From Geothrix sp. SG200 (GTDB taxonomy: Bacteria; Acidobacteriota; Holophagae; Holophagales; Holophagaceae): a stretch of 64,000 bases of DNA. Of this stretch, positions 1 to 64,000 are shown in pieces. How positions within the stretch are numbered: position 1 is the stretch's first letter; each line of letters begins with the position of its first letter. A program made the translations under genes and the position numbers. Under the pieces are notes generated by a model. It was not told the origin of the DNA, ran no database searches, and saw only the letters and a list, made by a program, of their open reading frames with translations. Where the stretch lies: positions 1 through 64,000 of the forward strand of contig NZ_JAKZFR010000008.1 in NCBI RefSeq assembly GCF_022808935.1, written 5' to 3'.

Positions 1-269
1 GCGGACGAACGGAAAGCCAGGACCAGCGGGAAGTGACGGTGATTGAATAACCCACTTTAGCGCGACGGGACCTTGGTGAAGTCATACCAGAAGCAGATTT
101 GGCCGAGCCCGCCCACGTCGGCCTAACTTTGAATTGGACGATGAGGGGGGATGGGGTTGAGGTTCGTCTAGTCCTGGGGGTGGGGGTGGTAAGTGTTGAA
201 AATCCCGCGGGACTACAGAGGCAGGGTGACTGATTAGGCAGACTAAAAAAAGGCGGATGGGGGTGGGGG
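1..269. other. Left edge, no complete gene
   Basis: I see no complete gene here. The first 36 bases read in frame 1 as a short tail ending in TGA (ADERKARTSGK), which could be the C-terminus of a gene entering from the left, but that is too short to support. The rest has G-runs and scattered stops and looks like plain intergenic DNA downstream of the M28 peptidase gene. Confidence 0.4.
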
Positions 270-1862
270 CTAGCGGGCGGCTTTGAAGGTGGGTTTGGTG
301 GGGGCGTTGGCGACGGCTTGGCCGAGGTCGAAGGTGAACTGGGCCTGCTGGAGCATGCCGCGCAGGTCCCAGGTGGGGTCGTATTCGTCGGTGACCTGGT
401 GGTAGCGCTTGCCATAGGCTGCGGCTTTGGCTTTGAGGGTGGCTGGGTCGGCGCCCAGGTAGTCGCGGCCGCCGCCCACGGAAAGCGCAGGCACGCCCGC
501 CTGGACGAAGCTGAAGTGGTCGGAGCGGAAGTAGCCGCCGGCGGTGTCGGGTCGGCTGGAGGCGACGGCGAGGCCCGAGGCCTTGGCCACGGCGGCGCCC
601 AGGTCGCCGAGGGTGCTGCGGTTGCCGAAGGGCAGGCCGATGTCCCGCGCGGGGGCCACGAAGTTGAGGCTGTCCAGGTTCAGGTCCGCGGCGGTCTTCG
701 CCAGGGGCCAGAGGGGGCTGGCGGCGTAAGCCTTGGAACCCAGCAGCCCCTGCTCCTCCCCGCAGACGAAGAGGAACATCTGGCTGCGCCGGGCGGGGGT
801 GTGGACGGCGGCCTGGGCCATGGCGAGCAGGGCCGCGCAGCCCGAGGCGTTGTCCACGGCGCCGTTGTAGATGCCGTCGCCCTCGTGGCCTGGGTGGCTG
901 TCCGGGGCCGGGGCGGAGCCCTTGCCCAGGTGGTCCCAGTGGGCGGAATAGATGACGACCTCTTCCTTCAGGGCCGGGTCGGAGCCGGGGATCACGCCGG
1001 CCACGTTGAACTGGTCGAGGGTGCGCACCGCGCTGGCGAGGGTGCCCTTGAGGCGCAGGTCCAGGGGCACGGGACGGAAGTCGCGGCGCTGGGCGGCGAC
1101 CCGGAGGGCGTCGAGGTCCCCTCCCCCCTGCTTCACCAGGGCCCGGGCCACGTCCTCGGTGACCCAGCCCTCGAGCGGCGCCCCCTCGGGGCCCTTGGCC
1201 AGCCGGAAGCGCTCCGCGTCCCAGCCGTTGCGCACCACGGGCCAGCCATAGCTGGCGGAGGGGGTGGTATGGACCAGCAGGATGCCGACGGCGCCCTGGC
1301 GGGCGGCCTCCTCGAACTTGTAGGTCCAGCGGCCGAAGTAGCTGAGGTCTGGGCCCTCGAACCGTCCCGGCTCCTCGGGGGTGGGGGCGGGTTCGTTCAC
1401 GAGCACCAGCAGGACCTTGCCCTTCAGATCCATGCCCTTGAAGTCATCCCAGCGGTCCGCGGGCGAATGGATGCCGAAGCCGGCGAAGACCACGGGCGCA
1501 TCGAAGGCCTGCTCGGCCCTGGCGACGCCGGAACCGTAGACGATGGCCGGGCCGAAGGCGGGCGTGGCGCAGGCCCCGCCGCCCATGAAGCTGAGGACGC
1601 TGCGCTCGGGGAGGGTGCGGAGCCCCAGCAGGGGGACGGCCTGCCGGTATGACGTTCCCTGGGCGGGCTTCAGGCCCAGGGCCTGCAGCTGGGTCTCCAG
1701 GTAGCGCACGGTCAGCTCGGCCCCCCGCTGCCCGGTGCCGCGGCCCTCCAGCAGGTCGTCCGCCAGGAAGGCCAGGTGGGCGCGAAGGGGCGCCTCCGGC
1801 ACGGGGGGCGCCGCCTGGGCAAGAAGAGAAACCGTGGCCAGGAGGAACGGCAGCACGCGCAT
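270..1862 (-). CDS. Exported M28-family metallopeptidase with PA domain
   Basis: This is a zinc-dependent aminopeptidase-type protein of about 530 aa, probably acting in the periplasm or outside the cell. The start is ATG at 1862, seven bases after a GGAG site, because it puts a Sec signal (MRVLPFLLATVSLLAQA) at the N-terminus; the frame is open 12 codons further up. A PA-type insertion lies near residues 100-170 (VVFAGFGIHSP). The M28 zinc and catalytic residues are all visible: HWD near 307, DNASG near 336, EE near 369, LDS near 397 and SDH near 450. It lies 25 bases downstream of rsmE on the same strand, so the two are probably cotranscribed. The substrate cannot be told from sequence. Confidence 0.9.
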   Translation of the reverse strand: MRVLPFLLATVSLLAQAAPPVPEAPLRAHLAFLADDLLEGRGTGQRGAELTVRYLETQLQALGLKPAQGTSYRQAVPLLGLRTLPERSVLSFMGGGACATPAFGPAIVYGSGVARAEQAFDAPVVFAGFGIHSPADRWDDFKGMDLKGKVLLVLVNEPAPTPEEPGRFEGPDLSYFGRWTYKFEEAARQGAVGILLVHTTPSASYGWPVVRNGWDAERFRLAKGPEGAPLEGWVTEDVARALVKQGGGDLDALRVAAQRRDFRPVPLDLRLKGTLASAVRTLDQFNVAGVIPGSDPALKEEVVIYSAHWDHLGKGSAPAPDSHPGHEGDGIYNGAVDNASGCAALLAMAQAAVHTPARRSQMFLFVCGEEQGLLGSKAYAASPLWPLAKTAADLNLDSLNFVAPARDIGLPFGNRSTLGDLGAAVAKASGLAVASSRPDTAGGYFRSDHFSFVQAGVPALSVGGGRDYLGADPATLKAKAAAYGKRYHQVTDEYDPTWDLRGMLQQAQFTFDLGQAVANAPTKPTFKAAR

Positions 1863-1887
1863 GAAGACTCCGGAGGGAGCCTTCAGC

Positions 1888-2637
1888 TTACCTCGCAAGA
1901 TGGGGTTTGTCGGGGGACCTTCCCAGCTCGAACTGCACGGCCCCCAGCAGGGCCACGGGGGCGGTGACGGCGCGGAGGATGCTGCGGCCCAGGCTCACGG
2001 GGCACCAGCCGGCGGCGGACAGGGCCGCATACTCGGCCTCCGTGATGCCCCCTTCGGGCCCGCAGGTGAAGGCCAGGGCCTCCCGGCGCAGGTCCGGGTT
2101 GGCCTGGTCCGTGGCCAGCTCGTAGGCCACCCACTTCTGGGGCGCGTCCCAGGCCGGTAGCGCCGGGAAGGGGATGGTCGGGCGGAGCTCGGGCAGACGG
2201 CTGCGGTGGCTCTGCTCGCAGGCGGACTGGAGGATCCGCGCCCAGCGCTCGGCGCGGGCGGCGGTCTTGGCGGCATCGAACTCGCTGCGGGCGTAGGCCA
2301 CGGGCTGGATGAGCGTGACGCCGAGCTCCACCAGCGGCGCCAGCCAGTCGTCGAAGAGGCTGAGCTGCGCGGGGATCGGCAGGCAGGCCTGAAGGGGGAT
2401 GGGCGGCTCGCGGTCCTCGTGCAGGGGGGCCACCAGGCGGGCCACCGCCCGGCCCCGGTCCAGCTCGGCCAGGTCCGCCTTCCAGGGCTGATCCCCCAGG
2501 ACCAGCTCCAGGGCATCGCCGGGCTGGAGGCGCAGGGCGCGCAGGTGACGCGCGGCCTCGGCGCCCAAGGGCAGGGTGAGGTTCTCGGCGGCGTCAGACG
2601 GGGGGGCGAGGAAGAGTCGGGGGAGGCTCACGGGCAT
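1888..2637 (-). CDS. rsmE: 16S rRNA m3U1498 methyltransferase RsmE
   Basis: RsmE methylates N3 of U1498 in 16S rRNA using SAM and belongs to the SPOUT (knotted) methyltransferases. The 249-aa product has the family layout: an N-terminal PUA-like part (MPVSLPRLFLAPP, then GDALELVLGDQ), a central EQSHRSRLPEL segment that matches the family EQ(S/C)xR motif, and the C-terminal knot with FTCGPEGGITEAE and SLGRSILRAVTAP. Three ATG codons in a row (2643, 2640, 2637) make the exact start uncertain. I used the last because it gives the usual MPxxxLPRLF-like beginning. It is divergent from the TerC gene. Confidence 0.93.
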   Translation of the reverse strand: MPVSLPRLFLAPPSDAAENLTLPLGAEAARHLRALRLQPGDALELVLGDQPWKADLAELDRGRAVARLVAPLHEDREPPIPLQACLPIPAQLSLFDDWLAPLVELGVTLIQPVAYARSEFDAAKTAARAERWARILQSACEQSHRSRLPELRPTIPFPALPAWDAPQKWVAYELATDQANPDLRREALAFTCGPEGGITEAEYAALSAAGWCPVSLGRSILRAVTAPVALLGAVQFELGRSPDKPHLAR

Positions 2638-2724
2638 CATCATCCCATGGGCATCCCCTGGGAGAGCGCCCCCTCTGACTGGGGGCTTCCGGCATTCGAT
2701 AAGCTGGATGTCCTGGAGGACTCC

Positions 2725-3669
2725 TTGGTCGACGCCCTGCTGCAAGCCGCTCCCTGGTGGGCCTGGGGGGGCTTCCACGCCTTCGTGTTCCTGATGCTCA
2801 CGTTGGATCTGGGCGTGTTCAACCGGAAGATCCACGCGCCCAGCATGCGGGAGGCCGGGATCTGGAGCGCGGTCTGGATCACGCTGGCCCTCATCTTCAA
2901 CGCGGTGATCTTCCAGACGGAGGGCACCCAGAAGGGGCTGGAGTGGTTCACAGGCTACGTGCTGGAGAAGTCCCTCAGTGTCGACAACCTCTTCGTGTTC
3001 GTCCTGGTGTTCCAGAGCTTCCAGGTGGACCTGCGGCACCAGCACCGGGTGCTGTTCTGGGGTGTGCTGGGGGCCCTGCTCATGCGGGCCGCGATGATCC
3101 TCGCGGGCACGGCCCTGCTGAACCGCTTCGAGTGGATGATGTATGTCTTCGGGGGCTTCCTCCTCTACACCGGCGTGAAGATGCTGCTGGTGAAGGGCGA
3201 GGATCCCGATCCCACCCAGAATCCCATGGTGCGGGCCTTCCGCCGCTTCGTGCCCTACGACGAGCGGGGCGGCCACGAGCACTTCTGGTCGTACAGAGAA
3301 GGCCGTCGCTTCGCCACGCCCATGCTGCTGGTGCTCATCACCATCGAGGTGACGGACCTGGTCTTCGCGGTGGATTCCATCCCGGCGGTGCTGGCGGTGA
3401 GCCGCGATCCCTTCGTGGTCTACACCTCGAACATCTTCGCCATCCTGGGCCTGCGGAGCCTCTACTTCCTGCTGGCCAAGATGATGGACCGCTTCCACCG
3501 CCTGAAGACCGGGTTGGCCATGGTGCTGGCCTTCGTGGGCGTGAAGATGTGCGTCGCCAACTGGGTGCACATCCCCGTGCAGTACAGCCTGCTGATCATC
3601 GCCGCGATCCTGGCCGGCAGCGTGGTGGCCAGCCTGGCCTGGCCCGCGGAGCAGGACGGCGCCGAATGA
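2725..3669 (+). CDS. TerC-family integral membrane protein
   Basis: This is a multi-pass membrane protein of about 314 aa in the TerC/Alx family, which is linked to metal (often Mn2+) handling and tellurite resistance. Two acidic membrane motifs typical of the family are present: LSVDNLFVFVLVF near residue 85 and EVTDLVFAVDSIPA near residue 210. The frame is open from an ATG at 2647. I prefer the TTG at 2725 because a GGAGG lies five bases before it and because the protein then begins just ahead of the first membrane segment (WWAWGGFHAFVFLML), as usual in the family. Its stop overlaps the ribF start, so the two are translationally coupled. Confidence 0.88.
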   Translation: MVDALLQAAPWWAWGGFHAFVFLMLTLDLGVFNRKIHAPSMREAGIWSAVWITLALIFNAVIFQTEGTQKGLEWFTGYVLEKSLSVDNLFVFVLVFQSFQVDLRHQHRVLFWGVLGALLMRAAMILAGTALLNRFEWMMYVFGGFLLYTGVKMLLVKGEDPDPTQNPMVRAFRRFVPYDERGGHEHFWSYREGRRFATPMLLVLITIEVTDLVFAVDSIPAVLAVSRDPFVVYTSNIFAILGLRSLYFLLAKMMDRFHRLKTGLAMVLAFVGVKMCVANWVHIPVQYSLLIIAAILAGSVVASLAWPAEQDGAE

Positions 3670-4616
3670 TGCAGGTCTGGCGCCACACCCTGGAGGCGGC
3701 CCCCGCCGCGGGGCCCTCCATCGTCACCCTGGGGACCTTCGATGGCGTCCACGCGGGCCACCGGGAGCTGCTGCGCATCGCCGCCAGCCGGGCGCGGTCC
3801 GCGGGCCTGCGCGCGGCCGTGGTCACCTTCGACCCGCACCCCGCGGTGGTGGTGGCGCCCCAGCGCAAGCCGAAGCTGCTGATGACCTTGGAGCAGCGCC
3901 TGGAGGCCTTCGAATCCGAAGGGATGGATCTGGCCTGGGTGATCCCCTTCAGCCGCGCCTTCTCGGAGCTGAGTCCCGCTGCCTTCCTGGGCGGCGTGCG
4001 CCGGGCCCTCTCGCCCGTGGAGCTGCACGTGGGGCGGGCCTTCTGCTTCGGGCGGGACCGCAGTGGCAATGTCGACACCCTGGAGGCCTGGGGCGCCGAG
4101 CACGGCTGCGCCGTGCACACCCTGGCCCTACGCGCCCCGGATGGCGGGCGCCTCTCCAGCACCCGCATCCGGGAGGCCCTGGATCGGGGCGAGGTGGAGG
4201 CCGCCACGGAGCTGCTCGGGCATCCCTACACCCTCACGGGCGTGGTGGTGGAGGGCGACCGCCGGGGCCGCCACCTGGGCTTCCCCACGGCGAACCTGGC
4301 CTGGGACCAGGAGCAGCTGCCGGCCTACGGCGTCTACGTGACCGAAGCCTTCCTGCCGCACCACCATCCTTCGTTGGGGGGGCCTCACCTGGGGCTCACC
4401 AACGTGGGCGAGAAGCCCACCTTCGAGGGCCGCCGTCTCACCGTGGAAACCCACCTGCCGGGCTTCGAGGGCGACCTCTACGGCGCCCGCCTCCACCTGC
4501 GCTTCCTCCACCGCCTCCGCGGTGAGGCCCGGTTCGCCTCCGTGGACGAGCTCCGGGCCCAGATCACGCAGGACGTGGCCGAAGGCACCGCCTGGTGGAA
4601 GGCCCGTCGGGCCTGA
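3666..4616 (+). CDS. ribF: Bifunctional riboflavin kinase / FAD synthetase
   Basis: RibF converts riboflavin to FMN and then FAD. The 316-aa protein has the N-terminal nucleotidyltransferase (FAD synthetase) domain with TLGTFDGVHAGHRELL near residue 25 and SSTRIREAL near residue 162. The C-terminal riboflavin kinase domain has GRHLGFPTANL near residue 203 and TNVGEKPTF near residue 245. The length is normal for the family. The start ATG overlaps the TGA of the preceding TerC gene (ATGA). Functional linkage with TerC is not obvious. Confidence 0.95.
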   Translation: MMQVWRHTLEAAPAAGPSIVTLGTFDGVHAGHRELLRIAASRARSAGLRAAVVTFDPHPAVVVAPQRKPKLLMTLEQRLEAFESEGMDLAWVIPFSRAFSELSPAAFLGGVRRALSPVELHVGRAFCFGRDRSGNVDTLEAWGAEHGCAVHTLALRAPDGGRLSSTRIREALDRGEVEAATELLGHPYTLTGVVVEGDRRGRHLGFPTANLAWDQEQLPAYGVYVTEAFLPHHHPSLGGPHLGLTNVGEKPTFEGRRLTVETHLPGFEGDLYGARLHLRFLHRLRGEARFASVDELRAQITQDVAEGTAWWKARRA

Positions 4617-4617
4617 A

Positions 4618-4818
4618 TCAGCTGGCGGCGGCCACCCGCCAGCGGGTGAGGGGGCGCTCGGAGAGGTCCCAGACCTGGAAGCCCAGGGGGAGGCGGCTCA
4701 CGCCCAGGCGCTGGCGGATCTGGGCCTTGGCCGCCTCGAGGCTTTCGGCCTCGATGGGGCCGTACTCCATGAAGTAGCCGCTGAACTTGTAGCCGAAACT
4801 GCGAAAAGAGGTCCGCAT
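4618..4818 (-). CDS. Small hypothetical protein
   Basis: A 66-aa product that I do not recognise. It has a GGAG site five bases before the ATG, aromatic residues near the start (FGYKFSGYFMEYGPIEAESL) and a likely helix (EAAKAQIRQRL). It ends one base from the ribF stop and is convergent with ribF. The composition looks like a folded protein rather than a shadow frame, but there is no domain to name. It could be a conserved small cytoplasmic protein of this lineage. Confidence 0.55.
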   Translation of the reverse strand: MRTSFRSFGYKFSGYFMEYGPIEAESLEAAKAQIRQRLGVSRLPLGFQVWDLSERPLTRWRVAAAS

Positions 4819-4978
4819 GGGGGCTCCGTCAATCCCGTTTCCAAAATGTTCGTCTTTTATTCGCTTTCGTCAAGGCGGAATCACGAAAAAAGTTTGGAAG
4901 AGGGGGAGGAACCCTTCCAGCTTGGGCCCACCCATGGGACAAGGACTGTCGAATCCGCGGGCGGCTGGATCACCCGGC

Positions 4979-5281
4979 TCAGCGGAACCAGAGCTCCACA
5001 CGGGCCTGGAAGGGGGCGGCCAGGGGGCGAGGCAGAGGCCGGGGCAGCGGCCGGAGGACCACGCGGCCCTCATCGCAGTCCTCGTCGCGATAGGGCCGGA
5101 CGTAGGTTTCGGGGCAGTCGCCCCGGCGTTCCCAACGGTCGTCGTCCCAGCGGCGGTAGGAATCCCGGCAGGCATCCCGTTCCACGATCACCACGCGGCG
5201 GGAGGGGCGGCGCCAGGGGCTGTGGGCCGAGAGGGGGAAGGCGGCGAGGGTGGCGAGGGCGAGCAGGGCCAGACGGCGCAT
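4979..5281 (-). CDS. Small exported protein, unknown function
   Basis: A 100-aa product. The start at 5281 is set by a strong AAGGAGGT site just upstream, although the frame stays open to 5446. The first 20 residues (MRRLALLALATLAAFPLSA) form a clear Sec signal peptide. The mature part is highly charged, with two Cys (ERDACRDSY and RGDCPET, plus EDCDEG) that could form disulfides, and a Pro-Arg-rich stretch before the end. It is probably periplasmic. No family is recognised. Confidence 0.6.
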   Translation of the reverse strand: MRRLALLALATLAAFPLSAHSPWRRPSRRVVIVERDACRDSYRRWDDDRWERRGDCPETYVRPYRDEDCDEGRVVLRPLPRPLPRPLAAPFQARVELWFR

Positions 5282-5446
5282 GGGACCTCCTTGCGGGGAC
5301 GGGGCGGGTTGCCCGCGACGAAGGAGGTTCACGACCCGTGCCAGATGGGGAAGTGGAGCGATCAGGGTGGTTGGCGGCCTGCAGTTGCCGGGGCGCAGCG
5401 CGAAATGCAACATCGGAACCCACGGGCGTGGCAGGGGACGACGCAA

Positions 5447-6061
5447 TCAGCGCTGGCGGCGATCCCCCACCACCACCGCGGGCACCCCGGCGACGATGGC
5501 CCATTCGGGCACGTCCTTCGTGACCACGGCCCCCATGGCCACCACGGCGTGGTCGCCGATGGTGACGCCATCCGTGACGCCGGCGTTGGCGCCGATCCAG
5601 ACATCGCGACCGAGGCGGATGCCGCGGGAGCGCACGGGCTGGTCCTTGAGGTCGCGGTCCGGCTTCATCCCGTGATCGAAGGCGTAGATCGCCGCCCCGC
5701 TGGCGATGCGCGTGCCATCGCCGATGGTGATGCCCTTGCGGCCGCCGTCCAGCCGCGCCCCGGCGTTCACGCTGACATCGGTTCCCAGGGTGAGGGGGCC
5801 GTGCAGGAAGGCCTGGGCGGCGATGGCGCAGCGGTCGCCCATCACGATGCCGCGCCCGGGCTCGCCGAAGATGGCGGCATCGGGCGCGATGAAGCAGCCC
5901 GCGCCGAGGGTCACGGTCTCCTGGGCCACGAGGCGCGCCTGCACGTCGGCCTGCCAGGCCTCGGCCCAGGCCCGGTGCCGGGGCTTGAGGGCGAAGTACA
6001 GCCAGGGCATCCAGGCCAGGCGGCGCTGGTGCTGCTCCCGCAGGGCCTCGAGGTCGCGCAT
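5447..6061 (-). CDS. Hexapeptide-repeat acyltransferase
   Basis: This is a left-handed beta-helix (LbH) acetyltransferase of the maltose/galactoside O-acetyltransferase type, about 204 aa. Imperfect hexapeptide repeats run from about residue 50 ([17 protein letters not shown]) to the end ([30 protein letters not shown]). The catalytic-type His is in AIYAFDHGM. The N-terminal 45 residues are helical. The start is uncertain: ATG at 6061 is used, and the frame is open to ATGs further up that would overlap the marC-type promoter region. It is divergent from the MarC gene. The acceptor is unknown; sugar or lipid-linked saccharides are usual. Confidence 0.85.
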
Positions 6062-6089
6062 GGGGTCATGGTAGCGGGTACAGTGGGCC

Positions 6090-6776
6090 ATGCCCCACCT
6101 CGGCCCCCTGCCCACCTTGTCCTTCGCCCTCGGCGTGGCCACGTCGCTGTTCTCGGTGCTGAACCCCATCAGCGCCGCGGCCATCTTCGCCAGCGCCACC
6201 ACGGGCATGGAGCAGCCGGCCCTGCGCCGCAGCGCGAAGAAGGCCGCCCTCACGGCGGGCGCGGCCATGCTGGCCTTCGCCCTGGTGGGCCAGTTCATCT
6301 TCAGCCTCTTCGGCTTCACGGCCCTGGCCATGCGCTTCGTGGGCGGGGTGCTGGTGCTCTACCGCGCCATCGCCATGCTCTACGGCGAGGATCCCCGCGA
6401 GCGCAGCACCGAGGACGAGAAGGCCGAGGCCAGCCGCAAGCTGCCGGAGGACTTCGCCATCATCCCCTTCGGCATCCCGCTGGTGGCGGGCCCCGGCACG
6501 CTGTCCACCGTGATGGGCATGATCGCGGGCATCGGCTGGCTGGAGTACGGCGTGGTGCTGCTGGCCATCCTGCTGAACACCTGGATCGTCTACCTCTTCC
6601 TGCGCAAGGCGCCGGCCGTCTTCGCCCGCCTGGGCGCCATCGGCACCAAGGTGGTGAACAAGCTCATGGGCCTCATCCTGGCCGCCGTGGCCATGCAGTT
6701 CCTCATCAACGGCGTGAAGGCCCTCTACGTCGAGATGCGCGAGACGCCGCCGGCGGCCGTCATCTCGACGAAGTAG
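6090..6776 (+). CDS. MarC-family membrane protein
   Basis: This inner-membrane protein of 228 aa belongs to the MarC/YchE family, whose transport role is unsettled. Six hydrophobic segments can be picked out. The family-typical [12 protein letters not shown] is near residue 20, and [19 protein letters not shown] near residue 125 matches the conserved second half-repeat motif. The end is followed after two bases by the convergent stop of the glutathione peroxidase gene. Confidence 0.88.
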
Positions 6777-7307
6777 CTACTTCAGGGCCGCCTCGATGGC
6801 GGCGCGAAGGTCGGGGCTGTCGGGGGCGACCTTGCTGGGGAAGGCCTGGAGCACCTGGCCATCCTTGCCCACGAGGTACTTGTGGAAGTTCCAGGCGGGC
6901 TCGCCGTGCTTGGCCGTGAGGAACTGGTACACGGGGGCCTGGTGCGCGCCCTTCACGTCCAGCTTCTCGAAGAGGGGGAAGGTCACGCCGTAGTTCTTCT
7001 GGCAGAAGCTCTCGATCTGGGCCGCGGTGCCGGGCTCCTGGGCGCCGAACTGGTTGCAGGGGAAGCCGAGCACCACCAGGCCGCGGTCCTTGTAGTCCGC
7101 GTAGAGCTTCTGCAGCCCCGCGTACTGGGGCGTGAACCCGCACTCGCTGGCCACGTTCACGGCCAGCACGACCTTGTCTTGGTAGGCGGCCAGGGACTGG
7201 GGCTTTCCGTCCAGGGTGCGGAGGGTGATCTCGTGCAGGGACATGGGGACCTTCCTTTCGGCGGCGGGCAGGGTCAGGGCGAGGAAGAGGGCGAGGGCGG
7301 CGCGCAA
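6777..7307 (-). CDS. Glutathione peroxidase-family protein with signal peptide
   Basis: This thioredoxin-fold peroxidase reduces peroxides, usually with thioredoxin in bacteria. The catalytic tetrad is visible: Cys in NVASECGFTPQY, Gln in NQFGAQEPGT, and Trp/Asn in EPAWNFHKYLV. I chose the TTG at 7307 because a GGAGGT precedes it and because it adds a hydrophobic leader (RAALALFLALTLPAAE), so the enzyme would be exported. A cytoplasmic form from the ATG at 7244, which also has an AGGAAGG site, is possible. The product is 176 aa or 155 aa accordingly. Confidence 0.88.
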   Translation of the reverse strand: MRAALALFLALTLPAAERKVPMSLHEITLRTLDGKPQSLAAYQDKVVLAVNVASECGFTPQYAGLQKLYADYKDRGLVVLGFPCNQFGAQEPGTAAQIESFCQKNYGVTFPLFEKLDVKGAHQAPVYQFLTAKHGEPAWNFHKYLVGKDGQVLQAFPSKVAPDSPDLRAAIEAALK

Positions 7308-7433
7308 GGAACCTCCGGGGACACCGGTTGGATGCCCCCGCGGGAGACGCCGTGCCGGGCTGGGGAAAAAGATTGAAGAGCCACGGTCTCCGGCGAGGAT
7401 CTGCGTTAGCCTTTGAACCGACTGGACCTTCCC

Positions 7434-8861
7434 ATGCCCGAATCCAGCCCGTTCCGCCCGACACCACCGGAGGCCGCCGTCACCGGCGCAGCCCGGATTG
7501 CGCTGACCTACGCGATCCTCTCGGCCGCCTGGATCCTGTTCTCGGACCGCCTGGTGCAGGCCCTCACGGCGGATCCGGCCTGGATGACCGTCCTGAGCAT
7601 CCTCAAGGGCTGGGCCTTCGTGGCCGTCACCGCCACGATGCTGTTCCTCATGGTGCGGCGCCTGGTGGCCCGCGTGGCCCACCGGGAGGCCCAGTTCCGC
7701 ACGCTGATCCACGCCATTCCCGACATGGTGTGGCTGAAGGATCCGCAAGGCGTCTACCTCGCCTGCAACCCGGCCTTCGAGCGGTTCTTCGGGGTCCCGG
7801 AGGCCGCCATCCAGGGGAGGACCGACCATGACTTCCTCCCCAAGGAGGAGGCGGACTTCTTCCGGCAGAAGGACCGGGAGGCCATGGACGCGGGGGGCCC
7901 CCGGGCCAACGAGGAGTGGGTCACCCTGGCGGACGGCGGCGGCCGCATCCTGCTCGAGACCCTGAAGACGCCCATGCGGGACCGCTCCGGCGCCCTCATC
8001 GGCGTGCTGGGCATCGCGCGGGACATCACGGAGCAGGACAGCCACACCCGGGAGCGGGCGAAGCTCCAGGCCCAGCTCTTCGAGGCGCAGAAGCTGGAAT
8101 CCATCGGGCGCTTCGCGGGGGGCGTGGCCCACGACTACAACAACATGCTGGGGGTGATCCTCGCGAACGCCGACCTGGCCCTGGACCGGATGGGGACGGA
8201 CCGGCCCGAGCGGAGGTACCTGGAGGAGATCATCAAGGCGGCCCGCCACTCGGCGGACCTCACCTCCCGGATGCTGGGCTTCGCCCGGCGGCGGGCGCTG
8301 GAGGCGAAGGAGGTGGATCTCAACCGGGCCGTGGCGGAGCTCCTGCCCGTCCTGGGCCGGCTGGCGGGCGAGCGCATCCGGATCGACTGGGAGCCGGCCG
8401 CGAACCTGTGGCCCGCGCTGGCGGACTCCACCCAGCTCGAGCAGGTGCTGACGAACCTGGTGGCCAACGCCCGGGATGCCATCGAGGGGACGGGCCGGAT
8501 CCGGCTCGAGACCGCCAACTGGACGCTGGTGGATGGGGATTGCGCGGCCTGGATCGAGGCGGAGCCGGGCGAGTACGTGGGCATCCACGTGGCGGACACC
8601 GGCGCCGGCATGGCGCCCGGCCTGGTACCCGACATCTTCGAGCCCTTCTTCACCACCAAGGCTTCGGGCCACGGCACCGGCCTGGGCCTGGCCATGGTCC
8701 ACAACATCGTCCGGCAGCACCGGGGAACCCTGCAGGTGGACACGGCCCCCGGGCGGGGCACCACCTTCCGCGTGCTGCTGCCGCGGGCCGGGGGCGCGCG
8801 GGGCGAGGCTTCCGCTACTTCCGCAGCTTCATCAGGTCCAGGAAGATCACCAGCGCCATGA
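7434..8861 (+). CDS. Membrane PAS sensor histidine kinase
   Basis: A 475-aa sensor kinase. Two membrane helices (residues about 20-40 and 55-75) precede a PAS domain (about 85-205, IPDMVWLKDPQGVYLACNPA). The dimerisation/phosphoacceptor box is FAGGVAHDYNNMLGVI near 225 and the ATPase has N (LTNLVANARDAI), G1 (DTGAGM), F (FEPFFTTK) and G2 (GTGLGLAMV) boxes. It resembles the NtrB-like hybrid kinase subgroup but has no receiver. The partner regulator is not adjacent. The 3' end overlaps the 3' end of rseP by 47 bases in convergent orientation, so transcripts would be antisense there. Confidence 0.92.
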   Translation: MPESSPFRPTPPEAAVTGAARIALTYAILSAAWILFSDRLVQALTADPAWMTVLSILKGWAFVAVTATMLFLMVRRLVARVAHREAQFRTLIHAIPDMVWLKDPQGVYLACNPAFERFFGVPEAAIQGRTDHDFLPKEEADFFRQKDREAMDAGGPRANEEWVTLADGGGRILLETLKTPMRDRSGALIGVLGIARDITEQDSHTRERAKLQAQLFEAQKLESIGRFAGGVAHDYNNMLGVILANADLALDRMGTDRPERRYLEEIIKAARHSADLTSRMLGFARRRALEAKEVDLNRAVAELLPVLGRLAGERIRIDWEPAANLWPALADSTQLEQVLTNLVANARDAIEGTGRIRLETANWTLVDGDCAAWIEAEPGEYVGIHVADTGAGMAPGLVPDIFEPFFTTKASGHGTGLGLAMVHNIVRQHRGTLQVDTAPGRGTTFRVLLPRAGGARGEASATSAASSGPGRSPAP

Positions 8862-9951
8862 GGGAGGCCAGGAGGATGAAGCCGCCCGTGAGGATCTTCT
8901 CCTTCAGCTCGATGGTGAGATCCTTGCGCCGCGCCCGCTCGAAGGCCAGCAGGGCCATGTGGCCGCCGTCCAGGGCCGGGATGGGCAGGGCGTTGAGGAT
9001 GGCGAGCTGGAGGCTGATGGCCCCGCACATGAAGAGGAAGGTCTCCCAGCCATGCTGGGCGGCCTTGCTGCCCTGCTTGATGATGCCGATGGGACCGGCA
9101 ACCTCGGCGCTCTTGGCCTGGAAGGTGACCAGGCGCTTGAGGAAGCCGAAGACCTGGCCCGTGAGGCGCCATGAGGTCTCCACGGCATAGCGGCTGCCGG
9201 TCCACAGGTCGCCCGCCTGGAAGGGGCGGAATTCCAGGGGGGTGGCCACGGGCAGGGGCATGAAGCCCAGGCGGCCCTTGCCGCCCTCGGCCCTGGGCGT
9301 GAGCGGGAATTCCATGGGCTTGCCGTCCCGGGTGAGGCGGAAGGGCACGGGCTGGTCCGGGTGGGCCTGGATGTAGGCCACGGCCGCCTCCCACTGGGCG
9401 CCGGGGAAGCTCAGGTCGCCGATGCCGCGCAGCTCGTCGCCCACCTTGAGGCCGCCCTGCTCCGCGGCGCTGCCGGGCACCACCTCCACCACGGTCCAGG
9501 TCTCCTGCACCTTGGTGACGCGGGCCTGGTGGACGCCCACGAGGCCGAAGAGCACCAGCGTGGTGGCCAGGTTGGCCAGGATGCCCCCGCTGTAGAAGAG
9601 CATGCGCTTGCCGAAGGGCTGCTGGAGGAAGCCGTAGGGGTCCTCGGCGCCAGGTTCCTCGGGGTTGAAGCCGGCCAGCTTCACGTAGCCCCCCAGGGGC
9701 AGCAGGGAGAGGCGCACATCGGTCTCCCGCCACTTGAAGCCGATCAGGCGGGGGCCGAAGCCCAGGGAGAAGACTTCGACCGGCATGCCCATCCACTTGG
9801 CCGCCAGGAAGTGGCCGCCCTCGTGGAGGAAGATGAGGCCGCCCAGCATGAGCACGGGGCCCCAGAACCCGGCTCCGGGCAGCTTGAAGGCGAAGAGGAA
9901 GGCGGCAACGAAAGCGAAGCTGAACGACAAGGGCAGGCGGAAACGGTTCAT
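8815..9951 (-). CDS. rseP: Site-2 intramembrane protease RseP
   Basis: RseP cleaves membrane-bound anti-sigma factors and remnant signal peptides within the inner membrane. The 378-aa protein has the M50 zinc motif HEGGH near residue 44, one PDZ domain (about 115-190, VVEVVPGSAAEQGGLKVGD) and the second metal motif NALPIPALDGGH near 330. E. coli RseP is longer because it has two PDZ domains; one is common elsewhere. I chose the ATG at 9951, since the preceding in-frame ATG would reach into dxr. It is the last gene of uppS-cdsA-dxr-rseP. Confidence 0.93.
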   Translation of the reverse strand: MNRFRLPLSFSFAFVAAFLFAFKLPGAGFWGPVLMLGGLIFLHEGGHFLAAKWMGMPVEVFSLGFGPRLIGFKWRETDVRLSLLPLGGYVKLAGFNPEEPGAEDPYGFLQQPFGKRMLFYSGGILANLATTLVLFGLVGVHQARVTKVQETWTVVEVVPGSAAEQGGLKVGDELRGIGDLSFPGAQWEAAVAYIQAHPDQPVPFRLTRDGKPMEFPLTPRAEGGKGRLGFMPLPVATPLEFRPFQAGDLWTGSRYAVETSWRLTGQVFGFLKRLVTFQAKSAEVAGPIGIIKQGSKAAQHGWETFLFMCGAISLQLAILNALPIPALDGGHMALLAFERARRKDLTIELKEKILTGGFILLASLMALVIFLDLMKLRK

Positions 9952-9965
9952 GGACGTCCGAAAGG

Positions 9966-11135
9966 TCAGGCCCGGGCTTGGACCCATCCTTCAGCATGAC
10001 GCCTCGCGGCCCGATCCGCATCCAGCACCTGGCCCAGGGAGGCCAGGGGCGCGGCGGGAATCCGGGCCAGGGTGTCCCGGTTGCAGGCCTGGATGTCCCA
10101 GAACCCCAGCTGACCTTGGAGGAAAGCGGCCACGGCCACCTCGTTGGCGGCATTCAGCAGGGCCGGGGCCGTGCCGCCCTCCCGCAGGGCCTCGAAGGCC
10201 AGGCCCAGGCAGGGGAAGCGCGCAAGATCCGGGGCCTCGAAGGTCCAGGCGCGGGCTTCTTCCCAAGGGTACGGGGCCACGGGACCGGGCTGCTTCTCCG
10301 GGTAGAGCAGGCAGTACTGGATGGGCAGCTTCATGTCGTTGGCGCAGACCTGGAGCTGGTAGCTGCCGTCGTGGAAGCCCACCATGGCGTGGACCTGGCT
10401 CTGGGGATGCACAGTGACGGCCACCTGGTCCGCCGTGAGGCCGAACAGCACCGAGGCCTCGATGACTTCCAGGCCCTTGTTCATGAGCGTGGCGCTGTCG
10501 ATGGTGATCTTGGGGCCCATCTTCCAGGTGGGATGGTTGAGGGCCTCCTGGATGGTGGCGGCCTGAATGCGGGCCAGGGGCCAATCGCGGAAGGGCCCGC
10601 CGCTGGCGGTGATGCGCACCTCGCGGATGGAGGCCCGGTCGCGGCCGTCGAGCAGCTGGTGCAGGGCCGCGTGCTCGCTGTCCACAGGCAGCAGCTCGCC
10701 GCCGCCGGCGCGCGCCGCCTCGTGCATGAGGGCACCGCCCACCACCAGGGACTCCTTGTTGGCCACGCAGACCCGGCGGCCCGCGCGCAGGGCGGCCTCG
10801 GTGCTGGCCAGCCCGGCGCTGCCCACGATGGCGGCCACCACCGTGTCGGCGTCGGCATGGAGGGCGCAGGCCAGGAGGCCGTCGTCCCCCCAGTGGACCT
10901 CGGGCCGGTAGGCCAGGTTCGCCCGCAGCCACTCCGCATCCTCCCGCGAGCCCACGGACACGCACCGGGGCCGGAAGGTGTCGCACTGCTCCTTCAGCAG
11001 CTCCCGGTTCCGTCCCCCGGCCAAGGCCACCACGGACAGCCGCTCCGGGTGGGCTCGCACCACATCGAGCGTGGAGGTGCCGATGCTCCCCGTGGAGCCG
11101 AGGAGGGCGAGGTGTCTCACGTCAGTTGAACCCAT
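9966..11135 (-). CDS. dxr: 1-deoxy-D-xylulose 5-phosphate reductoisomerase
   Basis: Dxr makes 2-C-methyl-D-erythritol 4-phosphate with NADPH, the committing step of the MEP isoprenoid pathway, which supplies the C5 units that UppS uses. The 389-aa product shows the NADPH loop LLGSTGSIGTSTLDVV at the start, ANKESLVVGG near 120, VDSEH near 145, ITASGGPFRD near 175, and SATLMNKGLEVIEA near 210. The start is unsure between ATG 11150, ATG 11135 and GTG 11120, all overlapping or abutting the cdsA end. None has a good ribosome site, which fits coupling to cdsA. Confidence 0.95.
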   Translation of the reverse strand: MGSTDVRHLALLGSTGSIGTSTLDVVRAHPERLSVVALAGGRNRELLKEQCDTFRPRCVSVGSREDAEWLRANLAYRPEVHWGDDGLLACALHADADTVVAAIVGSAGLASTEAALRAGRRVCVANKESLVVGGALMHEAARAGGGELLPVDSEHAALHQLLDGRDRASIREVRITASGGPFRDWPLARIQAATIQEALNHPTWKMGPKITIDSATLMNKGLEVIEASVLFGLTADQVAVTVHPQSQVHAMVGFHDGSYQLQVCANDMKLPIQYCLLYPEKQPGPVAPYPWEEARAWTFEAPDLARFPCLGLAFEALREGGTAPALLNAANEVAVAAFLQGQLGFWDIQACNRDTLARIPAAPLASLGQVLDADRAARRHAEGWVQARA

Positions 11136-12006
11136 GGACGAAGTGGACATAAGCGAACAGCACCGGGGCCGCGAACACCAGGCTGTCCACGCGGTCCAGC
11201 ACGCCGCCGTGGCCGGGGATGCTCACGCCCACGCAGGAGTCCTTCACGCCAGCGCTGCGCTTCCAGGTGCTCTCCACCAGGTCGCCCAGCTGCCCGACGA
11301 GGCCCAGCAGGAGGCCCAGGGCCACGGCGTCCACCACGGACCATTCGGAGCAGACCGTGGCCTTCATGAGGAAGGCGCCGAGCAGGTTGCCGCCCAGGTT
11401 GCCGAGGGCTCCCTCCCAGCTCTTCTTGGGGCTCACCCGGGGGGCGAGCTTGTGCTTGCCGAGGAAGGTGCCCACGAAGTAGGCGGCGCTGTCGCCGAAC
11501 CAGGTGATGATGAACAGGGCGAGGATGAGGCGGCTGCCGGTCCTGGGCAGGGTGCCCTCCAGCATGAACAGCTTCTGCTGGAAGCCCAGGCCGAAGCCCA
11601 TGTAGAGCGCCCCGAGCCAGGTGATGGCCTGGCTGGGCAGGGCCTCCTCCAGCTTCCGGTCGAAGAACAGGGCGCCGAAGTGGATCACCAGGCCCCCGAT
11701 CGTGAGGACCAGCCAGAGCGGCAGGGGATCCTGGCCCCCCGTGGCCAGGAAGAAATGGGCGAGAATGCCCCAGCCCAGCAGGGTTCCCGCGGCCAGGGAG
11801 GGGTTGAAGCCCCGCACCCGGGCCATGAGGGTCATCTCGCGGACGCCCCCGAGGATGGCGAGGGCCATGAGGGCCAGGTAGGTCCAGGGGGCCCAGGGCT
11901 GGTCGCCGAACCAGAGGAGGCTGAAGAAGAAGACTCCGAAGACCAGGGCCGTGGTGATGCGCACGGTCATGTTCTTCCTGTCGACCTTGGGCGTGGTCCG
12001 TTCCAT
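11122..12006 (-). CDS. cdsA: Phosphatidate cytidylyltransferase
   Basis: CdsA makes CDP-diacylglycerol from phosphatidate and CTP in the inner membrane. The 294-aa protein has about eight hydrophobic segments and the family signature at the C-terminus: STWKRSAGVKDS followed by SIPGHGGVLDRVDS with the conserved KR, KD, PGHGG and DR. The start ATG shares one base with the uppS stop (TGATG), and the end overlaps the dxr start, so the operon is tightly coupled. Confidence 0.95.
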   Translation of the reverse strand: MERTTPKVDRKNMTVRITTALVFGVFFFSLLWFGDQPWAPWTYLALMALAILGGVREMTLMARVRGFNPSLAAGTLLGWGILAHFFLATGGQDPLPLWLVLTIGGLVIHFGALFFDRKLEEALPSQAITWLGALYMGFGLGFQQKLFMLEGTLPRTGSRLILALFIITWFGDSAAYFVGTFLGKHKLAPRVSPKKSWEGALGNLGGNLLGAFLMKATVCSEWSVVDAVALGLLLGLVGQLGDLVESTWKRSAGVKDSCVGVSIPGHGGVLDRVDSLVFAAPVLFAYVHFVHGFN

Positions 12007-12692
12007 CAGATCCCCCCGAAGCGCCGTTCGCGTTGGGCGTAGTCCTCAAGCGCTTCCTTCAGCTCCGCGGGGCCGAAGTCCGGCCACAGGAGGTCGGTCA
12101 TGTAGAGTTCTGCATAGGCGGACTGCCAGAGCAGGAAGTTCGAGATGCGATGCTCGCCGCTGGTGCGGATGAGCAGGTCCACGTCCGGCACGCCGGCGGT
12201 CCAGAGGCGGGCGTCCAGGGCGGTCTCGTCCACCTGGTCGGGCCGGAGGCCGTCCTCCACGCAGCGCCGGGCGGCCTGGGCCAGTTCCAGGCGGGACCCG
12301 TAGTTCACGGCCAGGTGGAAGGTCATGCCCGGATTCCCGGCGGTGGCCTTCTCCAGGGACCGCATGTCCGCCTGGATGCCGTCGGGCATTCCCTCGAGGG
12401 CGCCCAGGTGATGGAAGCGGATGCCCTTGCGGGCCAGCTGGTGGACGAACATGCGGAGGTACATGCGCAGGAGGGCCATGAGGGCGGCCACCTCCTGGGG
12501 GGGGCGCTTCCAGTTCTCCGTGGAGAAGGCATAGAGGCTCAGGTGCCGGATGCCCGCGTCCGAGGCGGCCTCCAGGATCCGCTCCACCGCCTGCACCCCG
12601 GCCTTGTGGCCCTTGATGCGGGGCCAGCCCCGCTGCGCCGCCCAACGGCCGTTGCCGTCCATGATGATCGCCACATGGGTCGGGACGGTCAT
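12006..12692 (-). CDS. uppS: Undecaprenyl diphosphate synthase
   Basis: UppS is the cis-prenyltransferase that makes C55 undecaprenyl diphosphate for peptidoglycan and glycan export. The 228-aa protein carries the active-site IIMDGNGRWA at residue 9, GHKAG near 28, YAFSTENWKRP near 55 and DLLIRTSGEHRISNFLLWQ near 175. The ATG at 12692 fits the family start. No separate Shine-Dalgarno site is evident; instead the ATG overlaps the TGA of an upstream small ORF (ATGA), and the upstream 107 bases are a repeat of the gene's own beginning (see leader ORFs). Confidence 0.95.
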   Translation of the reverse strand: MTVPTHVAIIMDGNGRWAAQRGWPRIKGHKAGVQAVERILEAASDAGIRHLSLYAFSTENWKRPPQEVAALMALLRMYLRMFVHQLARKGIRFHHLGALEGMPDGIQADMRSLEKATAGNPGMTFHLAVNYGSRLELAQAARRCVEDGLRPDQVDETALDARLWTAGVPDVDLLIRTSGEHRISNFLLWQSAYAELYMTDLLWPDFGPAELKEALEDYAQRERRFGGI

Positions 12693-12799
12693 CGTGGGCC
12701 CCCGGTTGGGTGGAGGCCCGCCCCTTCCGCGTGGCCGGCCTCGCGTATGCCCAAAGGGCATACCGAGAAGATGATCGCCACATGGGTCGGGACGGTCAT
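12689..12799 (-). CDS. uppS leader ORF 2 (36 codons)
   Basis: A short frame whose first ten codons match UppS (MTVPTHVAII). It then diverges into FSVCPLGIREAGHAEGAGLH and a few more residues before a TGA that overlaps the uppS ATG. Its own ATG overlaps the stop of leader ORF 1 in the same ATGA manner. It could be a translated coupling peptide or only a relic of tandem duplication. No protein family is known to me. Equal length and preserved overlaps in both copies favour some constraint. Confidence 0.45.
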   Translation of the reverse strand: MTVPTHVAIIFSVCPLGIREAGHAEGAGLHPTGGPR

Positions 12800-12906
12800 C
12801 GTGGGCCCCCGGTTGGGTGGAAGCCCGCCCCTTCCGCCTGGCCGGCCTCGCGCATCCCCAGCGGGGATGCCGGGATGATCACGGCGACATAGGTCGGGAC
12901 GGTCAT
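12796..12906 (-). CDS. uppS leader ORF 1 (36 codons)
   Basis: This is the upstream copy of the leader ORF. It starts MTVPTYVAVII, then PASPLGMREAGQAEGAGFH, and ends with the same TGGPR tail and an ATGA overlap with leader ORF 2. A three-base insertion relative to uppS is balanced by a three-base shortening later, so the 107-base start-to-start spacing is kept. A weak GAGG lies about 14 bases before the ATG, which would make this the entry point for ribosomes into uppS. Confidence 0.4.
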   Translation of the reverse strand: MTVPTYVAVIIPASPLGMREAGQAEGAGFHPTGGPR

Positions 12907-13031
12907 CGCGCCGGAAACCTCGGAAAGGTGAAAAAGGTCATGCTATCACGGGGCCTGCCGTAAAGCTGGGGAGCGGCTTGTCTTCCGAAGGCCCGTGTTA
13001 GGCTTGACTCCACTTTTTCCCTGGCGAACCC

Positions 13032-15425
13032 ATGGTTCAGTTCAATACCCGCGCCAATGAGATCCTGCTCAAGCTGGTCTATTACGGGCCGGGCCTCTCG
13101 GGCAAGACGACCAACCTGCAGTCCCTGCACGCCATGTGTTCGGACCGCCAGCGCGGCGAGCTCTTTTCCGTCAACACGCAGGAAGACCGCACCCTCTTCT
13201 TCGACCTGCTGCCCATCAACCTGGGCTATGTCTACGGCAACTCCATCCACCTGCAGATCTACACCGTGCCGGGCCAGGTGCAGTACGACGCCAGCCGGCG
13301 GGTGGTGCTGGGCGGCGCGGACGGCGTGGTCTTCGTGGCGGATTCCAGCGAAGCCAAGATGCAGGACAACGTGGACTCGCTGTCGAACCTGTACCACAAC
13401 CTCAATGCCAACCGCTTGAACATCAAGCAGATCCCCTTTGTGCTCCAGTACAACAAGCGGGACCTGCCGGATGCCATGGCCGTGGGCGTCATGAACCGCC
13501 GCCTGAACTTCCGCAACGTCCCCTACTTCGAATCCGTGGCCAACCGCGGCCCCGGGGTGCTGGACACCTTCCTGGCCATCACCCGGGAGACGGTGGATTA
13601 CACCTTCCGCAAGTACCACCTGGACAAGAAGATCAAGGACTTCGACGGGATGCTCGCCCTCATCGAATCCAACGTGCGCTCGACCCTGCGGGAGCTCCCG
13701 CCCCCGCCGGAACCGGCCGGGACGGAATCCGCGCCGATGGCGGATGTGACGGTCCTGAAGCAGGGCAACGTGACCGTGGCCGACCTCCAGCCCGGCCGGG
13801 CGGCGGATCCCCAGGAGCTGCTGGAGAGCGCCCTCCAGTCGAACATGGAGACCGCCCGGCTCTATTCCGAGCTGAAGCAGGCCAAGGAGTCCCTGGAGAA
13901 GAAGAACGAGGAGATGACCCAGCTCTATGCCCAGCTGGAGCGGGTGAACCAGGACAACCAGAAGACCCGGAAGTACCTGGAAGGCCTCATCCAGAACATG
14001 GGCGAGGCCCTGGTGTCCTTCTCCGCCGAGGGGAAGATCCTCACCTGGAACGCCGCCGCCGAGCGCATCTTCGGCTATTCCCGGCCGGAAATCGTGGGCC
14101 ACAGCATCTGCAAATTGACCCCCGGGGGCGAGCGGGGCGACCTGGACCAGGTCATCCAGCAGGTGAGCCGGGGTCAGGTGGTTCGCGACATCGACACGGT
14201 GCGGGTCCGGAAGGCGGGGGAGACCTTCCCCGCCAGCGTCACCTACGCCCCGGTGCGGGGCGCCGATGACCGCGTCCTGGCGATATCGGCGCTGGTGCGG
14301 GACACGAGCGAGACCCAGGCCCTGGAGACGCAGCTGGTCCGTTCCCAGAAGCACGAGGCCCTGGGGCGGCTGGTCCCGGCCCTCTTCCACGAGGCCTCGA
14401 ACCGCCTCACCCCCGTGCTGCTGGAGGCCCGGCTCATCTCCGAATCCGCCCTGGATCCTCATCAGGCGGAGCAGGCCGCGCGGCTGGTGAAGGCCGTGGA
14501 CTCGGTGCAGAGCCTGCTGGATCCCCTCCAGACGGTGCTGAACCCGCCCTCCCCCACCCGGGTGCGGACCCAGCTCAACCAGGTCATCCAGGAGGCGGTG
14601 GACCTCGTGGAACTGAAGGCCCGGCGCATGGAGGTCGACCTGGACCTGAGCCTGGACCCCGCCCTGCCCGAGGCGCCTTTGGATCCGGTCCTCATGCGCC
14701 AGGCCCTGACGAACCTGATGCTGAACGGCCTCCAGGCCCTGGCCGCCAGCCCGGTCAGGCGCCTGCGCGTGGCCACCCGCGCGGTGGACGGCCACATCCA
14801 GGTGGTGGTCCAGGATTCAGGCACCCCGCTGCCAGAGGCCGAACTTCCGGCCTTGTTCGATCCCGCCTCCGCCTCGACCCCGGAGGCCCTGGGCCTGCCG
14901 GTGGCCCACCTCATCGCCCGCCAGCACGGCGGGCAGCTCACGGTGCGGAGCCAGGCCGGCCTGGGGAACGCCTTCCTGTTGGAGCTGCCCCTCGCGGGGA
15001 TGGCGGAGGCGGCAGGGACCCCCGCGGCCGGGATCACGGGGCTCCAGGGGCGACGCGCCCTGGTGGTGGACGACGAAGCCTTCCTGCTGGAGTGCCTGGT
15101 GGACGCCCTCCAGGTCTGGGGATTGGAGGTCACCCCGGCCGCGCGGGGCGATGAGGCGGTCGAGCGCCTCAAGGCCGCGACCTTCGATCTGATCGTTTCC
15201 GACATCCGCATGCCGGGGCTGTCGGGCGTGGACCTCTTCGAGTGGCTGCGGACCCAGCAGCCGGCCCTGACCCGCCGCATCCTCTACACCACGGGCGATT
15301 CCTTCGACGCGAAGACCCGGGACTTCCTGGAAACCAACCAGGTGCCCCACCTGGGTAAGCCTTTCGATCTAAAACAATTGAAACGAAGCCTGGAGCAATT
15401 GCTAGAGACTCCAATCGAGGCGTGA
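13032..15425 (+). CDS. MglA-like GTPase fused to PAS, histidine kinase and receiver
   Basis: A 797-aa signalling fusion. Residues 1-195 are a Ras-like GTPase of the MglA type: P-loop YYGPGLSGKTTNLQ, the MglA-style YTVPGQVQYDASRR, and NKRDL as the guanine-specificity motif. A helical linker (about 255-320, many E/K/Q heptads) leads to a PAS domain (about 322-430, ILTWNAAAERIFGYS). A kinase region follows with a possible phosphoacceptor His in LFHEASNRLTP, an N box (LTNLMLNGLQAL) and weak G boxes (DSGTPLP, LGLPVAHL). A C-terminal receiver ends it: DDEAFLLE, phosphoacceptor VSDIRMPG, and Lys in LGKPF. MglA normally controls polarity and gliding motility. No MglB or RomR partner lies nearby. I infer an output that couples GTP state or polarity to phosphotransfer. 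Confidence 0.9.
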   Translation: MVQFNTRANEILLKLVYYGPGLSGKTTNLQSLHAMCSDRQRGELFSVNTQEDRTLFFDLLPINLGYVYGNSIHLQIYTVPGQVQYDASRRVVLGGADGVVFVADSSEAKMQDNVDSLSNLYHNLNANRLNIKQIPFVLQYNKRDLPDAMAVGVMNRRLNFRNVPYFESVANRGPGVLDTFLAITRETVDYTFRKYHLDKKIKDFDGMLALIESNVRSTLRELPPPPEPAGTESAPMADVTVLKQGNVTVADLQPGRAADPQELLESALQSNMETARLYSELKQAKESLEKKNEEMTQLYAQLERVNQDNQKTRKYLEGLIQNMGEALVSFSAEGKILTWNAAAERIFGYSRPEIVGHSICKLTPGGERGDLDQVIQQVSRGQVVRDIDTVRVRKAGETFPASVTYAPVRGADDRVLAISALVRDTSETQALETQLVRSQKHEALGRLVPALFHEASNRLTPVLLEARLISESALDPHQAEQAARLVKAVDSVQSLLDPLQTVLNPPSPTRVRTQLNQVIQEAVDLVELKARRMEVDLDLSLDPALPEAPLDPVLMRQALTNLMLNGLQALAASPVRRLRVATRAVDGHIQVVVQDSGTPLPEAELPALFDPASASTPEALGLPVAHLIARQHGGQLTVRSQAGLGNAFLLELPLAGMAEAAGTPAAGITGLQGRRALVVDDEAFLLECLVDALQVWGLEVTPAARGDEAVERLKAATFDLIVSDIRMPGLSGVDLFEWLRTQQPALTRRILYTTGDSFDAKTRDFLETNQVPHLGKPFDLKQLKRSLEQLLETPIEA

Positions 15426-15482
15426 GCCCCCCTGCTGCGGCATAATGGGGACTCTCATCGCACCCTCAACGAGGAGCCTCCT

Positions 15483-16673
15483 ATGCAGCGCCGCTGGGTC
15501 TTGGCAGTCATCGTGGGTTCGGGCCTCCTGGCCCAGACGCCCCAACCCGTCCCCCCTCCTGCGCCCGCCCCTGCACCGGCCCCCGCGCCGGCGCCAGCCC
15601 CTGCGCCCGCTCCCGCGCCGGCACCGACCCAGGCGCCCGAGCCCAAGCCCGAACCCAGGCCCACCGAGGTGAAGGCCGAGGCCCCGGCCGCGCCCCAAGC
15701 CGAAGCGAAGCCTGAGGCGAAGCCCGAACCCAAGGCCTTCGACCAGCTCCGCCCCAGCCAGCGGAAGCTGGCCTACACCCTGCAGCGCGCCGCCCTGTCC
15801 GCCCACGAGCTGGGCTACTACCGGAGCCACCCCAAGGCCGTCGAGGTCCGCGACGCCCTAGGCGCCCTCCTGGCCGTGAAGGCCATCCTCCCGGAGAAGG
15901 CCTCGGCCGCCCTCCCCGCCGTGGAGACGTACCTGGCCAAGGTGCGCGCCCAGCACGGGCTCTATGACGCCGACGGGAAGAAGCTCCTCCTCGAGACCAC
16001 CTGGAAGAACCTGCAGGTCGCCGCCCGGGCCGCCGCGAAGGCCGATGCCAAGGGGCTGGAGCCGCGCCTCGCCAAGCTGCGGGGCCTCCTGCTCGATCCC
16101 AAGGTGGACGCCGCCGCTCCCACCTGGACCGCGCCCGAGCCGCCGGCCAAGGGCAAGAAGGCCAAAGCCGCCAAGGGCCCCAAGGCACCCGAGGGCTTCG
16201 CCAACCAGAAGGCCATCACGGCCCTGTGGGTGAAGCGGGCCCAGGCCTGGATCGACAACACCCGCCAGGAGGTGGACGTCAAGGGCGAGAAGAAGATGCG
16301 CAGCGTGCCCGATCCCGCGCAGACCAAGGCCCTGAACGCGCTGATGATCTGGCTGGAGAACGAGGACCTGGACCTGCTGCGCGATCCCGGGTTCGGCTGG
16401 CTGGACCTGCGCCGCCTGGGTGCCACGCCCGGCGCCGCCCTGCTGGCCCACGCCAACGACATCGCCACCTCCAAGGCCCCCGAAGGGCCGGCGGGCGAGC
16501 TGACCCTGCTGCCGACCCTCGAGCCCATGATGGCCGAGAGCAAGTTCAGCAAGGGCGACGAGAAGCGCCTGGTGCTGTCCGACGTGAAGCAGGGCGCCCC
16601 CGCCGCGGACCTCGCCGCGCAGATGACGGCCTTCGAGAAGCAGGGCCGCAGCCGGGAGTTCGACGTCAAGTAG
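15483..16673 (+). CDS. Exported protein with Pro-Ala repeat linker, unknown function
   Basis: A 396-aa protein with a GAGGAG site upstream and a Sec signal (MQRRWVLAVIVGSGLLAQ). Residues about 20-75 are a Pro-Ala/Pro-Lys-Glu repeat, of the kind that spans periplasm or cell-wall distance. The remainder is helical and Lys/Ala-rich with no domain I recognise. The pattern WVKRAQAWIDNTRQEVDV and LLPTLEPMMAESKFS suggests a soluble helical periplasmic protein. It is monocistronic and followed by a strong hairpin. Confidence 0.75.
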   Translation: MQRRWVLAVIVGSGLLAQTPQPVPPPAPAPAPAPAPAPAPAPAPAPAPTQAPEPKPEPRPTEVKAEAPAAPQAEAKPEAKPEPKAFDQLRPSQRKLAYTLQRAALSAHELGYYRSHPKAVEVRDALGALLAVKAILPEKASAALPAVETYLAKVRAQHGLYDADGKKLLLETTWKNLQVAARAAAKADAKGLEPRLAKLRGLLLDPKVDAAAPTWTAPEPPAKGKKAKAAKGPKAPEGFANQKAITALWVKRAQAWIDNTRQEVDVKGEKKMRSVPDPAQTKALNALMIWLENEDLDLLRDPGFGWLDLRRLGATPGAALLAHANDIATSKAPEGPAGELTLLPTLEPMMAESKFSKGDEKRLVLSDVKQGAPAADLAAQMTAFEKQGRSREFDVK

Positions 16674-16687
16674 GCCCAAAGCTGGCC

Positions 16688-16729
16688 GCAGAAAGGGAGG
16701 GGGCGCCTCGGCGCCCCCTCCCTTTCTGC
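16688..16729. terminator. Bidirectional 20-bp perfect hairpin
   Basis: Left arm 16688-16707 and right arm 16710-16729 are perfectly complementary, with GGGAGGGGGCGCC at the top. It lies between two convergent genes. There is no long U-tract on either side, so it is either a factor-assisted terminator or an mRNA 3' stabiliser. Confidence 0.75.
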
Positions 16730-16758
16730 ATGAACCGGGATCGCGAACGCCGGACCCC

Positions 16759-17331
16759 TCAGAATCGGAACGTCATCCCGATCTGGATGGCGTTGGCCTT
16801 CGGGTCCCAGGCCGTCTGGTTCGCGTAGCTGCTCCCGACGTACCGCAGTTCGGCTCCCAGGGTGGCATTGAAGGTGTACCCAAGCCCGGCCGAGTATCCG
16901 AAGCGGGTCGAGGTCTGGGACGCCGACGTTGCCGGGAAGGAACCGATGGCGGGGATCGTGGTGTCCACGCTCCAGCGATGGAGGCCGAGCCCGGCAGTCA
17001 GGTAAAGGCCATCCGGCATCCCGCCCGGGAAGTACAGGTAGTCCGCGCCGAGGCTGAGATCGTTCGCCTTGGTCTTGAATCCGTCGACCGTGCCTTCGGG
17101 ATAGAACACCGCATCAAACCTCGGCCTGATCACGTGGCCCGCGCCCAGGTCGAAGGTGACGTGGGCGCCGAGCCCGGCACCGGGCTTGTTGTCGACCGCG
17201 GTCTTCAGGTCGCCGGTCGGAACGTTCGCGTGGAGCTGAAGGCCGAAGCGCGGCCCCTCGGCCCGGGCCTGGGCCGCCCCGAAGGCGAGGGCCACGGCCA
17301 GCGCGATGGACAAACGAGGACAAACGGGCAT
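16759..17331 (-). CDS. Small outer-membrane beta-barrel protein
   Basis: A 190-aa protein with a GGAGG site, a signal peptide cleaving after ALAFGAAQARA, and alternating amphipathic strands ending in a C-terminal Phe (AIQIGMTFRF), the usual outer-membrane insertion signal. Glycine/aromatic strands such as LYLTAGLGLHRW and FGYSAGLGYTFNATLGAELRY fit an eight-stranded OmpA/OmpW-like barrel. The frame is open further up, but the start at 17331 is fixed by the ribosome site and signal peptide. Ligand unknown. Confidence 0.82.
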   Translation of the reverse strand: MPVCPRLSIALAVALAFGAAQARAEGPRFGLQLHANVPTGDLKTAVDNKPGAGLGAHVTFDLGAGHVIRPRFDAVFYPEGTVDGFKTKANDLSLGADYLYFPGGMPDGLYLTAGLGLHRWSVDTTIPAIGSFPATSASQTSTRFGYSAGLGYTFNATLGAELRYVGSSYANQTAWDPKANAIQIGMTFRF

Positions 17332-17434
17332 GAAGCCTCCGGATGGCATCCATTGAGGATGAGTGGGTAAAAGACACCCATTGAATGAAGCCATCCCGCC
17401 CGAAGTTTCAGGCGATCGAATCAGCTGGGCCGAT

Positions 17435-18154
17435 TCACTCCTCGCCCTTCCGCTGCTTCCCTTCCGGATCGAACTGGTAGCCCACGCTGCGGATGGTGTG
17501 GACCCAGCGGGGATGGTGGGCATCCAGCTCCATCACGCGGCGGATGCGGACGATGAAGTTGTCCACGGTGCGGCTGGTGGGGTAGGCGTCCTCGCCCCAG
17601 ACCTTGTCCAGGATGTCCGTGCGGCTCACCACCTGGCCGGGCCGCTCCATGAGCAGGCGGAGGATCATGCACTCCTTCATGCCCAGCTGGAAGGGGCCGT
17701 TGGGCCCCTCGCCGCAGTAGTTGTCGAAGTCCACCCAGTGGGCGCCGAAGGCCTGCCGGCTGCTCATCTCGCGGTTCTTGTACCAGGCCTCCCGCCGCAG
17801 GATGGCCCGCACCCGCAGCAGCAGCTCCTTCACCTGGAAGGGCTTGCCCAGGTAGTCGTCGGCGCCGGTCTCGAAGCCGTGCACGCGGTCGTCGTCCGTG
17901 TTCTTGGCCGTGAGGAAGAGGATGGGCGTGAAGTTCTTCGCCTCGCGCACCTTCTGGCAGATGGTGAAGCCGTCCATGCCCGGCAGCATCACGTCGAGGA
18001 TCACCAGATCGTAAGCCTCCGCCAGGATCTGCTTCAGGGCCTGGTCGCCGCGGGGAATCCAGGTGCAGGCGAGGCCCTCCAGCTCGAGGTTGAGCTTGAT
18101 GCCCTCGGCGAGGCTGAGTTCGTCTTCCACCAGCAGGATCTTGGGCTCGGGCAT
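17435..18154 (-). CDS. OmpR/PhoB-family response regulator
   Basis: A 239-aa transcription regulator. The receiver is at residues 1-120, with acidic pocket VEDE, phosphoacceptor LVILDVMLPGMDG, Thr/Lys switch residues FLTAKN and LGKPF. The winged-helix DNA-binding domain is at 130-235, with SRTDILDKVWGEDAYPTSRTV and IRSVGYQF. The ATG at 18154 has a GGAG ahead. No kinase is adjacent, so it is an orphan here. The direct-repeat site at 50.7 kb is the sort of sequence this family binds, but no link is shown. Confidence 0.92.
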   Translation of the reverse strand: MPEPKILLVEDELSLAEGIKLNLELEGLACTWIPRGDQALKQILAEAYDLVILDVMLPGMDGFTICQKVREAKNFTPILFLTAKNTDDDRVHGFETGADDYLGKPFQVKELLLRVRAILRREAWYKNREMSSRQAFGAHWVDFDNYCGEGPNGPFQLGMKECMILRLLMERPGQVVSRTDILDKVWGEDAYPTSRTVDNFIVRIRRVMELDAHHPRWVHTIRSVGYQFDPEGKQRKGEE

Positions 18155-18206
18155 GGCAAACTCCGGCAACTCGTTGATCCTACTAGAATAGGGGCCTGGA
18201 GCGCCC

Positions 18207-19157
18207 ATGGACCCGTATCTCAGCATCGTCATCCCCATCTACAACGAGGAGGAGAACATCCCCACGTTGTGGGCGCGCCTGTCCAAGGTGATGGCGGAGT
18301 CCTTCACGGACCCCTCGAAACCCTGGGAGGTCATCTTCACGGATGACGGCAGCCGCGACCGCAGCCTGGTCCTGCTGGTGGCCATCGCCAGGGAGGAACC
18401 CCGCGTGAAGGTCGTGGAGTTCAACCGGAACTATGGCCAGCACAGCGCCATCTTCGGCGCCTTCGCCGAGGTGCAAGGCCAGGTCGTCGTCACCCTGGAC
18501 GCGGACCTCCAGAACCCGCCCGAGGAGATCCCCAAGCTCGTGGCCAAAGTGGAGGAGGGCTACGACGTGGTGGGCGGCTGGCGCCAGGGCCGCCAGGCCA
18601 ACGACAGCTTCTTCCGCACCATGCCCAGCAAGATCGTCAACGCCGTCACCCGCAAGACCACGGGCGTGAAGCTCCACGACTACGGCTGCATGCTGCGGGC
18701 CTACAGCCGCGAGGTGGTGGACGCCATGCTGCTCTGCAAGGAGCGCTCGAGCTTCATCCCCGCCCTGGCCAACAGCTTCGCCAAGCGCATCACCGAGGTG
18801 CCCGTGGCCCATGCCGAGCGCGCCGCCGGCGAGAGCAAGTACGGCCTCTGGAAGCTCATCAACCTCCAGTTCGACCTGCTCACCAGCTTCAGCCTCATCC
18901 CCCTCCAGGCCCTCAGCGTCTTCGGCGTCGTCACGGCCGGCTTCGGCTTCATCCTCTTCCTGGGCCTGGTGGTCTACCGCTTCCTGCACCCCGAGGGCAC
19001 GGCCCAGGGCGTGTTCACCCTGTTCGCCATCCTCTTCTTCTTCGTGGGCTGCCAGTTCATCGCGTTCGGCCTGCTGGGCGAGTACATCGGCCGCATCTAC
19101 CAGGAAGTGCGCGACCGGCCCCGCTACATGGTGAAGAAGGTCCACCAGGCCAAGTAG
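18207..19157 (+). CDS. Family 2 glycosyltransferase, ArnC/DPM1-like
   Basis: A 316-aa membrane-anchored transferase that moves a sugar from a nucleotide donor to a polyprenyl phosphate. The GT2 domain is at residues 1-230: SIVIPIYNEEENI, FTDDGSRDRS, and the metal-binding DADLQNPPEEIPKL. Two membrane helices follow (about 232-256 and 268-292). ArnC (aminoarabinose on undecaprenyl phosphate) is the closest layout; the actual sugar is unknown. Three bases separate it from the following methyltransferase. Confidence 0.88.
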   Translation: MDPYLSIVIPIYNEEENIPTLWARLSKVMAESFTDPSKPWEVIFTDDGSRDRSLVLLVAIAREEPRVKVVEFNRNYGQHSAIFGAFAEVQGQVVVTLDADLQNPPEEIPKLVAKVEEGYDVVGGWRQGRQANDSFFRTMPSKIVNAVTRKTTGVKLHDYGCMLRAYSREVVDAMLLCKERSSFIPALANSFAKRITEVPVAHAERAAGESKYGLWKLINLQFDLLTSFSLIPLQALSVFGVVTAGFGFILFLGLVVYRFLHPEGTAQGVFTLFAILFFFVGCQFIAFGLLGEYIGRIYQEVRDRPRYMVKKVHQAK

Positions 19158-19160
19158 GCC

Positions 19161-19937
19161 ATGCCCTGGGACCCGGCCCAGTACCTCAGCTTCGGCTCCG
19201 AGCGCCTGCGTCCGGCCCTGGACCTGCTGGCGCAGGTGCCCCTGGAGGCTCCCCGCCTCGTGGTGGACCTGGGCTGCGGCCCCGGCCACGTCACGCGGAT
19301 CCTCCAGGCCCGCTGGCCTTCGGCCCGGGTGCTCGGGGTGGACCGGTCGCCGGACATGCTGTCCCGCGCTTCGACCGATGTCCCTGGGCCGGCCTGGCGG
19401 CAGGCGGACCTGGCCACGTGGGCGCCGGAAGCGCCGGTGGACCTGCTCTTTGCCAACGCCTCCCTGCATTGGCTGGAAGACCATGCGGCCCTCTTCCCTC
19501 GCCTGATGGGCTTTCTGAGCCCCGGTGGCTGTCTGGCGGTGCAGATGCCCCGCAACCATGACCGACCCTCCCACCAGGCGGCCTTCGCGGTGGCCGAGGA
19601 GGGCCCCTGGCGGGAGCGCCTCGTGCCGCGCCTCCGTCGCCAACCCGTGTCAGAACCCGAGACCTACCTGGAATGGCTCGCCCCGCGGGCCGCCACCCTC
19701 GACATCTGGGAGACCGACTACGTCCACCGCCTGGAGGGGCCCGAGCCTGTGGTCGCCTGGACGCGGGGCAGCCTGCTCGTGCCCCTGCTGGAGGCCCTGG
19801 AACCGGACGAGCGCGAGGCCTTTCTCGCGGCGTACCGGGACCGGCTGAGAAGGGCCTACCCGCCGGACGCCTCGGGTCGGACCACCTTCCGGTTCCGCCG
19901 GCTCTTCATCGTGGCCCGGCCTTCGGCTCTGGCCTAA
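19161..19937 (+). CDS. tam: Trans-aconitate methyltransferase-like
   Basis: A 258-aa class I SAM methyltransferase. The start (WDPAQYLSFGSERLRPALDLL) and the SAM site (VVDLGCGPGHVTRIL) align well with the Tam family, which esterifies trans-aconitate that would otherwise inhibit aconitase. ANASLHWLEDH near residue 95 is also typical. The gene overlaps the yacG stop by four bases in convergent orientation. Substrate by homology only. Confidence 0.85.
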   Translation: MPWDPAQYLSFGSERLRPALDLLAQVPLEAPRLVVDLGCGPGHVTRILQARWPSARVLGVDRSPDMLSRASTDVPGPAWRQADLATWAPEAPVDLLFANASLHWLEDHAALFPRLMGFLSPGGCLAVQMPRNHDRPSHQAAFAVAEEGPWRERLVPRLRRQPVSEPETYLEWLAPRAATLDIWETDYVHRLEGPEPVVAWTRGSLLVPLLEALEPDEREAFLAAYRDRLRRAYPPDASGRTTFRFRRLFIVARPSALA

Positions 19938-20125
19938 ACGCCCTCTTCCCCTTCGCCGCTCCAGCCTTCGCCGTCCTCCTCCTGGGGCTTCTCCGGGACG
20001 CGGTAGCTCTCGCTGGCCCAGGCACCCAGATCGCGGAGCCGGCAGCGCTCGGAGCAGAAGGGCTTGAAGGGGTTGCCCTCCCAGGCGGTGGGGGTGCGGC
20101 AGATGGGGCAGGGGCGAAGCGTCAT
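19934..20125 (-). CDS. yacG: DNA gyrase inhibitor YacG-type zinc protein
   Basis: A 63-aa protein with the YacG pattern: CPICRTPTAWEGNPFKPFCSERCRLRDLGAW. The four cysteines bind one zinc, and the FCSERC...DLG.W motif is diagnostic. E. coli YacG binds GyrB and inhibits gyrase. The C-terminal tail is acidic (EEDGEGWSGEGEEG), common in the family. Confidence 0.9.
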   Translation of the reverse strand: MTLRPCPICRTPTAWEGNPFKPFCSERCRLRDLGAWASESYRVPEKPQEEDGEGWSGEGEEGV

Positions 20126-20196
20126 GATGTCAGCATATCTCTTTGGAGTTCTCGATCAAACGCGAAGAAAATATGAGTGAAATTTTGAAGATCATG

Positions 20197-20224
20197 TTGA
20201 CAAGAAACGTCCATCTCCTATCCT
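20197..20224 (+). promoter_or_regulatory. Likely dnaK promoter
   Basis: TTGACA at 20197-20202 and TATCCT at 20219-20224 are separated by 16 bases, a good housekeeping-sigma match, 65 bases ahead of the dnaK ATG. No CIRCE element is present. The DNA just upstream is AT-rich compared with its surroundings. Confidence 0.6.
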
Positions 20225-20228
20225 CATA

Positions 20229-20259
20229 GGGTCAGGGTGGGCGCAACCCAGTCTGACCC
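20229..20259 (+). promoter_or_regulatory. Hairpin at the dnaK transcript 5' end
   Basis: GGGTCAG (20229-20235) pairs with CTGACCC (20253-20259), and TGGG (20238-20241) with CCCA (20247-20250), around the loop CGCAA. It would begin within a few bases of the predicted transcription start. It may be an operator, an mRNA stabiliser or a temperature-sensitive fold. Confidence 0.5.
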
Positions 20260-20288
20260 CCAAGAGCAGACCCCCCAGGAGGCACGAC

Positions 20289-22190
<1,902 letters not shown>

Positions 22191-22206
22191 TCCGCCGTAC
22201 AACATG

Positions 22207-22231
22207 GGGGGAGCTGCGGCTCCCCCTTTTT
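22207..22231 (+). terminator. Rho-independent terminator after dnaK
   Basis: The stem GGGGGAGC/GCTCCCCC (22207-22214 and 22219-22226) has a TGCG tetraloop and is followed by five T residues (22227-22231). Confidence 0.9.
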
Positions 22232-22245
22232 GTGGCTAGAAAAAA

Positions 22246-22266
22246 TCTTAGTGACATACACTAAAG
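22246..22266 (+). promoter_or_regulatory. HAIR-like inverted repeat before dnaJ
   Basis: TCTTAGT-N7-ACTAAAG has the layout of the HspR operator HAIR (CTTGAGT-N7-ACTCAAG), with 10 of 14 arm positions matching. The core TTAGTG-N5-CACTAA is a perfect inverted repeat. It ends two bases before the dnaJ ATG, and hspR is the next gene, so autoregulation is plausible. Confidence 0.45.
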
Positions 22267-22268
22267 CC

Positions 22269-23348
22269 ATGTCCCACCCCGACTACTACCAGATCCTGGG
22301 CGTGCCCCGGACGGCCTCCGACGAGGAGATCAAGCGGGCGTACCGGAAGCTGGCCCGCAAGCACCACCCGGACCTGAACCCGGGCGATGCCAAGGCGGAA
22401 GCCGAGTTCAAGAAGCTCTCCGAAGCCAACGAGGTGCTGTCGGACCCCGAGAAGCGGAAGAACTACGACACCTACGGCGATCCCAGCGGCCCCGGGGCCC
22501 AGGTGCCGCCGGGCTTCGAGCAGGGCGGGAGCTTTTCCTTCGAGGACATCTTCGGGGGCTTCGCGGGGGGCGGCTTCGGCGGGCGGCCCATGCGCCATGG
22601 CCCCGAGCGGGGCGAGGACCTGGTCCATACCGTGCGCCTGGGCTTCCGCGAGGCCTTCGAGGGCACGCGCCTGAGCCTGCGCGTGAACCGCTCCGAGCCC
22701 TGCCTGGCCTGCCGCGGCACCGGCGAGAGCTCCCGGAAGCAGGAGGTCTGCCGCACCTGCAACGGCAAGGGCAAGCTGGGCGGCGGCGGCGGCTTCCTTT
22801 CCTTCGGCCGCACCTGCCCCGACTGCCAGGGCCGCGGCACGCGGGCCCCGGCCTGTCCCGAGTGCGGGGGCGCGGGCCGGCATCCCCGCCAGGAGACCGT
22901 CACCATCGCCATCCCGGCCGGCGTGGAGGACGGTGCGAAGCTGCGCGTGGCGGGCAAAGGCGAGGCGGGCCGCCGCGGCGGCGGACCCGGCGACCTCTAC
23001 CTGCAGATCAGCATGGAAGCGGACGCCCGCTTCGAGCGCAAGGGGCCCAACCTCTACGTGAAGCTGCCCGTCAGTTTCTCCGAGGCCGCCCTGGGGGCCA
23101 AGGTGGAGGTCCCTACGCCGGAGGGCCACCAGACCATCAAGGTGCCCCCGGGCACCCAGACCGGCGCCAGGCTGCGGCTCAAGGGCCAGGGCATGCCCAT
23201 CCCGCGAGGCACCCAGCGGGGCGACCTCATCGCGGAGGTGGCCGTGGTGACGCCCCAGATCCAGGATGAGCGCAGCAAGGAGCTCCTCCGCGAGCTGGCG
23301 GAGCTGAACGACGCGGACGTGCGCAAGCAGCGAGGACATCATGGCTAA
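22269..23348 (+). CDS. dnaJ: Hsp40 co-chaperone DnaJ
   Basis: A 359-aa type I DnaJ. The J domain (1-70) has the HPD motif in [11 protein letters not shown] Gly/Phe-rich linker includes [15 protein letters not shown]. The zinc region (about 140-205) has all four CxxCxGxG repeats: [24 protein letters not shown] and CPECGGAG. The C-terminal peptide-binding domains follow. ATG at 22269 is preferred to an upstream in-frame start that would read through the terminator. It overlaps hspR by eight bases. Confidence 0.96.
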
Positions 23349-23715
23349 AGATCCGCGCCTCGGCGCCTACATGATCGGCGTGGTGTCCATGCGGTACGGC
23401 GTGCATCCCCAGACCCTGCGCCTCTACGAGCGGGAGGGCCTGCTCACGCCCAGCCGCACCGAAGGCAAGACCCGCCTCTACAGCGACGAGGACCTCGAGC
23501 GCCTGGAGTTCATCCTCAACCTCACGCGGGACCTGGGTGTCAACCTGGCCGGCGTGGAAGTGGTGCTCACCCTGCGGGACCGCCTCAATCGCATGCAGGA
23601 GGACCTGGAGCGCCTGGCCCAGGCCCTGGAGGCCGCGGGCGTGAAGGACGTGCCCCGGCCGGCGAGCGGCACGGGCCTGGTGAAGCTCACGCCCCACGGG
23701 CTGCGCAAGCGCTGA
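23341..23715 (+). CDS. hspR: MerR-family heat-shock repressor HspR
   Basis: A 124-aa regulator. The winged-helix MerR domain has [27 protein letters not shown], and [17 protein letters not shown] plus [13 protein letters not shown] match HspR rather than metal-sensing MerR proteins. The C-terminus lacks metal-binding Cys. HspR typically represses dnaK/dnaJ/clpB with DnaK as corepressor. Here it lies in an operon behind dnaJ, and a HAIR-like site lies at the dnaJ start. Confidence 0.9.
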
Positions 23716-23781
23716 AGCCGATCGCAGTTGCCCTGGGGGCGCGGATCGCTTGCTATGCTGGTTCCTCCCCCAAGGTGTTCC

Positions 23782-24648
23782 GTGCCCCTCCGGCATCTCG
23801 AAGAGCGTTCGCTCGACAAGTACTTCGACTCCATCCGCCACCTGCCCCTGCTGACGGCGGAGGAGGAGCGGATCAACGGGCGCCTGTGGCAGAACGACCG
23901 CAACCCGGAGGGCCTCCGCAAGCTCGTCGAGGGCAACCTCCGCTTCGTGGTGAAGGAGGCGCGGAAGTTCGAGGGCATGGGACTGGACCTGCTGGACCTC
24001 ATCAGCGAGGGCAACCTGGGCCTCATCGAGGCCGCCAAGCGCTTCGATCCCGAGCGGCAGAACAAGTTCCTCACCTACGCCTCCTGGTGGGTGCGGCAGG
24101 CCATCTTCCACGCGCTGGCCGAGCACGGGAACAAGATCCGCCTGCCCCAGAAGGTGGCGGGCCACCTGGTGCACCTGAACCGCGTCACCCAGCGGCTGAG
24201 CCAGTCCCTGGGCCGGGTGCCCATGCTCCAGGAGATCGCGGACGCCGCCAACCTCACGGTGGAAGAGGTGGAGCGCCTCCAGCTCCTCCAGCAGACCACG
24301 TCCACGGTCTCCACCGAGCAGGGCCTGGGCGACTCCGACCTCACCGTGGGCGACAGCCTGGAGCAGGAGGTGGAGCCCTCCGCCATGCACACGCTGGACC
24401 AGGAGGCCTTCCTGGAGCAGATCGAGGCCAGCCTCCAGACCCTCAGCGAGAAGGAGCGCAAGATCATCTCCCTGCACTTCGGGCTGGGGGGCCAGGAGCC
24501 CCTGACCCTCGAGCAGATCGGCAAGCAGTTCAACCCGCCCATCTCCCGGGAGCGGGTGCGGCAGCTGGAGGAGCGGGCCTTCTCCCGCATCCGCGAGCGG
24601 CGCCGCGAGGTCCTGGGAGGCTTCCTGCGCGGCGGGGACGGGCCATGA
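23782..24648 (+). CDS. Sigma-70 family RNA polymerase sigma factor
   Basis: A 288-aa sigma factor with regions 1.2 (LDKYFDSIRHLPLLTAEEE), 2 (DLLDLISEGNLGLIEAAKRFDPERQNKFLTYASWWVRQ), 3 and 4 (LSEKERKIISLHFGLGG, then PISRERVRQLEERAFSRIR). It lacks region 1.1 and the large non-conserved insert of the primary sigma, so it is a group 2/RpoH-like alternative sigma. The GTG at 23782 follows AAGGTG; an ATG at 23755 is possible. Its position after hspR suggests a heat-shock or stress role, which is inference. Confidence 0.88.
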   Translation: MPLRHLEERSLDKYFDSIRHLPLLTAEEERINGRLWQNDRNPEGLRKLVEGNLRFVVKEARKFEGMGLDLLDLISEGNLGLIEAAKRFDPERQNKFLTYASWWVRQAIFHALAEHGNKIRLPQKVAGHLVHLNRVTQRLSQSLGRVPMLQEIADAANLTVEEVERLQLLQQTTSTVSTEQGLGDSDLTVGDSLEQEVEPSAMHTLDQEAFLEQIEASLQTLSEKERKIISLHFGLGGQEPLTLEQIGKQFNPPISRERVRQLEERAFSRIRERRREVLGGFLRGGDGP

Positions 24649-24661
24649 CGGGGAGCCGGAC

Positions 24662-25555
24662 ATGGTGAAGGGCCGCCCCGACTGCCCCCACTGCCAGGGG
24701 CAGGGCCTCATCTTCGATCCGGATCCCCAGAAGCCGGTGCGGGTCTGCGGCTGCACGGCCGACCTGGCGCCGGACGCGGAGACCCTGGGCCTTCCCGCCC
24801 GCTACCGCGAGGCGGATTTCACCCGCTTCTGGAAGTGGTGGAACAACGCCCAGGCCAGCGGGGCCCGGTCCATGCTGGAGCGCGTGCCGGACCTGGAGGA
24901 GTGGCTGGCCCGGCCCGAGGAGGAGGTGGGGCCCATCCCCTTCCGGGACGACTTGGCCCGGCTCCTCGCGGCCCTCCGCAAGCGCCCCGAGCACGGCATC
25001 CGCCCCGCGGGCGCCGAGGCCCTGTCCCAGTGGGCCACCACCGGCAAGCACAAGTTCCGCCACGGCTGGGAGCTGTGGTGGATCCATGGGTCCGCCCAGA
25101 GCGGCCGAAGCACCCTGGCCGCCGCCGCCCTGAGGGCCTGGACCGAGCGCACGGGCCGGGGCGGGCGCTTCGTCTCCGTGCGGACCCTCAGCCAGAGCAT
25201 CAAGGACGCCTACTACGACATCCGCAGCTTCCAGAACCAGGCCTTCCAGAGCGTGCGCGACCTCATCGAGCCCCTCCAGGACCCGCCCCTCCTGGTGCTG
25301 GACGACTGGGACCGCATGGACTCGGACCTCCGCGTGGCCGCGGCCCTGGCGCAGCTGCTCGACCACCGCTACAGCGAAGAGCTGCCCACCGTCCTCACGG
25401 CGGCCGGCCCGCCTGAGGCCCTGGACCGCCGGGAGAACCACCCCCTGGCCCGGCTGGAGGATGGCAGCCTGATGGAGCGGCTGCGGGGCGCCGAGCGCGT
25501 GGAGATGGTGCCGGCCCTGAAGCCATGGATCGATCGCGCGGGCGCGGACAGGTGA
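24662..25555 (+). CDS. DnaC/IstB-like AAA+ ATPase with altered Walker A
   Basis: A 297-aa protein. The N-terminal zinc-like part has CPHCQGQG and VRVCGCTAD, in the style of DnaC/DnaI. The ATPase core starts with IHGSAQSGRSTLAAAAL, where the Walker A Lys is replaced by Arg. The Walker B is LLVLDDWDRMD. The C-terminal sensor region is less clear. DnaC/DnaI load the replicative helicase, but the position between a sigma factor and an exporter is unusual. Start has GGGGAG seven bases ahead. ATP hydrolysis may be lost. Confidence 0.7.
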   Translation: MVKGRPDCPHCQGQGLIFDPDPQKPVRVCGCTADLAPDAETLGLPARYREADFTRFWKWWNNAQASGARSMLERVPDLEEWLARPEEEVGPIPFRDDLARLLAALRKRPEHGIRPAGAEALSQWATTGKHKFRHGWELWWIHGSAQSGRSTLAAAALRAWTERTGRGGRFVSVRTLSQSIKDAYYDIRSFQNQAFQSVRDLIEPLQDPPLLVLDDWDRMDSDLRVAAALAQLLDHRYSEELPTVLTAAGPPEALDRRENHPLARLEDGSLMERLRGAERVEMVPALKPWIDRAGADR

Positions 25556-28116
25556 TGAAGACCCTGCTGCGCGGCCTGCTCCGCCTGCACCTGTCCCGGT
25601 CCCGGGGACTCTGGATCCTCACGGCGGGCCTGACGCTGGCCCTGGGCTGGGGCACCCTGCGCGTGGAGCGGGCCCTCGACCTGATGAGCCTGCTGCCCTC
25701 GGAGCATCCCGCCGTGCGGGCCAACCTGGAGGCCGGTGTCGGCCAGCAGGAGCTGATCTGGCTGGTGGCCGAGGGGAACTCGGCCGACCTGGAGGCCCGG
25801 CGCGCCTGGGCCGAGGGCCTGGTGGACCGCCTGCTCACCAAGGGCGACCTGCCCCTCAACGGGCTGGCCGCCGAGGGCCGCCTGTCCGATCCCATCCCCG
25901 TGCCCGGGCCGGGCGGCGTGAGCCCCTGGCCCGCGCTCCTGGCCGTGGGGGCCATCACCGAAGGTGATGCGGCCGTGAGCCGGCTCACCACGGAAACCCT
26001 CTATTCCCTGGCCCCGGCCTGGCTGGGCGACCGCCTGGAGCCCCTCCGGGATCCGGCGGAAGTGAAGCGCCGCCTGGAAGCCACCGCCCGGGCCCTGGGC
26101 TCGCCGGAGCCGCTCGCGGCGGCCCTGGCGCGGCTGGATCCGCTGGGCCTGCGGACCCTCGCCCCCCAGAACGGCGAGGGCATGGCCAAGGCCGTGCAGC
26201 TGGGCCGCGCCTTCACCCTGCGCATGCGGACCGGCTACCTGGAGACGAAGGATGGCCGCTTCGTCCTGGTGCCCCTGGTGGCGAGCTTTCCCGCCTCGGA
26301 CGTGAAGGCCACCACCCGGGTCCTGGCCTGGCTGGGACGGGGCGCCGAGGGGCCCCTGCCTCCGGCCGCGGCCCTGAAGGCGGTGGAGGCGGCCCTGACC
26401 CCCCGGGCCGACCGGCCCTTCGCCCTCCAGGTGACGGGCGCCCATGCCATCACCGCCTGGGAGTCCCACCGGCTCACGGGCGAGGTGCTCCTCAGCCTGG
26501 CCCTCAGCTTCGTCCTCATCGGCCTCGTGTACTGGCTGGGCTTCCGCACCCTTGCCGGCTACGGCTTCGTCATGGGGCCCCTGCTCGTGGGCATGGTGTG
26601 GGCCCTGGGTCTCACGGGCTGGATCCTGGGGCGCGTCAACCTCATGGCCGCGGGCTTCGGCGCGGTGCTGCTGGGCGTGGGCGACGACGTGGGCATCATG
26701 CTCTTCAGCCGCTACCGCGAGGAGCGCCGGGCGGGACGGGCCAAGGCGCGGGCCCTGCGGGCCGCGATGCTGGGCACGGGCCCCGGCGTGGTGGCCGGCG
26801 CCCTGGCGACGGCCCTGGCCTTCCTAGCCCTGGCCTTCGCGCCCTTCCCAGGCATCCGGGACCTGGGGCTCACCACGGGCCTCGGCCTGCTGGCCTGCCT
26901 GGCCGCCACCTTCCTGGTGATGCCCCCCATGCTGATGGGGCTGGACCGGGGCCGGGGCACCTTCGCCCCGGGGCCGCCCCCGCCCCGGCCCCGCCGCCGA
27001 GTCTGGGCCCCCTGGGCCGCCCTGGCCCTGCTGGTCCTGGCGCTGGCGGGCGCGCCCCGTACCCGCTGGGAGGAGGACCTCCGGCGCTTCCGGGCCCAGG
27101 GGAACCCGGCCCTCACCCTCCAGGCGCGGCTGACGAAGACCCTCGGCGCCAGCCTCCAGCCCCTGGCCCTCCAGATTCCGCTGGATGACCCGGACCGGCT
27201 CCCGGCCCGGTGGAACCGGCTGAGCCCCATCCTCCGCGAGGCGGGCCTGCCCGTGCCCGACTGGCAGAGCCTCGACCCGGAGCTGCAGCACGCCCTGGGT
27301 TCGGAGACCTGGCGGCACCAGGTGCTGGAGGCCGCCGCCAAGGCGGGACTGGACCCGGCGGGGCTGGAGGGGCCCCTGTCGGCCCTGGCCGTTGCCGCGG
27401 TGGATCCTTCCCAGCCCGTGCGGGCGCTCCAGGTCCTGCTGCCCCGGTCCACGCCCACCCCGGAGGGCCACCATCCCTGGACCCTCTGGGACCACCTGCG
27501 CCAGGGATCGGCGCCCGCTCCCCTGGCCCCGGCCCTGACGGTCCCCATCCGGCTGGATGAGGCCTCCCTGCTCCGGCTCACGCCGGAGGTCGAAGCGGCC
27601 GGCGGGCGCTTCGTGGGCACCCAGCCCCTCTTCCGCGTGGTGAAGGGCATCGCCCGCGATACCGTGCGGGAGGCCGTGTTTCTGGCCCTGGCGGGGATTT
27701 TCGCCGTCATCGCCTTCTTCGGCCGCAGCCTGCGCTTCGCCCTGCTGGCTCTGGTGCCCCTGGCGGCCAGCCAGGCGGGGGCCCTGGGCGCCCTGGGCTG
27801 GACCGGGGAGCCCCTGACCTTCCTGTCGCTCATGGCCATCCCCATCGCCCTGGGCGTGAGCGTGGACACGGCCTTCAACCTCCTGCACCGGGCCCGGGGC
27901 GAAGCCGACGCCCCGGAGCGCGTGGCCCGCGTGAACGCCGTCTGCGCCGGCACCACCCTGGCGGGCTTCGGCGGCATGGTCTTCAGCGGCTACCGCGGCC
28001 TTCGGGGCCTGGGCCTGGCCTGCCTGGGCGGCGTGGCCCTGGCCCTGGTCCTCACCCAGTGGCTGCTGCCGGTGCTGCTGGAGAAGTGGCCCCTGGGGGC
28101 TGGGGGAAGGAAATGA
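25555..28116 (+). CDS. MMPL/RND-superfamily membrane exporter
   Basis: An 853-aa protein with the RND two-fold layout: one membrane helix near the N-terminus, a soluble loop (about 45-310), a five-helix bundle (about 310-470, with GVGDDVGIMLFSRYREER as the conserved proton-relay region), a second soluble loop (500-690) and a final bundle (about 700-845, with GVSVDTAFNLLHRARGE). It resembles the MMPL/HpnN-like lipid exporters. The ATG shares one base with the preceding TGA. It is the last gene of the dnaJ-hspR-sigma run. Cargo unknown, perhaps a lipid. Confidence 0.88.
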   Translation: MKTLLRGLLRLHLSRSRGLWILTAGLTLALGWGTLRVERALDLMSLLPSEHPAVRANLEAGVGQQELIWLVAEGNSADLEARRAWAEGLVDRLLTKGDLPLNGLAAEGRLSDPIPVPGPGGVSPWPALLAVGAITEGDAAVSRLTTETLYSLAPAWLGDRLEPLRDPAEVKRRLEATARALGSPEPLAAALARLDPLGLRTLAPQNGEGMAKAVQLGRAFTLRMRTGYLETKDGRFVLVPLVASFPASDVKATTRVLAWLGRGAEGPLPPAAALKAVEAALTPRADRPFALQVTGAHAITAWESHRLTGEVLLSLALSFVLIGLVYWLGFRTLAGYGFVMGPLLVGMVWALGLTGWILGRVNLMAAGFGAVLLGVGDDVGIMLFSRYREERRAGRAKARALRAAMLGTGPGVVAGALATALAFLALAFAPFPGIRDLGLTTGLGLLACLAATFLVMPPMLMGLDRGRGTFAPGPPPPRPRRRVWAPWAALALLVLALAGAPRTRWEEDLRRFRAQGNPALTLQARLTKTLGASLQPLALQIPLDDPDRLPARWNRLSPILREAGLPVPDWQSLDPELQHALGSETWRHQVLEAAAKAGLDPAGLEGPLSALAVAAVDPSQPVRALQVLLPRSTPTPEGHHPWTLWDHLRQGSAPAPLAPALTVPIRLDEASLLRLTPEVEAAGGRFVGTQPLFRVVKGIARDTVREAVFLALAGIFAVIAFFGRSLRFALLALVPLAASQAGALGALGWTGEPLTFLSLMAIPIALGVSVDTAFNLLHRARGEADAPERVARVNAVCAGTTLAGFGGMVFSGYRGLRGLGLACLGGVALALVLTQWLLPVLLEKWPLGAGGRK

Positions 28117-28133
28117 AGAAACTGAACACCGGA

Positions 28134-28206
28134 GATGGACGGAGATGAACGGAGATCAGGCGGATCTTTTTATCTCTGTTCATCTCCGTTCATCCCTGGC
28201 TTTTTT
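28134..28206 (+). repeat. Long hairpin repeat after the MMPL gene
   Basis: Arms 28134-28156 and 28172-28194 pair over 23 positions with two non-Watson-Crick pairs and a 15-base loop, followed by a T-tract (28201-28206). Sequence is of the GATGAAC-GGAGAT type, and is related to repeats at 29297 and 32721. It probably works as a terminator. Confidence 0.7.
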
Positions 28207-28222
28207 CTCGTCGAGGTAATCC

Positions 28223-29296
28223 TTGGCTGACCTGAATCCCCTGCAGGATCTCCTCCAAAGCCGCCTCGCCCTAGGCCCCGTGCCCGCCTCGGAGGTCATG
28301 GCCCTGGGCCTCTACCATCCGGAGCATGGCTACTACCGCCGCCCGACGGGCCCCTGGGGCTTCGAGGGCAAGGACTACTACACGGCCCTGGACCTTGGGC
28401 CCCTGCTGGGCCAGACGATTGCCCTGAGGCTGGAGGCTGCCTGGGAACGGCTGGGCCGCCCGGCGCGCTTCACGGCCCTGGAGCCCGGCGCCGGCCGCGG
28501 CTGGCTGGGCCGGGATGTCCTGAGCGCCGTCGCCGGGCCTTTCGCCGAGGCCCTGGTCTACGTCCACCGCGACGACAACCCCGCCGCGAAAAAGGCTGCC
28601 GAGGAAGCCCTTTCGCCGTTCCTTGCGGCCAACCGCGCGCGGTTCGCCGCAGAACATGAACCTTTGGAACCGTTCACCGGCGCGGTGTTCAGCAATGAGC
28701 TCTTCGACGCCCTGCCCGCCCAACCCTGGCGCTGGGACGGCGGGCGCTGGACGCGCGAGGTGCTGACGGCGGCCGGCCCCGAATGGCAGGCGGCGGATCC
28801 CGGCGAGGCCGGCGCCTGGTTCGCCGAGCAGACCGACGGCCTGGAGCCCCGAGACGGCAGCATCTGGTGCGAGGCCCTGCCGGGCCTGGTGCACGACCTG
28901 GCGGCGCCCCTGGAGGCGGGCCTCTTCCTGGCCGTGGACTACGGCGAGTCCGCGGACCGGCTGCTGGCCAAGGGCGCGGACCTGCGTCGCTTCAAGGCCC
29001 ACACCGTCGACGGCAACTGGCACGAGGACCTGGGCGAGGCGGACCTGACCGCCGATGTCGACTTCACGCGCCTGACGCGCCTGCTGGAGGGCGAGGACTT
29101 CACGGGCCTGGGCCACATGGAGCTCAGCAAGTGGATCCGCACCCACGCCCCCCTGGAGCAGTGGGCCCCCGGCTGGATGGCCCTGCCCCCGGCCGAGCGC
29201 GTCAAGCGCACCGAGAACCTCCTCCAGCTCACCCTGCCGGACCGCATGGGCAGCCGCTTCCGGGTGCTGGAGGGATGGAAGGAAAAGCCTCTTTAA
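28223..29296 (+). CDS. MidA/NDUFAF7-family SAM-dependent methyltransferase
   Basis: A 357-aa protein. The N-terminal pattern ALGLYHPEHGYYRRPTGPWGFEGKDYYTAL and the SAM site ALEPGAGRGWLGRDVL match the DUF185/MidA family (Arg-methyltransferase for a complex I subunit in mitochondria; bacterial role less defined). FSNELFDALPAQPW near residue 155 is also diagnostic. The TTG start at 28223 follows a GAGG site at 28213-28216. The upstream ATGs are not in frame. Confidence 0.88.
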   Translation: MADLNPLQDLLQSRLALGPVPASEVMALGLYHPEHGYYRRPTGPWGFEGKDYYTALDLGPLLGQTIALRLEAAWERLGRPARFTALEPGAGRGWLGRDVLSAVAGPFAEALVYVHRDDNPAAKKAAEEALSPFLAANRARFAAEHEPLEPFTGAVFSNELFDALPAQPWRWDGGRWTREVLTAAGPEWQAADPGEAGAWFAEQTDGLEPRDGSIWCEALPGLVHDLAAPLEAGLFLAVDYGESADRLLAKGADLRRFKAHTVDGNWHEDLGEADLTADVDFTRLTRLLEGEDFTGLGHMELSKWIRTHAPLEQWAPGWMALPPAERVKRTENLLQLTLPDRMGSRFRVLEGWKEKPL

Positions 29297-29338
29297 CCAC
29301 CGATGAACACCGATAAAAGCTGATGAACACCGAAAAAT
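29297..29338 (+). repeat. Short 3' repeat, copy A
   Basis: Contains CCGATGAACACCGATAAAAG then CTGATGAACACCG. It begins directly at the stop of the methyltransferase gene. Reverse-complement similarity to 32721-32756 and looser similarity to the repeat at 28134-28206. It marks the right end of the high-GC block before the low-GC island. Confidence 0.65.
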
Positions 29339-29495
29339 GAATTTCATGGCTCGAGCTTCGACCGTACCGGTTCCAAAGGTTTGACTGAAAGTCAGATCAA
29401 AATGGGGCGTTTGAATTTCCTGTTCATTCAATTAGGACAAGGAATTTATAAGTTGCAAAGTACGAACGCGCACGACAGTTTCTCTACAGTCGAAA

Positions 29496-31292
29496 TTACC
29501 AGGCCCGCATTCTGAATAACCGACCACTCTCATCCTCGTCGTGAAGTCGGAGGATTACTTCCGAGTCCTGGAAGAATGGCGCTTCACCCTCAAGGCTCGC
29601 GGGTAGGTCAGAATCAATCAGCGTGATTAAGTGCTGAATGCCCAGGCTTGAGTAGGACCGAATGACCTCCATGAGGTTCTGTTTTTTTCGGTCGTCCAAT
29701 GACTCGAATACACCGTCGTGATACAGGAACCTCGGGTACCGACCATCGACATGGACCCTAGCTAGCGCAAGGTCAAAAGCGACGCACAAGAGTTTTCTGT
29801 AGGTAAACCCCAGATCCGCGCTGGTGCTATTCCCAGAGTCATCAAGAATCTCGGCCTTGAACTCGAGGTGCCCCTGTTGGTTTGGGGCAACACTTAGCAA
29901 AGCTTTTCGATTGATCACTTCTTCGACGATCTCGCTGAAGAACACTCGGATCGTCGAAAATTGACTTGTTTTCTCGGCATTCTGTTGTTCCACGTCCGCT
30001 TCAATCCGCATTTGTAGATGGCTCTTCTCTTCTGCAAGTGCTCGGATCGAAGCGCGCAGATCTTGAAGGCGCCGCAAAAACTCACGCTGACGTTCAAGGG
30101 AGGTAATGTCCGCTCGAAGGGCGACAAGCTCGTTTGATACCTGCTTGTATTTCGCAAAGTGATCCGACTCGCCGAGGAAGGACAGTGTTTCCATTCGGCG
30201 TTTGTTGAGCTCTAAAATTTCAGCATTTATTCGCTTCAACTCTCCTTCGACTTCAGCCAGTTCTTCCTTTAAATAGCCTCGCCGCTCCTCAGTAATCGCA
30301 CGATTAAAATCGAGGAGCTGCTCGAATTCTCTTTTAATCTGACCGGCAAAAAGAATCCCAGCTTCAGCAAAAAGCTCAGCGGCGCTTTTTGGGTCGAAAA
30401 GTATTTCATCGTCCTCAATCGAGACTGTAATTTTTTTCTTATTTTGTAGAAGTGAGTACCGTTCCGAGTTGAGTCGGGCGATCTTCGTATCAAGCTCATC
30501 TACGACGACCTTTGTTTTCTGTTTGTCGGATTGGCGAAAATCAAACGCATCGAGCAAACGTTGTTTTTTTTCAGCTTCCGTTTGTTTGAGATGCAACATT
30601 CCTTCAATCTTGCTTACATCGACGACGGACCCGCCAAGTTCACGCTTGATTACGTCCTCCTCCCCCTTTTTCCTCGAAAGCTCATCTTCCTTGTCGTAGT
30701 GCAGGGAAATTATCGAAGAATTGAATCCCAGGAGATGTGCAAGGAACGGCTTCCAGTCGGAATGGCCAGAGGCAAATTTTTTCAGGTGGAAGACCTCACG
30801 AAAATCGTCCTGTGAGCGCACCAAGTAACCAACCACTTTTCGGTATGTCCATGGTTTTAAATCTCGGAGATCGAGTAAACCATCAAGTAGGTCTCTAGCT
30901 TTTTCAAATGCAAGAGATGTGTGATCCCAGGAAGTTTCAGGCAGATCTGTGAAATCTCTCTCGCCTTGAGTGTGCCTCTTAAAACTAATCTTCGTTGCCT
31001 CTTCGACGGATCGACGGATGGTGACGTATGAACCATCCAGAAGTTTTATCTCAAGAAAGAAGACAAAGGCTTTGAAAAGGTCTTCGTGCTTGAACAGGAA
31101 GAAATCTGGATCACGCCCTGCGAGCAGGCAAAAATCTATGACCCGCCCAAGGGTCGTCTTTCCTAAATTATGGGTGTCCTTGCTTCTGTTCTCGGGCAGC
31201 CGAATTTCCGCAAGCACGACATTGAGCCCTTCTGCAAAGGAAATAGGCGCAAACCTCTTCGGCTTGTTGGTGTAGAGCTTAGATAGTTTCAT
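29496..31292 (-). CDS. ABC-3C system ATPase (DUF2326, SMC-like)
   Basis: A 598-aa coiled-coil ATPase. The N-terminus starts with a strand pattern KLSKLYTNKPKRFAPISF and a Walker A variant DTHNLGKTTLGRVIDFCLL. Long helices (about 210-440) form the SMC/Rad50-like coiled coil, and the C-terminal DUF2326 part has FTYRKLLCVAFDLALARV and the Walker B/D-loop region YHDGVFESLDDRKKQNL. It is the last of three overlapping genes; its ATG lies inside the middle-component gene. Codon use is much less GC-rich than neighbours. In ABC-3C systems this ATPase is thought to sense or clamp DNA and drive the effector. Confidence 0.85.
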   Translation of the reverse strand: MKLSKLYTNKPKRFAPISFAEGLNVVLAEIRLPENRSKDTHNLGKTTLGRVIDFCLLAGRDPDFFLFKHEDLFKAFVFFLEIKLLDGSYVTIRRSVEEATKISFKRHTQGERDFTDLPETSWDHTSLAFEKARDLLDGLLDLRDLKPWTYRKVVGYLVRSQDDFREVFHLKKFASGHSDWKPFLAHLLGFNSSIISLHYDKEDELSRKKGEEDVIKRELGGSVVDVSKIEGMLHLKQTEAEKKQRLLDAFDFRQSDKQKTKVVVDELDTKIARLNSERYSLLQNKKKITVSIEDDEILFDPKSAAELFAEAGILFAGQIKREFEQLLDFNRAITEERRGYLKEELAEVEGELKRINAEILELNKRRMETLSFLGESDHFAKYKQVSNELVALRADITSLERQREFLRRLQDLRASIRALAEEKSHLQMRIEADVEQQNAEKTSQFSTIRVFFSEIVEEVINRKALLSVAPNQQGHLEFKAEILDDSGNSTSADLGFTYRKLLCVAFDLALARVHVDGRYPRFLYHDGVFESLDDRKKQNLMEVIRSYSSLGIQHLITLIDSDLPASLEGEAPFFQDSEVILRLHDEDESGRLFRMRAW

Positions 31293-31530
31293 TGGAACCC
31301 AGATATTCAAAGGCGTCAGTCTTCGGGCGGTATTCGACCAACCCAAGAAGGAAAAGTAGGTTCAAGGCCGGAAGCAGGAGAACATCGCCACCCGAGACAT
31401 TTTTCTTCACCAACCTTTTAAGTGCTCCATAGTCCTCGAGCCGTCGATTTTTCAAGCGCGAAAGGAGGATCGCCGCAACGTTGATGACCGTGCGATCTGG
31501 GTGGGAATGCTTGCTAGGACTCAACATCAT
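31279..31530 (-). CDS. ABC-3C system middle component (MC6-like)
   Basis: An 83-aa small winged-helix-like protein: SPSKHSHPDRTVINVAAILLSRL at the start, VLLLPALNLLFLLGLVEYRPKTD near the end. This matches the general shape of small ABC-3C middle components, which start with N-K-H and end with a LDFLYALGLIE-like helix. It overlaps the effector stop by 17 bases and the ATPase start by 14 bases, as expected for a fixed-stoichiometry module. It probably bridges ATPase and effector. Confidence 0.75.
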   Translation of the reverse strand: MMLSPSKHSHPDRTVINVAAILLSRLKNRRLEDYGALKRLVKKNVSGGDVLLLPALNLLFLLGLVEYRPKTDAFEYLGSNETI

Positions 31531-32470
31531 GATTCAGCCCCACGTCACAGTTCCAATACATATAGAAGATCATCGTTCGTGTGAGCCGTTTTTGGGCCCG
31601 AAGAATCGGGTCTCGATCCAGAAGAAGCGTGATCAAGTAGTTTATAACCTCCTCGAAGGGCTGATGACTTTTCCGTTTTGCTAATATAGTCAGCTGAAAT
31701 TCATCCACTACTGATTCATAGAGGTCAAGAAGGCGTAGGTTCTCCGGCGAAGCTAGGAACGTCTTGATCTGTTGCGTGTCCTTCAGGTATCGACGCCGCA
31801 AGGCGATCGCATATTCTTTACCCATATTGTTTAACTCATTCTTCTTCTCGTAAGAAACTCTCTCAGTTGGGGGATAAGGTACCGCCGAGCCAGCGTTCTT
31901 TAGATGCATGGCGAGGTGCTCAACAATCTCAGCAAGATCATCAGGGCTTACAATGAGTGGAGAATCGATAGGATCGATGTCTGCCATACGAGCTGCATCT
32001 GGAAACCTCTTGAGCCAGAGCTCAAGCTGCTCGACCCCACAGAGGAAGATGGAGACTTCTGGAAGACCACATTCCTTTGAAATGACCCCTCGGAGCTTCG
32101 ATTCCGCGTTACCCGTCAATCTCCGGTTTGAAAAGAGCATGTAATGATCTAATTCCTTCGATCCCCGGAGCCCTTTGATGCGTGGCAATTCCTCGCCAAG
32201 CACAGTTTCATCGCTGGTATCGCTATAAAAATTTGAATCTGAAAATGTTGTGTTGTAACCATTGGTGTGTTTTGCCTGAACGATAACAGTTCCCTTCCAC
32301 GGAGCCGCCTTACTTGGATGCAACTCCGCCGTCCCAATAAATTTGGCGTCTCTACCACCATCAGGCCCCGTGGCAAAACTTTGAACCCCGGCACCAAGCA
32401 CGAATTGACAGATAGAGACAACGAGATCCTCGAACTGACCTGGGCTCAGATCTTCGTACGCGAATTTCAT
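31514..32470 (-). CDS. ABC-3C system effector: REase-fold nuclease with C-terminal ABC-3C domain
   Basis: A 318-aa protein. The N-terminal restriction-endonuclease fold (1-150) has FEDLVVSICQFVLG, GPDGGRDAKF and WKGTVIVQAKHTN, in which E, D and QxK are the metal-binding residues of Mrr/REase-like nucleases. HYMLFSNRRLTGNAESKL is also typical. The C-terminal half (about 200-318, with YEKKNELNNMGKEY and FEEVINYLITLLLDRD) resembles ABC-3C C-terminal domains. Start ATG at 32470 has GGAG ahead. First gene of the operon. Confidence 0.8.
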   Translation of the reverse strand: MKFAYEDLSPGQFEDLVVSICQFVLGAGVQSFATGPDGGRDAKFIGTAELHPSKAAPWKGTVIVQAKHTNGYNTTFSDSNFYSDTSDETVLGEELPRIKGLRGSKELDHYMLFSNRRLTGNAESKLRGVISKECGLPEVSIFLCGVEQLELWLKRFPDAARMADIDPIDSPLIVSPDDLAEIVEHLAMHLKNAGSAVPYPPTERVSYEKKNELNNMGKEYAIALRRRYLKDTQQIKTFLASPENLRLLDLYESVVDEFQLTILAKRKSHQPFEEVINYLITLLLDRDPILRAQKRLTRTMIFYMYWNCDVGLNHDVES

Positions 32471-32742
32471 CTCTAGATCTCCAGGGCCCGCTGCTTGTCT
32501 CGAGAGTGTACTGATGCCAAGCAGAAAAGCGTTAGGGTTGTGGCGCCGTTATGTCACTCCCCTTGCTCTGGCTGTAGGCATCTCATCGCAAGTTCATTCA
32601 CTATTAAATAAACATGACTGTTTCCAGGCGAATGAGCAAGCTAGGTTGCGATAGGACGGTTAACCATTAACCCACCAGCCACGATGCCCCATTTGGCGGA
32701 GGACTCACCTGTCTTCGCCCTCATCCGCTATTTATCGGTGCT
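32471..32742. promoter_or_regulatory. Upstream region of the ABC-3C operon
   Basis: AT-rich, with no plausible gene. It holds the likely promoter for the leftward operon and an inverted repeat GGTTAA-CCA-TTAACC at 32658-32672 that could be an operator. The GC step back to about 70% occurs at the right edge. Confidence 0.4.

Positions 32743-32756
<14 letters not shown>
32721..32756 (-). repeat. Short 3' repeat, copy B
   Basis: On the minus strand it reads GATGAAGCACCGATAAATAG, nearly the same as copy A at 29297, and includes the stop codon of the CocE-type hydrolase. So each of the two convergent genes flanking the low-GC island ends in this repeat. Confidence 0.65.
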
Positions 32757-34713
<1,957 letters not shown>

Positions 34714-34888
34714 GGAGGCTCCGGGGCGAGGCCTCATGATATGCGGCATGAAGCGCACTCGGGGGATTCCTGTCCTTGCATCAATTAGGACCTGCCTTCC
34801 CGCAATAAACCTCGACGGAAGAAGGCCCTTTTGATGAACTGGAGGGTGCTCCCGTCCGGGGCCGCATCCAATCCAGAGGTTCCGCACC

Positions 34889-35910
34889 ATGTCCCATCCG
34901 ACCTGCCGCCAACCCGCCGAGTGGGAACTCCATAGCGCCTGCTGGCTGGCTTGGCCCGGCCACGGCCACCTCTGGCGGGAGAACCTGGCCCCGGCCCAGG
35001 CGGAGTGGACGGCCCTCTGCCTCGCCATCGCCGGGGAGGGCGGCGAGGCCCTGGACATCCTGGTGGGGGACGAAGGCTCTGAAGCGGCGGCCCGGCACGC
35101 CCTGGCCCCGGTGGCGGACCGGGTGCGCTTCCACCGGGTGCCCGTGGGCGACATCTGGCTGCGGGACACGGCGCCCATCTTCGTTCGGGATGGCGCGGGC
35201 GCCCTGCAGGCCGCCTGCTTCGGGTTCAACGGCTGGGGCGGGAAGTACGTCCTGCCCGGCGATGACCGGGTGGCGGGCCGCGTGGCGGCCCTCAGCGGCG
35301 CGCCCCGCCGCGACCACGCCTTCATCCTCGAGGGGGGATCCGTGGAGGTGGACGGCGAGGGCACGGTGCTCACCACGCGCCAGTGCCTGCTGAACCCCAA
35401 CCGCAACCCGGGCCTGGACCAGGCGGAGCTGGAAGCGGCCCTGGCCGACGGCCTCGGCGCCGAGAAGGTGCTGTGGCTGGACGAGGGCCTCCTGAACGAC
35501 CATACGGACGGCCACATCGACACCCTGGCCCGCTTCGTGGCGCCGGGCGTGGTGGTCTGCATGGAAGCCCGGGACCCGGCCGATCCCAACGCCGCGACCC
35601 TGGACCGTCTTGCTGCCGACCTCGCCGCCATGACCGACGCCCGGGGGCGGAAGCTCCGGGTCGAGCGCATCCCCTCGCCCGGTGTGATGCGGGACGAGGA
35701 GGGCGAGCTGATGCCCGCCAGTTTCGTGAACTTCTACATCGGGAACCGCAGCGTGGTGGTGCCCACCTACGGCACGCCCTACGATGAAGAGGCCGTGGCC
35801 GCCCTGGCGCGGCTCTTCCCGAACCATCGCGTGGTGGGCCGCTCCGCCCGCGCCATCCTCAGCGGCGGCGGCGCCTTCCACTGCATCACCCAGCAGCAGC
35901 CGGAGGTCCG

Positions 35911-35914
<4 letters not shown>
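34889..35914 (+). CDS. aguA: Agmatine deiminase
   Basis: AguA hydrolyses agmatine to N-carbamoylputrescine and ammonia. The 341-aa protein has DIWLRDTAPIF near 88, GFNGWGGKY near 112, EGGSVEVDGEGTVL near 147, NDHTDGHIDTLARF near 200, and the catalytic Cys in SGGGAFHCITQQQP at the C-terminus. The stop overlaps the aguB start (ATGA). Together they make the plant/Pseudomonas-type agmatine route to putrescine. Confidence 0.95.
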
Positions 35915-36780
<866 letters not shown>

Positions 36781-36786
36781 GAATCT

Positions 36787-37725
36787 CTAGCCTTCGCCGA
36801 GGATGTCCGCCACGGCGGTGTAGGGGTCCTGGGCGTGATCGGCGATGGCCTGGATGGCGGCCTCCAGGCGGTCGGGGCCAGCATGCTCCCGCACGCGGCG
36901 CAGGGCGGCCTCGGCCAGCAGCGACTCGAAGCGCAGGCGGGCCCGCTCCCGGGCCTTGCGGGCCAGTCCGCCGTGGGCCCGCAGCCAGGCACCATGCTGC
37001 CGGACCTGCGCCAGCAGCTCCGGCACGCCTTCGCCCCGCTGGGCCACGGTGCGGAGCACCGGCGGATCCCAGGGCCGCGCGGCCGCCATGGACTTCATGG
37101 CCACCAGCTCCTGCTCCACCTGGTCGGCGCCGTCGCGGTCGGCCTTGTTGATCACGAAGAGGTCCGCCACCTCCATGATGCCGGCCTTGATGGCCTGGAT
37201 CTCGTCGCCCATGCCCGGCACGAGCACCACGCAGCAGGTCTGGACGCAGCTCACGACATCCACCTCGTCCTGCCCCACGCCCACGGTCTCCACGATCACC
37301 GTGTCGAAGCCCGCGGCGTCCAGCAGGTCGATGGCGTCCTGGGTGGCCCGGGCCAGGCCGCCCAGGGCCCCGCGCGTGGCCATGCTGCGGATGAAGATGC
37401 CGGGATCGGCGGCGATGCGCTGCATGCGGATGCGGTCGCCCAGGATGGCCCCGCCGCTGAAGGGCGAGGTGGGGTCCACGGCCAGGATGCCGACCCGCTG
37501 ACCTTCCGCGCGCAGGGCGCGGGCGAGTTGGTCCGTGAGGGTGCTCTTGCCGGCACCGGGGGATCCCGTGATGCCGATCACGACTGCCCCGCCCAGGTGG
37601 GGCCAGAGGCGGGCCATGAGGGCCCGGGCCCCGGGGTGGCCATTTTCCATCCAGGAGATGGCCCGGCCCAGCGCCCGCGGCTCCCCGCGGCGCAGGGGCT
37701 CCAGGAGATCGGCGGCAGAAGGCAT
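36787..37725 (-). CDS. meaB: MeaB/ArgK-type G3E GTPase chaperone
   Basis: A 312-aa G3E GTPase that protects and loads adenosylcobalamin onto methylmalonyl-CoA mutase. P-loop GITGSPGAGKSTLTDQL near 58, VDPTSPFSGGAILGDRIRM near 95, EVGQDEVDV-like IVETVGVGQDEVDV near 145, and NKADRDG near 205 are present. No mutase lies in the window. It is convergent with aguB. Confidence 0.92.
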   Translation of the reverse strand: MPSAADLLEPLRRGEPRALGRAISWMENGHPGARALMARLWPHLGGAVVIGITGSPGAGKSTLTDQLARALRAEGQRVGILAVDPTSPFSGGAILGDRIRMQRIAADPGIFIRSMATRGALGGLARATQDAIDLLDAAGFDTVIVETVGVGQDEVDVVSCVQTCCVVLVPGMGDEIQAIKAGIMEVADLFVINKADRDGADQVEQELVAMKSMAAARPWDPPVLRTVAQRGEGVPELLAQVRQHGAWLRAHGGLARKARERARLRFESLLAEAALRRVREHAGPDRLEAAIQAIADHAQDPYTAVADILGEG

Positions 37726-37828
37726 GGGCCCAGGATGCCATCACCCCGCCGGGACCGGAACTCGCCCCGGAAAACCCGATGGGGTACCCTAAACCTTCCG
37801 GCCCGCGCCGCAGTAGGACCATACAACG

Positions 37829-38239
37829 ATGATCAAAGGGCTGAAACCCTCGATAGACCCCGCCTCCGGGGACGCGGCGCCGGAGGCGACGCGCGGGCCT
37901 GGCCAGGCCCCGGTGCGGCTGACCAAGCGGGCGCCCGTGGCGCCTCCGGACCCCAAGTCGCCTCGGGAGAAGATCTGCGCCGAGTGTGGCATGCGCTTCA
38001 AGGTGGAGACCGGCCAGAAGTTCTACCTCTGCCCGGACTGCTACCGCCGCTCCTTCACTTACAAGCGGAAAGGGGGGAAGGAGGCCACCCGGGTGCTCAC
38101 GCACATCACTTGCGCCACCTGCGGGGCCCAGGAGTACCTGCCCTTCGTGCCCGAGGATCCCGCCAAGGCCCTCTGCCGGGCCTGCTATGCCAAGGACCGG
38201 CCGGAACCCAAGGCCGCTCCCCGGCACTCCCGTTCATGA
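37829..38239 (+). CDS. Zinc-ribbon protein, unknown function
   Basis: A 136-aa protein. A Pro/Ala-rich basic N-terminus (1-45) is followed by two CxxC pairs of one ribbon (ICAECGMRF and LCPDCYRRS) and a second (TCATCGAQEY and LCRACYAKD). It may bind nucleic acid or protein. Start ATG at 37829. Thirteen bases before the next gene, so cotranscribed. Confidence 0.75.
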   Translation: MIKGLKPSIDPASGDAAPEATRGPGQAPVRLTKRAPVAPPDPKSPREKICAECGMRFKVETGQKFYLCPDCYRRSFTYKRKGGKEATRVLTHITCATCGAQEYLPFVPEDPAKALCRACYAKDRPEPKAAPRHSRS

Positions 38240-38252
38240 GTCAGGAGATCTG

Positions 38253-39383
38253 ATGCGCTACACCGTTCTGCCTCTGCTGCTCACCGCGTCGCTGCTGCCC
38301 GCCCAGGGCCCGGCCCCGGCAAAGCCTGCTCCCAAACCCACCCTGAAGACCACCCCGAAGGCAGAACCCACTTCCGAAGCCGCCCGCCGGGCGTTCCTCC
38401 AGGTGCTCGACGCCGTGGATGCCGGGTGGTTCGGCCAGCCCTACCAGGGCATCACCTCCGTGGAGATGCAGGGCACCCTCGGCGTGGCCCTCAGCGGCGC
38501 CGCCGTGAACCAGAAGGTGGACAGCCTCAGCCAGGGCCAGGTGAAGGGCAACAGCCAGGGCGGCCAGGCCAACCTCCGCCTCAGGGGTACCTACTTCGCC
38601 AACGGGGACTTCCGCACGGACCTGGCCGGGGACTTCGGCAACCTGCTCTACACCCGCCGCGGCACCCGGGGCTTCCTGTACAGCAAGGAACAGAACGCCT
38701 ACACCACCCGGGTGGAGCCGCCCCCGTCCGACGCGCCGCGAACCTACATGTCCTGGTTCCGGCAGACCCTGAATGACATCAAGGCCGTCTACATCGACGC
38801 CCCCACCTTCAAGGCCAGCCTGGCCGGCGAGGAGACCAGTGGCGGCCGGACCCTCCAGCACCTTGTCTTCAACGCCCCCACCAAGCCCTGGGATGCCAAG
38901 CGCCGCGAGCAGAGCATGGCCCAGAGCCTGGGCTTCTGGAAGCGGGGCCGTCTGGAGGTGACCGTGGACAAGGCCACCCAGATGCCCCAGCGCCTGGAGT
39001 TCCGGAACGACGAGCAGGGCATCCACACCCGCATGGACTTCGCCTACGGGGCCGGGAACAAGCTCCAGGCCGTGAACCTCGCCAACAGCAGCCGCGGCTT
39101 CGAGGGCCCGGGCTGGCTCCGCCTCGGCTACGGCGGGGACGGCCTCATGTCCCACATCGCCGGCGAGCTGGCCAGCCAGGACAAGAAGATCTCCTTCGCC
39201 ATGGACCTGGCGTGGTCCAAGACCCGCACCCCCAACGACCTCATCGCCATCCCCCCCGCCGGCGCCACCAAGCGCGGCCGGGAGGACATGGAGATCCAGC
39301 TCATGGTGGGCCTCGCCTCCAAGATCTTCGACCTCCAGCGCGCCGGTCTCAACCTCCGCAGCGTCGCCATCGGCGGAAAGTAA
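38253..39383 (+). CDS. Exported protein, unknown function
   Basis: A 376-aa protein with AGGAG ahead of the ATG and a signal peptide (MRYTVLPLLLTASLLPAQG), then a Pro/Lys linker (20-45). The mature part is mixed, with strands such as GKLEVTVDK-like RLEVTVDKATQMPQRLEF and GWLRLGYGGDGLMSH. It somewhat resembles lipoprotein-carrier (LolA-like) or outer-membrane-associated folds, but there is no firm match. tRNA-Pro follows 15 bases after the stop. Confidence 0.7.
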   Translation: MRYTVLPLLLTASLLPAQGPAPAKPAPKPTLKTTPKAEPTSEAARRAFLQVLDAVDAGWFGQPYQGITSVEMQGTLGVALSGAAVNQKVDSLSQGQVKGNSQGGQANLRLRGTYFANGDFRTDLAGDFGNLLYTRRGTRGFLYSKEQNAYTTRVEPPPSDAPRTYMSWFRQTLNDIKAVYIDAPTFKASLAGEETSGGRTLQHLVFNAPTKPWDAKRREQSMAQSLGFWKRGRLEVTVDKATQMPQRLEFRNDEQGIHTRMDFAYGAGNKLQAVNLANSSRGFEGPGWLRLGYGGDGLMSHIAGELASQDKKISFAMDLAWSKTRTPNDLIAIPPAGATKRGREDMEIQLMVGLASKIFDLQRAGLNLRSVAIGGK

Positions 39384-39398
39384 GTAGACTGGATCCAT

Positions 39399-39475
39399 CG
39401 GAGCGTGGCGCAGCCTGGTAGCGCATCTGCTTTGGGAGCAGAGGGTCGCGAGTTCGAATCTCGCCGCTCCGACCA
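39399..39475 (+). tRNA. tRNA-Pro (UGG)
   Basis: A complete cloverleaf with encoded CCA: acceptor CGGAGCG/CGCTCCG, D arm GCGCAGCCTGGTAGCGC, anticodon stem TCTGC/GCAGA around loop TTTGGGA (anticodon TGG at 39433-39435), T arm GCGAG-TTCGAAT-CTCGC. It is followed by a T-arm-containing repeat region. Confidence 0.96.
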
Positions 39476-39497
39476 ATGGGTTCAACAATCGCCTGTC

Positions 39498-39680
39498 GGC
39501 GAGATTCGAACTCGCCCTGGCCACGCAGGCGTGGCCAGGATCCAGCGTCGAGTGGACTTTCGGAGGCAGGACTAGATGTCCTGCCGGAGAAGGGCCGGCG
39601 GCTGGCAAAGCCAGGCGCAGTTCGAATCAGCCAGTGTGGGTCGCCGAGACCGTCGGAGCCTGCCGGCGGGTTCGAATGGC
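39498..39680 (+). repeat. tRNA-tail element downstream of tRNA-Pro
   Basis: Contains an 18-base inverted copy of the tRNA-Pro T-arm (39498-39515), hairpin CTGGCCACGC/GCGTGGCCAG (39517-39538), hairpin GGCAGGAC-TAGAT-GTCCTGCC (39565-39585), a direct T-arm-like copy GCAGTTCGAATCAGCC (39617-39632), GTGGGTCG (39636-39643) and another TTCGAAT (39671). The same order is seen after tRNA-Arg. No protein gene is supported here. Confidence 0.65.
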
Positions 39681-39729
39681 ATTGTGGCGTCGGGGCCTCT
39701 GTCGCGCCGGAGCAAGACCAAGCCACCCT

Positions 39730-40302
39730 TCAGGCCGATTCGGATTCCCCGGAAGGCGCCTCTGATCCGGCCCCGGGCGCCCGGGACGACCCCCGTATCG
39801 GGGACTTCAGCAGGAAGGCCTTCTTGTCCCGCTGGTACTCCGCCGGGTCGTAGTCCGGCGTCGCGGCCAGGCACCACTCCGCGTATTGATGGATGGACAT
39901 GACGGGCTTGGCGGGGTTCCCGCTGGCCAGGACATTCGGGGGGATGTTCCGCGTCACGACGGATCCCGCAGCGATCACGGAGTTGGGGCCGATGGTCACG
40001 CCGGGAAGGATGATGGCCCGCTGACCGATCACGCAGTTGTCCAGCACCGTGATCCGGCCGTACTTGATGACCTTCTTGTAGCGCTCCTGGTCGCGGAAGA
40101 CATGGGTGCCGCCGTCATGCGTGAGAAAGCAGACTTCCGCGGCCATGGCCACATGGTGCCCGATGGTGACCAGGTAGGGTTCTGAGCCGAAGTCAGGAAG
40201 TCCCCCCAGCTTGCAATCGCCCGGAAGGGTCAGGCCGGCCCTCCGGAGCTGCCAGAGCCGGAGGCGATTGTAGAATTTCCGCACGGAACTGACGATGAGC
40301 AT
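39730..40302 (-). CDS. Hexapeptide-repeat O-acetyltransferase (CysE/WbbJ-like)
   Basis: A 190-aa LbH acyltransferase. LbH repeats run from about residue 28 (CKLGGLPDFGSEPYLVTIGHHV) to about 140, with the catalytic His in FLTHDGGTH and the end motif ITVLDNCVIGQRAIILPGVTIGPNSVIAAGSVV. C-terminal residues 150-190 are an extra helical tail. Divergent from the carrier-protein operon across a shared AT-rich regulatory region, so it probably acetylates the cluster product or a surface glycan. Confidence 0.88.
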   Translation of the reverse strand: MLIVSSVRKFYNRLRLWQLRRAGLTLPGDCKLGGLPDFGSEPYLVTIGHHVAMAAEVCFLTHDGGTHVFRDQERYKKVIKYGRITVLDNCVIGQRAIILPGVTIGPNSVIAAGSVVTRNIPPNVLASGNPAKPVMSIHQYAEWCLAATPDYDPAEYQRDKKAFLLKSPIRGSSRAPGAGSEAPSGESESA

Positions 40303-40436
40303 GGATCCCCCTGGGGGCGCCCAGGATCGCGAAGAAGGTCCGATCGGGGCGGGGCTTGCAGTTTGGCAACTCCTCCAGAATCTGGAGGGAAAAGAACTGG
40401 CACATTCACGTGGATGATAAATAGTGGAACCGTTTT

Positions 40437-40458
40437 TTCAATAGTCAAATCTATTGAA
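40437..40458. promoter_or_regulatory. Inverted repeat in the divergent promoter region
   Basis: TTCAATAG-TCAAAT-CTATTGAA is a perfect 8-bp inverted repeat with a 6-base spacer. It lies in a local AT-rich patch between the acetyltransferase gene and the carrier-protein operon, about 100 bases before the latter's ATG, and is a reasonable operator. A second palindrome, CCTCCAGA-A-TCTGGAGG, is at 40372-40388. Confidence 0.45.
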
Positions 40459-40556
40459 TAACTGTAAAACAAGCATACATTCTGTGAATGCTGATGCCAG
40501 GAACGAATTGCCCCGAGCATCCCAATCCAAGGACACCGAAGGCAAGGAGAAAGACC

Positions 40557-40826
40557 ATGGTCGCGGACCCCAATGCTGTCGCCCCTGAGCTCCGCGAGTT
40601 CATCTCGCGGAACTTCCTGTTCAGCGACCAGGGCTTCAAGTACGGAGATGACGCCTCCTTCCTGCGGGAAGGCATCATCGATTCGCTGGGGGTCATGGAA
40701 CTGGTGACCTTCGTGGAGAAGCAGTACGGCATCGCGGTGGCCGACCATGAGCTCCTGCCGAGCAACTTCGATTCCGTGAGCCGGCTGAGCTCGTTCATCA
40801 CCAGCAAGCTGGCGGGCCATTCATGA
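40557..40826 (+). CDS. Acyl carrier protein
   Basis: An 89-aa carrier protein. The phosphopantetheine Ser is in FLREGIIDSLGVMELVTFVE. Helices III-IV follow (KQYGIAVADHELLPSNFDSV). The ATG at 40557 has AAGGAG ahead. It differs from fatty-acid AcpP and is of the D-alanyl/amino-acid or secondary-metabolite carrier kind. The next gene is an AMP-ligase, which is the likely loading enzyme. Confidence 0.9.
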   Translation: MVADPNAVAPELREFISRNFLFSDQGFKYGDDASFLREGIIDSLGVMELVTFVEKQYGIAVADHELLPSNFDSVSRLSSFITSKLAGHS

Positions 40827-40836
40827 GGGGTTCCGG

Positions 40837-42342
40837 GTGCTTGTCCACGAATTCCTGACCCGCTCGGCCGCCAGCTTCCCACAGAAGGTCGCCCTGGTGT
40901 GTGATGGCCGGCGGCTGACCTACGCGGAGCTGGACGACATGACGGACCGGCTCGGGAACGCCCTCGTCCGGGGGGGCGTGGGCCGTGGCGACCGGGTCGC
41001 CCTCCACCTGCCCAACTCGGTGGAGGCGGTGGTCGGGATCTTCGCCGCGCTGAAGGCGGGCGGGACCTTCGTGTGCATCAACGCCTCCACCAAGGCGGAG
41101 AAGCTGGCCTACATCCTGAACGATTGCCGTGCCAAGGCGCTGTTGATGCAGGAGCGAACCGGAGGCTGGGAGGCCGTCCCCTCGCTCTCCCTCGGCATCC
41201 TCTGCGGCGCGCAGGAGACGCCTGCGGATCCGCGCCTGCGGCGCTTCGAGGAGATCCTGGCGGAAGCGCCGGCGACTCCCCTGCCCCTGTGCAACATCGA
41301 CCTGGACCTGGCCTGCCTGGTCTACACCTCGGGAAGCACCGGCGAACCCAAGGGCGTGATGTGCGATCACAGCAACGTGGATTTCGCCAGCACCGCCATC
41401 ATGACCTACCTGGAGAACCGGGCGGAGGACGTCATCCTCAGCGCCCTGCCCCTGTCCTTCGACTACGGCCTGTACCAGCTCCTGATGGCGTTCAAGATGG
41501 GCGGGACGCTGGTGCTGGAGCGGTCCTTCATGTACCCGACCGTGATCCTCCAGCAGATCCAGGAGGAGCGCCCCACCGGATTTCCCGGGGTTCCGACCAT
41601 CTTCGCCATGCTGGTCCAGAAGGACCTTCGCGCCTACGACACCTCCAGCCTCCGCTACCTCACCAACACGGCGGCCTCCCTGCCGCCCAACCGGATCCTC
41701 GAGCTGCAGGCCGCCTTCCCGGGCGTGGCGCTCTATTCGATGTACGGCCTCACCGAGACCAAGCGCACCCTCTACCTGCCCCCGGACCAGCTCGCCCTCC
41801 GGCCCGGCTCCGTCGGCATCCCCATTCCCGGCACCGAGGCCTGGATCGAGGACGAATCGGGGCGGCGCCTGGGACCGGGCGAGACGGGGGAGCTGGTGGT
41901 GCGCGGCCGGCATGTGATGCGCGGCTACTGGGAGGCCCCGGAGGCGACGGCCCAGCGGTTCCGTCCGGGCCCCATCCCGGGCGAGCGGCTCTGCTACTCC
42001 GGAGACCTGTTCCGCCAGGACGCCGAAGGGTACTTCTACTTCCTCAGCCGGAAGGACGACATCATCAAGAGCCGCGGGGAGAAGGTGGCTCCCAAGGAAG
42101 TGGAGAACGTCCTTCACATGCTCCCCGGCGTCACCGCCGTGGTGGTGGGCGTTCCCGACCCGACGGCCGGAGAGGTCGTGAAGGCCTTCGTCGTGGCCAA
42201 CGGGACGCCGCTGACGGAAGCCCAGGTGATCGCCCATTGCCGGGCGCACCTGGAGGATTTCATGGTTCCGAAATACGTCGAATTCAGGACCGATCTGCCC
42301 ATGACCTCCTCCGGGAAGGTCAGCCGGCTCGGACTTCAGTAG
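40837..42342 (+). CDS. AMP-dependent acyl/aminoacyl ligase
   Basis: A 501-aa ANL-superfamily adenylating enzyme. Core motifs: VYTSGSTGEPKGVM near residue 167, NTAASLPPN near 280, YSMYGLTETKRTLY near 300, YSGDLFRQDAEGYFYFLSRKDDIIKSRGEKV near 385-415 and the catalytic Lys in SSGKVSRL at the C-terminus. The GTG start at 40837 follows GAGGGG. The paired carrier protein suggests it activates an acid and loads it on the PPant arm. Confidence 0.92.
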   Translation: MLVHEFLTRSAASFPQKVALVCDGRRLTYAELDDMTDRLGNALVRGGVGRGDRVALHLPNSVEAVVGIFAALKAGGTFVCINASTKAEKLAYILNDCRAKALLMQERTGGWEAVPSLSLGILCGAQETPADPRLRRFEEILAEAPATPLPLCNIDLDLACLVYTSGSTGEPKGVMCDHSNVDFASTAIMTYLENRAEDVILSALPLSFDYGLYQLLMAFKMGGTLVLERSFMYPTVILQQIQEERPTGFPGVPTIFAMLVQKDLRAYDTSSLRYLTNTAASLPPNRILELQAAFPGVALYSMYGLTETKRTLYLPPDQLALRPGSVGIPIPGTEAWIEDESGRRLGPGETGELVVRGRHVMRGYWEAPEATAQRFRPGPIPGERLCYSGDLFRQDAEGYFYFLSRKDDIIKSRGEKVAPKEVENVLHMLPGVTAVVVGVPDPTAGEVVKAFVVANGTPLTEAQVIAHCRAHLEDFMVPKYVEFRTDLPMTSSGKVSRLGLQ

Positions 42343-42350
42343 GAGCGTCC

Positions 42351-44339
42351 ATGTGCGGCATCGTGGGCATCTGCGCGCTCAACGGGGAACCCCCGGCCGA
42401 GGCCTCGATCCTGCGTCGCATGCTGGGGATGATCCGCCACCGGGGGCCGGACCAGTTCGGGATCTACGTGGACGACCACGCGGCCCTCGGCAGCGCGCGG
42501 CTCAGCATCATCGACCTGAGCACCGGCCAGCAGCCCATCTCCAACGAGGACGGCAGCCTCTGGATCGTGTTCAACGGGGAGATCTTCAACCACCCGGAGC
42601 TCCGCCAGGAGCTGGAGCGGCGGGGGCACCGGTTCGCCACCGCCTGCGATACGGAAACGGTCCTTCACGCCTACGAAGAGTACGGTCCGGGATGCCTGGC
42701 GAAGTTCAACGGCCAGTTCGCCATCGCCATCTGGGATACGCGGAACCGCGCCTTGTTCCTGGCCCGGGACCGGCTGGGCGTACGGCCCCTGTTCTACACC
42801 GTTGCCGACGGCCGCCTGGTGTTCGGCTCCGAGATCAAGGCGCTCCTGGCCGCCCCCGGCGTGGTGGCCGCCGCGGATCCCCTGGCGCTGGACCAGATCT
42901 TCACGTTCTGGAGCCCCCTCTCGCCGCGCTCCTTCTTCCAGGGGATCGAGGAGGTCCCGCCGGGCCATTACCTGCGGCTGCGGGAGGGCCGAGTGGCCCT
43001 GGAACCCTACTGGCAGCTGACCTTCCCGGAAGGCCGGCCGGAGCCCGCACGTTCCAAGGACGAGTACGCCGCGGAACTGCGGGAGCTCCTCATCGATGCC
43101 ACGCGCATCCGGCTGCGGGCGGACGTGCCCGTGGGCGCCTACCTGAGCGGGGGGCTGGATTCCTCCACCATCACCGCGATCATCCGCCACCACACGGCGA
43201 GCCCGCTGGAGACCTTCTCAATCTCCTTCTCGGACGCGGACTACGACGAAAGCGGGTTTCAGACCCGGATGGCCCGGCATCTGGGCACCGATCACCACGT
43301 GGTTCACGCCTCCGATGCCGACATCGGGAGGGTGTTCCCGGAGGTGGTCTGGCACGCGGAGACCCCGCTTCTCAGGACCTCTCCGGCGCCGATGTTCCTC
43401 CTGTCCGGGTTGGTCCGGGAGAAGGGGTTCAAGGTGGTCCTCACGGGCGAGGGGGCCGATGAGTTCCTGGCGGGCTACGACCTGTTCAAGGAAGCCAAGA
43501 TCCGCCGGTTCTGGGCGGCCCAGCCCGACTCCAAGCTCCGTCCGGCCCTGTTCAGCCGGATCTACCCCTGGATCTCCGGGCTGACCCAGGGCGGGTCGGC
43601 CTATGCGACGGCCTTCTTCGGCCTGGGACTGGAGGAAACCGCCTCCTCCAGCTATTCCCACAGCCTCCGCTGGCGCACCACCAGCCGGGCCAAGCGCTTC
43701 TTCAGCGACGACCTGGCGGATCGAATCCGCGCCGCCGGCTCCGGCGACCATCTGGATCCCGCCCTCCCCGCCGGCTTCGACGGCTGGGATCCCCTTCACC
43801 GGGCCCAGTACCTGGAGATCTCCATCTTCTTGTCCCAGTACCTGCTGTCCTCCCAGAGCGACCGGGTGGCCATGGGGCATTCGGTGGAGGGACGGTTCCC
43901 TTTCCTGGATCATCGGGTGGTTGATTTCTGCAACCGGCTCCCCCCGGACCTGAAGCTTCGTGGCCTCAAGGAGAAGTACCTGCTGAAGGAGGTCAGCCGC
44001 GAGTGGCTGCCCGCCGAGATCACCGACCGGCCCAAGCAGCCCTACCGCGCCCCGATCCATCGGGCCTTCTTCAACGACTCGCCTCCGGACTACCTCGAGG
44101 AGCTGCTCTCGCCCTCCGCCATCCGCGCCTCGGGCTTCTTCAATCCCGCGGCCGTGGACCATCTAGTCGCCAAGGCCCGGCGGGGCCAGGGCCTGGGCGA
44201 GACCGACGACATGGCCCTGGCCGGCATCATCTCCACCCAGCTCGTGGACGCGCAGTTCCTGTCCGGATTCGTACCGGCCCACCCCCTGGACGATGGCGAC
44301 GACGTGAAGGTCGTGATCGGTCGGGGCGTCTGTTCCTGA
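42351..44339 (+). CDS. asnB: AsnB-type glutamine-hydrolysing amidotransferase
   Basis: A 662-aa class II amidotransferase. Cys2 at the N-terminus (MCGIVGICALNG) is the glutaminase nucleophile. IRHRGPDQFGIY and FNGEIFNHPELR lie in the glutaminase domain. The synthetase domain has the PP-loop GAYLSGGLDSSTITAI near 262 and LTGEGADEFLAGYDLF. In clusters with a carrier and ligase, such enzymes often amidate something other than free aspartate. TAGGAG precedes the ATG. Confidence 0.92.
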   Translation: MCGIVGICALNGEPPAEASILRRMLGMIRHRGPDQFGIYVDDHAALGSARLSIIDLSTGQQPISNEDGSLWIVFNGEIFNHPELRQELERRGHRFATACDTETVLHAYEEYGPGCLAKFNGQFAIAIWDTRNRALFLARDRLGVRPLFYTVADGRLVFGSEIKALLAAPGVVAAADPLALDQIFTFWSPLSPRSFFQGIEEVPPGHYLRLREGRVALEPYWQLTFPEGRPEPARSKDEYAAELRELLIDATRIRLRADVPVGAYLSGGLDSSTITAIIRHHTASPLETFSISFSDADYDESGFQTRMARHLGTDHHVVHASDADIGRVFPEVVWHAETPLLRTSPAPMFLLSGLVREKGFKVVLTGEGADEFLAGYDLFKEAKIRRFWAAQPDSKLRPALFSRIYPWISGLTQGGSAYATAFFGLGLEETASSSYSHSLRWRTTSRAKRFFSDDLADRIRAAGSGDHLDPALPAGFDGWDPLHRAQYLEISIFLSQYLLSSQSDRVAMGHSVEGRFPFLDHRVVDFCNRLPPDLKLRGLKEKYLLKEVSREWLPAEITDRPKQPYRAPIHRAFFNDSPPDYLEELLSPSAIRASGFFNPAAVDHLVAKARRGQGLGETDDMALAGIISTQLVDAQFLSGFVPAHPLDDGDDVKVVIGRGVCS

Positions 44340-44348
44340 GGAATGCCC

Positions 44349-45347
44349 ATGCCCATGAACCCGCGAGTCCTGGATATCGATGCTGCCGCCGAGACGGATC
44401 GGATCGTGCAGTGGCTGAGGGAGAACATGCGGGGTCTCCACCGCATGGGCGCCGTGCTCGGCATCAGCGGGGGGATCGATTCCTCCGTGTGCCTGGCGCT
44501 CTGCGTCAAGGCCTTCGGGCCCGAGCGGGTGGTGCCCCTCCTGCTGCCGGAGAAGGACTCGGATCCAGCCTCGGAGGATCTTGCCCGGATGCTGGCGGCC
44601 CACTTCGGCGTCACCCCCGTGCTGGAGGTCATCACGCCGGCGCTGGATGGGTATGCCTGCTACCAGCGGCGGGACGAGGCCATCGCACGGGTCTTCCCCG
44701 AGTACGACGCCAGCGCCGGCTACAAGGCCAAGATCGTCCTGCCCCCGGGGCTCCTGGACCAGGGCACGCTGAACGTCTTCTCCCTGACGATCATCACCCC
44801 CGAAGGCGAGGAGAGGAGCGCGCGGCTGCGCCCCGCGGAGCTGGCCCAGATCGTGGCTGCGTCCAATTTCAAGCAGCGAACCCGCACGGCGATGCTCTAC
44901 TACCACGCCGAACTGAGGAACTACGCGGTCATCGGGACGCCCAACAAGAACGAGCACGACCAGGGGTTCTTCGTGAAATACGGCGATGGCGGCGTGGACC
45001 TGATGCCCATCGTCCACCTCTACAAGACGCAGGTGTACCAGCTCGCCCGCCACTTGGATGTCCCCGAGGTCATCCAGAAACGCACCCCGACCTCGGATAC
45101 GTACAGCGCCCCCTCGACCCAGGAGGAGTTCTTCTTCCGCATCCCGTTCAGGATCATGGACCTGCTCTGGTACGCCCTGGAGAACCAGGTTTCCGTGGAG
45201 GAGACGGCCGCGGCCCTGGACATGACGTCCGACCAGGTGCAGCGCGCCTTCGACGACTTCACCCAGAAGAAGCGGTCGACGTACTACCTGCGGACCCCTC
45301 CCCTCGACATGACCTCCCTTGGAACGCCGGCCTTCGCGGGCCGCTGA
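44349..45347 (+). CDS. NadE-like amidating enzyme (divergent NAD synthase family)
   Basis: A 332-aa PP-loop enzyme. GAVLGISGGIDSSVCLAL near 30 and GTPNKNEHDQGFFVKYGDGGVDLMPI near 195 match ammonia-dependent NAD synthase. The family's usual Psa-LW-gQ-tDE region is replaced by KRTPTSDTYSAPSTQEEFFF. Three ATG codons (44343, 44349, 44355) follow a GAGGA site. The middle one has best spacing. Because of context and the divergent C-terminus it may amidate the cluster intermediate. Classical NadE remains possible. Confidence 0.8.
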   Translation: MPMNPRVLDIDAAAETDRIVQWLRENMRGLHRMGAVLGISGGIDSSVCLALCVKAFGPERVVPLLLPEKDSDPASEDLARMLAAHFGVTPVLEVITPALDGYACYQRRDEAIARVFPEYDASAGYKAKIVLPPGLLDQGTLNVFSLTIITPEGEERSARLRPAELAQIVAASNFKQRTRTAMLYYHAELRNYAVIGTPNKNEHDQGFFVKYGDGGVDLMPIVHLYKTQVYQLARHLDVPEVIQKRTPTSDTYSAPSTQEEFFFRIPFRIMDLLWYALENQVSVEETAAALDMTSDQVQRAFDDFTQKKRSTYYLRTPPLDMTSLGTPAFAGR

Positions 45348-45377
45348 TTCGGCTACCGCCTCCTTGGAGGGCTCCCC

Positions 45378-46307
45378 ATGACCGCGATGCCCGGACTCCC
45401 GCCCCCGCAACCCATCCTGGTGTGGATCAGGAGGAGCTTCCTTCCCGTGGTGGCGGCCCTCCTCCTGACCTGCTCCCCCGGGGCGGGGACCTCCGGAGCC
45501 GCCCAACCCAAGGAGCGCGCCGTGCCGCACGAACCTGCCTCAAGGATCCTCTTCCTGCACCACAGCACCGGCGAGGCCATCTGGGATGCGGGTCTGCCCC
45601 AGTTCTTCCAGACCTGGAACGCGACCCACGGCACCCGTTACGCCATCACCAAGATGACGTATCCGATGGCCAACGGCGGGCACACCCGGCTGGACCGGAT
45701 GCTCCCCACCCGGGTGTTCCGGCTCCTGGTGCACGACCGCTATCCCTGGGAGAACAACCCCTACGACTACTGGAACCTTTGGGTGGCCCACGCCGGGGCC
45801 GCGAGGGACCGGCAGGAGCCGAACCTGGACGACCTCGTCGCGTCCCACGACGTCATCGTCTTCAAGCACTGCTTCCCCATCAGCCGGGTCCTGCCCGAGG
45901 ACGGAGCCCCCAACGTGGCTTCTCCGAAGAAGACCCTCGCCAACTACCGCCTGCAGTACGAGGCCCTCAAGACCCGCATGCACCAGTTCCCCCGCACGAC
46001 CTTCATCGTGTGGACGGGGCCGGCGCTGACGGAGGCCTCCACCACCCCGGAAGAGGCCGAGCGCGCCCGGCAGTTCGCCACCTGGGTGAAGGAGACCTGG
46101 GACGAGAAGGGCGACAACATCTTCGTGTGGGACTTCCGCGACCTGGAGACCGAGGGAGGCTTGTACCTGAAGCCGGCCCATGCCGACGGGCCCACCAATG
46201 CCCATCCCTCCCGGACCTTCGCCGTGAAGGCCGCTCCGCTCCTGGGGCGGCGCATCGTGGACGTCCTCGAGGGGCGGGGAGACCAGTCCAGCCTGACCGG
46301 AGGCTGA
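45378..46307 (+). CDS. Exported SGNH-hydrolase-like protein
   Basis: A 309-aa protein with a hydrophobic leader (SFLPVVAALLLTCSPGAG) that could be Sec or an atypical lipobox. The mature N-terminus SRILFLHHSTGEAIWDAGL puts a Ser in an SGNH-like position. DVIVFKHCFPIS, TTFIVWTGPALTEAS and the C-terminal NAHPSRTFAVKAAPLLG hold other conserved-looking residues. It probably deacylates or modifies an extracellular glycan. Family assignment is moderate. Confidence 0.6.
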   Translation: MTAMPGLPPPQPILVWIRRSFLPVVAALLLTCSPGAGTSGAAQPKERAVPHEPASRILFLHHSTGEAIWDAGLPQFFQTWNATHGTRYAITKMTYPMANGGHTRLDRMLPTRVFRLLVHDRYPWENNPYDYWNLWVAHAGAARDRQEPNLDDLVASHDVIVFKHCFPISRVLPEDGAPNVASPKKTLANYRLQYEALKTRMHQFPRTTFIVWTGPALTEASTTPEEAERARQFATWVKETWDEKGDNIFVWDFRDLETEGGLYLKPAHADGPTNAHPSRTFAVKAAPLLGRRIVDVLEGRGDQSSLTGG

Positions 46308-46359
46308 GGCCCGCCACCCGCGACGACACAAAGCTTCTGGCATGGCCAGGGAGGAAGCG

Positions 46360-47094
46360 ATGAAAGACGACAAGACGGGTGAAAGCGCCAGCTCCGCGAA
46401 CCCCGCAGGGGACCAGACCCCCGCCGCCCTGCTTGCGGCCGGCCATCACCGCTTTCTGGGAGTCGACCTGCTGGTGGGCGAGGATGTCCTGGTCCCGCGA
46501 GAGGAGACGGAGATCCTGGGACGGGAAGTCCTGGCCCTCCTCCGCGCTCGGTCGGCCGAGGCACCGGAGCGGGAGCTGCGGATGATCGACATGGGGTGCG
46601 GGGCGGGGAATCTGGCCTGCATTGCGGCGCTGGGGGTGCCCTCCGTGAGGGCGTGGGCCGCGGACATATCGGACGCCTGTGTCCGCCTGACTCGGGCGAA
46701 CGTGGCTCGACTCGGCCTGGAAGATCGGGTCATGGTCGCCCAGGGGGATCTCTTCGCGGCCCTCGCGGGCGAAGGCCTGGAAGGCACCATGGACCTGGTG
46801 GTGATGAACCCGCCCTACATTCCTTCCCATGTGCTGGAGGCCACCCTGGCCGGCCTCCTTGAGCATGAACCGAGGGCGGCCTTCGACGGCGGCCCGTACG
46901 GGATCACGATCTTCACGCGGCTCCTGCAGGAGGCGCCGGCCTTCCTGAAACCAGGGGGGCACCTCCTGTTCGAGTTCGGGTTGGGACAGGCCAAGATGGT
47001 GCAGGCGCTGGCGGAGCGAAACCATCGCCACTCCACCATCCGGTTCGTCGCGGATGCCCAGGACCATCCGCGGGTGGCCGTCCTCGGGCTGTAG
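46360..47094 (+). CDS. PrmC/HemK-like SAM-dependent methyltransferase
   Basis: A 244-aa class I methyltransferase. VLVPREETEIL near 45, the SAM site MIDMGCGAGNLACIAAL near 75, and the NPPY motif VVMNPPYIPSHVLEA near 150 are PrmC/HemK-like (amide-N methylation). The length is shorter than release-factor PrmC, and the N-terminal helical domain is missing, so it may have a different substrate. The ATG at 46360 follows a GGGAGG site. It is convergent with the E1-beta gene. Confidence 0.82.
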   Translation: MKDDKTGESASSANPAGDQTPAALLAAGHHRFLGVDLLVGEDVLVPREETEILGREVLALLRARSAEAPERELRMIDMGCGAGNLACIAALGVPSVRAWAADISDACVRLTRANVARLGLEDRVMVAQGDLFAALAGEGLEGTMDLVVMNPPYIPSHVLEATLAGLLEHEPRAAFDGGPYGITIFTRLLQEAPAFLKPGGHLLFEFGLGQAKMVQALAERNHRHSTIRFVADAQDHPRVAVLGL

Positions 47095-47097
47095 CCC

Positions 47098-48090
47098 TCA
47101 CCAGATGGGCGCCGCCTCCAAGGTTCGTGCCACCAGCTGCCGGGCCGCCGCGGCGATGGCGTCGGCCTGCGGCGCGAAGGCCTGCTCCAGGGGGTAGCTG
47201 GAGGGGGCCGGGGCGTCCGGGCCCGTGAGGCGGACGATGGGAGCCTTGAGGGCCTCGAAGGCCTGCTCGGCGATCAGAGCCGCCACCTCGGCACCCACAC
47301 CGCAGAGACGGCTGGCCTCGTGGACGAGGACGGCGCGGCCCGTCTTCCGCACCGAGGCGAGGATGGTGGCCTCGTCCAGGGGCTTGAGGGTGCGCAGGTC
47401 CACCACCTCGGCGGAGACACCCTCGGCCGCCAGGGCCTCGGCGGCGGCCAGGCAGGTGTGGACGGTCTTGGCGTAGGAGATGAGGGTGACGTCCGAGCCC
47501 TCGCGGCGGATGGCGGCCTTCCCGAGGGGGACGACCTCGTCGGCCTCCGGCACTTCGCCCGGCGCGAAGGCCAGGCCGATGTCCATGAAGAAGAGCACGG
47601 GGTTCTCGTCGCGGATGGCGGCCTTCATGAGGCCCTTGGCGTCCGCGGGCGTGGCGGGCATCACCACCTGGAGGCCTGGAGCGTGGACGAACCAGGCCTC
47701 CAGGTTGTGGTTGTGCTGGGCGCCCACGCTCCAGCCCCCGCCGGTCATGGCCAGCGCCACCATGGGGAAGGAGAACTGGCCGCCGGACATGTAGCGCAGC
47801 TTGCCCGCGCTGTTCACCAGCTCGTCCATGGCGAAGCAGAGGAAGGGCGCGAAGAGCAGGTCCACCACCGGGCGCAGGCCCGTGGCGGCGGCCCCGGCGG
47901 CGGTGCCGGCGATGATGCCCTCGGCCAGGGGCGTGTTGCGCACGCGCTGGGGCCCGAAGGCCTTGAGCAGGCCCTTGCGCTTGGTGGCGGTGCCCTCGCC
48001 GAACATGAGCACGCGGGAGTCGCGGGCCATCTCCTCGTGGAGGGCGGCTTCGACGGCGTCGTGGAAGGTCATCTGAATCATCTGGGTCAT
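47098..48090 (-). CDS. 2-oxoacid dehydrogenase E1 beta subunit
   Basis: A 330-aa transketolase-like subunit. TFHDAVEAALHEEMARDSRV at the start, FGEGTATKRKGLLKAFG, NTPLAEGIIAGTAAGAAATG, and RPVVDLLFAPFLCFAMDEL fit the E1-beta/acetoin dehydrogenase beta family. The C-terminal domain includes DLRTLKPLDEATI. Downstream of E1-alpha by 11 bases. No E2 or E3 gene is adjacent. With TPP, E1 decarboxylates a 2-oxoacid or cleaves acetoin. Confidence 0.9.
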   Translation of the reverse strand: MTQMIQMTFHDAVEAALHEEMARDSRVLMFGEGTATKRKGLLKAFGPQRVRNTPLAEGIIAGTAAGAAATGLRPVVDLLFAPFLCFAMDELVNSAGKLRYMSGGQFSFPMVALAMTGGGWSVGAQHNHNLEAWFVHAPGLQVVMPATPADAKGLMKAAIRDENPVLFFMDIGLAFAPGEVPEADEVVPLGKAAIRREGSDVTLISYAKTVHTCLAAAEALAAEGVSAEVVDLRTLKPLDEATILASVRKTGRAVLVHEASRLCGVGAEVAALIAEQAFEALKAPIVRLTGPDAPAPSSYPLEQAFAPQADAIAAAARQLVARTLEAAPIW

Positions 48091-48101
48091 GGGTCGGCTC
48101 C

Positions 48102-49076
48102 TCAGGCGTAGACGCCGGTGGCGAGGTCGGCGGGATCGGGATAGGGGGAGGCGGCGGCGAAGGCGGCGGCCTCCTCGATGGCCTGGCGGGCCTGGGCATG
48201 GAGGGCCTCCAGGCCGTCCGTTGTGAGCTCGCCGGCCTCCAGCAGGCGGGCCTCCAGGCGGGCGATGGGATCCTTGGCCATCCAGGCCTCGAGCTCCGCG
48301 GGATCCACGTAGGACTGGTCGTGGGGCTCCATGTGGCCGCGCTGACGGTAGGTCCAGGCCTCCAGCAGGAAGGGCCGGCGCGTCTCGCGCACCTGGGCGG
48401 CGGCGTGCAGGGCGGCCTTGCGCACGGCCTCCACGTCGTTGCCGTCCACGGTGAGGCTGTCGATGCCGTAGGGGGCGGCCCACGGGGCCACGTGGTCGCC
48501 CACCATGGTCTCCTTGCGGTGGACGAAGGCCTGCCACTGGTTGTTCTCGCAGACATACAGCACGGGCAGGTTCCAGACCGAGGCCAGGTTCAGCGACTCG
48601 TGGAAGATGCCCTCGCAGGCGGCCCCGTCGCCAAAGAAGCAGACGACGATGCCTTCGCCGCCGAGCATGGCCCGCGACAGGGCGACGCCCGGGGCCAGGG
48701 ACAGCTCGCCGCCCACGATGGTGGAGGTGAGCACCACGCCCAGCTCCTTCACGGAGATGTGCAAGGTGCCGCTACGGCCCTGGCAGTAGCCGGTGCTGCG
48801 GCCCATGACCTCGGCCAGCATGCGGCCGGGTTCAGCCCCGCGGGCCAGCAGGTGGCCCGCGCTGCGGTGGTTGGTGAGGATCTGGTCCTCGGCGCGCAGG
48901 GCGGAGACCACGCCCACGGCGGCGGCCTCCTGGCCCACAGAGGTGCAGACATTGGGGAAGGGGCCCGCGGCGTGGAAGGCCACGATCTTCTCTTCGTAGG
49001 CCCGGATGCGCAGCATGGCCGCGAGCAGGTCCAGGCGGTTGGGCGCAGGAAGAGGTACAGGTGTGGAAGGGGTCAT
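48102..49076 (-). CDS. 2-oxoacid dehydrogenase E1 alpha subunit
   Basis: A 324-aa TPP-dependent subunit. RIRAYEEKIVAFHAAG, SVGQEAAAVGVVSALRAED, NHRSAGHLLARGAEP and the TPP/Mg site CFFGDGAACEGIFHESLNLAS...VCENNQWQ are all visible. It is close to the pyruvate or acetoin dehydrogenase alpha family. The substrate and partner E2/E3 cannot be told here. Confidence 0.92.
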   Translation of the reverse strand: MTPSTPVPLPAPNRLDLLAAMLRIRAYEEKIVAFHAAGPFPNVCTSVGQEAAAVGVVSALRAEDQILTNHRSAGHLLARGAEPGRMLAEVMGRSTGYCQGRSGTLHISVKELGVVLTSTIVGGELSLAPGVALSRAMLGGEGIVVCFFGDGAACEGIFHESLNLASVWNLPVLYVCENNQWQAFVHRKETMVGDHVAPWAAPYGIDSLTVDGNDVEAVRKAALHAAAQVRETRRPFLLEAWTYRQRGHMEPHDQSYVDPAELEAWMAKDPIARLEARLLEAGELTTDGLEALHAQARQAIEEAAAFAAASPYPDPADLATGVYA

Positions 49077-49107
49077 GGGACCTCGCGTCGGAAAGGGGTT
49101 CTGGGGG

Positions 49108-50088
49108 TCAGTGGGACGAGGCGAAGGGGGCGTCGGCGATCCAGCGGTGGAGGTGGTCCACGGCGGCCTGGTCCACGCGCACGGTGCCGAGGGGCGGCAT
49201 CTGGGCGATGGGATCCCGGCTGCCCATGCGGTGCAGAAGGGCGCTGCGCTCCGGGTGGCCGGGGCTGAGGATGCGGCTCTCGGGCTGGCCGGGCACGGGG
49301 AAGCTGCCAGTGCCGGCCGTCGTGCGGAGGGCGTGGGCGGGGCGCAGATCCAGCTCCAGGCCCGGGATGGGCCGGTCCGCCCGGTGGCAGGTGGCGCAGT
49401 TGGCCTGGAGGTAGCCCAGGGCCGACCGCGTGGGGGGATCGCCCGCGATGCGGGGCGGGCGGGCCAGGAGGTCCGGCCGGGCGCCCCGGAGCAGACCCCG
49501 GGCCACCAGGTCCTTCAGGGTGATCAGGCCGGGCCGGAGGGGCTCGGCGTGGAGGGCGCCGGGATCGCGGTCCGGCGAGAGCTGGAGGGCCGTGAAGCCA
49601 AGGACCTCCACCTGCTCCTGGCCGTGGCAGTCGCGGCAGTCCGAGCGGGAGGGGATGGCGTGGCGCAGGCCCGGGGCCACCTCGGCGGCATCCGGCAGGC
49701 CGCCCTCGGGCACGAGGATGGCGTCGGTCTGGGCCTCGTTCCAGGCGTAGCTGGCGAAGACCCAGGTGGCGGGCCCGGTCTTCCAGAGCAGGCGCGTCTC
49801 CACCTTCCGTCCCCCGAAGGAGAATTCCTTCCAGGCCTTGGTGCCCACGGGAAACACCCAGCCCGCCTCGTCGCGGCCGTCGATGGCCGCCGGCAGGTGG
49901 ATCCACCGGGCCTTGGCCGCACCGTCCGTCCACAGCGGGTACTGGGGCGCGTAGGCCAGGTTCCGGGCCGCCACCACGCCCGGCGCGGCGTAGAGGCCGG
50001 TCTGGGAGAGCAGGCGGGGCGGGGCGGGCGGCTTCGCGAGCCCCGGCGTCAAGCCGAGGCCCACGAGGGCGGCGAGGAGGGCGCGCAT
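49108..50088 (-). CDS. Exported diheme c-type cytochrome, SO2930-like
   Basis: A 326-aa protein. A signal peptide (RALLAALVGLGLTPGLA) is followed by a N-terminal region with YPLWTDGAAKARWIHLP and FPVGTKAWKEF, then two heme-binding CxxCH motifs: SDCRDCHGQ near residue 150 and NCATCHRAD near 220. A likely axial Met is in IAQMPPLGT. This layout matches the SO2930-type diheme cytochromes found in metal-reducing bacteria. Cotranscribed with the upstream monoheme gene (13 bases apart). Confidence 0.85.
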   Translation of the reverse strand: MRALLAALVGLGLTPGLAKPPAPPRLLSQTGLYAAPGVVAARNLAYAPQYPLWTDGAAKARWIHLPAAIDGRDEAGWVFPVGTKAWKEFSFGGRKVETRLLWKTGPATWVFASYAWNEAQTDAILVPEGGLPDAAEVAPGLRHAIPSRSDCRDCHGQEQVEVLGFTALQLSPDRDPGALHAEPLRPGLITLKDLVARGLLRGARPDLLARPPRIAGDPPTRSALGYLQANCATCHRADRPIPGLELDLRPAHALRTTAGTGSFPVPGQPESRILSPGHPERSALLHRMGSRDPIAQMPPLGTVRVDQAAVDHLHRWIADAPFASSH

Positions 50089-50101
50089 GGCGGGCTCCGG
50101 T

Positions 50102-50659
50102 TCAGTGCATGGGGATGGGCGTGGGCGCGGGCGCTTCGGGCGCGGGCACCTTGTTCTTCACGGCCGGGATGGACTGCAGGTAGGCGAAGATCGCCTTCAG
50201 GTCAGCCTCGTTGACCTTCTGGAGGTTCTGGATGGGCATGGGGGGCAGGATGGCGCGGCCCTGGCCCAGGTGGCGGGCCGAGCGCACCATCCGGAGGAAC
50301 TGGGCCTCGGTCCAGCTGCCCAGGCCCGTCTCCTTGTCCGGCGTCAGGTTGGCGGCGTAGCTCACGCCCCAGGGGCCGCTGAAGGCCGTCATGGTTAGGG
50401 AGCCCGCCCAGCCCCAGGGGGCCTCGGTCAGCTTCGGGGCCGGGGGCATCTTCAGGCCCTCGGGGTGGCCGGAGAGCATGCGCGTCATGTCCGGCTCGGG
50501 GCCCTTGGGGCCCATCTTCAGGGGCGTGTGGCAGTCGTGGCAGCCCGCGATGGTGACCAGGTAGCCCCCATGCTGGATCTGCTTGGTCTGGGAGGGTGTG
50601 CCGGCCTGAGCCAGGGCTAGGCCCAGAAGGGCATAGGGGAGAGCGCGAAACAGGGTCAT
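50102..50659 (-). CDS. Exported monoheme c-type cytochrome
   Basis: A 185-aa protein with a signal peptide (TLFRALPYALLGLALAQA), one heme site AGCHDCHTPL near residue 40 and a candidate Met ligand (LPPMPIQNL near 140). The C-terminus is a Pro/Ala-rich tail (APEAPAPTPIPMH), perhaps an interaction or anchor tail. It resembles cytochrome c subunits of alcohol dehydrogenase or diheme partners. First gene of the cytochrome operon. Confidence 0.85.
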   Translation of the reverse strand: MTLFRALPYALLGLALAQAGTPSQTKQIQHGGYLVTIAGCHDCHTPLKMGPKGPEPDMTRMLSGHPEGLKMPPAPKLTEAPWGWAGSLTMTAFSGPWGVSYAANLTPDKETGLGSWTEAQFLRMVRSARHLGQGRAILPPMPIQNLQKVNEADLKAIFAYLQSIPAVKNKVPAPEAPAPTPIPMH

Positions 50660-50747
50660 GGATCACCTCAACAGGGAAGGGGTCGGGTCGAATCCCGATG
50701 AGGTGTTTATCGCACTTTCGAACGAAGGTTTATATGTTTTTTCCACC

Positions 50748-50788
50748 TTTAAGAAAGAATTAGCAAGGCTTTAAGAAGGTTTTAAGAA
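50748..50788 (-). promoter_or_regulatory. 11-bp-spaced direct repeats ahead of the cytochrome genes
   Basis: TTTAAGAA occurs at 50748, 50770 and 50781, with a weaker copy ATTAGCAA at 50759. All four are in an 11-base register, typical of PhoB/OmpR-family binding arrays. It lies about 90-130 bases upstream of the cytochrome ATG. Confidence 0.5.
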
Positions 50789-50801
50789 AGGCAGGTCTGG
50801 G

Positions 50802-52148
50802 TCAGGCGCCGGTGTCCATGTCCTCCAGCTCCAGGGGCCGGGCCACCAGCAGCCGGAAGCGTCCGCGGCCCGTCTTCTCCAGCCGCACACAGGCCTCCCG
50901 CTCCGCCAGGCGGCGGTGCAGGAGCACCAGCCGGGCCTCCAGGTTGTCGCTCTGGTCCGGCAGGCGCACCCGGGGGTCGGCCCGCAGCTCCCGGTTGCTG
51001 AAGTGGGTGCGGCCCAGGGCCTGGTGGTCCTGGAGGAGGGTCCAGAGGATGTTGCCCGCCACGCCCTTGATGAGGTAGTCGTCGCCCAGGAAGACGCTGT
51101 CATTGGCGGCGTAGTGCCGCACCCGAAGGGGCGGCCCCTGGGGTCGGGGCTCCCGGGCGACGCCGGGCTGGGCCTCGTCGCCCAGCTCCAGCTCCGCCAG
51201 GAAGAGCCGGAAGAGGCCGCCCACTTGCGTGGCCAGGGCCACCAGGGCGTCCTCCTCCGCATGGGTGAAGCGCATCTCCGTGGGGCTCTCCACGAAGAGC
51301 ACGCCCAGGGGTTCGTGGGCCCCGGGGATGGGCACGGCCAGCTGGCTGCCGGGCGAGACCAGGCCCGGGAAGGGGATCTCGGTCTCCAGCAGGTCGCCCA
51401 TGCCCTGCCGCTCGGCCCCCTCGCGCATGGCCAGGCCGTAGGCGTACTCGGAGGTGACATGCGAGATGCGGATGGGCGTGCGCTCCCGGGCGGCCACGCC
51501 GATGACGCCCTCGCCCACATGGATCTCCGAGCCCACGCCCGAAGTGGCGTACCCGCGGCTGGCCACGGTGTAGAGCCGGTCCCGGCGGGGATCCAGCATC
51601 ATCACCAGGGCGTGCTCGATGGCGAAGTGGGTCTGGAGTCCGTCCAGCAGCGCATCCAGGAGGGACTCCGCATCGGGGCTGGTGGGCAGCCGCGCCATGC
51701 AGGTGCGCAGGGCCAGAAGCGGATCCACCAGGGGGGACGGGGCGGGCAGCGTGCTTCCCGGCACCACCTCCACCCGCTCGATGCGGTAGATGTCGGAGCC
51801 CAGCAGCCGGAACACGCCGCTCATCCCAGTGTGGGACGCGATGCCCGCAAGCTTGGCCTTCATGGACTCGAAGACGGGACCCCGGGTCTCCGTGCGCTCG
51901 TAGACGAGGTGGAGCCGGTACTGCTGGGCGGTCTTGGGGTGGATGAGGCCCAGGGTGACCCGCGGATTCGCGAGCAGGTTCTGGTGGGTGCGGTTGAAGA
52001 ACTGGTAGGAGAGGGCCAGGTGCCCATCGTCCAGGTACTGGCCCTGGGACATGTAGGCCACATTGGGGGTGCCGTCCGCGGCGCAGGTGGAGACCACGCC
52101 GGGGATGACGCCATCCAGGCAGTCGCGGAGGGCGCGGACGGGGATCAT
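50802..52148 (-). CDS. FMN split-barrel plus GAF domain protein
   Basis: A 448-aa regulator-like protein. Residues 1-140 are a pyridoxamine-phosphate-oxidase-like split barrel (CLDGVIPGVVSTCAADGTPNV, ALSYQFFNRTHQNLLANPRVTL). Residues 165-310 are a GAF domain (LLDALLDGLQTHFAIEHALVMML, VGEGVIGVAARERTPIRI). The C-terminus (330-448) has a region like a winged-helix (LIKGVAGNILWTLLQD, FSNRELRADPRVRLP). It may sense flavin/redox ligands and bind DNA. Its ATG overlaps the stop of the partner gene. Confidence 0.75.
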   Translation of the reverse strand: MIPVRALRDCLDGVIPGVVSTCAADGTPNVAYMSQGQYLDDGHLALSYQFFNRTHQNLLANPRVTLGLIHPKTAQQYRLHLVYERTETRGPVFESMKAKLAGIASHTGMSGVFRLLGSDIYRIERVEVVPGSTLPAPSPLVDPLLALRTCMARLPTSPDAESLLDALLDGLQTHFAIEHALVMMLDPRRDRLYTVASRGYATSGVGSEIHVGEGVIGVAARERTPIRISHVTSEYAYGLAMREGAERQGMGDLLETEIPFPGLVSPGSQLAVPIPGAHEPLGVLFVESPTEMRFTHAEEDALVALATQVGGLFRLFLAELELGDEAQPGVAREPRPQGPPLRVRHYAANDSVFLGDDYLIKGVAGNILWTLLQDHQALGRTHFSNRELRADPRVRLPDQSDNLEARLVLLHRRLAEREACVRLEKTGRGRFRLLVARPLELEDMDTGA

Positions 52149-52669
52149 GGGCCCCCCGGAGCCCGAGGCGGGGGCGGGGCCGAGGTCAGCGGCGTCCCGG
52201 CCTGAGCCCCCGGCGTCGAGTTGAAGAGCGCCGAGGGCGTGAAGCTCAGGCCCACCAGCGCCTCGTCGGGGCAGTCGAGCAGGGTCCGGACCATGCCTTC
52301 GGTGAAACCGAGGAAGACCAGGCATTGGGCGAAGGCCGCCCGGTACGCCGTGACGCAGGCGAGGTCTCCGTCGGTAAGCGCCTCGAGGCGGGCGTCCTCT
52401 CCTTTGATCTGGATGGTGCGGTGCGTGGGGGGCTCGCTGAAGACCACGGCCAGGGCCCCGCTCCGCGTTGCGTCCCGGACGAGGTCCACGGCCTGGGGCG
52501 CGGCGAAGAACAGCTTGAGGCGGCCTGCGTCGGGGGCCACACGGCAGCCGAAGGCGCGGCAGAGACTGGGGACGCCCGCGGCACTCGCCGAACCCGCATT
52601 GATGGAGAGGCCTCCCGTGAGGAAGCGAGTCAGCTCCGGATCGAGGAGGAGGGAGGGAGCGGTCGGCAT
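52145..52669 (-). CDS. Pyridoxamine 5'-phosphate oxidase-like FMN-binding protein
   Basis: A 174-aa protein with the split-barrel pattern: LLLDPELTRFLTGGLSINAGSAS, AVVFSEPPTHRTIQIKGE, and FTEGMVRTLLDCPDEAL. No catalytic function assigned. Coupled by ATGA to the GAF protein and probably works with it. Confidence 0.7.
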   Translation of the reverse strand: MPTAPSLLLDPELTRFLTGGLSINAGSASAAGVPSLCRAFGCRVAPDAGRLKLFFAAPQAVDLVRDATRSGALAVVFSEPPTHRTIQIKGEDARLEALTDGDLACVTAYRAAFAQCLVFLGFTEGMVRTLLDCPDEALVGLSFTPSALFNSTPGAQAGTPLTSAPPPPRAPGGP

Positions 52670-52753
52670 GGGCGGATGATTTTATCCAATCTCCTTCGGC
52701 CGGTGGGGCCGACCAGCCGAGGCTGGATTCGCACCCTGGCACGGAGCTTCCCG

Positions 52754-53209
52754 ATGCTCTGGTATTCTTTGCCCGTGCACCCCGCCCCTGCCACCCGGAC
52801 CGCGCCCCCCATTGCGCGCTGGCGCCCGCAGCTCGAAACCGAGCTGGAGGCCATCGACCAGCAGCACCGGGAGCTCTTGCAGGACCTGGCCCGACTGGCT
52901 GTCGCCCTCGGGGCCGGATCGCCGGGCGACCTCCCGGACGAGCCCCTGGCCACCCTGGCCCGGCACCTCATCAAGCACTGCCAGACGGAGGAGAGCCTCA
53001 TGAAGGAGGCGGGGTTCCCTGAACGCGTCGCCCACGCGAACCAGCACCAGGAGGTGGTCCTCCGGGTGCGCGACCTCCAGTACCGGCGGATGAAGGGCCA
53101 GCCCGTCGGCCGGGAGGCGCTGGCCGAGCTGGGAGCCTGGCTCGAGCAGCACATCAGCCAAGCGGATCGGGCCATGGCGGGATACCTGAAGGCGCTGCAG
53201 ACGGTTTGA
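52754..53209 (+). CDS. Bacteriohemerythrin
   Basis: A 151-aa four-helix O2/NO-binding protein with a non-heme diiron site. Ligands: His in DQQHRELL, His/Glu in IKHCQTEESLMKEAGF, His pairs in AHANQHQEVV, and His/Asp in WLEQHISQADRAM. The ATG at 52754 has GGAG seven bases ahead; GTG at 52775 is possible. Probably oxygen or NO sensing/storage. Confidence 0.88.
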   Translation: MLWYSLPVHPAPATRTAPPIARWRPQLETELEAIDQQHRELLQDLARLAVALGAGSPGDLPDEPLATLARHLIKHCQTEESLMKEAGFPERVAHANQHQEVVLRVRDLQYRRMKGQPVGREALAELGAWLEQHISQADRAMAGYLKALQTV

Positions 53210-53228
53210 GCCCAGCTGGGCCCACAGG

Positions 53229-53373
53229 CGGGCGCCGACCCACTTCACGCTGGACTCGAACTGCCATCGGCTGGCCCCGGCCATGACGGCTTCAGGCCGA
53301 CATCAAGTCGGCCCTTCGCCTATGGCCTACCGGGCCGCCGATGTTTCTCGCTGGTCCGAGTCCAGCTAGGCGC
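53229..53373 (-). repeat. tRNA-tail element downstream of tRNA-Arg
   Basis: Reading leftward: an inverted copy of the tRNA T-arm/acceptor (53350-53373, one mismatch to 53378-53401), hairpin GGCCGAC-TTGAT-GTCGGCC (53295-53313), a direct T-arm copy GTTCGAGTCCAGC (53249-53261) and GTGGGTCG. The order and spacing match the element after tRNA-Pro (GATGTC to GCAGTTCGA: 40 versus 42 bases). Confidence 0.65.
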
Positions 53374-53450
53374 TGGTGCGCCTAGCTGGACTCGAACCAG
53401 CGACCTGCGGCTTAGAAGGCCGCTGCTCTATCCACCTGAGCTATAGGCGC
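53374..53450 (-). tRNA. tRNA-Arg (UCU)
   Basis: Minus-strand cloverleaf with CCA: acceptor GCGCCTA/TAGGCGC, D arm AGCTCAGGTGGATAGAGCA, anticodon loop CTTCTAA (anticodon TCT), T arm GCTGG-TTCGAGT-CCAGC, discriminator A. The downstream DNA contains an inverted copy of the last 24 bases before the CCA. Confidence 0.95.
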
Positions 53451-53471
53451 GCTGGGATAGTCTAGCGGGTC

Positions 53472-54305
53472 TCAGAAGTGGATCTGCAGCTGGGCCATGG
53501 GCGCGGTGACGCGCTTGTTGGTGGCGGGGGCGGGGCCGTCGTTGTTCGGGCCGCCGAACTTGTTGTTCCAGTACTCGAAGCCGGGGCCCACGTAGACCTT
53601 CTTCTTGGTGCCGAAGAGGGGGCTGATGTCGAAGAGGAGGGAGAGGTTCGCCAGGGTCTCGGGCTTGGTCTCCACGCCGAAGCCGTCCTTGCCCTTGGCG
53701 CCCTCGTAGTTGGCGTAGCCCTTGAATTCGGCGCCCACCTGGCCCATCTGGAAGGGGATGCCCCAGGCGGCGGTGACGTAGTACGTGGTCTTGAAGTCCA
53801 CGGACCGGCCCACGATGCCGTTGTAGTTCTGCTCGTGGCAGGCCAGGAGGCCCAGGTCGAAGAAGCCGTCCGTCACCTTGAAGTTGAAGGTGGCCCCGGC
53901 GACGAGGAAGCGCTTCTTGGAGGCGAAGGCGTTGTCCTTGGCATTGAAGTCAAAGCCGGCGGTGAGGGAGATGTCGCGCACGGGGCCGAAGCTAAGGTCG
54001 GTCTTGGTAAGCTTGCCCAGGCTCAGGGAGCCGCGGTAGAGGGCGTAGACCTCGTTGGCCCCGCTGTTCCCGCTGGCGGTGGGGTCGTTCCGGTCGGACA
54101 TGAGCATGTCCACGTTGAAGAAGTTCGTGCCGTAGGCCCAGCCGCTGACGTGGCCCAGCTGGAGGATGTTCTTCTTCACGGTGCCGTCGATGCCGGGCTC
54201 GCGGAACTGGGTGCCGGTGCGGTAGCCGATGAAGGTGTCGCTCCAGTCGGCGGCGCCGAGAGGCAGGGCGGCCGCCACGAGGAGGGCGAGGGCGAGCTTG
54301 GTCAT
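53472..54305 (-). CDS. Tsx-like outer-membrane nucleoside channel
   Basis: A 277-aa barrel protein. A signal peptide (TKLALALLVAAALPLGAA) is followed by WSDTFIGYRTGTQFREPG, NFFNVDMLMSD and alternating strands ending in Phe (PMAQLQIHF). The pattern is that of Tsx/OmpK-like nucleoside-specific porins. The two NCS2 nucleobase permeases directly upstream on the same strand support the role. Confidence 0.7.
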   Translation of the reverse strand: MTKLALALLVAAALPLGAADWSDTFIGYRTGTQFREPGIDGTVKKNILQLGHVSGWAYGTNFFNVDMLMSDRNDPTASGNSGANEVYALYRGSLSLGKLTKTDLSFGPVRDISLTAGFDFNAKDNAFASKKRFLVAGATFNFKVTDGFFDLGLLACHEQNYNGIVGRSVDFKTTYYVTAAWGIPFQMGQVGAEFKGYANYEGAKGKDGFGVETKPETLANLSLLFDISPLFGTKKKVYVGPGFEYWNNKFGGPNNDGPAPATNKRVTAPMAQLQIHF

Positions 54306-54331
54306 GGAGTCTCCGGGGTGGGGCTGGGGTC

Positions 54332-55750
54332 CTAGGCGGACAGGAAGAGGAGCTTGAGGAGGAAGATGACCGAGAGCACGAGGATGATCGGGTTGATCTC
54401 CTTGAAGCGCCCGGTGGCGGCCTTCAGCACGGTGTAGGCGATCATGCCGAGGGCGATGCCGTTGACGATGGAGAAGGTGAAGGGCATGACCACCACGGCC
54501 AGGTAGGCGGGGATGGCGTCGGTGACATCGTCGAAGCGGATCTCCTTGATCTCCGACAGCATGAAGAAGCCGATCATCATGAGCGCCGGGGCCGTGGCCT
54601 GGAGCGGCACCATGAGGAAGAGGGGCGAGAGGAAGAGGGCGAGCGCCAGCCAGCCCGCCACCACCAGGGCCGTGAGGCCCGTCTTGCCGCCCTCGGCCAC
54701 GCCCGACGCGCTCTCGATGTAGGCCGTAATGGCCGTGGTGCCGAACATGGAGGCGAAGGTGGTGCCCACGGCGTCGGCCATGAAGGCCTTGGACGCGCCC
54801 GGGAACTTGCCCTCCTTGTCCAGCAGCTTGCCCTGGGCGCCGATGCCCATGAGGGTGCCGATGGTGTCGAACATGTCCACGAAGAGCAGGGTGAACAGGA
54901 TGATGAAGATGTTGATCATGCCGCCCAGGGACTTGGTCCAGCTCCAGTCGTACTGGAACATCTTCGGCCAGCTGGGGATCTGGAAGAGGGTGCCCTTGGG
55001 CAGGTGGGTGAAGCCGCCGCCGAAGGATACGGGCAGGAGGCCCGCCAGGGTGATGGCGAGGATGCCCAGGAGGATGGCGCCCTTCACGCGCTTGGCTACC
55101 AGCACGGCGATGAGGAAGAGACCCACCACGGACCAGAAGGCCGGGGTGAGGTGGCCGTGGTCCCAGAACTTCGCGATGAAGAGGTTGTTCACGTCGTGCA
55201 GGCCGAAGAGGGCCGAGGGATCGTTCTTCAGCACCGGGAAGATCGTGTCGGGCTCGAACTTCAGGCCCACCTGGGTGACGCCGGAATCCACGAAGCCGAT
55301 GATGGCGATGAAGAGGCCGATGCCCACGGAGATCCCCTTCTTCAGTGAGAAGGGGATGGCGTCCATGAACGCCTCGCGGACCTTCATGGCGCTGAGGGCG
55401 ATGAAGACCAGGCCCTCCAGCAGCAGGGCCGTGAGGGCCACCTGGATGGTGTAGCCCATGCCGCCCTGGTTGGCCGGCGCGCAGACCGTGAAGGCGAAGA
55501 AGGCCGAGAGGCCGATGCCCGAGGCGAAGGCGATGGGCAGGTTCGCGTAGAAGGCGCCGATGAGCGTCGAGAGGATGGCGCAGATCACGAAGGCCGTGAA
55601 GCCCTGCGCCGGCGCGATGCCCGCCACCTTGAGGAAGGCGTTGGGGATCAGCGAGATCACGTAGGCCATCGAGATGAAGGTGGTGGTGCCCGCGAGCACC
55701 TCAGTGGCCACCGTGGTGCCCTTGGCCTTCAGGCCAAAAAACCGTTCCAT
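54332..55750 (-). CDS. NCS2-family purine permease (AzgA-like)
   Basis: A 472-aa symporter of the AzgA/PbuG group (hypoxanthine/guanine/adenine). The N-terminus MERFFGLKAKGTTVATEVLAGTTTFISMAYV and the TM3/TM8 regions (FASGIGLSAFFAFTVC, LLFVDMFDTIGTLMGIG, GTTAITAYIESASGVAEGGKTGL) are diagnostic. About 12-14 TM segments. Between the porin gene and uraA. Confidence 0.9.
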   Translation of the reverse strand: MERFFGLKAKGTTVATEVLAGTTTFISMAYVISLIPNAFLKVAGIAPAQGFTAFVICAILSTLIGAFYANLPIAFASGIGLSAFFAFTVCAPANQGGMGYTIQVALTALLLEGLVFIALSAMKVREAFMDAIPFSLKKGISVGIGLFIAIIGFVDSGVTQVGLKFEPDTIFPVLKNDPSALFGLHDVNNLFIAKFWDHGHLTPAFWSVVGLFLIAVLVAKRVKGAILLGILAITLAGLLPVSFGGGFTHLPKGTLFQIPSWPKMFQYDWSWTKSLGGMINIFIILFTLLFVDMFDTIGTLMGIGAQGKLLDKEGKFPGASKAFMADAVGTTFASMFGTTAITAYIESASGVAEGGKTGLTALVVAGWLALALFLSPLFLMVPLQATAPALMMIGFFMLSEIKEIRFDDVTDAIPAYLAVVVMPFTFSIVNGIALGMIAYTVLKAATGRFKEINPIILVLSVIFLLKLLFLSA

Positions 55751-55778
55751 GCGGTACTCCTCGAAAGGGGTGGAGGGA

Positions 55779-57059
55779 TCAGGATTGCGTTTCGGTGTCG
55801 TTGCTGAGGCCGAGGTGGTCGAGGCCCCAGAAGAGCAGGCTGAGGATGATGGCCACCACCGTCCCGAGGGCCATGCCCTTGAGCTCCACGGTGCCCAGCT
55901 TCACGGCCGCGCCGCTGATGCCGCTGATGAGCACCACCGAGGTGAGGATCAGGTTGCGGGACTGGGTGTAGTCCACCTGCTTCTCGATGAGCATGCGGAT
56001 GCCCGCGGCGGCGATGACGCCGAAGAGAAGGGTGCAGACGCCGCCCATGACGGGCACGGGGATGCTCCGGATGAGGGCCGCCAGCTTGCCAGAGAAGGAG
56101 ACCAGGATGGCGATCACGGCCGTGCCGCCGATGACCCACACGCTGTAGACCTTGGTGATGGCCATGACGCCGATGTTCTCGCCGTAGGTGGTGTTGGGCG
56201 TGGCCCCCACGAGGCCCGACAGCACGTTCGAAATGCCGTCCCCCAGGAGGGAGCGGTGCAGGCCAGGATCCTTCATCAGGTCCTTGCCCACGATGTTCCC
56301 CGTCACCACCAGGTGCCCCACGTGCTCCGCCAGCACCACCAGCGCGGCGGGCAGGATGATGAGGATGGCCTGGAGGTTGTAGGTGGGCGCGTAGAGCGTG
56401 GGCACCTGGAACCAGGGCGCCAGGCGCACGGACTGGAGGTCCACCACACCGAGCCCCAGCGAGATCAGGTAGCCCGCGATGACGCCCAGCAGCACGGGGA
56501 TCACCGCCAGGAACCCACGCAGGAGGATGGAGGCCAGGATGGTCACCGCCAGGGTGGACAGCGAGACCACCAGGGCCAGGCGCAGCGGCATGCCCAGCAC
56601 CGCGGGGCCGGCCGTGAGCCCGGCCATGTTGGTGGCCACGGGGGCCAGCTCCAGGCCGATGATGGCCACGATGGCGCCCATGGCGGCCGGGGGGAAGATG
56701 ATGTCGATCCACCGGGTGCCCGCCACGCGCACGACCTGCGAGAGCAGCATGAAGATGAGGCCGAAGACGATGAAGCCGCCCTGGGCGGCCGAGTAGCTGA
56801 GGCCCGCCGCCAGCACGGCGAAGACCGGCGAGAGGAACGCGAAGCTCGAGCCCAGGTAGGCGGGGATGCGGCCCTTGGCCACGACCAGGTAGATCAGCGT
56901 GCCCACGCCGTTCATCAGCAGGCAGGTGGCCGGGTTCACCTTGAAGAGGAAGGGCACCAGCACCGTGGCGCCGAACATGGCGAACAGGTGCTGGAGGCTC
57001 AGGGGCGCGGTCTGCAGCAGGGGCAGGCGTTCGTCGACGTCGATGGTGCGGCGCTGCAT
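55779..57059 (-). CDS. uraA: Uracil/xanthine NCS2 permease (UraA-like)
   Basis: A 426-aa proton symporter. LQHLFAMFGATVLVPFL, AYLGSSFAFLSPVFAVL, LAEHVGHLVVTGNIVG (with the substrate-binding Glu) and GATPNTTYGENIGVMAITKVYS are UraA motifs. About 14 TM segments. The frame is open upstream, but the ATG at 57059 fits the family start. First gene of the uptake operon, with a 208-base upstream region. Confidence 0.9.
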   Translation of the reverse strand: MQRRTIDVDERLPLLQTAPLSLQHLFAMFGATVLVPFLFKVNPATCLLMNGVGTLIYLVVAKGRIPAYLGSSFAFLSPVFAVLAAGLSYSAAQGGFIVFGLIFMLLSQVVRVAGTRWIDIIFPPAAMGAIVAIIGLELAPVATNMAGLTAGPAVLGMPLRLALVVSLSTLAVTILASILLRGFLAVIPVLLGVIAGYLISLGLGVVDLQSVRLAPWFQVPTLYAPTYNLQAILIILPAALVVLAEHVGHLVVTGNIVGKDLMKDPGLHRSLLGDGISNVLSGLVGATPNTTYGENIGVMAITKVYSVWVIGGTAVIAILVSFSGKLAALIRSIPVPVMGGVCTLLFGVIAAAGIRMLIEKQVDYTQSRNLILTSVVLISGISGAAVKLGTVELKGMALGTVVAIILSLLFWGLDHLGLSNDTETQS

Positions 57060-57267
57060 GGGGGCCTCGGCGGGTGTGGACCTTGTGAAGGCACCGCGGG
57101 GTGGCGCCTGGCTCCGGGGCCCGGGGAGGGTCCCTTCGGTCCGGAGGCACAAGGACCGGTCGATTGTCCCCTGCCAGGGCGTTTGCAGCCGTCACATTAT
57201 GTTTTTTCCAGGCGCCGTGCGCGATGGGCCCCGTGCGGTGGCCCGCGGAGACGGGAGCAGGGCGGCC
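57060..57267. other. Region upstream of uraA
   Basis: No gene seen. On the minus strand it has alternative pairings (GGTCC with GGACC or GGGACC near 57125-57155) that could allow attenuation, but no known riboswitch or PyrR-site consensus was recognised. AT-rich CATAAT at 57193-57200 may be a -10. Confidence 0.3.
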
Positions 57268-58800
57268 CTAGCGGGAGCCCCGTCCGCGGCCGGTCGGGGC
57301 CCCCTGGGGAACCTTTGCTTCCTCCCGGGGCCGCCCGGCGGCCTTCCTCAGGAACTGCTTCGTGGACATGAACTCCAGCATGGCCTCGAAGGCGTCCGCC
57401 GGCTGGGGCCGCCCCAGCAGGAAGCCCTGGAGGCAGTCGCAGCCGAGCAGCTCCAGCGCGTCGCGCTGGACCTCGGTCTCCACGCCCTCGGCCACCACCG
57501 TGAGGTTGAGGCTGTGGGCGAGCTGGATCACCGCGCGCACGATGGCGTCGGAGGAGAGGGCCGGATCCTCGGATTGCAGAGCCGCGATGAAGGACTGGTC
57601 CAGCTTCAGGGTGGTGATGGGCAGGCGCTGGAGGTAGCCCAGGGAGCTGTAGCCCGTGCCGAAATCATCGATGGCGATCCGCGTGCCGATCTCCCGCAGC
57701 CGGTGGAGCGGCGCCAGGTCCTCGTGGCCCTGCCGCATGACGAGGCTCTCGGTGAGTTCCAGCTCGAGGCAGCCCGGTTCGAGGCCCGTATCCGCCAGCG
57801 CCCGGGCCACGCAGGCATCCCAATCTCCGTTGGCGAACTGGAGGACGGAGACGTTCACGGCGAGGATCAGCGGAGAGGGGCTGATGGCCTGCCAGCGGGC
57901 CATCTGGCCGCAGGCCTCGCGGAGCGCCCACTCGCCGATGGGCAGGATGAGGCGGCTCTCCTCGGCCAGGGGGATGAACTTCACGGGGGGCACGGCGCCC
58001 AGCAGCGGGTGGTTCCAGCGCATCAGCGCCTCGGCGCCCGCGAGGCGGCCGTCCATGAAGAACTGGGGCTGGTAGTACATCTGCAGCTCGCCGTTCTGCA
58101 GGGCGCTCCGCAGGCAGCTCTCCAGCTCCTGCCGCTCGAGGGAGACCTCGTTGAGCGTGCTGGTGAAGCACTCGATGCGGTTGCCGCCGCGCTCCTTGGC
58201 GCGGACCAGGGCGGATTCCGCGTGGGCCTCCAGGATGTGGGCGTCCATGCCGTCGTTGGGGAAGACGCAGACGCCGATGCTGGCGGTGAGGTCGATCTCC
58301 CGGGATCCCGCGCGGAAGGGCACCTGGAGGGCCTCCAGGAGCTTCTGGCCCACCCGGGCCGCGGCCACCACATCCTTGATCTCCTGGAGCAGGACCAGGA
58401 ACCGGTCGCCACCCATGCAGGCGAGCGTGTCGCCCTGGCGCAGGGCTTCCTGGAGGCGCTGGCCGAGGAGCCGCAGCACCTCATCGCCCCCCGGGTGTCC
58501 CAGCAGGTCGTTCACGCGCTTGAAGCGGTCCACGTCCAGGAGGAGGACGGCGACGATGTGCCCGTGCCGCTGGGCCACCAGCAGGGCCTGGGACAGCCGG
58601 TCCGCGAAGTGCCGATGGTTGGGCAGGCCTGTGACCCCGTCCAGCAGACTCAGCTCAGACACCCGCTGCTCCAGGGCCTGGATGCGCCGTTCGGCGTTCC
58701 GGAGGCGGCCGATCGCATCGAGACGGTCGATCTTGAGCATGAAGCCCTTGAGATCCAGACCGTGGGAACGCTCGTTCGGCAAATGCACTCCGGATGGCAT
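57268..58800 (-). CDS. GGDEF-EAL protein, probably c-di-GMP phosphodiesterase
   Basis: A 510-aa protein. A short N-terminus with a coiled-coil leads to a GGDEF domain (60-215) whose active-site is CMGGDRFLVLL, so the Glu of GGDEF is replaced by Arg and cyclase activity is likely lost. The EAL domain (230-480) is intact: GAEALMRW, LELTESLV, IDDFGTGYSSLGYL, LKLDQSFI, AEGVETE and LQGFLLGRP. No sensor or TM segments, so it is cytoplasmic. Confidence 0.92.
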   Translation of the reverse strand: MPSGVHLPNERSHGLDLKGFMLKIDRLDAIGRLRNAERRIQALEQRVSELSLLDGVTGLPNHRHFADRLSQALLVAQRHGHIVAVLLLDVDRFKRVNDLLGHPGGDEVLRLLGQRLQEALRQGDTLACMGGDRFLVLLQEIKDVVAAARVGQKLLEALQVPFRAGSREIDLTASIGVCVFPNDGMDAHILEAHAESALVRAKERGGNRIECFTSTLNEVSLERQELESCLRSALQNGELQMYYQPQFFMDGRLAGAEALMRWNHPLLGAVPPVKFIPLAEESRLILPIGEWALREACGQMARWQAISPSPLILAVNVSVLQFANGDWDACVARALADTGLEPGCLELELTESLVMRQGHEDLAPLHRLREIGTRIAIDDFGTGYSSLGYLQRLPITTLKLDQSFIAALQSEDPALSSDAIVRAVIQLAHSLNLTVVAEGVETEVQRDALELLGCDCLQGFLLGRPQPADAFEAMLEFMSTKQFLRKAAGRPREEAKVPQGAPTGRGRGSR

Positions 58801-58994
58801 TCAAATCCTAAGGCACCCGTTCGGATGGCGCCATGGAGAAAGACTTTTCCGAGGAAAAAAGCGTCGATGCGATCAAGGAAAGATGTGCCGGCCCGGCACC
58901 TCCGGAGGGGTCGCTTTCCTCGAACCGGATCTGACCCCCCGGTCGCGGGCGGCCCATGGTGGGGTCCGCGGGAGACCCCGCGGAGGAGTTGCCC

Positions 58995-60227
58995 ATGCGA
59001 ACCCCCGACCCGGAAGGCCGGTCCCGGCCTTTCACCCTCCTGGCCCTTTCCGCCCTGCTCCTCCTGGCCGCGGCCTGCGGCGGGGGCGGGGGCGGTGGGG
59101 GTGGCGCTGCGGCGATGCCACCGCCCCCGCCGCCCTATGTCCGGTACGCCGCGCTGTCCGGGGCCGACGAGGTGCCCGCCAACGCCTCCACGGCCACGGG
59201 TGCGGCCGCCTTCTCCGTGAACCCCACCACCAAGGTCCTTACGGGCACCGTGACCACCTCGGGGATCGCCGGGGTGGCCGCCCACATCCACGAGGGCGCC
59301 CCCGGCGTGGCGGGCCCCATCATCATCCCGCTCAGCGGCGGGGCTGCCGGCGTCTGGACCGTCCCCGCCAACACGGTGCTGACGGACGCGCAGTACGCCA
59401 AGCTCCAGACCAACGGCTACTACGTGAACGTCCATAGCGCGGCCTTCGCCGCCGGGGAGATCCGCGGCCAGATCGAACTCCAGGTGAGCTTCGCCGTCCT
59501 CACGGGCGGCCAGGAGACTCCCACCAACACCAGCACCGCCACGGGCTTCGCCTCCCTGGCCGTGAACGCGACGACTGGGGCCATCCAGGGCACCGTGACC
59601 ACCTCAGGGATCACCGGGACCGGCGCCCACATCCACGAGGCGGCCGCCGGCACCGCGGGGCCCATCCTCATTCCCCTGACGGACGCGGGCGGCGGCGTCT
59701 GGACCGTGCCGGCGGGGGCCACCCTCACCAGCGCCCAGGTGGCCAGCTGGCAGGCGGGCAACCTCTACGTGAACGTCCATTCGGCGGCCTTCCCCAGCGG
59801 CGAGATCCGCGGTCAGCTGAACGTGGCCGCCCCCGTGACGCAAACGGCCACCCTCTCCGGCGCCAGCGAAACCCCGGCCAACGCCTCGACCGCCACGGGC
59901 ACCGGGGCCTTCAGCCTCAACCCCGCCACCCTGGAGCTGATCGGCGGCGTGGCCACGACCGGGATCACGGGGACCGGGGCCCACATCCACGAGGCACCGG
60001 CGGGGACCGCCGGGCCCATCATCGTGCCCCTGGCGGACGCGGGCGGCGGCATCTGGACCGTGCCGGCGGGGACCCGCCTCACCAGCAGCCAGTTCACCAG
60101 CTGGCGGACGGGGAACCTCTACGTGAACGTCCACAGTACCGCCTATCCCAGCGGCGAGATCCGGGGCCAGCTGGGCGGTTCCTCCGGCGGAGGGACCGGA
60201 GGAGGCACCGGAGGCGGAGGGTACTGA
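58995..60227 (+). CDS. Lipoprotein with three CHRD domains
   Basis: A 410-aa lipoprotein. Signal with lipobox LLLLAAAC (Cys about residue 30), Gly-rich linker, then three CHRD domains in tandem (about residues 50-165, 170-282, 285-400), each with a conserved AHIHE.A.G.AGP.I.PL core, WTVPA and YVNVHS..(F/Y)..GEIRGQ end. CHRD domains derive from chordin and are found in extracellular bacterial proteins. The DNA of the three is also very similar, showing recent duplication. GGAGGAG precedes the ATG. Confidence 0.9.
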   Translation: MRTPDPEGRSRPFTLLALSALLLLAAACGGGGGGGGGAAAMPPPPPPYVRYAALSGADEVPANASTATGAAAFSVNPTTKVLTGTVTTSGIAGVAAHIHEGAPGVAGPIIIPLSGGAAGVWTVPANTVLTDAQYAKLQTNGYYVNVHSAAFAAGEIRGQIELQVSFAVLTGGQETPTNTSTATGFASLAVNATTGAIQGTVTTSGITGTGAHIHEAAAGTAGPILIPLTDAGGGVWTVPAGATLTSAQVASWQAGNLYVNVHSAAFPSGEIRGQLNVAAPVTQTATLSGASETPANASTATGTGAFSLNPATLELIGGVATTGITGTGAHIHEAPAGTAGPIIVPLADAGGGIWTVPAGTRLTSSQFTSWRTGNLYVNVHSTAYPSGEIRGQLGGSSGGGTGGGTGGGGY

Positions 60228-60241
60228 GCGCCCTCCGGTGG

Positions 60242-60275
60242 GGCCCGGCGTCGCAGAGGGACGCCGGGCCTTTTT
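60242..60275 (+). terminator. Rho-independent terminator after CHRD gene
   Basis: Stem GGCCCGGCGTC/GACGCCGGGCC (60242-60252 and 60260-60270), loop GCAGAGG, then five T residues. Confidence 0.9.
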
Positions 60276-60287
60276 CGCTTGGACGGA

Positions 60288-60482
60288 TCAGCCGCCCACC
60301 AGGGGGCCGACCCAGGGATGGACGTGGATGCCGAGGTTGCGCGGGTCCACCTGGTAGCCGAGCTGCAGCTCGCAGCGATCGGGTCCATCAGGGGCGGGAT
60401 CGGGGTCCTGCCGTTCCCGCGGCTCACCGAACCGGACGAAGGTCCCACCGCCCTCCTGGGGCCTGGCTAGGGTCGGGGCGGA
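60288..60482 (-). other. Open frame continuing after the beta-helix gene's stop
   Basis: After the TGA at 60483-60485 the same frame stays open for 64 codons, to TGA at 60288, reading TLARPQEGGGTFVRFGEP and RCELQLGYQVDPRNLGIHVH. There is no ATG and no obvious start. Could be a degraded C-terminal domain or chance in GC-rich DNA. Confidence 0.3.
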
Positions 60483-61688
60483 TCATGGGGGCACCCCGTT
60501 GCCGGAGAGGGTGTTGTCCGTGATGCTGTTGCCCGAGGACAGGTACTCGAGAATGCCGTTCCGACCGTTGCTGGTCACGGTGTTGCGGGTGACGGTGGTG
60601 CCCGCGACGCCGTTCCTCAGGTAGATGCCGTACCCCACGTTGCTCTGGACGGTGTTGTTCTTCACGGCATGGCCGCCGGTGTTGGAGACCTCGAGGCCGC
60701 TGCGGGCGCCCGAGCTGAGGCTGTTCTCGCCATTGCCGCTCATGGTGTTGCCGTCGATCACCACGTTGTAGATGAAGGCCAGGCCGGAATAGGCGATGGG
60801 GACCCCCACCTCGATGCCGTCGCCCGCGTTGTTCGTGAAGACGCAACCCGTGATCAGCACGTTGCTGACCGTCTGGCCGCTGTTCGGCTCGATGTCGAGG
60901 CCGTCCTCGGGAAGGGTGCCTCCGGTGTTGGCGAAGCGGGAATCCCGGACGACGATGCCGCTCCCCCCGGTGATGGAGAGCCCCTGGCGGCGATTGTGGT
61001 CCGCGGTGACGCGGCAGAGGGTCACGTCGCTGGCATCGGTCACCGTGAACCCGTCGCCCCAGCATTCCCTCGCGGTGACCCCCACCACGGCGATGTGCTG
61101 GGCGCCGCCCGTGATCCGGAGTCCCATGCCCTGCTCGCCGGTGGTGCCCGTGTGGGCGCTGCGCTCGCCCAGGAGGGTGCCGCCCAGGATGTTCACGTTC
61201 GAGACCCCGGACACCCGCAGGATGGTGTAGTTGTCCGCGCCGTTCGGGATGGCCGCCAGGACGGCGCCGCTGTCGAGGGAGAGGGTCATGCCGCTCCGCA
61301 GGAGCAGGGAGGTGAGGGCATTCACGCGGTAGGTTCCCGCCGGGACCGAGACCGTACCCCCGGTGCCGCCGACGGCATCGATGGCCTTCTGCAGGGCGGC
61401 CGTGTCATCCGTGGTCCCGTCGCCCTTGGCGCCGTAGGGCGCATCCTTCACGTTCACGACCCGGGAGGAGGTGGGTGTGGGGGCGCAGTTCGCCGCCGGG
61501 GGCTCGACCCCTCCCGCCGCGCCGGATCCACCTCCGTGGCAGGTGCACAGGAGGAGTCCCCCGCCGACCGCCAGGCCCCCGAACATCCCCTTCCACCTTG
61601 CTGGCAGGTCGGCTTCTCGGGGAGGGGATCCGGCTAGGCGGCGCCGTCGGATCCCGGGGTCTGGGGGAGGAAGGGGGAGGGGCGGCAT
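60483..61688 (-). CDS. Right-handed beta-helix lipoprotein (pectate-lyase-like)
   Basis: A 401-aa exported protein. A Pro/Arg-rich start (MPPLPLPPPDPGIRRRRLAG), a hydrophobic stretch GGLAVGGGLLLCTCHGG with a lipobox-like Cys, then pectate-lyase-type beginning (DAPYGAKGDGTTDDTAALQKAID) and about ten parallel beta-helix coils (GSGIVVRDSRFANTGG, VLITGCVFTNNAGDG, SNTGGHAVKNNTVQSN). Probably a polysaccharide lyase/hydrolase or a structural helix for EPS. Start at 61688 with GGAG upstream; other ATGs are possible. Divergent from wza. Confidence 0.75.
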   Translation of the reverse strand: MPPLPLPPPDPGIRRRRLAGSPPREADLPARWKGMFGGLAVGGGLLLCTCHGGGSGAAGGVEPPAANCAPTPTSSRVVNVKDAPYGAKGDGTTDDTAALQKAIDAVGGTGGTVSVPAGTYRVNALTSLLLRSGMTLSLDSGAVLAAIPNGADNYTILRVSGVSNVNILGGTLLGERSAHTGTTGEQGMGLRITGGAQHIAVVGVTARECWGDGFTVTDASDVTLCRVTADHNRRQGLSITGGSGIVVRDSRFANTGGTLPEDGLDIEPNSGQTVSNVLITGCVFTNNAGDGIEVGVPIAYSGLAFIYNVVIDGNTMSGNGENSLSSGARSGLEVSNTGGHAVKNNTVQSNVGYGIYLRNGVAGTTVTRNTVTSNGRNGILEYLSSGNSITDNTLSGNGVPP

Positions 61689-61717
61689 GGAGGGTCTCCG
61701 GACGGGAACCATATCAT

Positions 61718-61762
61718 CCACAAGCTTGCGCAAGCATGCTGATTTTCCTTGCGGGCTTGTGG
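61718..61762. promoter_or_regulatory. Inverted repeat and palindrome in the EPS promoter region
   Basis: CCACAAGC (61718-61725) and GCTTGTGG (61755-61762) are inverted repeats. Within the left arm is a perfect 12-base palindrome GCTTGCGCAAGC (61724-61735). It lies between the beta-helix gene and the export operon and may bind a regulator of both. Confidence 0.45.
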
Positions 61763-61892
61763 TAAATAGCGATATATCTATCAGCTCCTCTCGGAGACTG
61801 CCGTGTGTCCACAAGACCCGTCTAGTGCTCGGATTCAAACCCCCGGTTCTGCACTCTCCGCGCCGCGCCAATCCGCGGTTCCAGGCCGAGAG

Positions 61893-63047
61893 ATGGGGAT
61901 GCGTCCCCGGGCCAAAGCCGCTCCGGGGGCCGCCCGGACGGTCGCCTTGGGGGCCGCCCTTGGCGCGGTCCTGCTGCTCGGCGCGTGCAGGGCGCCGGGC
62001 ATGAAGCTGCGGGAGCAGCCCTCCCGGCCGGAAACCACCCGGGTCGACGGGCTGACGGTCTCCCTGCAGCCGCTGAACCTCACGACCGTCCAGGCCCAGG
62101 AGCGGCCGGCCGGCGAGACGTTCTCACTGGAGGGCCTGCTCGCACAGAATCCTCCGGTCTACCTGGTCGGCCCCCAGGACATCCTGCTGGTCACCGTTTG
62201 GGACCACCCCGAGATCACCCTGCCCCTGGGCCAGTACCGGCAGGACACCGCCGCCGGCACCGTGGTGGACGAGCACGGCGATCTGTTCTTCCCCTACGTC
62301 GGTAAGTTCCATGTCGCGGGACTTTCCGTGGGCCAGGTCCGGGACAAGCTCGCCGCGCTTCTGAACAAGGTGCTGCAGAATCCGCAAGTGGACGTGAAGG
62401 TGATCGCCTACCGGTCGCAGAAGGTCTATCTGGGCGGGGAGGTCCGGAACCCGGGCGTCTATCCCGTGAACGATGTGCCGCTCTCCCTGACCGAGGCCCT
62501 GAACCGCGCCGGCGGGCTCCTGCCGACGGCCGACGACAGCCGCATTCTCCTCTCGCGGGGCCAGAAGACCTGGACCCTGAATTTCCAGGCCCTGCTTTCC
62601 CAGGGCAACCGGGTGGGTCAGATCCTGCTGCAGAACGGCGATTCACTCCAGGTTCCGCACCTGAACGACGCCCCCATCTACATGATGGGCGAGCTTCTGC
62701 GGCCCGGGACGACGCCCCTGGTCCACGGCCAGCTCTCGCTGGCGAAGGCCATCCAGGACTCCGGCGGCATCCAGGGGCAGACCGCGGACCCCAGGTGCAT
62801 CTACGTGATCCGCCAGGGCTCCTCGCTCAATGCCGTGGATGTCTTCCACCTCGACGCCCGCAACCCGACAGCCATGATCCTCGCAGACCGGTTCCCGCTG
62901 CGGCCCCGGGACATCGTCTACGTGGACAAGGGCACGGTGGTGCGCTGGGGCCAGGTCGTGAATCTCGTCCTGCCGGCCTACAGCGGCCTGCTGCAGACTG
63001 CCGTCAGCGCCAAGTACCTGGGCTCCTCGTCGAACTCAAGACCATGA
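61893..63047 (+). CDS. Outer-membrane polysaccharide export lipoprotein (Wza-like)
   Basis: A 384-aa lipoprotein with lipobox LLLGAC (after residue about 30), the PES domain (YLVGPQDILLVTVWDHPE, VVDEHGDLFFPYVGKFHV) and SLBB repeats (VYLGGEVRNPGVYPVND, DAPIYMMGELLRPGTTPL). It forms the outer-membrane channel for capsule/EPS. The ATG at 61893 is preferred; 61803 and 61899 are possible. Overlaps wzb by ATGA. Confidence 0.9.
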   Translation: MGMRPRAKAAPGAARTVALGAALGAVLLLGACRAPGMKLREQPSRPETTRVDGLTVSLQPLNLTTVQAQERPAGETFSLEGLLAQNPPVYLVGPQDILLVTVWDHPEITLPLGQYRQDTAAGTVVDEHGDLFFPYVGKFHVAGLSVGQVRDKLAALLNKVLQNPQVDVKVIAYRSQKVYLGGEVRNPGVYPVNDVPLSLTEALNRAGGLLPTADDSRILLSRGQKTWTLNFQALLSQGNRVGQILLQNGDSLQVPHLNDAPIYMMGELLRPGTTPLVHGQLSLAKAIQDSGGIQGQTADPRCIYVIRQGSSLNAVDVFHLDARNPTAMILADRFPLRPRDIVYVDKGTVVRWGQVVNLVLPAYSGLLQTAVSAKYLGSSSNSRP

Positions 63048-63523
63048 AGACTGGCTGTACCCCCGCCATTCACCGCATCCTCGTCATTTGTGAAGGCAAC
63101 CACTGCCGAGGCCCCATGGCCGAGGCGATGCTGCGCGCAGCCCTGCCTCCCGGCATCCAGGTGGCGTCCGCAGGGCTGAACGCCCTGGAGGGCCTCCCGG
63201 TGGATCCCGAGGTGTCCCGGTTGATGGCGGAGGCCGGCCTGGACGTCTCCGGGCACGCGGGCCGGCAGCTGACCGAGGAACTGCTCCTGGCGGCCGATCT
63301 CGTCCTGGTGATGGATCTTCCCCAGAAAGCCTGGTGCGAGGCGACGACCCCCAGCCTCCTGGGTCGGATCTTCCTCCTCGGGCACTGGCGCCCGGAGGGG
63401 GCCCGGGAGATTCCAGATCCCTTCCGCCAGGGGGCTGAGGCCTTCCGCACAGCCTTCGAGAACATCCACCTATCCGTGTCAGACTGGCTGCCCCGCTTGG
63501 CACACGAGCAGAGGTCTGCATGA
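63044..63523 (+). CDS. Low-molecular-weight protein tyrosine phosphatase (Wzb-like)
   Basis: A 159-aa phosphatase. The P-loop VICEGNHCRGPMAEAML is the CX5R motif (Wzb is usually CxGNICRSP). The general-acid Asp is in EIPDPFRQG. It dephosphorylates the Wzc-type kinase and regulates EPS assembly. Overlaps both neighbours by ATGA. Confidence 0.9.
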   Translation: MKTGCTPAIHRILVICEGNHCRGPMAEAMLRAALPPGIQVASAGLNALEGLPVDPEVSRLMAEAGLDVSGHAGRQLTEELLLAADLVLVMDLPQKAWCEATTPSLLGRIFLLGHWRPEGAREIPDPFRQGAEAFRTAFENIHLSVSDWLPRLAHEQRSA

Positions 63524-64000
63524 ACAGCCCCCTCGCCACCGGCATTCGACCCTCCCGGCTGGATCCGGAGGAACCCCGCCCCCGCCCCTTGAAGCGGTTT
63601 CACGAGCCGGAGGAGATCGGGCTCACCGAGTGGCTTGCCAACCTCTGGGAGGGGAAGCACCTCATCCTCGCGGCGCTCGTCGTGTTCGTCGGGCTGGGTG
63701 GCCTGTACGTCTGGCAGGCGGCCCCGGTCTACCAGGTCCAGGCCCTGCTGCAGGTCCAGGCCAAGCGGACGGGCCCGTCGGACCCGGCCTTCGCGAAGAT
63801 GGAGGGCCTGCTCTCGGCGCCCTCGGATACGCCGAGCGAGGTCGAGATCCTCCAGAGCAACCTGGTGCTGGGCCGGACGGTGGAGGCGCTCAGCCTCGAT
63901 CTTCGCGCCCGCCCGAAGCTGTTCCCCGTCTTCGGCGCCGCCCTGAACCGCGGGAACCCGGAGGCGCCCAAGGTCGACCTGGAGTCGTTCGAGGTGCCGG
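63520..64000 (+). CDS. Wzc-like polysaccharide copolymerase / tyrosine kinase, partial
   Basis: The first 160 codons of a chain-length-determinant protein, cut by the window's right edge. A cytoplasmic N-terminus (EIGLTEWLANLWEGKH) precedes a membrane helix (LILAALVVFVGLGGLYVW) and the Wzz beginning (PVYQVQALLQVQAKR, TPSEVEILQSNLVLG). A C-terminal kinase domain cannot be seen. Start is ATG at 63520 overlapping the TGA (ATGA). Confidence 0.85.
   Translation, partial: MNSPLATGIRPSRLDPEEPRPRPLKRFHEPEEIGLTEWLANLWEGKHLILAALVVFVGLGGLYVWQAAPVYQVQALLQVQAKRTGPSDPAFAKMEGLLSAPSDTPSEVEILQSNLVLGRTVEALSLDLRARPKLFPVFGAALNRGNPEAPKVDLESFEVP

Follow-up and report, generated by a model that had tools for sequence, protein, structure and literature searches.

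Behind the tRNA-Arg(tct) gene of Geothrix sp. SG200 lies a palindrome made from the end of the tRNA gene itself, and the question raised by this locus is what kind of element is attached to the gene and how it acquired copies of its neighbor. The initial annotation of the window, i.e., the whole stretch of 64,000 nucleotides analyzed here, had proposed that the last 24 bases before the CCA are repeated in inverted form just beyond the gene, that a hairpin with a TWGAT loop, a direct T-arm copy, and the motif GTGGGTCG follow, and that the same element stands behind tRNA-Pro(tgg), the two representing a real and probably undescribed repeat family. The SG200 assembly (G000) comprises 3.36 Mb in 10 contigs with 46 tRNA matches. 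Judging by the protein of a neighboring gene, the nearest named relatives are Geothrix paludis, campi, oryzisoli, and terrae (96–98% identical).

Two tRNA genes with tails in the window

The features of the tRNA-Arg(tct) locus are listed below, where T' denotes the inverted copy of the tRNA end and T the direct copy.

53374..53450, minus strand: tRNA-Arg(tct), host gene of the element (ARAGORN; Rfam RF00005, 72.1 bits)
53378..53401, minus strand: arm 1 of the palindrome, consisting of the T-arm and the 3' acceptor strand of tRNA-Arg(tct) (sequence; fold)
53350..53373, minus strand: T', arm 1 inverted with one mismatch (sequence; 24-bp stem in the fold)
53256..53349, minus strand: type M core, 94 nt including both ends, GAGAAACA..GGTAGGCC..GGGGCCAGCC..GTTCGA (nine distinct copies; covariation)
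53294..53314, minus strand: tip hairpin with an 8-bp stem and a TTGAT loop (sequence; fold)
53249..53261, minus strand: direct T-arm copy GTTCGAGTCCAGC, 13 nt (sequence)
53236..53243, minus strand: end motif GTGGGTCG (sequence; by eye, also in the units of other species)

The 24-base palindrome with its single mismatch was borne out: arm 1 stops just before ACCA, i.e., one base before the CCA, and the inverted copy directly abuts the gene (53401-53378 versus 53373-53350 on the minus strand). The hairpin, the direct T-arm copy, and GTGGGTCG were all found where they had been claimed to lie. The fold of positions 53229-53401 had an energy of −118.1 kcal/mol, compared with −72.8 ± 4.3 kcal/mol for 200 shuffled sequences (z = −10.6), none of which was as stable.

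The tail of the second gene contains the following features.

39399..39475, plus strand: tRNA-Pro(tgg), host gene of the second copy (ARAGORN; Rfam)
39498..39515, plus strand: T', the inverted T-arm of tRNA-Pro, 18 nt (sequence)
39516..39539, plus strand: extra hairpin h1, between T' and the core (comparison of tails)
39549..39625, plus strand: type A core (88.7 bits, E = 3e-20 with model R1, among whose building sequences it is included)
39636..39643, plus strand: end motif GTGGGTCG (sequence)
39673..39738, plus strand: possible second type A unit, decayed (model R1, 24.5 bits, E = 0.002)

The proposal that both genes carry the same element held for the layout and the flanking motifs, which are common to the two loci, but not for the cores, which are of type M behind tRNA-Arg and type A behind tRNA-Pro. 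The best match of the tRNA-Arg core to the type A model R1 reached only 20.6 bits (E = 0.02 in 447 kb). Hairpin h1 and the core of the tRNA-Pro tail recur in the tRNA-Asp tail (96 bp, 83% identical), and hairpins resembling h1 were recognized by eye in the Thr and Arg tails. An Rfam scan of the window at gathering scores detected only the two tRNAs.

Frequency, anatomy, and distribution of the tails

We compared the tails of the 46 tRNA genes of SG200, two of which lie in the window, with their counterparts in genome G017, taken as G. terrae and considered without its extra tRNA cluster, and in genome G002. Eight SG200 tRNAs followed by another tRNA were excluded, which left 38 tRNAs that were the last in their unit. 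Three ARAGORN calls were taken as false and dropped: tRNA-Arg in L058, tRNA-Ser(act) in L162, and tRNA-Asp in an array in L043. The first criterion used a 24-nt probe of the tRNA's own 3' end, which had to match the tail in inverted form at ≥ 17 of 24 positions and better than the best of 40 dinucleotide shuffles; the second required T' and then T in the tail, and had no shuffle control. The first criterion was met by 13 of 38 last-in-unit tRNAs in SG200, 13 of 37 in G. terrae, and 7 of 39 in G002, and either criterion (the union of the lists) by 17 of 38, 17 of 37, and 7 of 39, respectively. As a control, the inverted-copy test was run in three other genera of the class, where none of the 28 tRNA tails was positive. 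At tRNA-Arg(tct) itself, where the first T' lies flush against the gene, the probe was one base too long for it and instead hit a decayed copy farther along the tail (18/24 at +149). According to the initial annotation, the absence of such tails from the other tRNA genes would have refuted the family; 17 of the 38 last-in-unit tRNAs carry one.

On the strand of the tRNA, the order is tRNA, usually an inverted repeat, T', core, and T, followed in arrays by the next T'; in some types, the acceptor strand, the CCA, and the terminator are repeated after T. Two classes were distinguished by eye, using standard tRNA numbering. Class A comprises the Pro, Arg, Asp, Thr, Met, His, and Asn tails, whose T' reaches approximately position 47 and whose direct copy often consists of the T-loop alone, followed by GTGGGTCG. 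The T' of class B (Glu, Gln, Cys, Ser, Leu, Phe, and Gly tails) spans tRNA positions 76 to 54, and the direct copy begins with the T-loop and extends past the CCA into the terminator; units of this class, like several at Arg(tct), finish with the T-arm, the acceptor, and the CCA (by eye). The cores fall into types A, M, B, and C, together with mosaics; the second unit behind tRNA-Glu(ctc), for example, joins the left part of type B to the right part of type C. Tandem units of 129–197 bp occur at five tRNA loci of SG200 (Asp, Arg-ccg, Ser-gga, Ser-gct, and Met), and two further arrays of this genome, of 178 bp and 174 bp, lie at a protein gene and behind a displaced piece of tRNA-His, respectively. 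Most of the arrays read close, as judged by eye, with a shortened T' that either stands alone or is followed by the beginning of a core.

A scan of 297 genomes sampled from the phylum with the type A model R1, run under stricter filters and not covering types M, B, and C, gave matches in 22. By listing order, these comprised 20 of the 21 Geothrix genomes and 2 of the 6 others from the family; none of the remaining 270 in the phylum sample matched. By BLAST, one unit was found in 18 of the 25 Geothrix genomes and in none of 16 others. Among the matches listed for four genomes with mapped tRNAs, 24 of 28 lay ≤ 600 nt downstream of a tRNA on the same strand, and the remaining four lay 2.6–30 kb downstream of one. 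Three of these four have a displaced 3' tRNA piece next to their array, as is usual where an island has entered a tRNA gene; the fourth is at the Pro locus of G002. In a wider set of 80 stretches, 84 of 99 copies were ≤ 600 nt from an intact tRNA, but this figure is biased because the stretches were chosen for holding tRNAs or earlier matches. In a copy from another genus (G169, L383), a type A core stands behind tRNA-Pro within a ten-tRNA cluster, and its T' fits the tRNA but its direct T-loop does not. Dense clusters of extra tRNAs, perhaps on mobile DNA, were seen both there and in G017 (C14:157-164 kb). The suggestion of a real repeat family was supported by its presence behind many tRNAs of the genome and in most of the genus, and by the covariation described below.

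Type C cores also follow a few protein genes, whose 3' end, with the stop codon, is duplicated on the far side of the core.

L060:1774-2199, L239, L241, L251; G000:C8:15848, C8:227763: hairpin elements that follow protein genes and are flanked by a second copy of the gene's 3' end and stop codon, in some cases as tandem units

The host genes are thioredoxin-like, short-chain-dehydrogenase-like, and acyl-CoA-dehydrogenase-like, although these names rest on the gene ends only, without a family search. A type C search of 27 genomes, 17 of them Geothrix, gave 1–7 matches in each of 13 genomes, all Geothrix.

Conserved cores with ends that mostly follow the local tRNA

The pattern for type A gave 67 matches, of which 51 distinct cores were retained; the discarded matches were off-pattern, and on visual inspection most of them looked like coding sequence, tRNA genes, or cores of another type. 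The type A core is approximately 77 nt long and forms two hairpins, and all 51 distinct cores are compatible with one fold. In an alignment of 32 of the 51 cores, hand-picked for diversity, 90.6% of the cells of 23 pairs were paired, compared with 76.6 ± 0.8% after shuffling. Both sides had changed in 15 of the 23 pairs, and the covariation score was 0.434 (shuffled, 0.184 ± 0.011; slid controls, ≤ 0.141). The number of further pair types in type A did not exceed that of the shuffles (25 versus 28.4). For type M, nine distinct copies gave 29 pairs with 96.1% of cells paired and a covariation score of 0.236, compared with 0.090 after shuffling. Types A and M thus have conserved structures with compensatory changes. 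The CGAGTGG of the type A core resembles a D-loop, and a tRNA-like reading of this core is mentioned merely as an idea.

Most type A copies keep a GGA unpaired opposite another GGA at the foot of the tip hairpin, with a GA/GA step beneath. These mismatches bear on a mutational explanation, in which template switching during replication at tRNA and terminator hairpins duplicates the tail in both directions, the cores are patches from other loci, and palindrome correction maintains the stems. Such a process agrees with the tandem units and, as far as they were read by eye, with the truncated last units, and the direct-inverted-direct order resembles the inverted triplication called ODIRA, which arises in yeast by template switching (PMC11790251). 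However, correction should have removed the GGA/GGA and GA/GA mismatches, and the confinement of type A to one family and the recurrence of core types argue for a specific element. We consider this explanation unlikely.

Among 86 single mismatches in 44 related elements, read on the tRNA-sense strand, GG (27), AG (23), and GA (10) prevailed over CC (3) and CT (2). This purine-purine bias (60 versus 5) suggests that one particular strand, when folded, seems to matter. In a wobble count meant to tell RNA from DNA, with column pair 5-50 omitted, GU-type exceptions in type A outnumbered AC-type exceptions by only approximately 15 to 9, one pair accounting for 9 of the 15.

A folded strand might be RNA. 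The tail could be co-transcribed as a structured RNA in which T' competes for the 3' half of the tRNA: pairing of T' with the tRNA would trap it, pairing of T' with the T copy farther along would set it free, and tRNA maturation or termination would be tuned in this way. The covariation of types A and M, the purine-purine mismatches retained on the tRNA-sense strand, and the fixed orientation of the core behind tRNAs are all in line with this role; the last point counts against the reading as DNA because an RNA role would give the same. In addition, the predicted fold of the whole tRNA-Arg precursor of the window places the 3' half of the tRNA in a hairpin with T', and there is no terminator hairpin ahead of T' at either tRNA of the window. 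However, 15 of the 17 tail-bearing tRNAs of SG200 have an inverted repeat between the tRNA and T', 11 of the 17 with a T run as well, so many tails are probably little transcribed, although there are no expression data. T' and the core themselves have no T run (by eye). Moreover, cores persist behind displaced tRNA halves, and type C cores at protein genes occur in either orientation (by eye), which argues for DNA. An RNA role is rather unlikely in our judgment, if less so than the mutational origin.

The ends mostly follow the local tRNA, similar cores stand behind different tRNAs, and units have multiplied in tandem at several loci. The initial annotation had asked whether the T-arm copy always matches the adjacent tRNA, and the answer differed between the parts of the tail. 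For T', it was mostly positive where T' is present: in 77 distinct type A copies, the tRNA of the locus was the best match in 37, tied in 10, and was surpassed by another tRNA in 1, and 29 had no T', mainly later units or those with an extra hairpin in front (by eye). Of the 72 type A copies whose direct T-loop was readable, 61 had the T-loop of the neighboring tRNA, compared with a mean of 30.6 and a maximum of 43 in 2,000 permutations that ignored kinship. Beyond the T-loop, the expectation failed, in that the direct copy was not tRNA-specific (own tRNA strictly best in 15 of the 77, tied in 11, and another tRNA better in 51).

A survey of tRNA-Arg(tct) covered 30 loci in 29 genomes of the 47 searched. 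The first T' was full and readable at 21 of the 30 loci, and an A/G difference among the tRNAs (11 A and 10 G) was accompanied by the complementary base in the T' of 20 of the 21, the exception being G045; kinship was not removed. In G007, T' tracks a change in the T-loop as well. By eye, 24 loci contained a core or part of one, 3 had T' alone, 2 lacked T', and 1 was at a contig end, and the core type varied between species.

The nearest relative of the 77 type A copies was found at the same tRNA in another genome in 41 cases, at a different tRNA in another genome in 30, and at another tRNA of the same genome in 4, with 2 ties. With only 4 copies closest to another site of their own genome, recent moves within genomes are not evident. 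One Arg(tct) core is 95% identical to the Pro(cgg) core of another species, and tRNA-Gly(ccc) of G. terrae has a Ser-type core whose T' and T nonetheless fit Gly (by eye). A filled and empty pair was seen by eye at tRNA-Leu(caa), where SG200 and G017 have a unit and G002 has none, with the same gene downstream. We judge by eye that some tail-less loci of a species may be occupied by an island rather than empty.

Possible origins and known systems

The best explanation of these observations is that the tails are small, non-coding, hairpin-forming DNA elements of Holophagaceae located at gene 3' ends, chiefly those of tRNA genes. Concerning how they got there, our best guess, held only tentatively, is that a hairpin element is set at gene 3' ends by folded-strand recombination through a recombinase that has not been identified. 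The active form, as inferred here, would be a folded single strand. The T'/T stem would then rebuild a double-stranded copy of the tRNA T-arm, and would therefore be able to recombine with the T-arm or another gene end, remaking the 3' end of the gene as tRNA-integrating islands do. Arrays may have come from repeated rounds or from unequal crossing-over, and the first T' may have been generated by copy-back synthesis at the terminator hairpin, which is no more than a guess. Several points count against recombination: T' is missing from 29 of the 77 type A copies, the direct copy is non-specific beyond the T-loop, recent moves within a genome are not evident, the core orientation behind tRNAs is fixed, and no enzyme was found. 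Whether these are a new class of mobile element, with a folded single strand that makes its ends out of its target gene and an unrecognized recombinase of Holophagaceae, is more doubtful. If so, the core would gain inverted and direct copies of the target's tail on arrival, and the same core would fit behind any tRNA.

Several known systems were compared with the tails. REP/BIME elements are short extragenic palindromes, mostly downstream of genes and partly in tandem clusters with flanking DNA (PMC3733652). In these respects, REP/BIME elements with their RAYT (Y1) transposases are like the Geothrix tails, but the Geothrix core is longer and structured, the ends copy the neighboring tRNA or gene, the elements are tied to tRNAs, and the genome has no RAYT. 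A REP is a small palindrome (20–40 bp) with a GTAG/CGTC tag, whereas type A has approximately 77 nt and, by eye, no such terminal tag; type M carries an internal GGTA (by eye). The Y1 transposase (PF01797) had no match in SG200 and was present in 2 of 25 Geothrix genomes, and an origin from RAYT/REP was rejected because SG200 lacks the enzyme.

The T' of class B, corresponding to tRNA positions 54-76, looks like a primer-binding site. However, reverse transcriptase (PF00078) had no match in the tail-bearing genomes G002 and G017, and two in SG200; since two genomes with tails lack it, a tRNA-primed origin by reverse transcription was rejected.

The attC sites of integrons are folded hairpins with paired ends and a variable tip, arranged in arrays, and their ends follow the consensus RYYYAAC/GTTRRRY. 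The tails share the folded hairpin, the paired ends, the variable tip, and the arrays. The integron integrase (TIGR02249) scored above its curated cut-off in 18 of the 25 Geothrix genomes and in none of 16 others from the class; together with the BLAST unit it was found in 15 Geothrix genomes, while 3 had only the unit, 3 only the integrase, and 4 neither. Several Geothrix genomes have attC sites of ~125–130 bp, with arrays in L297, L301, L304, and L305, but the ends of these sites are CCTAAC/GTTAGGC and their body is different, and no such ends were seen in the tails (four arrays versus 32 type A cores, by eye). Integron cassettes were rejected because, despite the presence of the integrase, the attC sites differ from the element. 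The integrase of SG200 is located at G000:C8:248113-249057 (in L157), and contig C8 ends just past it.

Searches of IMG/VR with four exact patterns gave 0, 0, 6, and 8 stretches, by eye none with a core behind and all with the look of coding DNA or tRNA genes. A phage origin was rejected, as these scans of viral contigs gave no element.

The rtT repeats of the tyrT locus of E. coli stand in tandem behind a tRNA gene and contain the tRNA 3' end. They are like the Geothrix tails in being tandem repeats 3' of a tRNA gene, and unlike them in being known from one locus and as direct copies only. When ten tail loci were compared with Rfam at E values of up to 1, only tRNAs reached the gathering score, and there was no match named rtT. 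In archaea, around half of the tRNA genes are followed, at a distance of ~10 bp, by a palindrome of ~20 bp with one common sequence (PMC5217627); unlike the Geothrix T', it is not described there as a copy of each tRNA. That the family is probably undescribed is supported by the lack of an Rfam family and of any description in the literature searched, which is weak evidence because subscription journals were mostly outside the search.

Genomic islands that integrate into tRNA genes by tyrosine integrases require closer consideration. They target the 3' part of the tRNA and carry a piece of it that restores the gene end as a direct repeat (PMC4383910), and in this they are like the tails. The units could be deleted relics, or copies, of the attachment sites of such islands. 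Three arrays (Thr in G017, Met in G024, and His in G000) adjoin displaced 3' tRNA pieces 12–30 kb from the intact tRNA, which suggests that islands entered there. However, the 45–58 nt that these pieces share with the intact tRNA begin close to the anticodon, at tRNA positions 30–33, whereas the units have their boundary at the T-arm. Attachment sites would not be expected to contain an inverted T', and the Geothrix units have this extra copy together with a conserved, folded core shared between loci. They are mostly ~130–200 bp long, and the tandem units of 129–197 bp are too short to hold an integrase gene between the tRNA and the fragment. We regard an origin from attachment sites as very unlikely, and retain the hairpin element set at gene ends as the preferred reading.

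Outside the window but on its contig (C9 of SG200), ~24.5 kb (~98,770-123,371; L139 and L072) separate the intact tRNA-His(gtg) from its displaced 3' copy, which shares 58 nt including the trailer and has the tRNA-His array on its far side. This stretch is probably an integrated island. A similar displacement of the Pro(tgg) array of G002 was not confirmed, as no second 18-base tRNA piece was found in the 4.1 kb examined.

tRNA genes are favorite docking sites of mobile DNA, and ends that track each tRNA across species, combined with a core that stands behind different tRNAs, represent a new footprint of recombination or folding. A single genus offers dozens of parallel natural experiments with filled, empty, swapped, and tandem sites. 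The tails also matter for the annotation of Geothrix genomes, in which they can give spurious tRNA calls and perhaps contig breaks. The largest SG200 contig (C1; L053) terminates within the tRNA-Gln(ttg) array, and such repeats may therefore break assemblies. In L043, a tRNA-Asp call by ARAGORN (929-1026, minus strand) is the antisense strand of an array, so arrays can yield false tRNA annotations.
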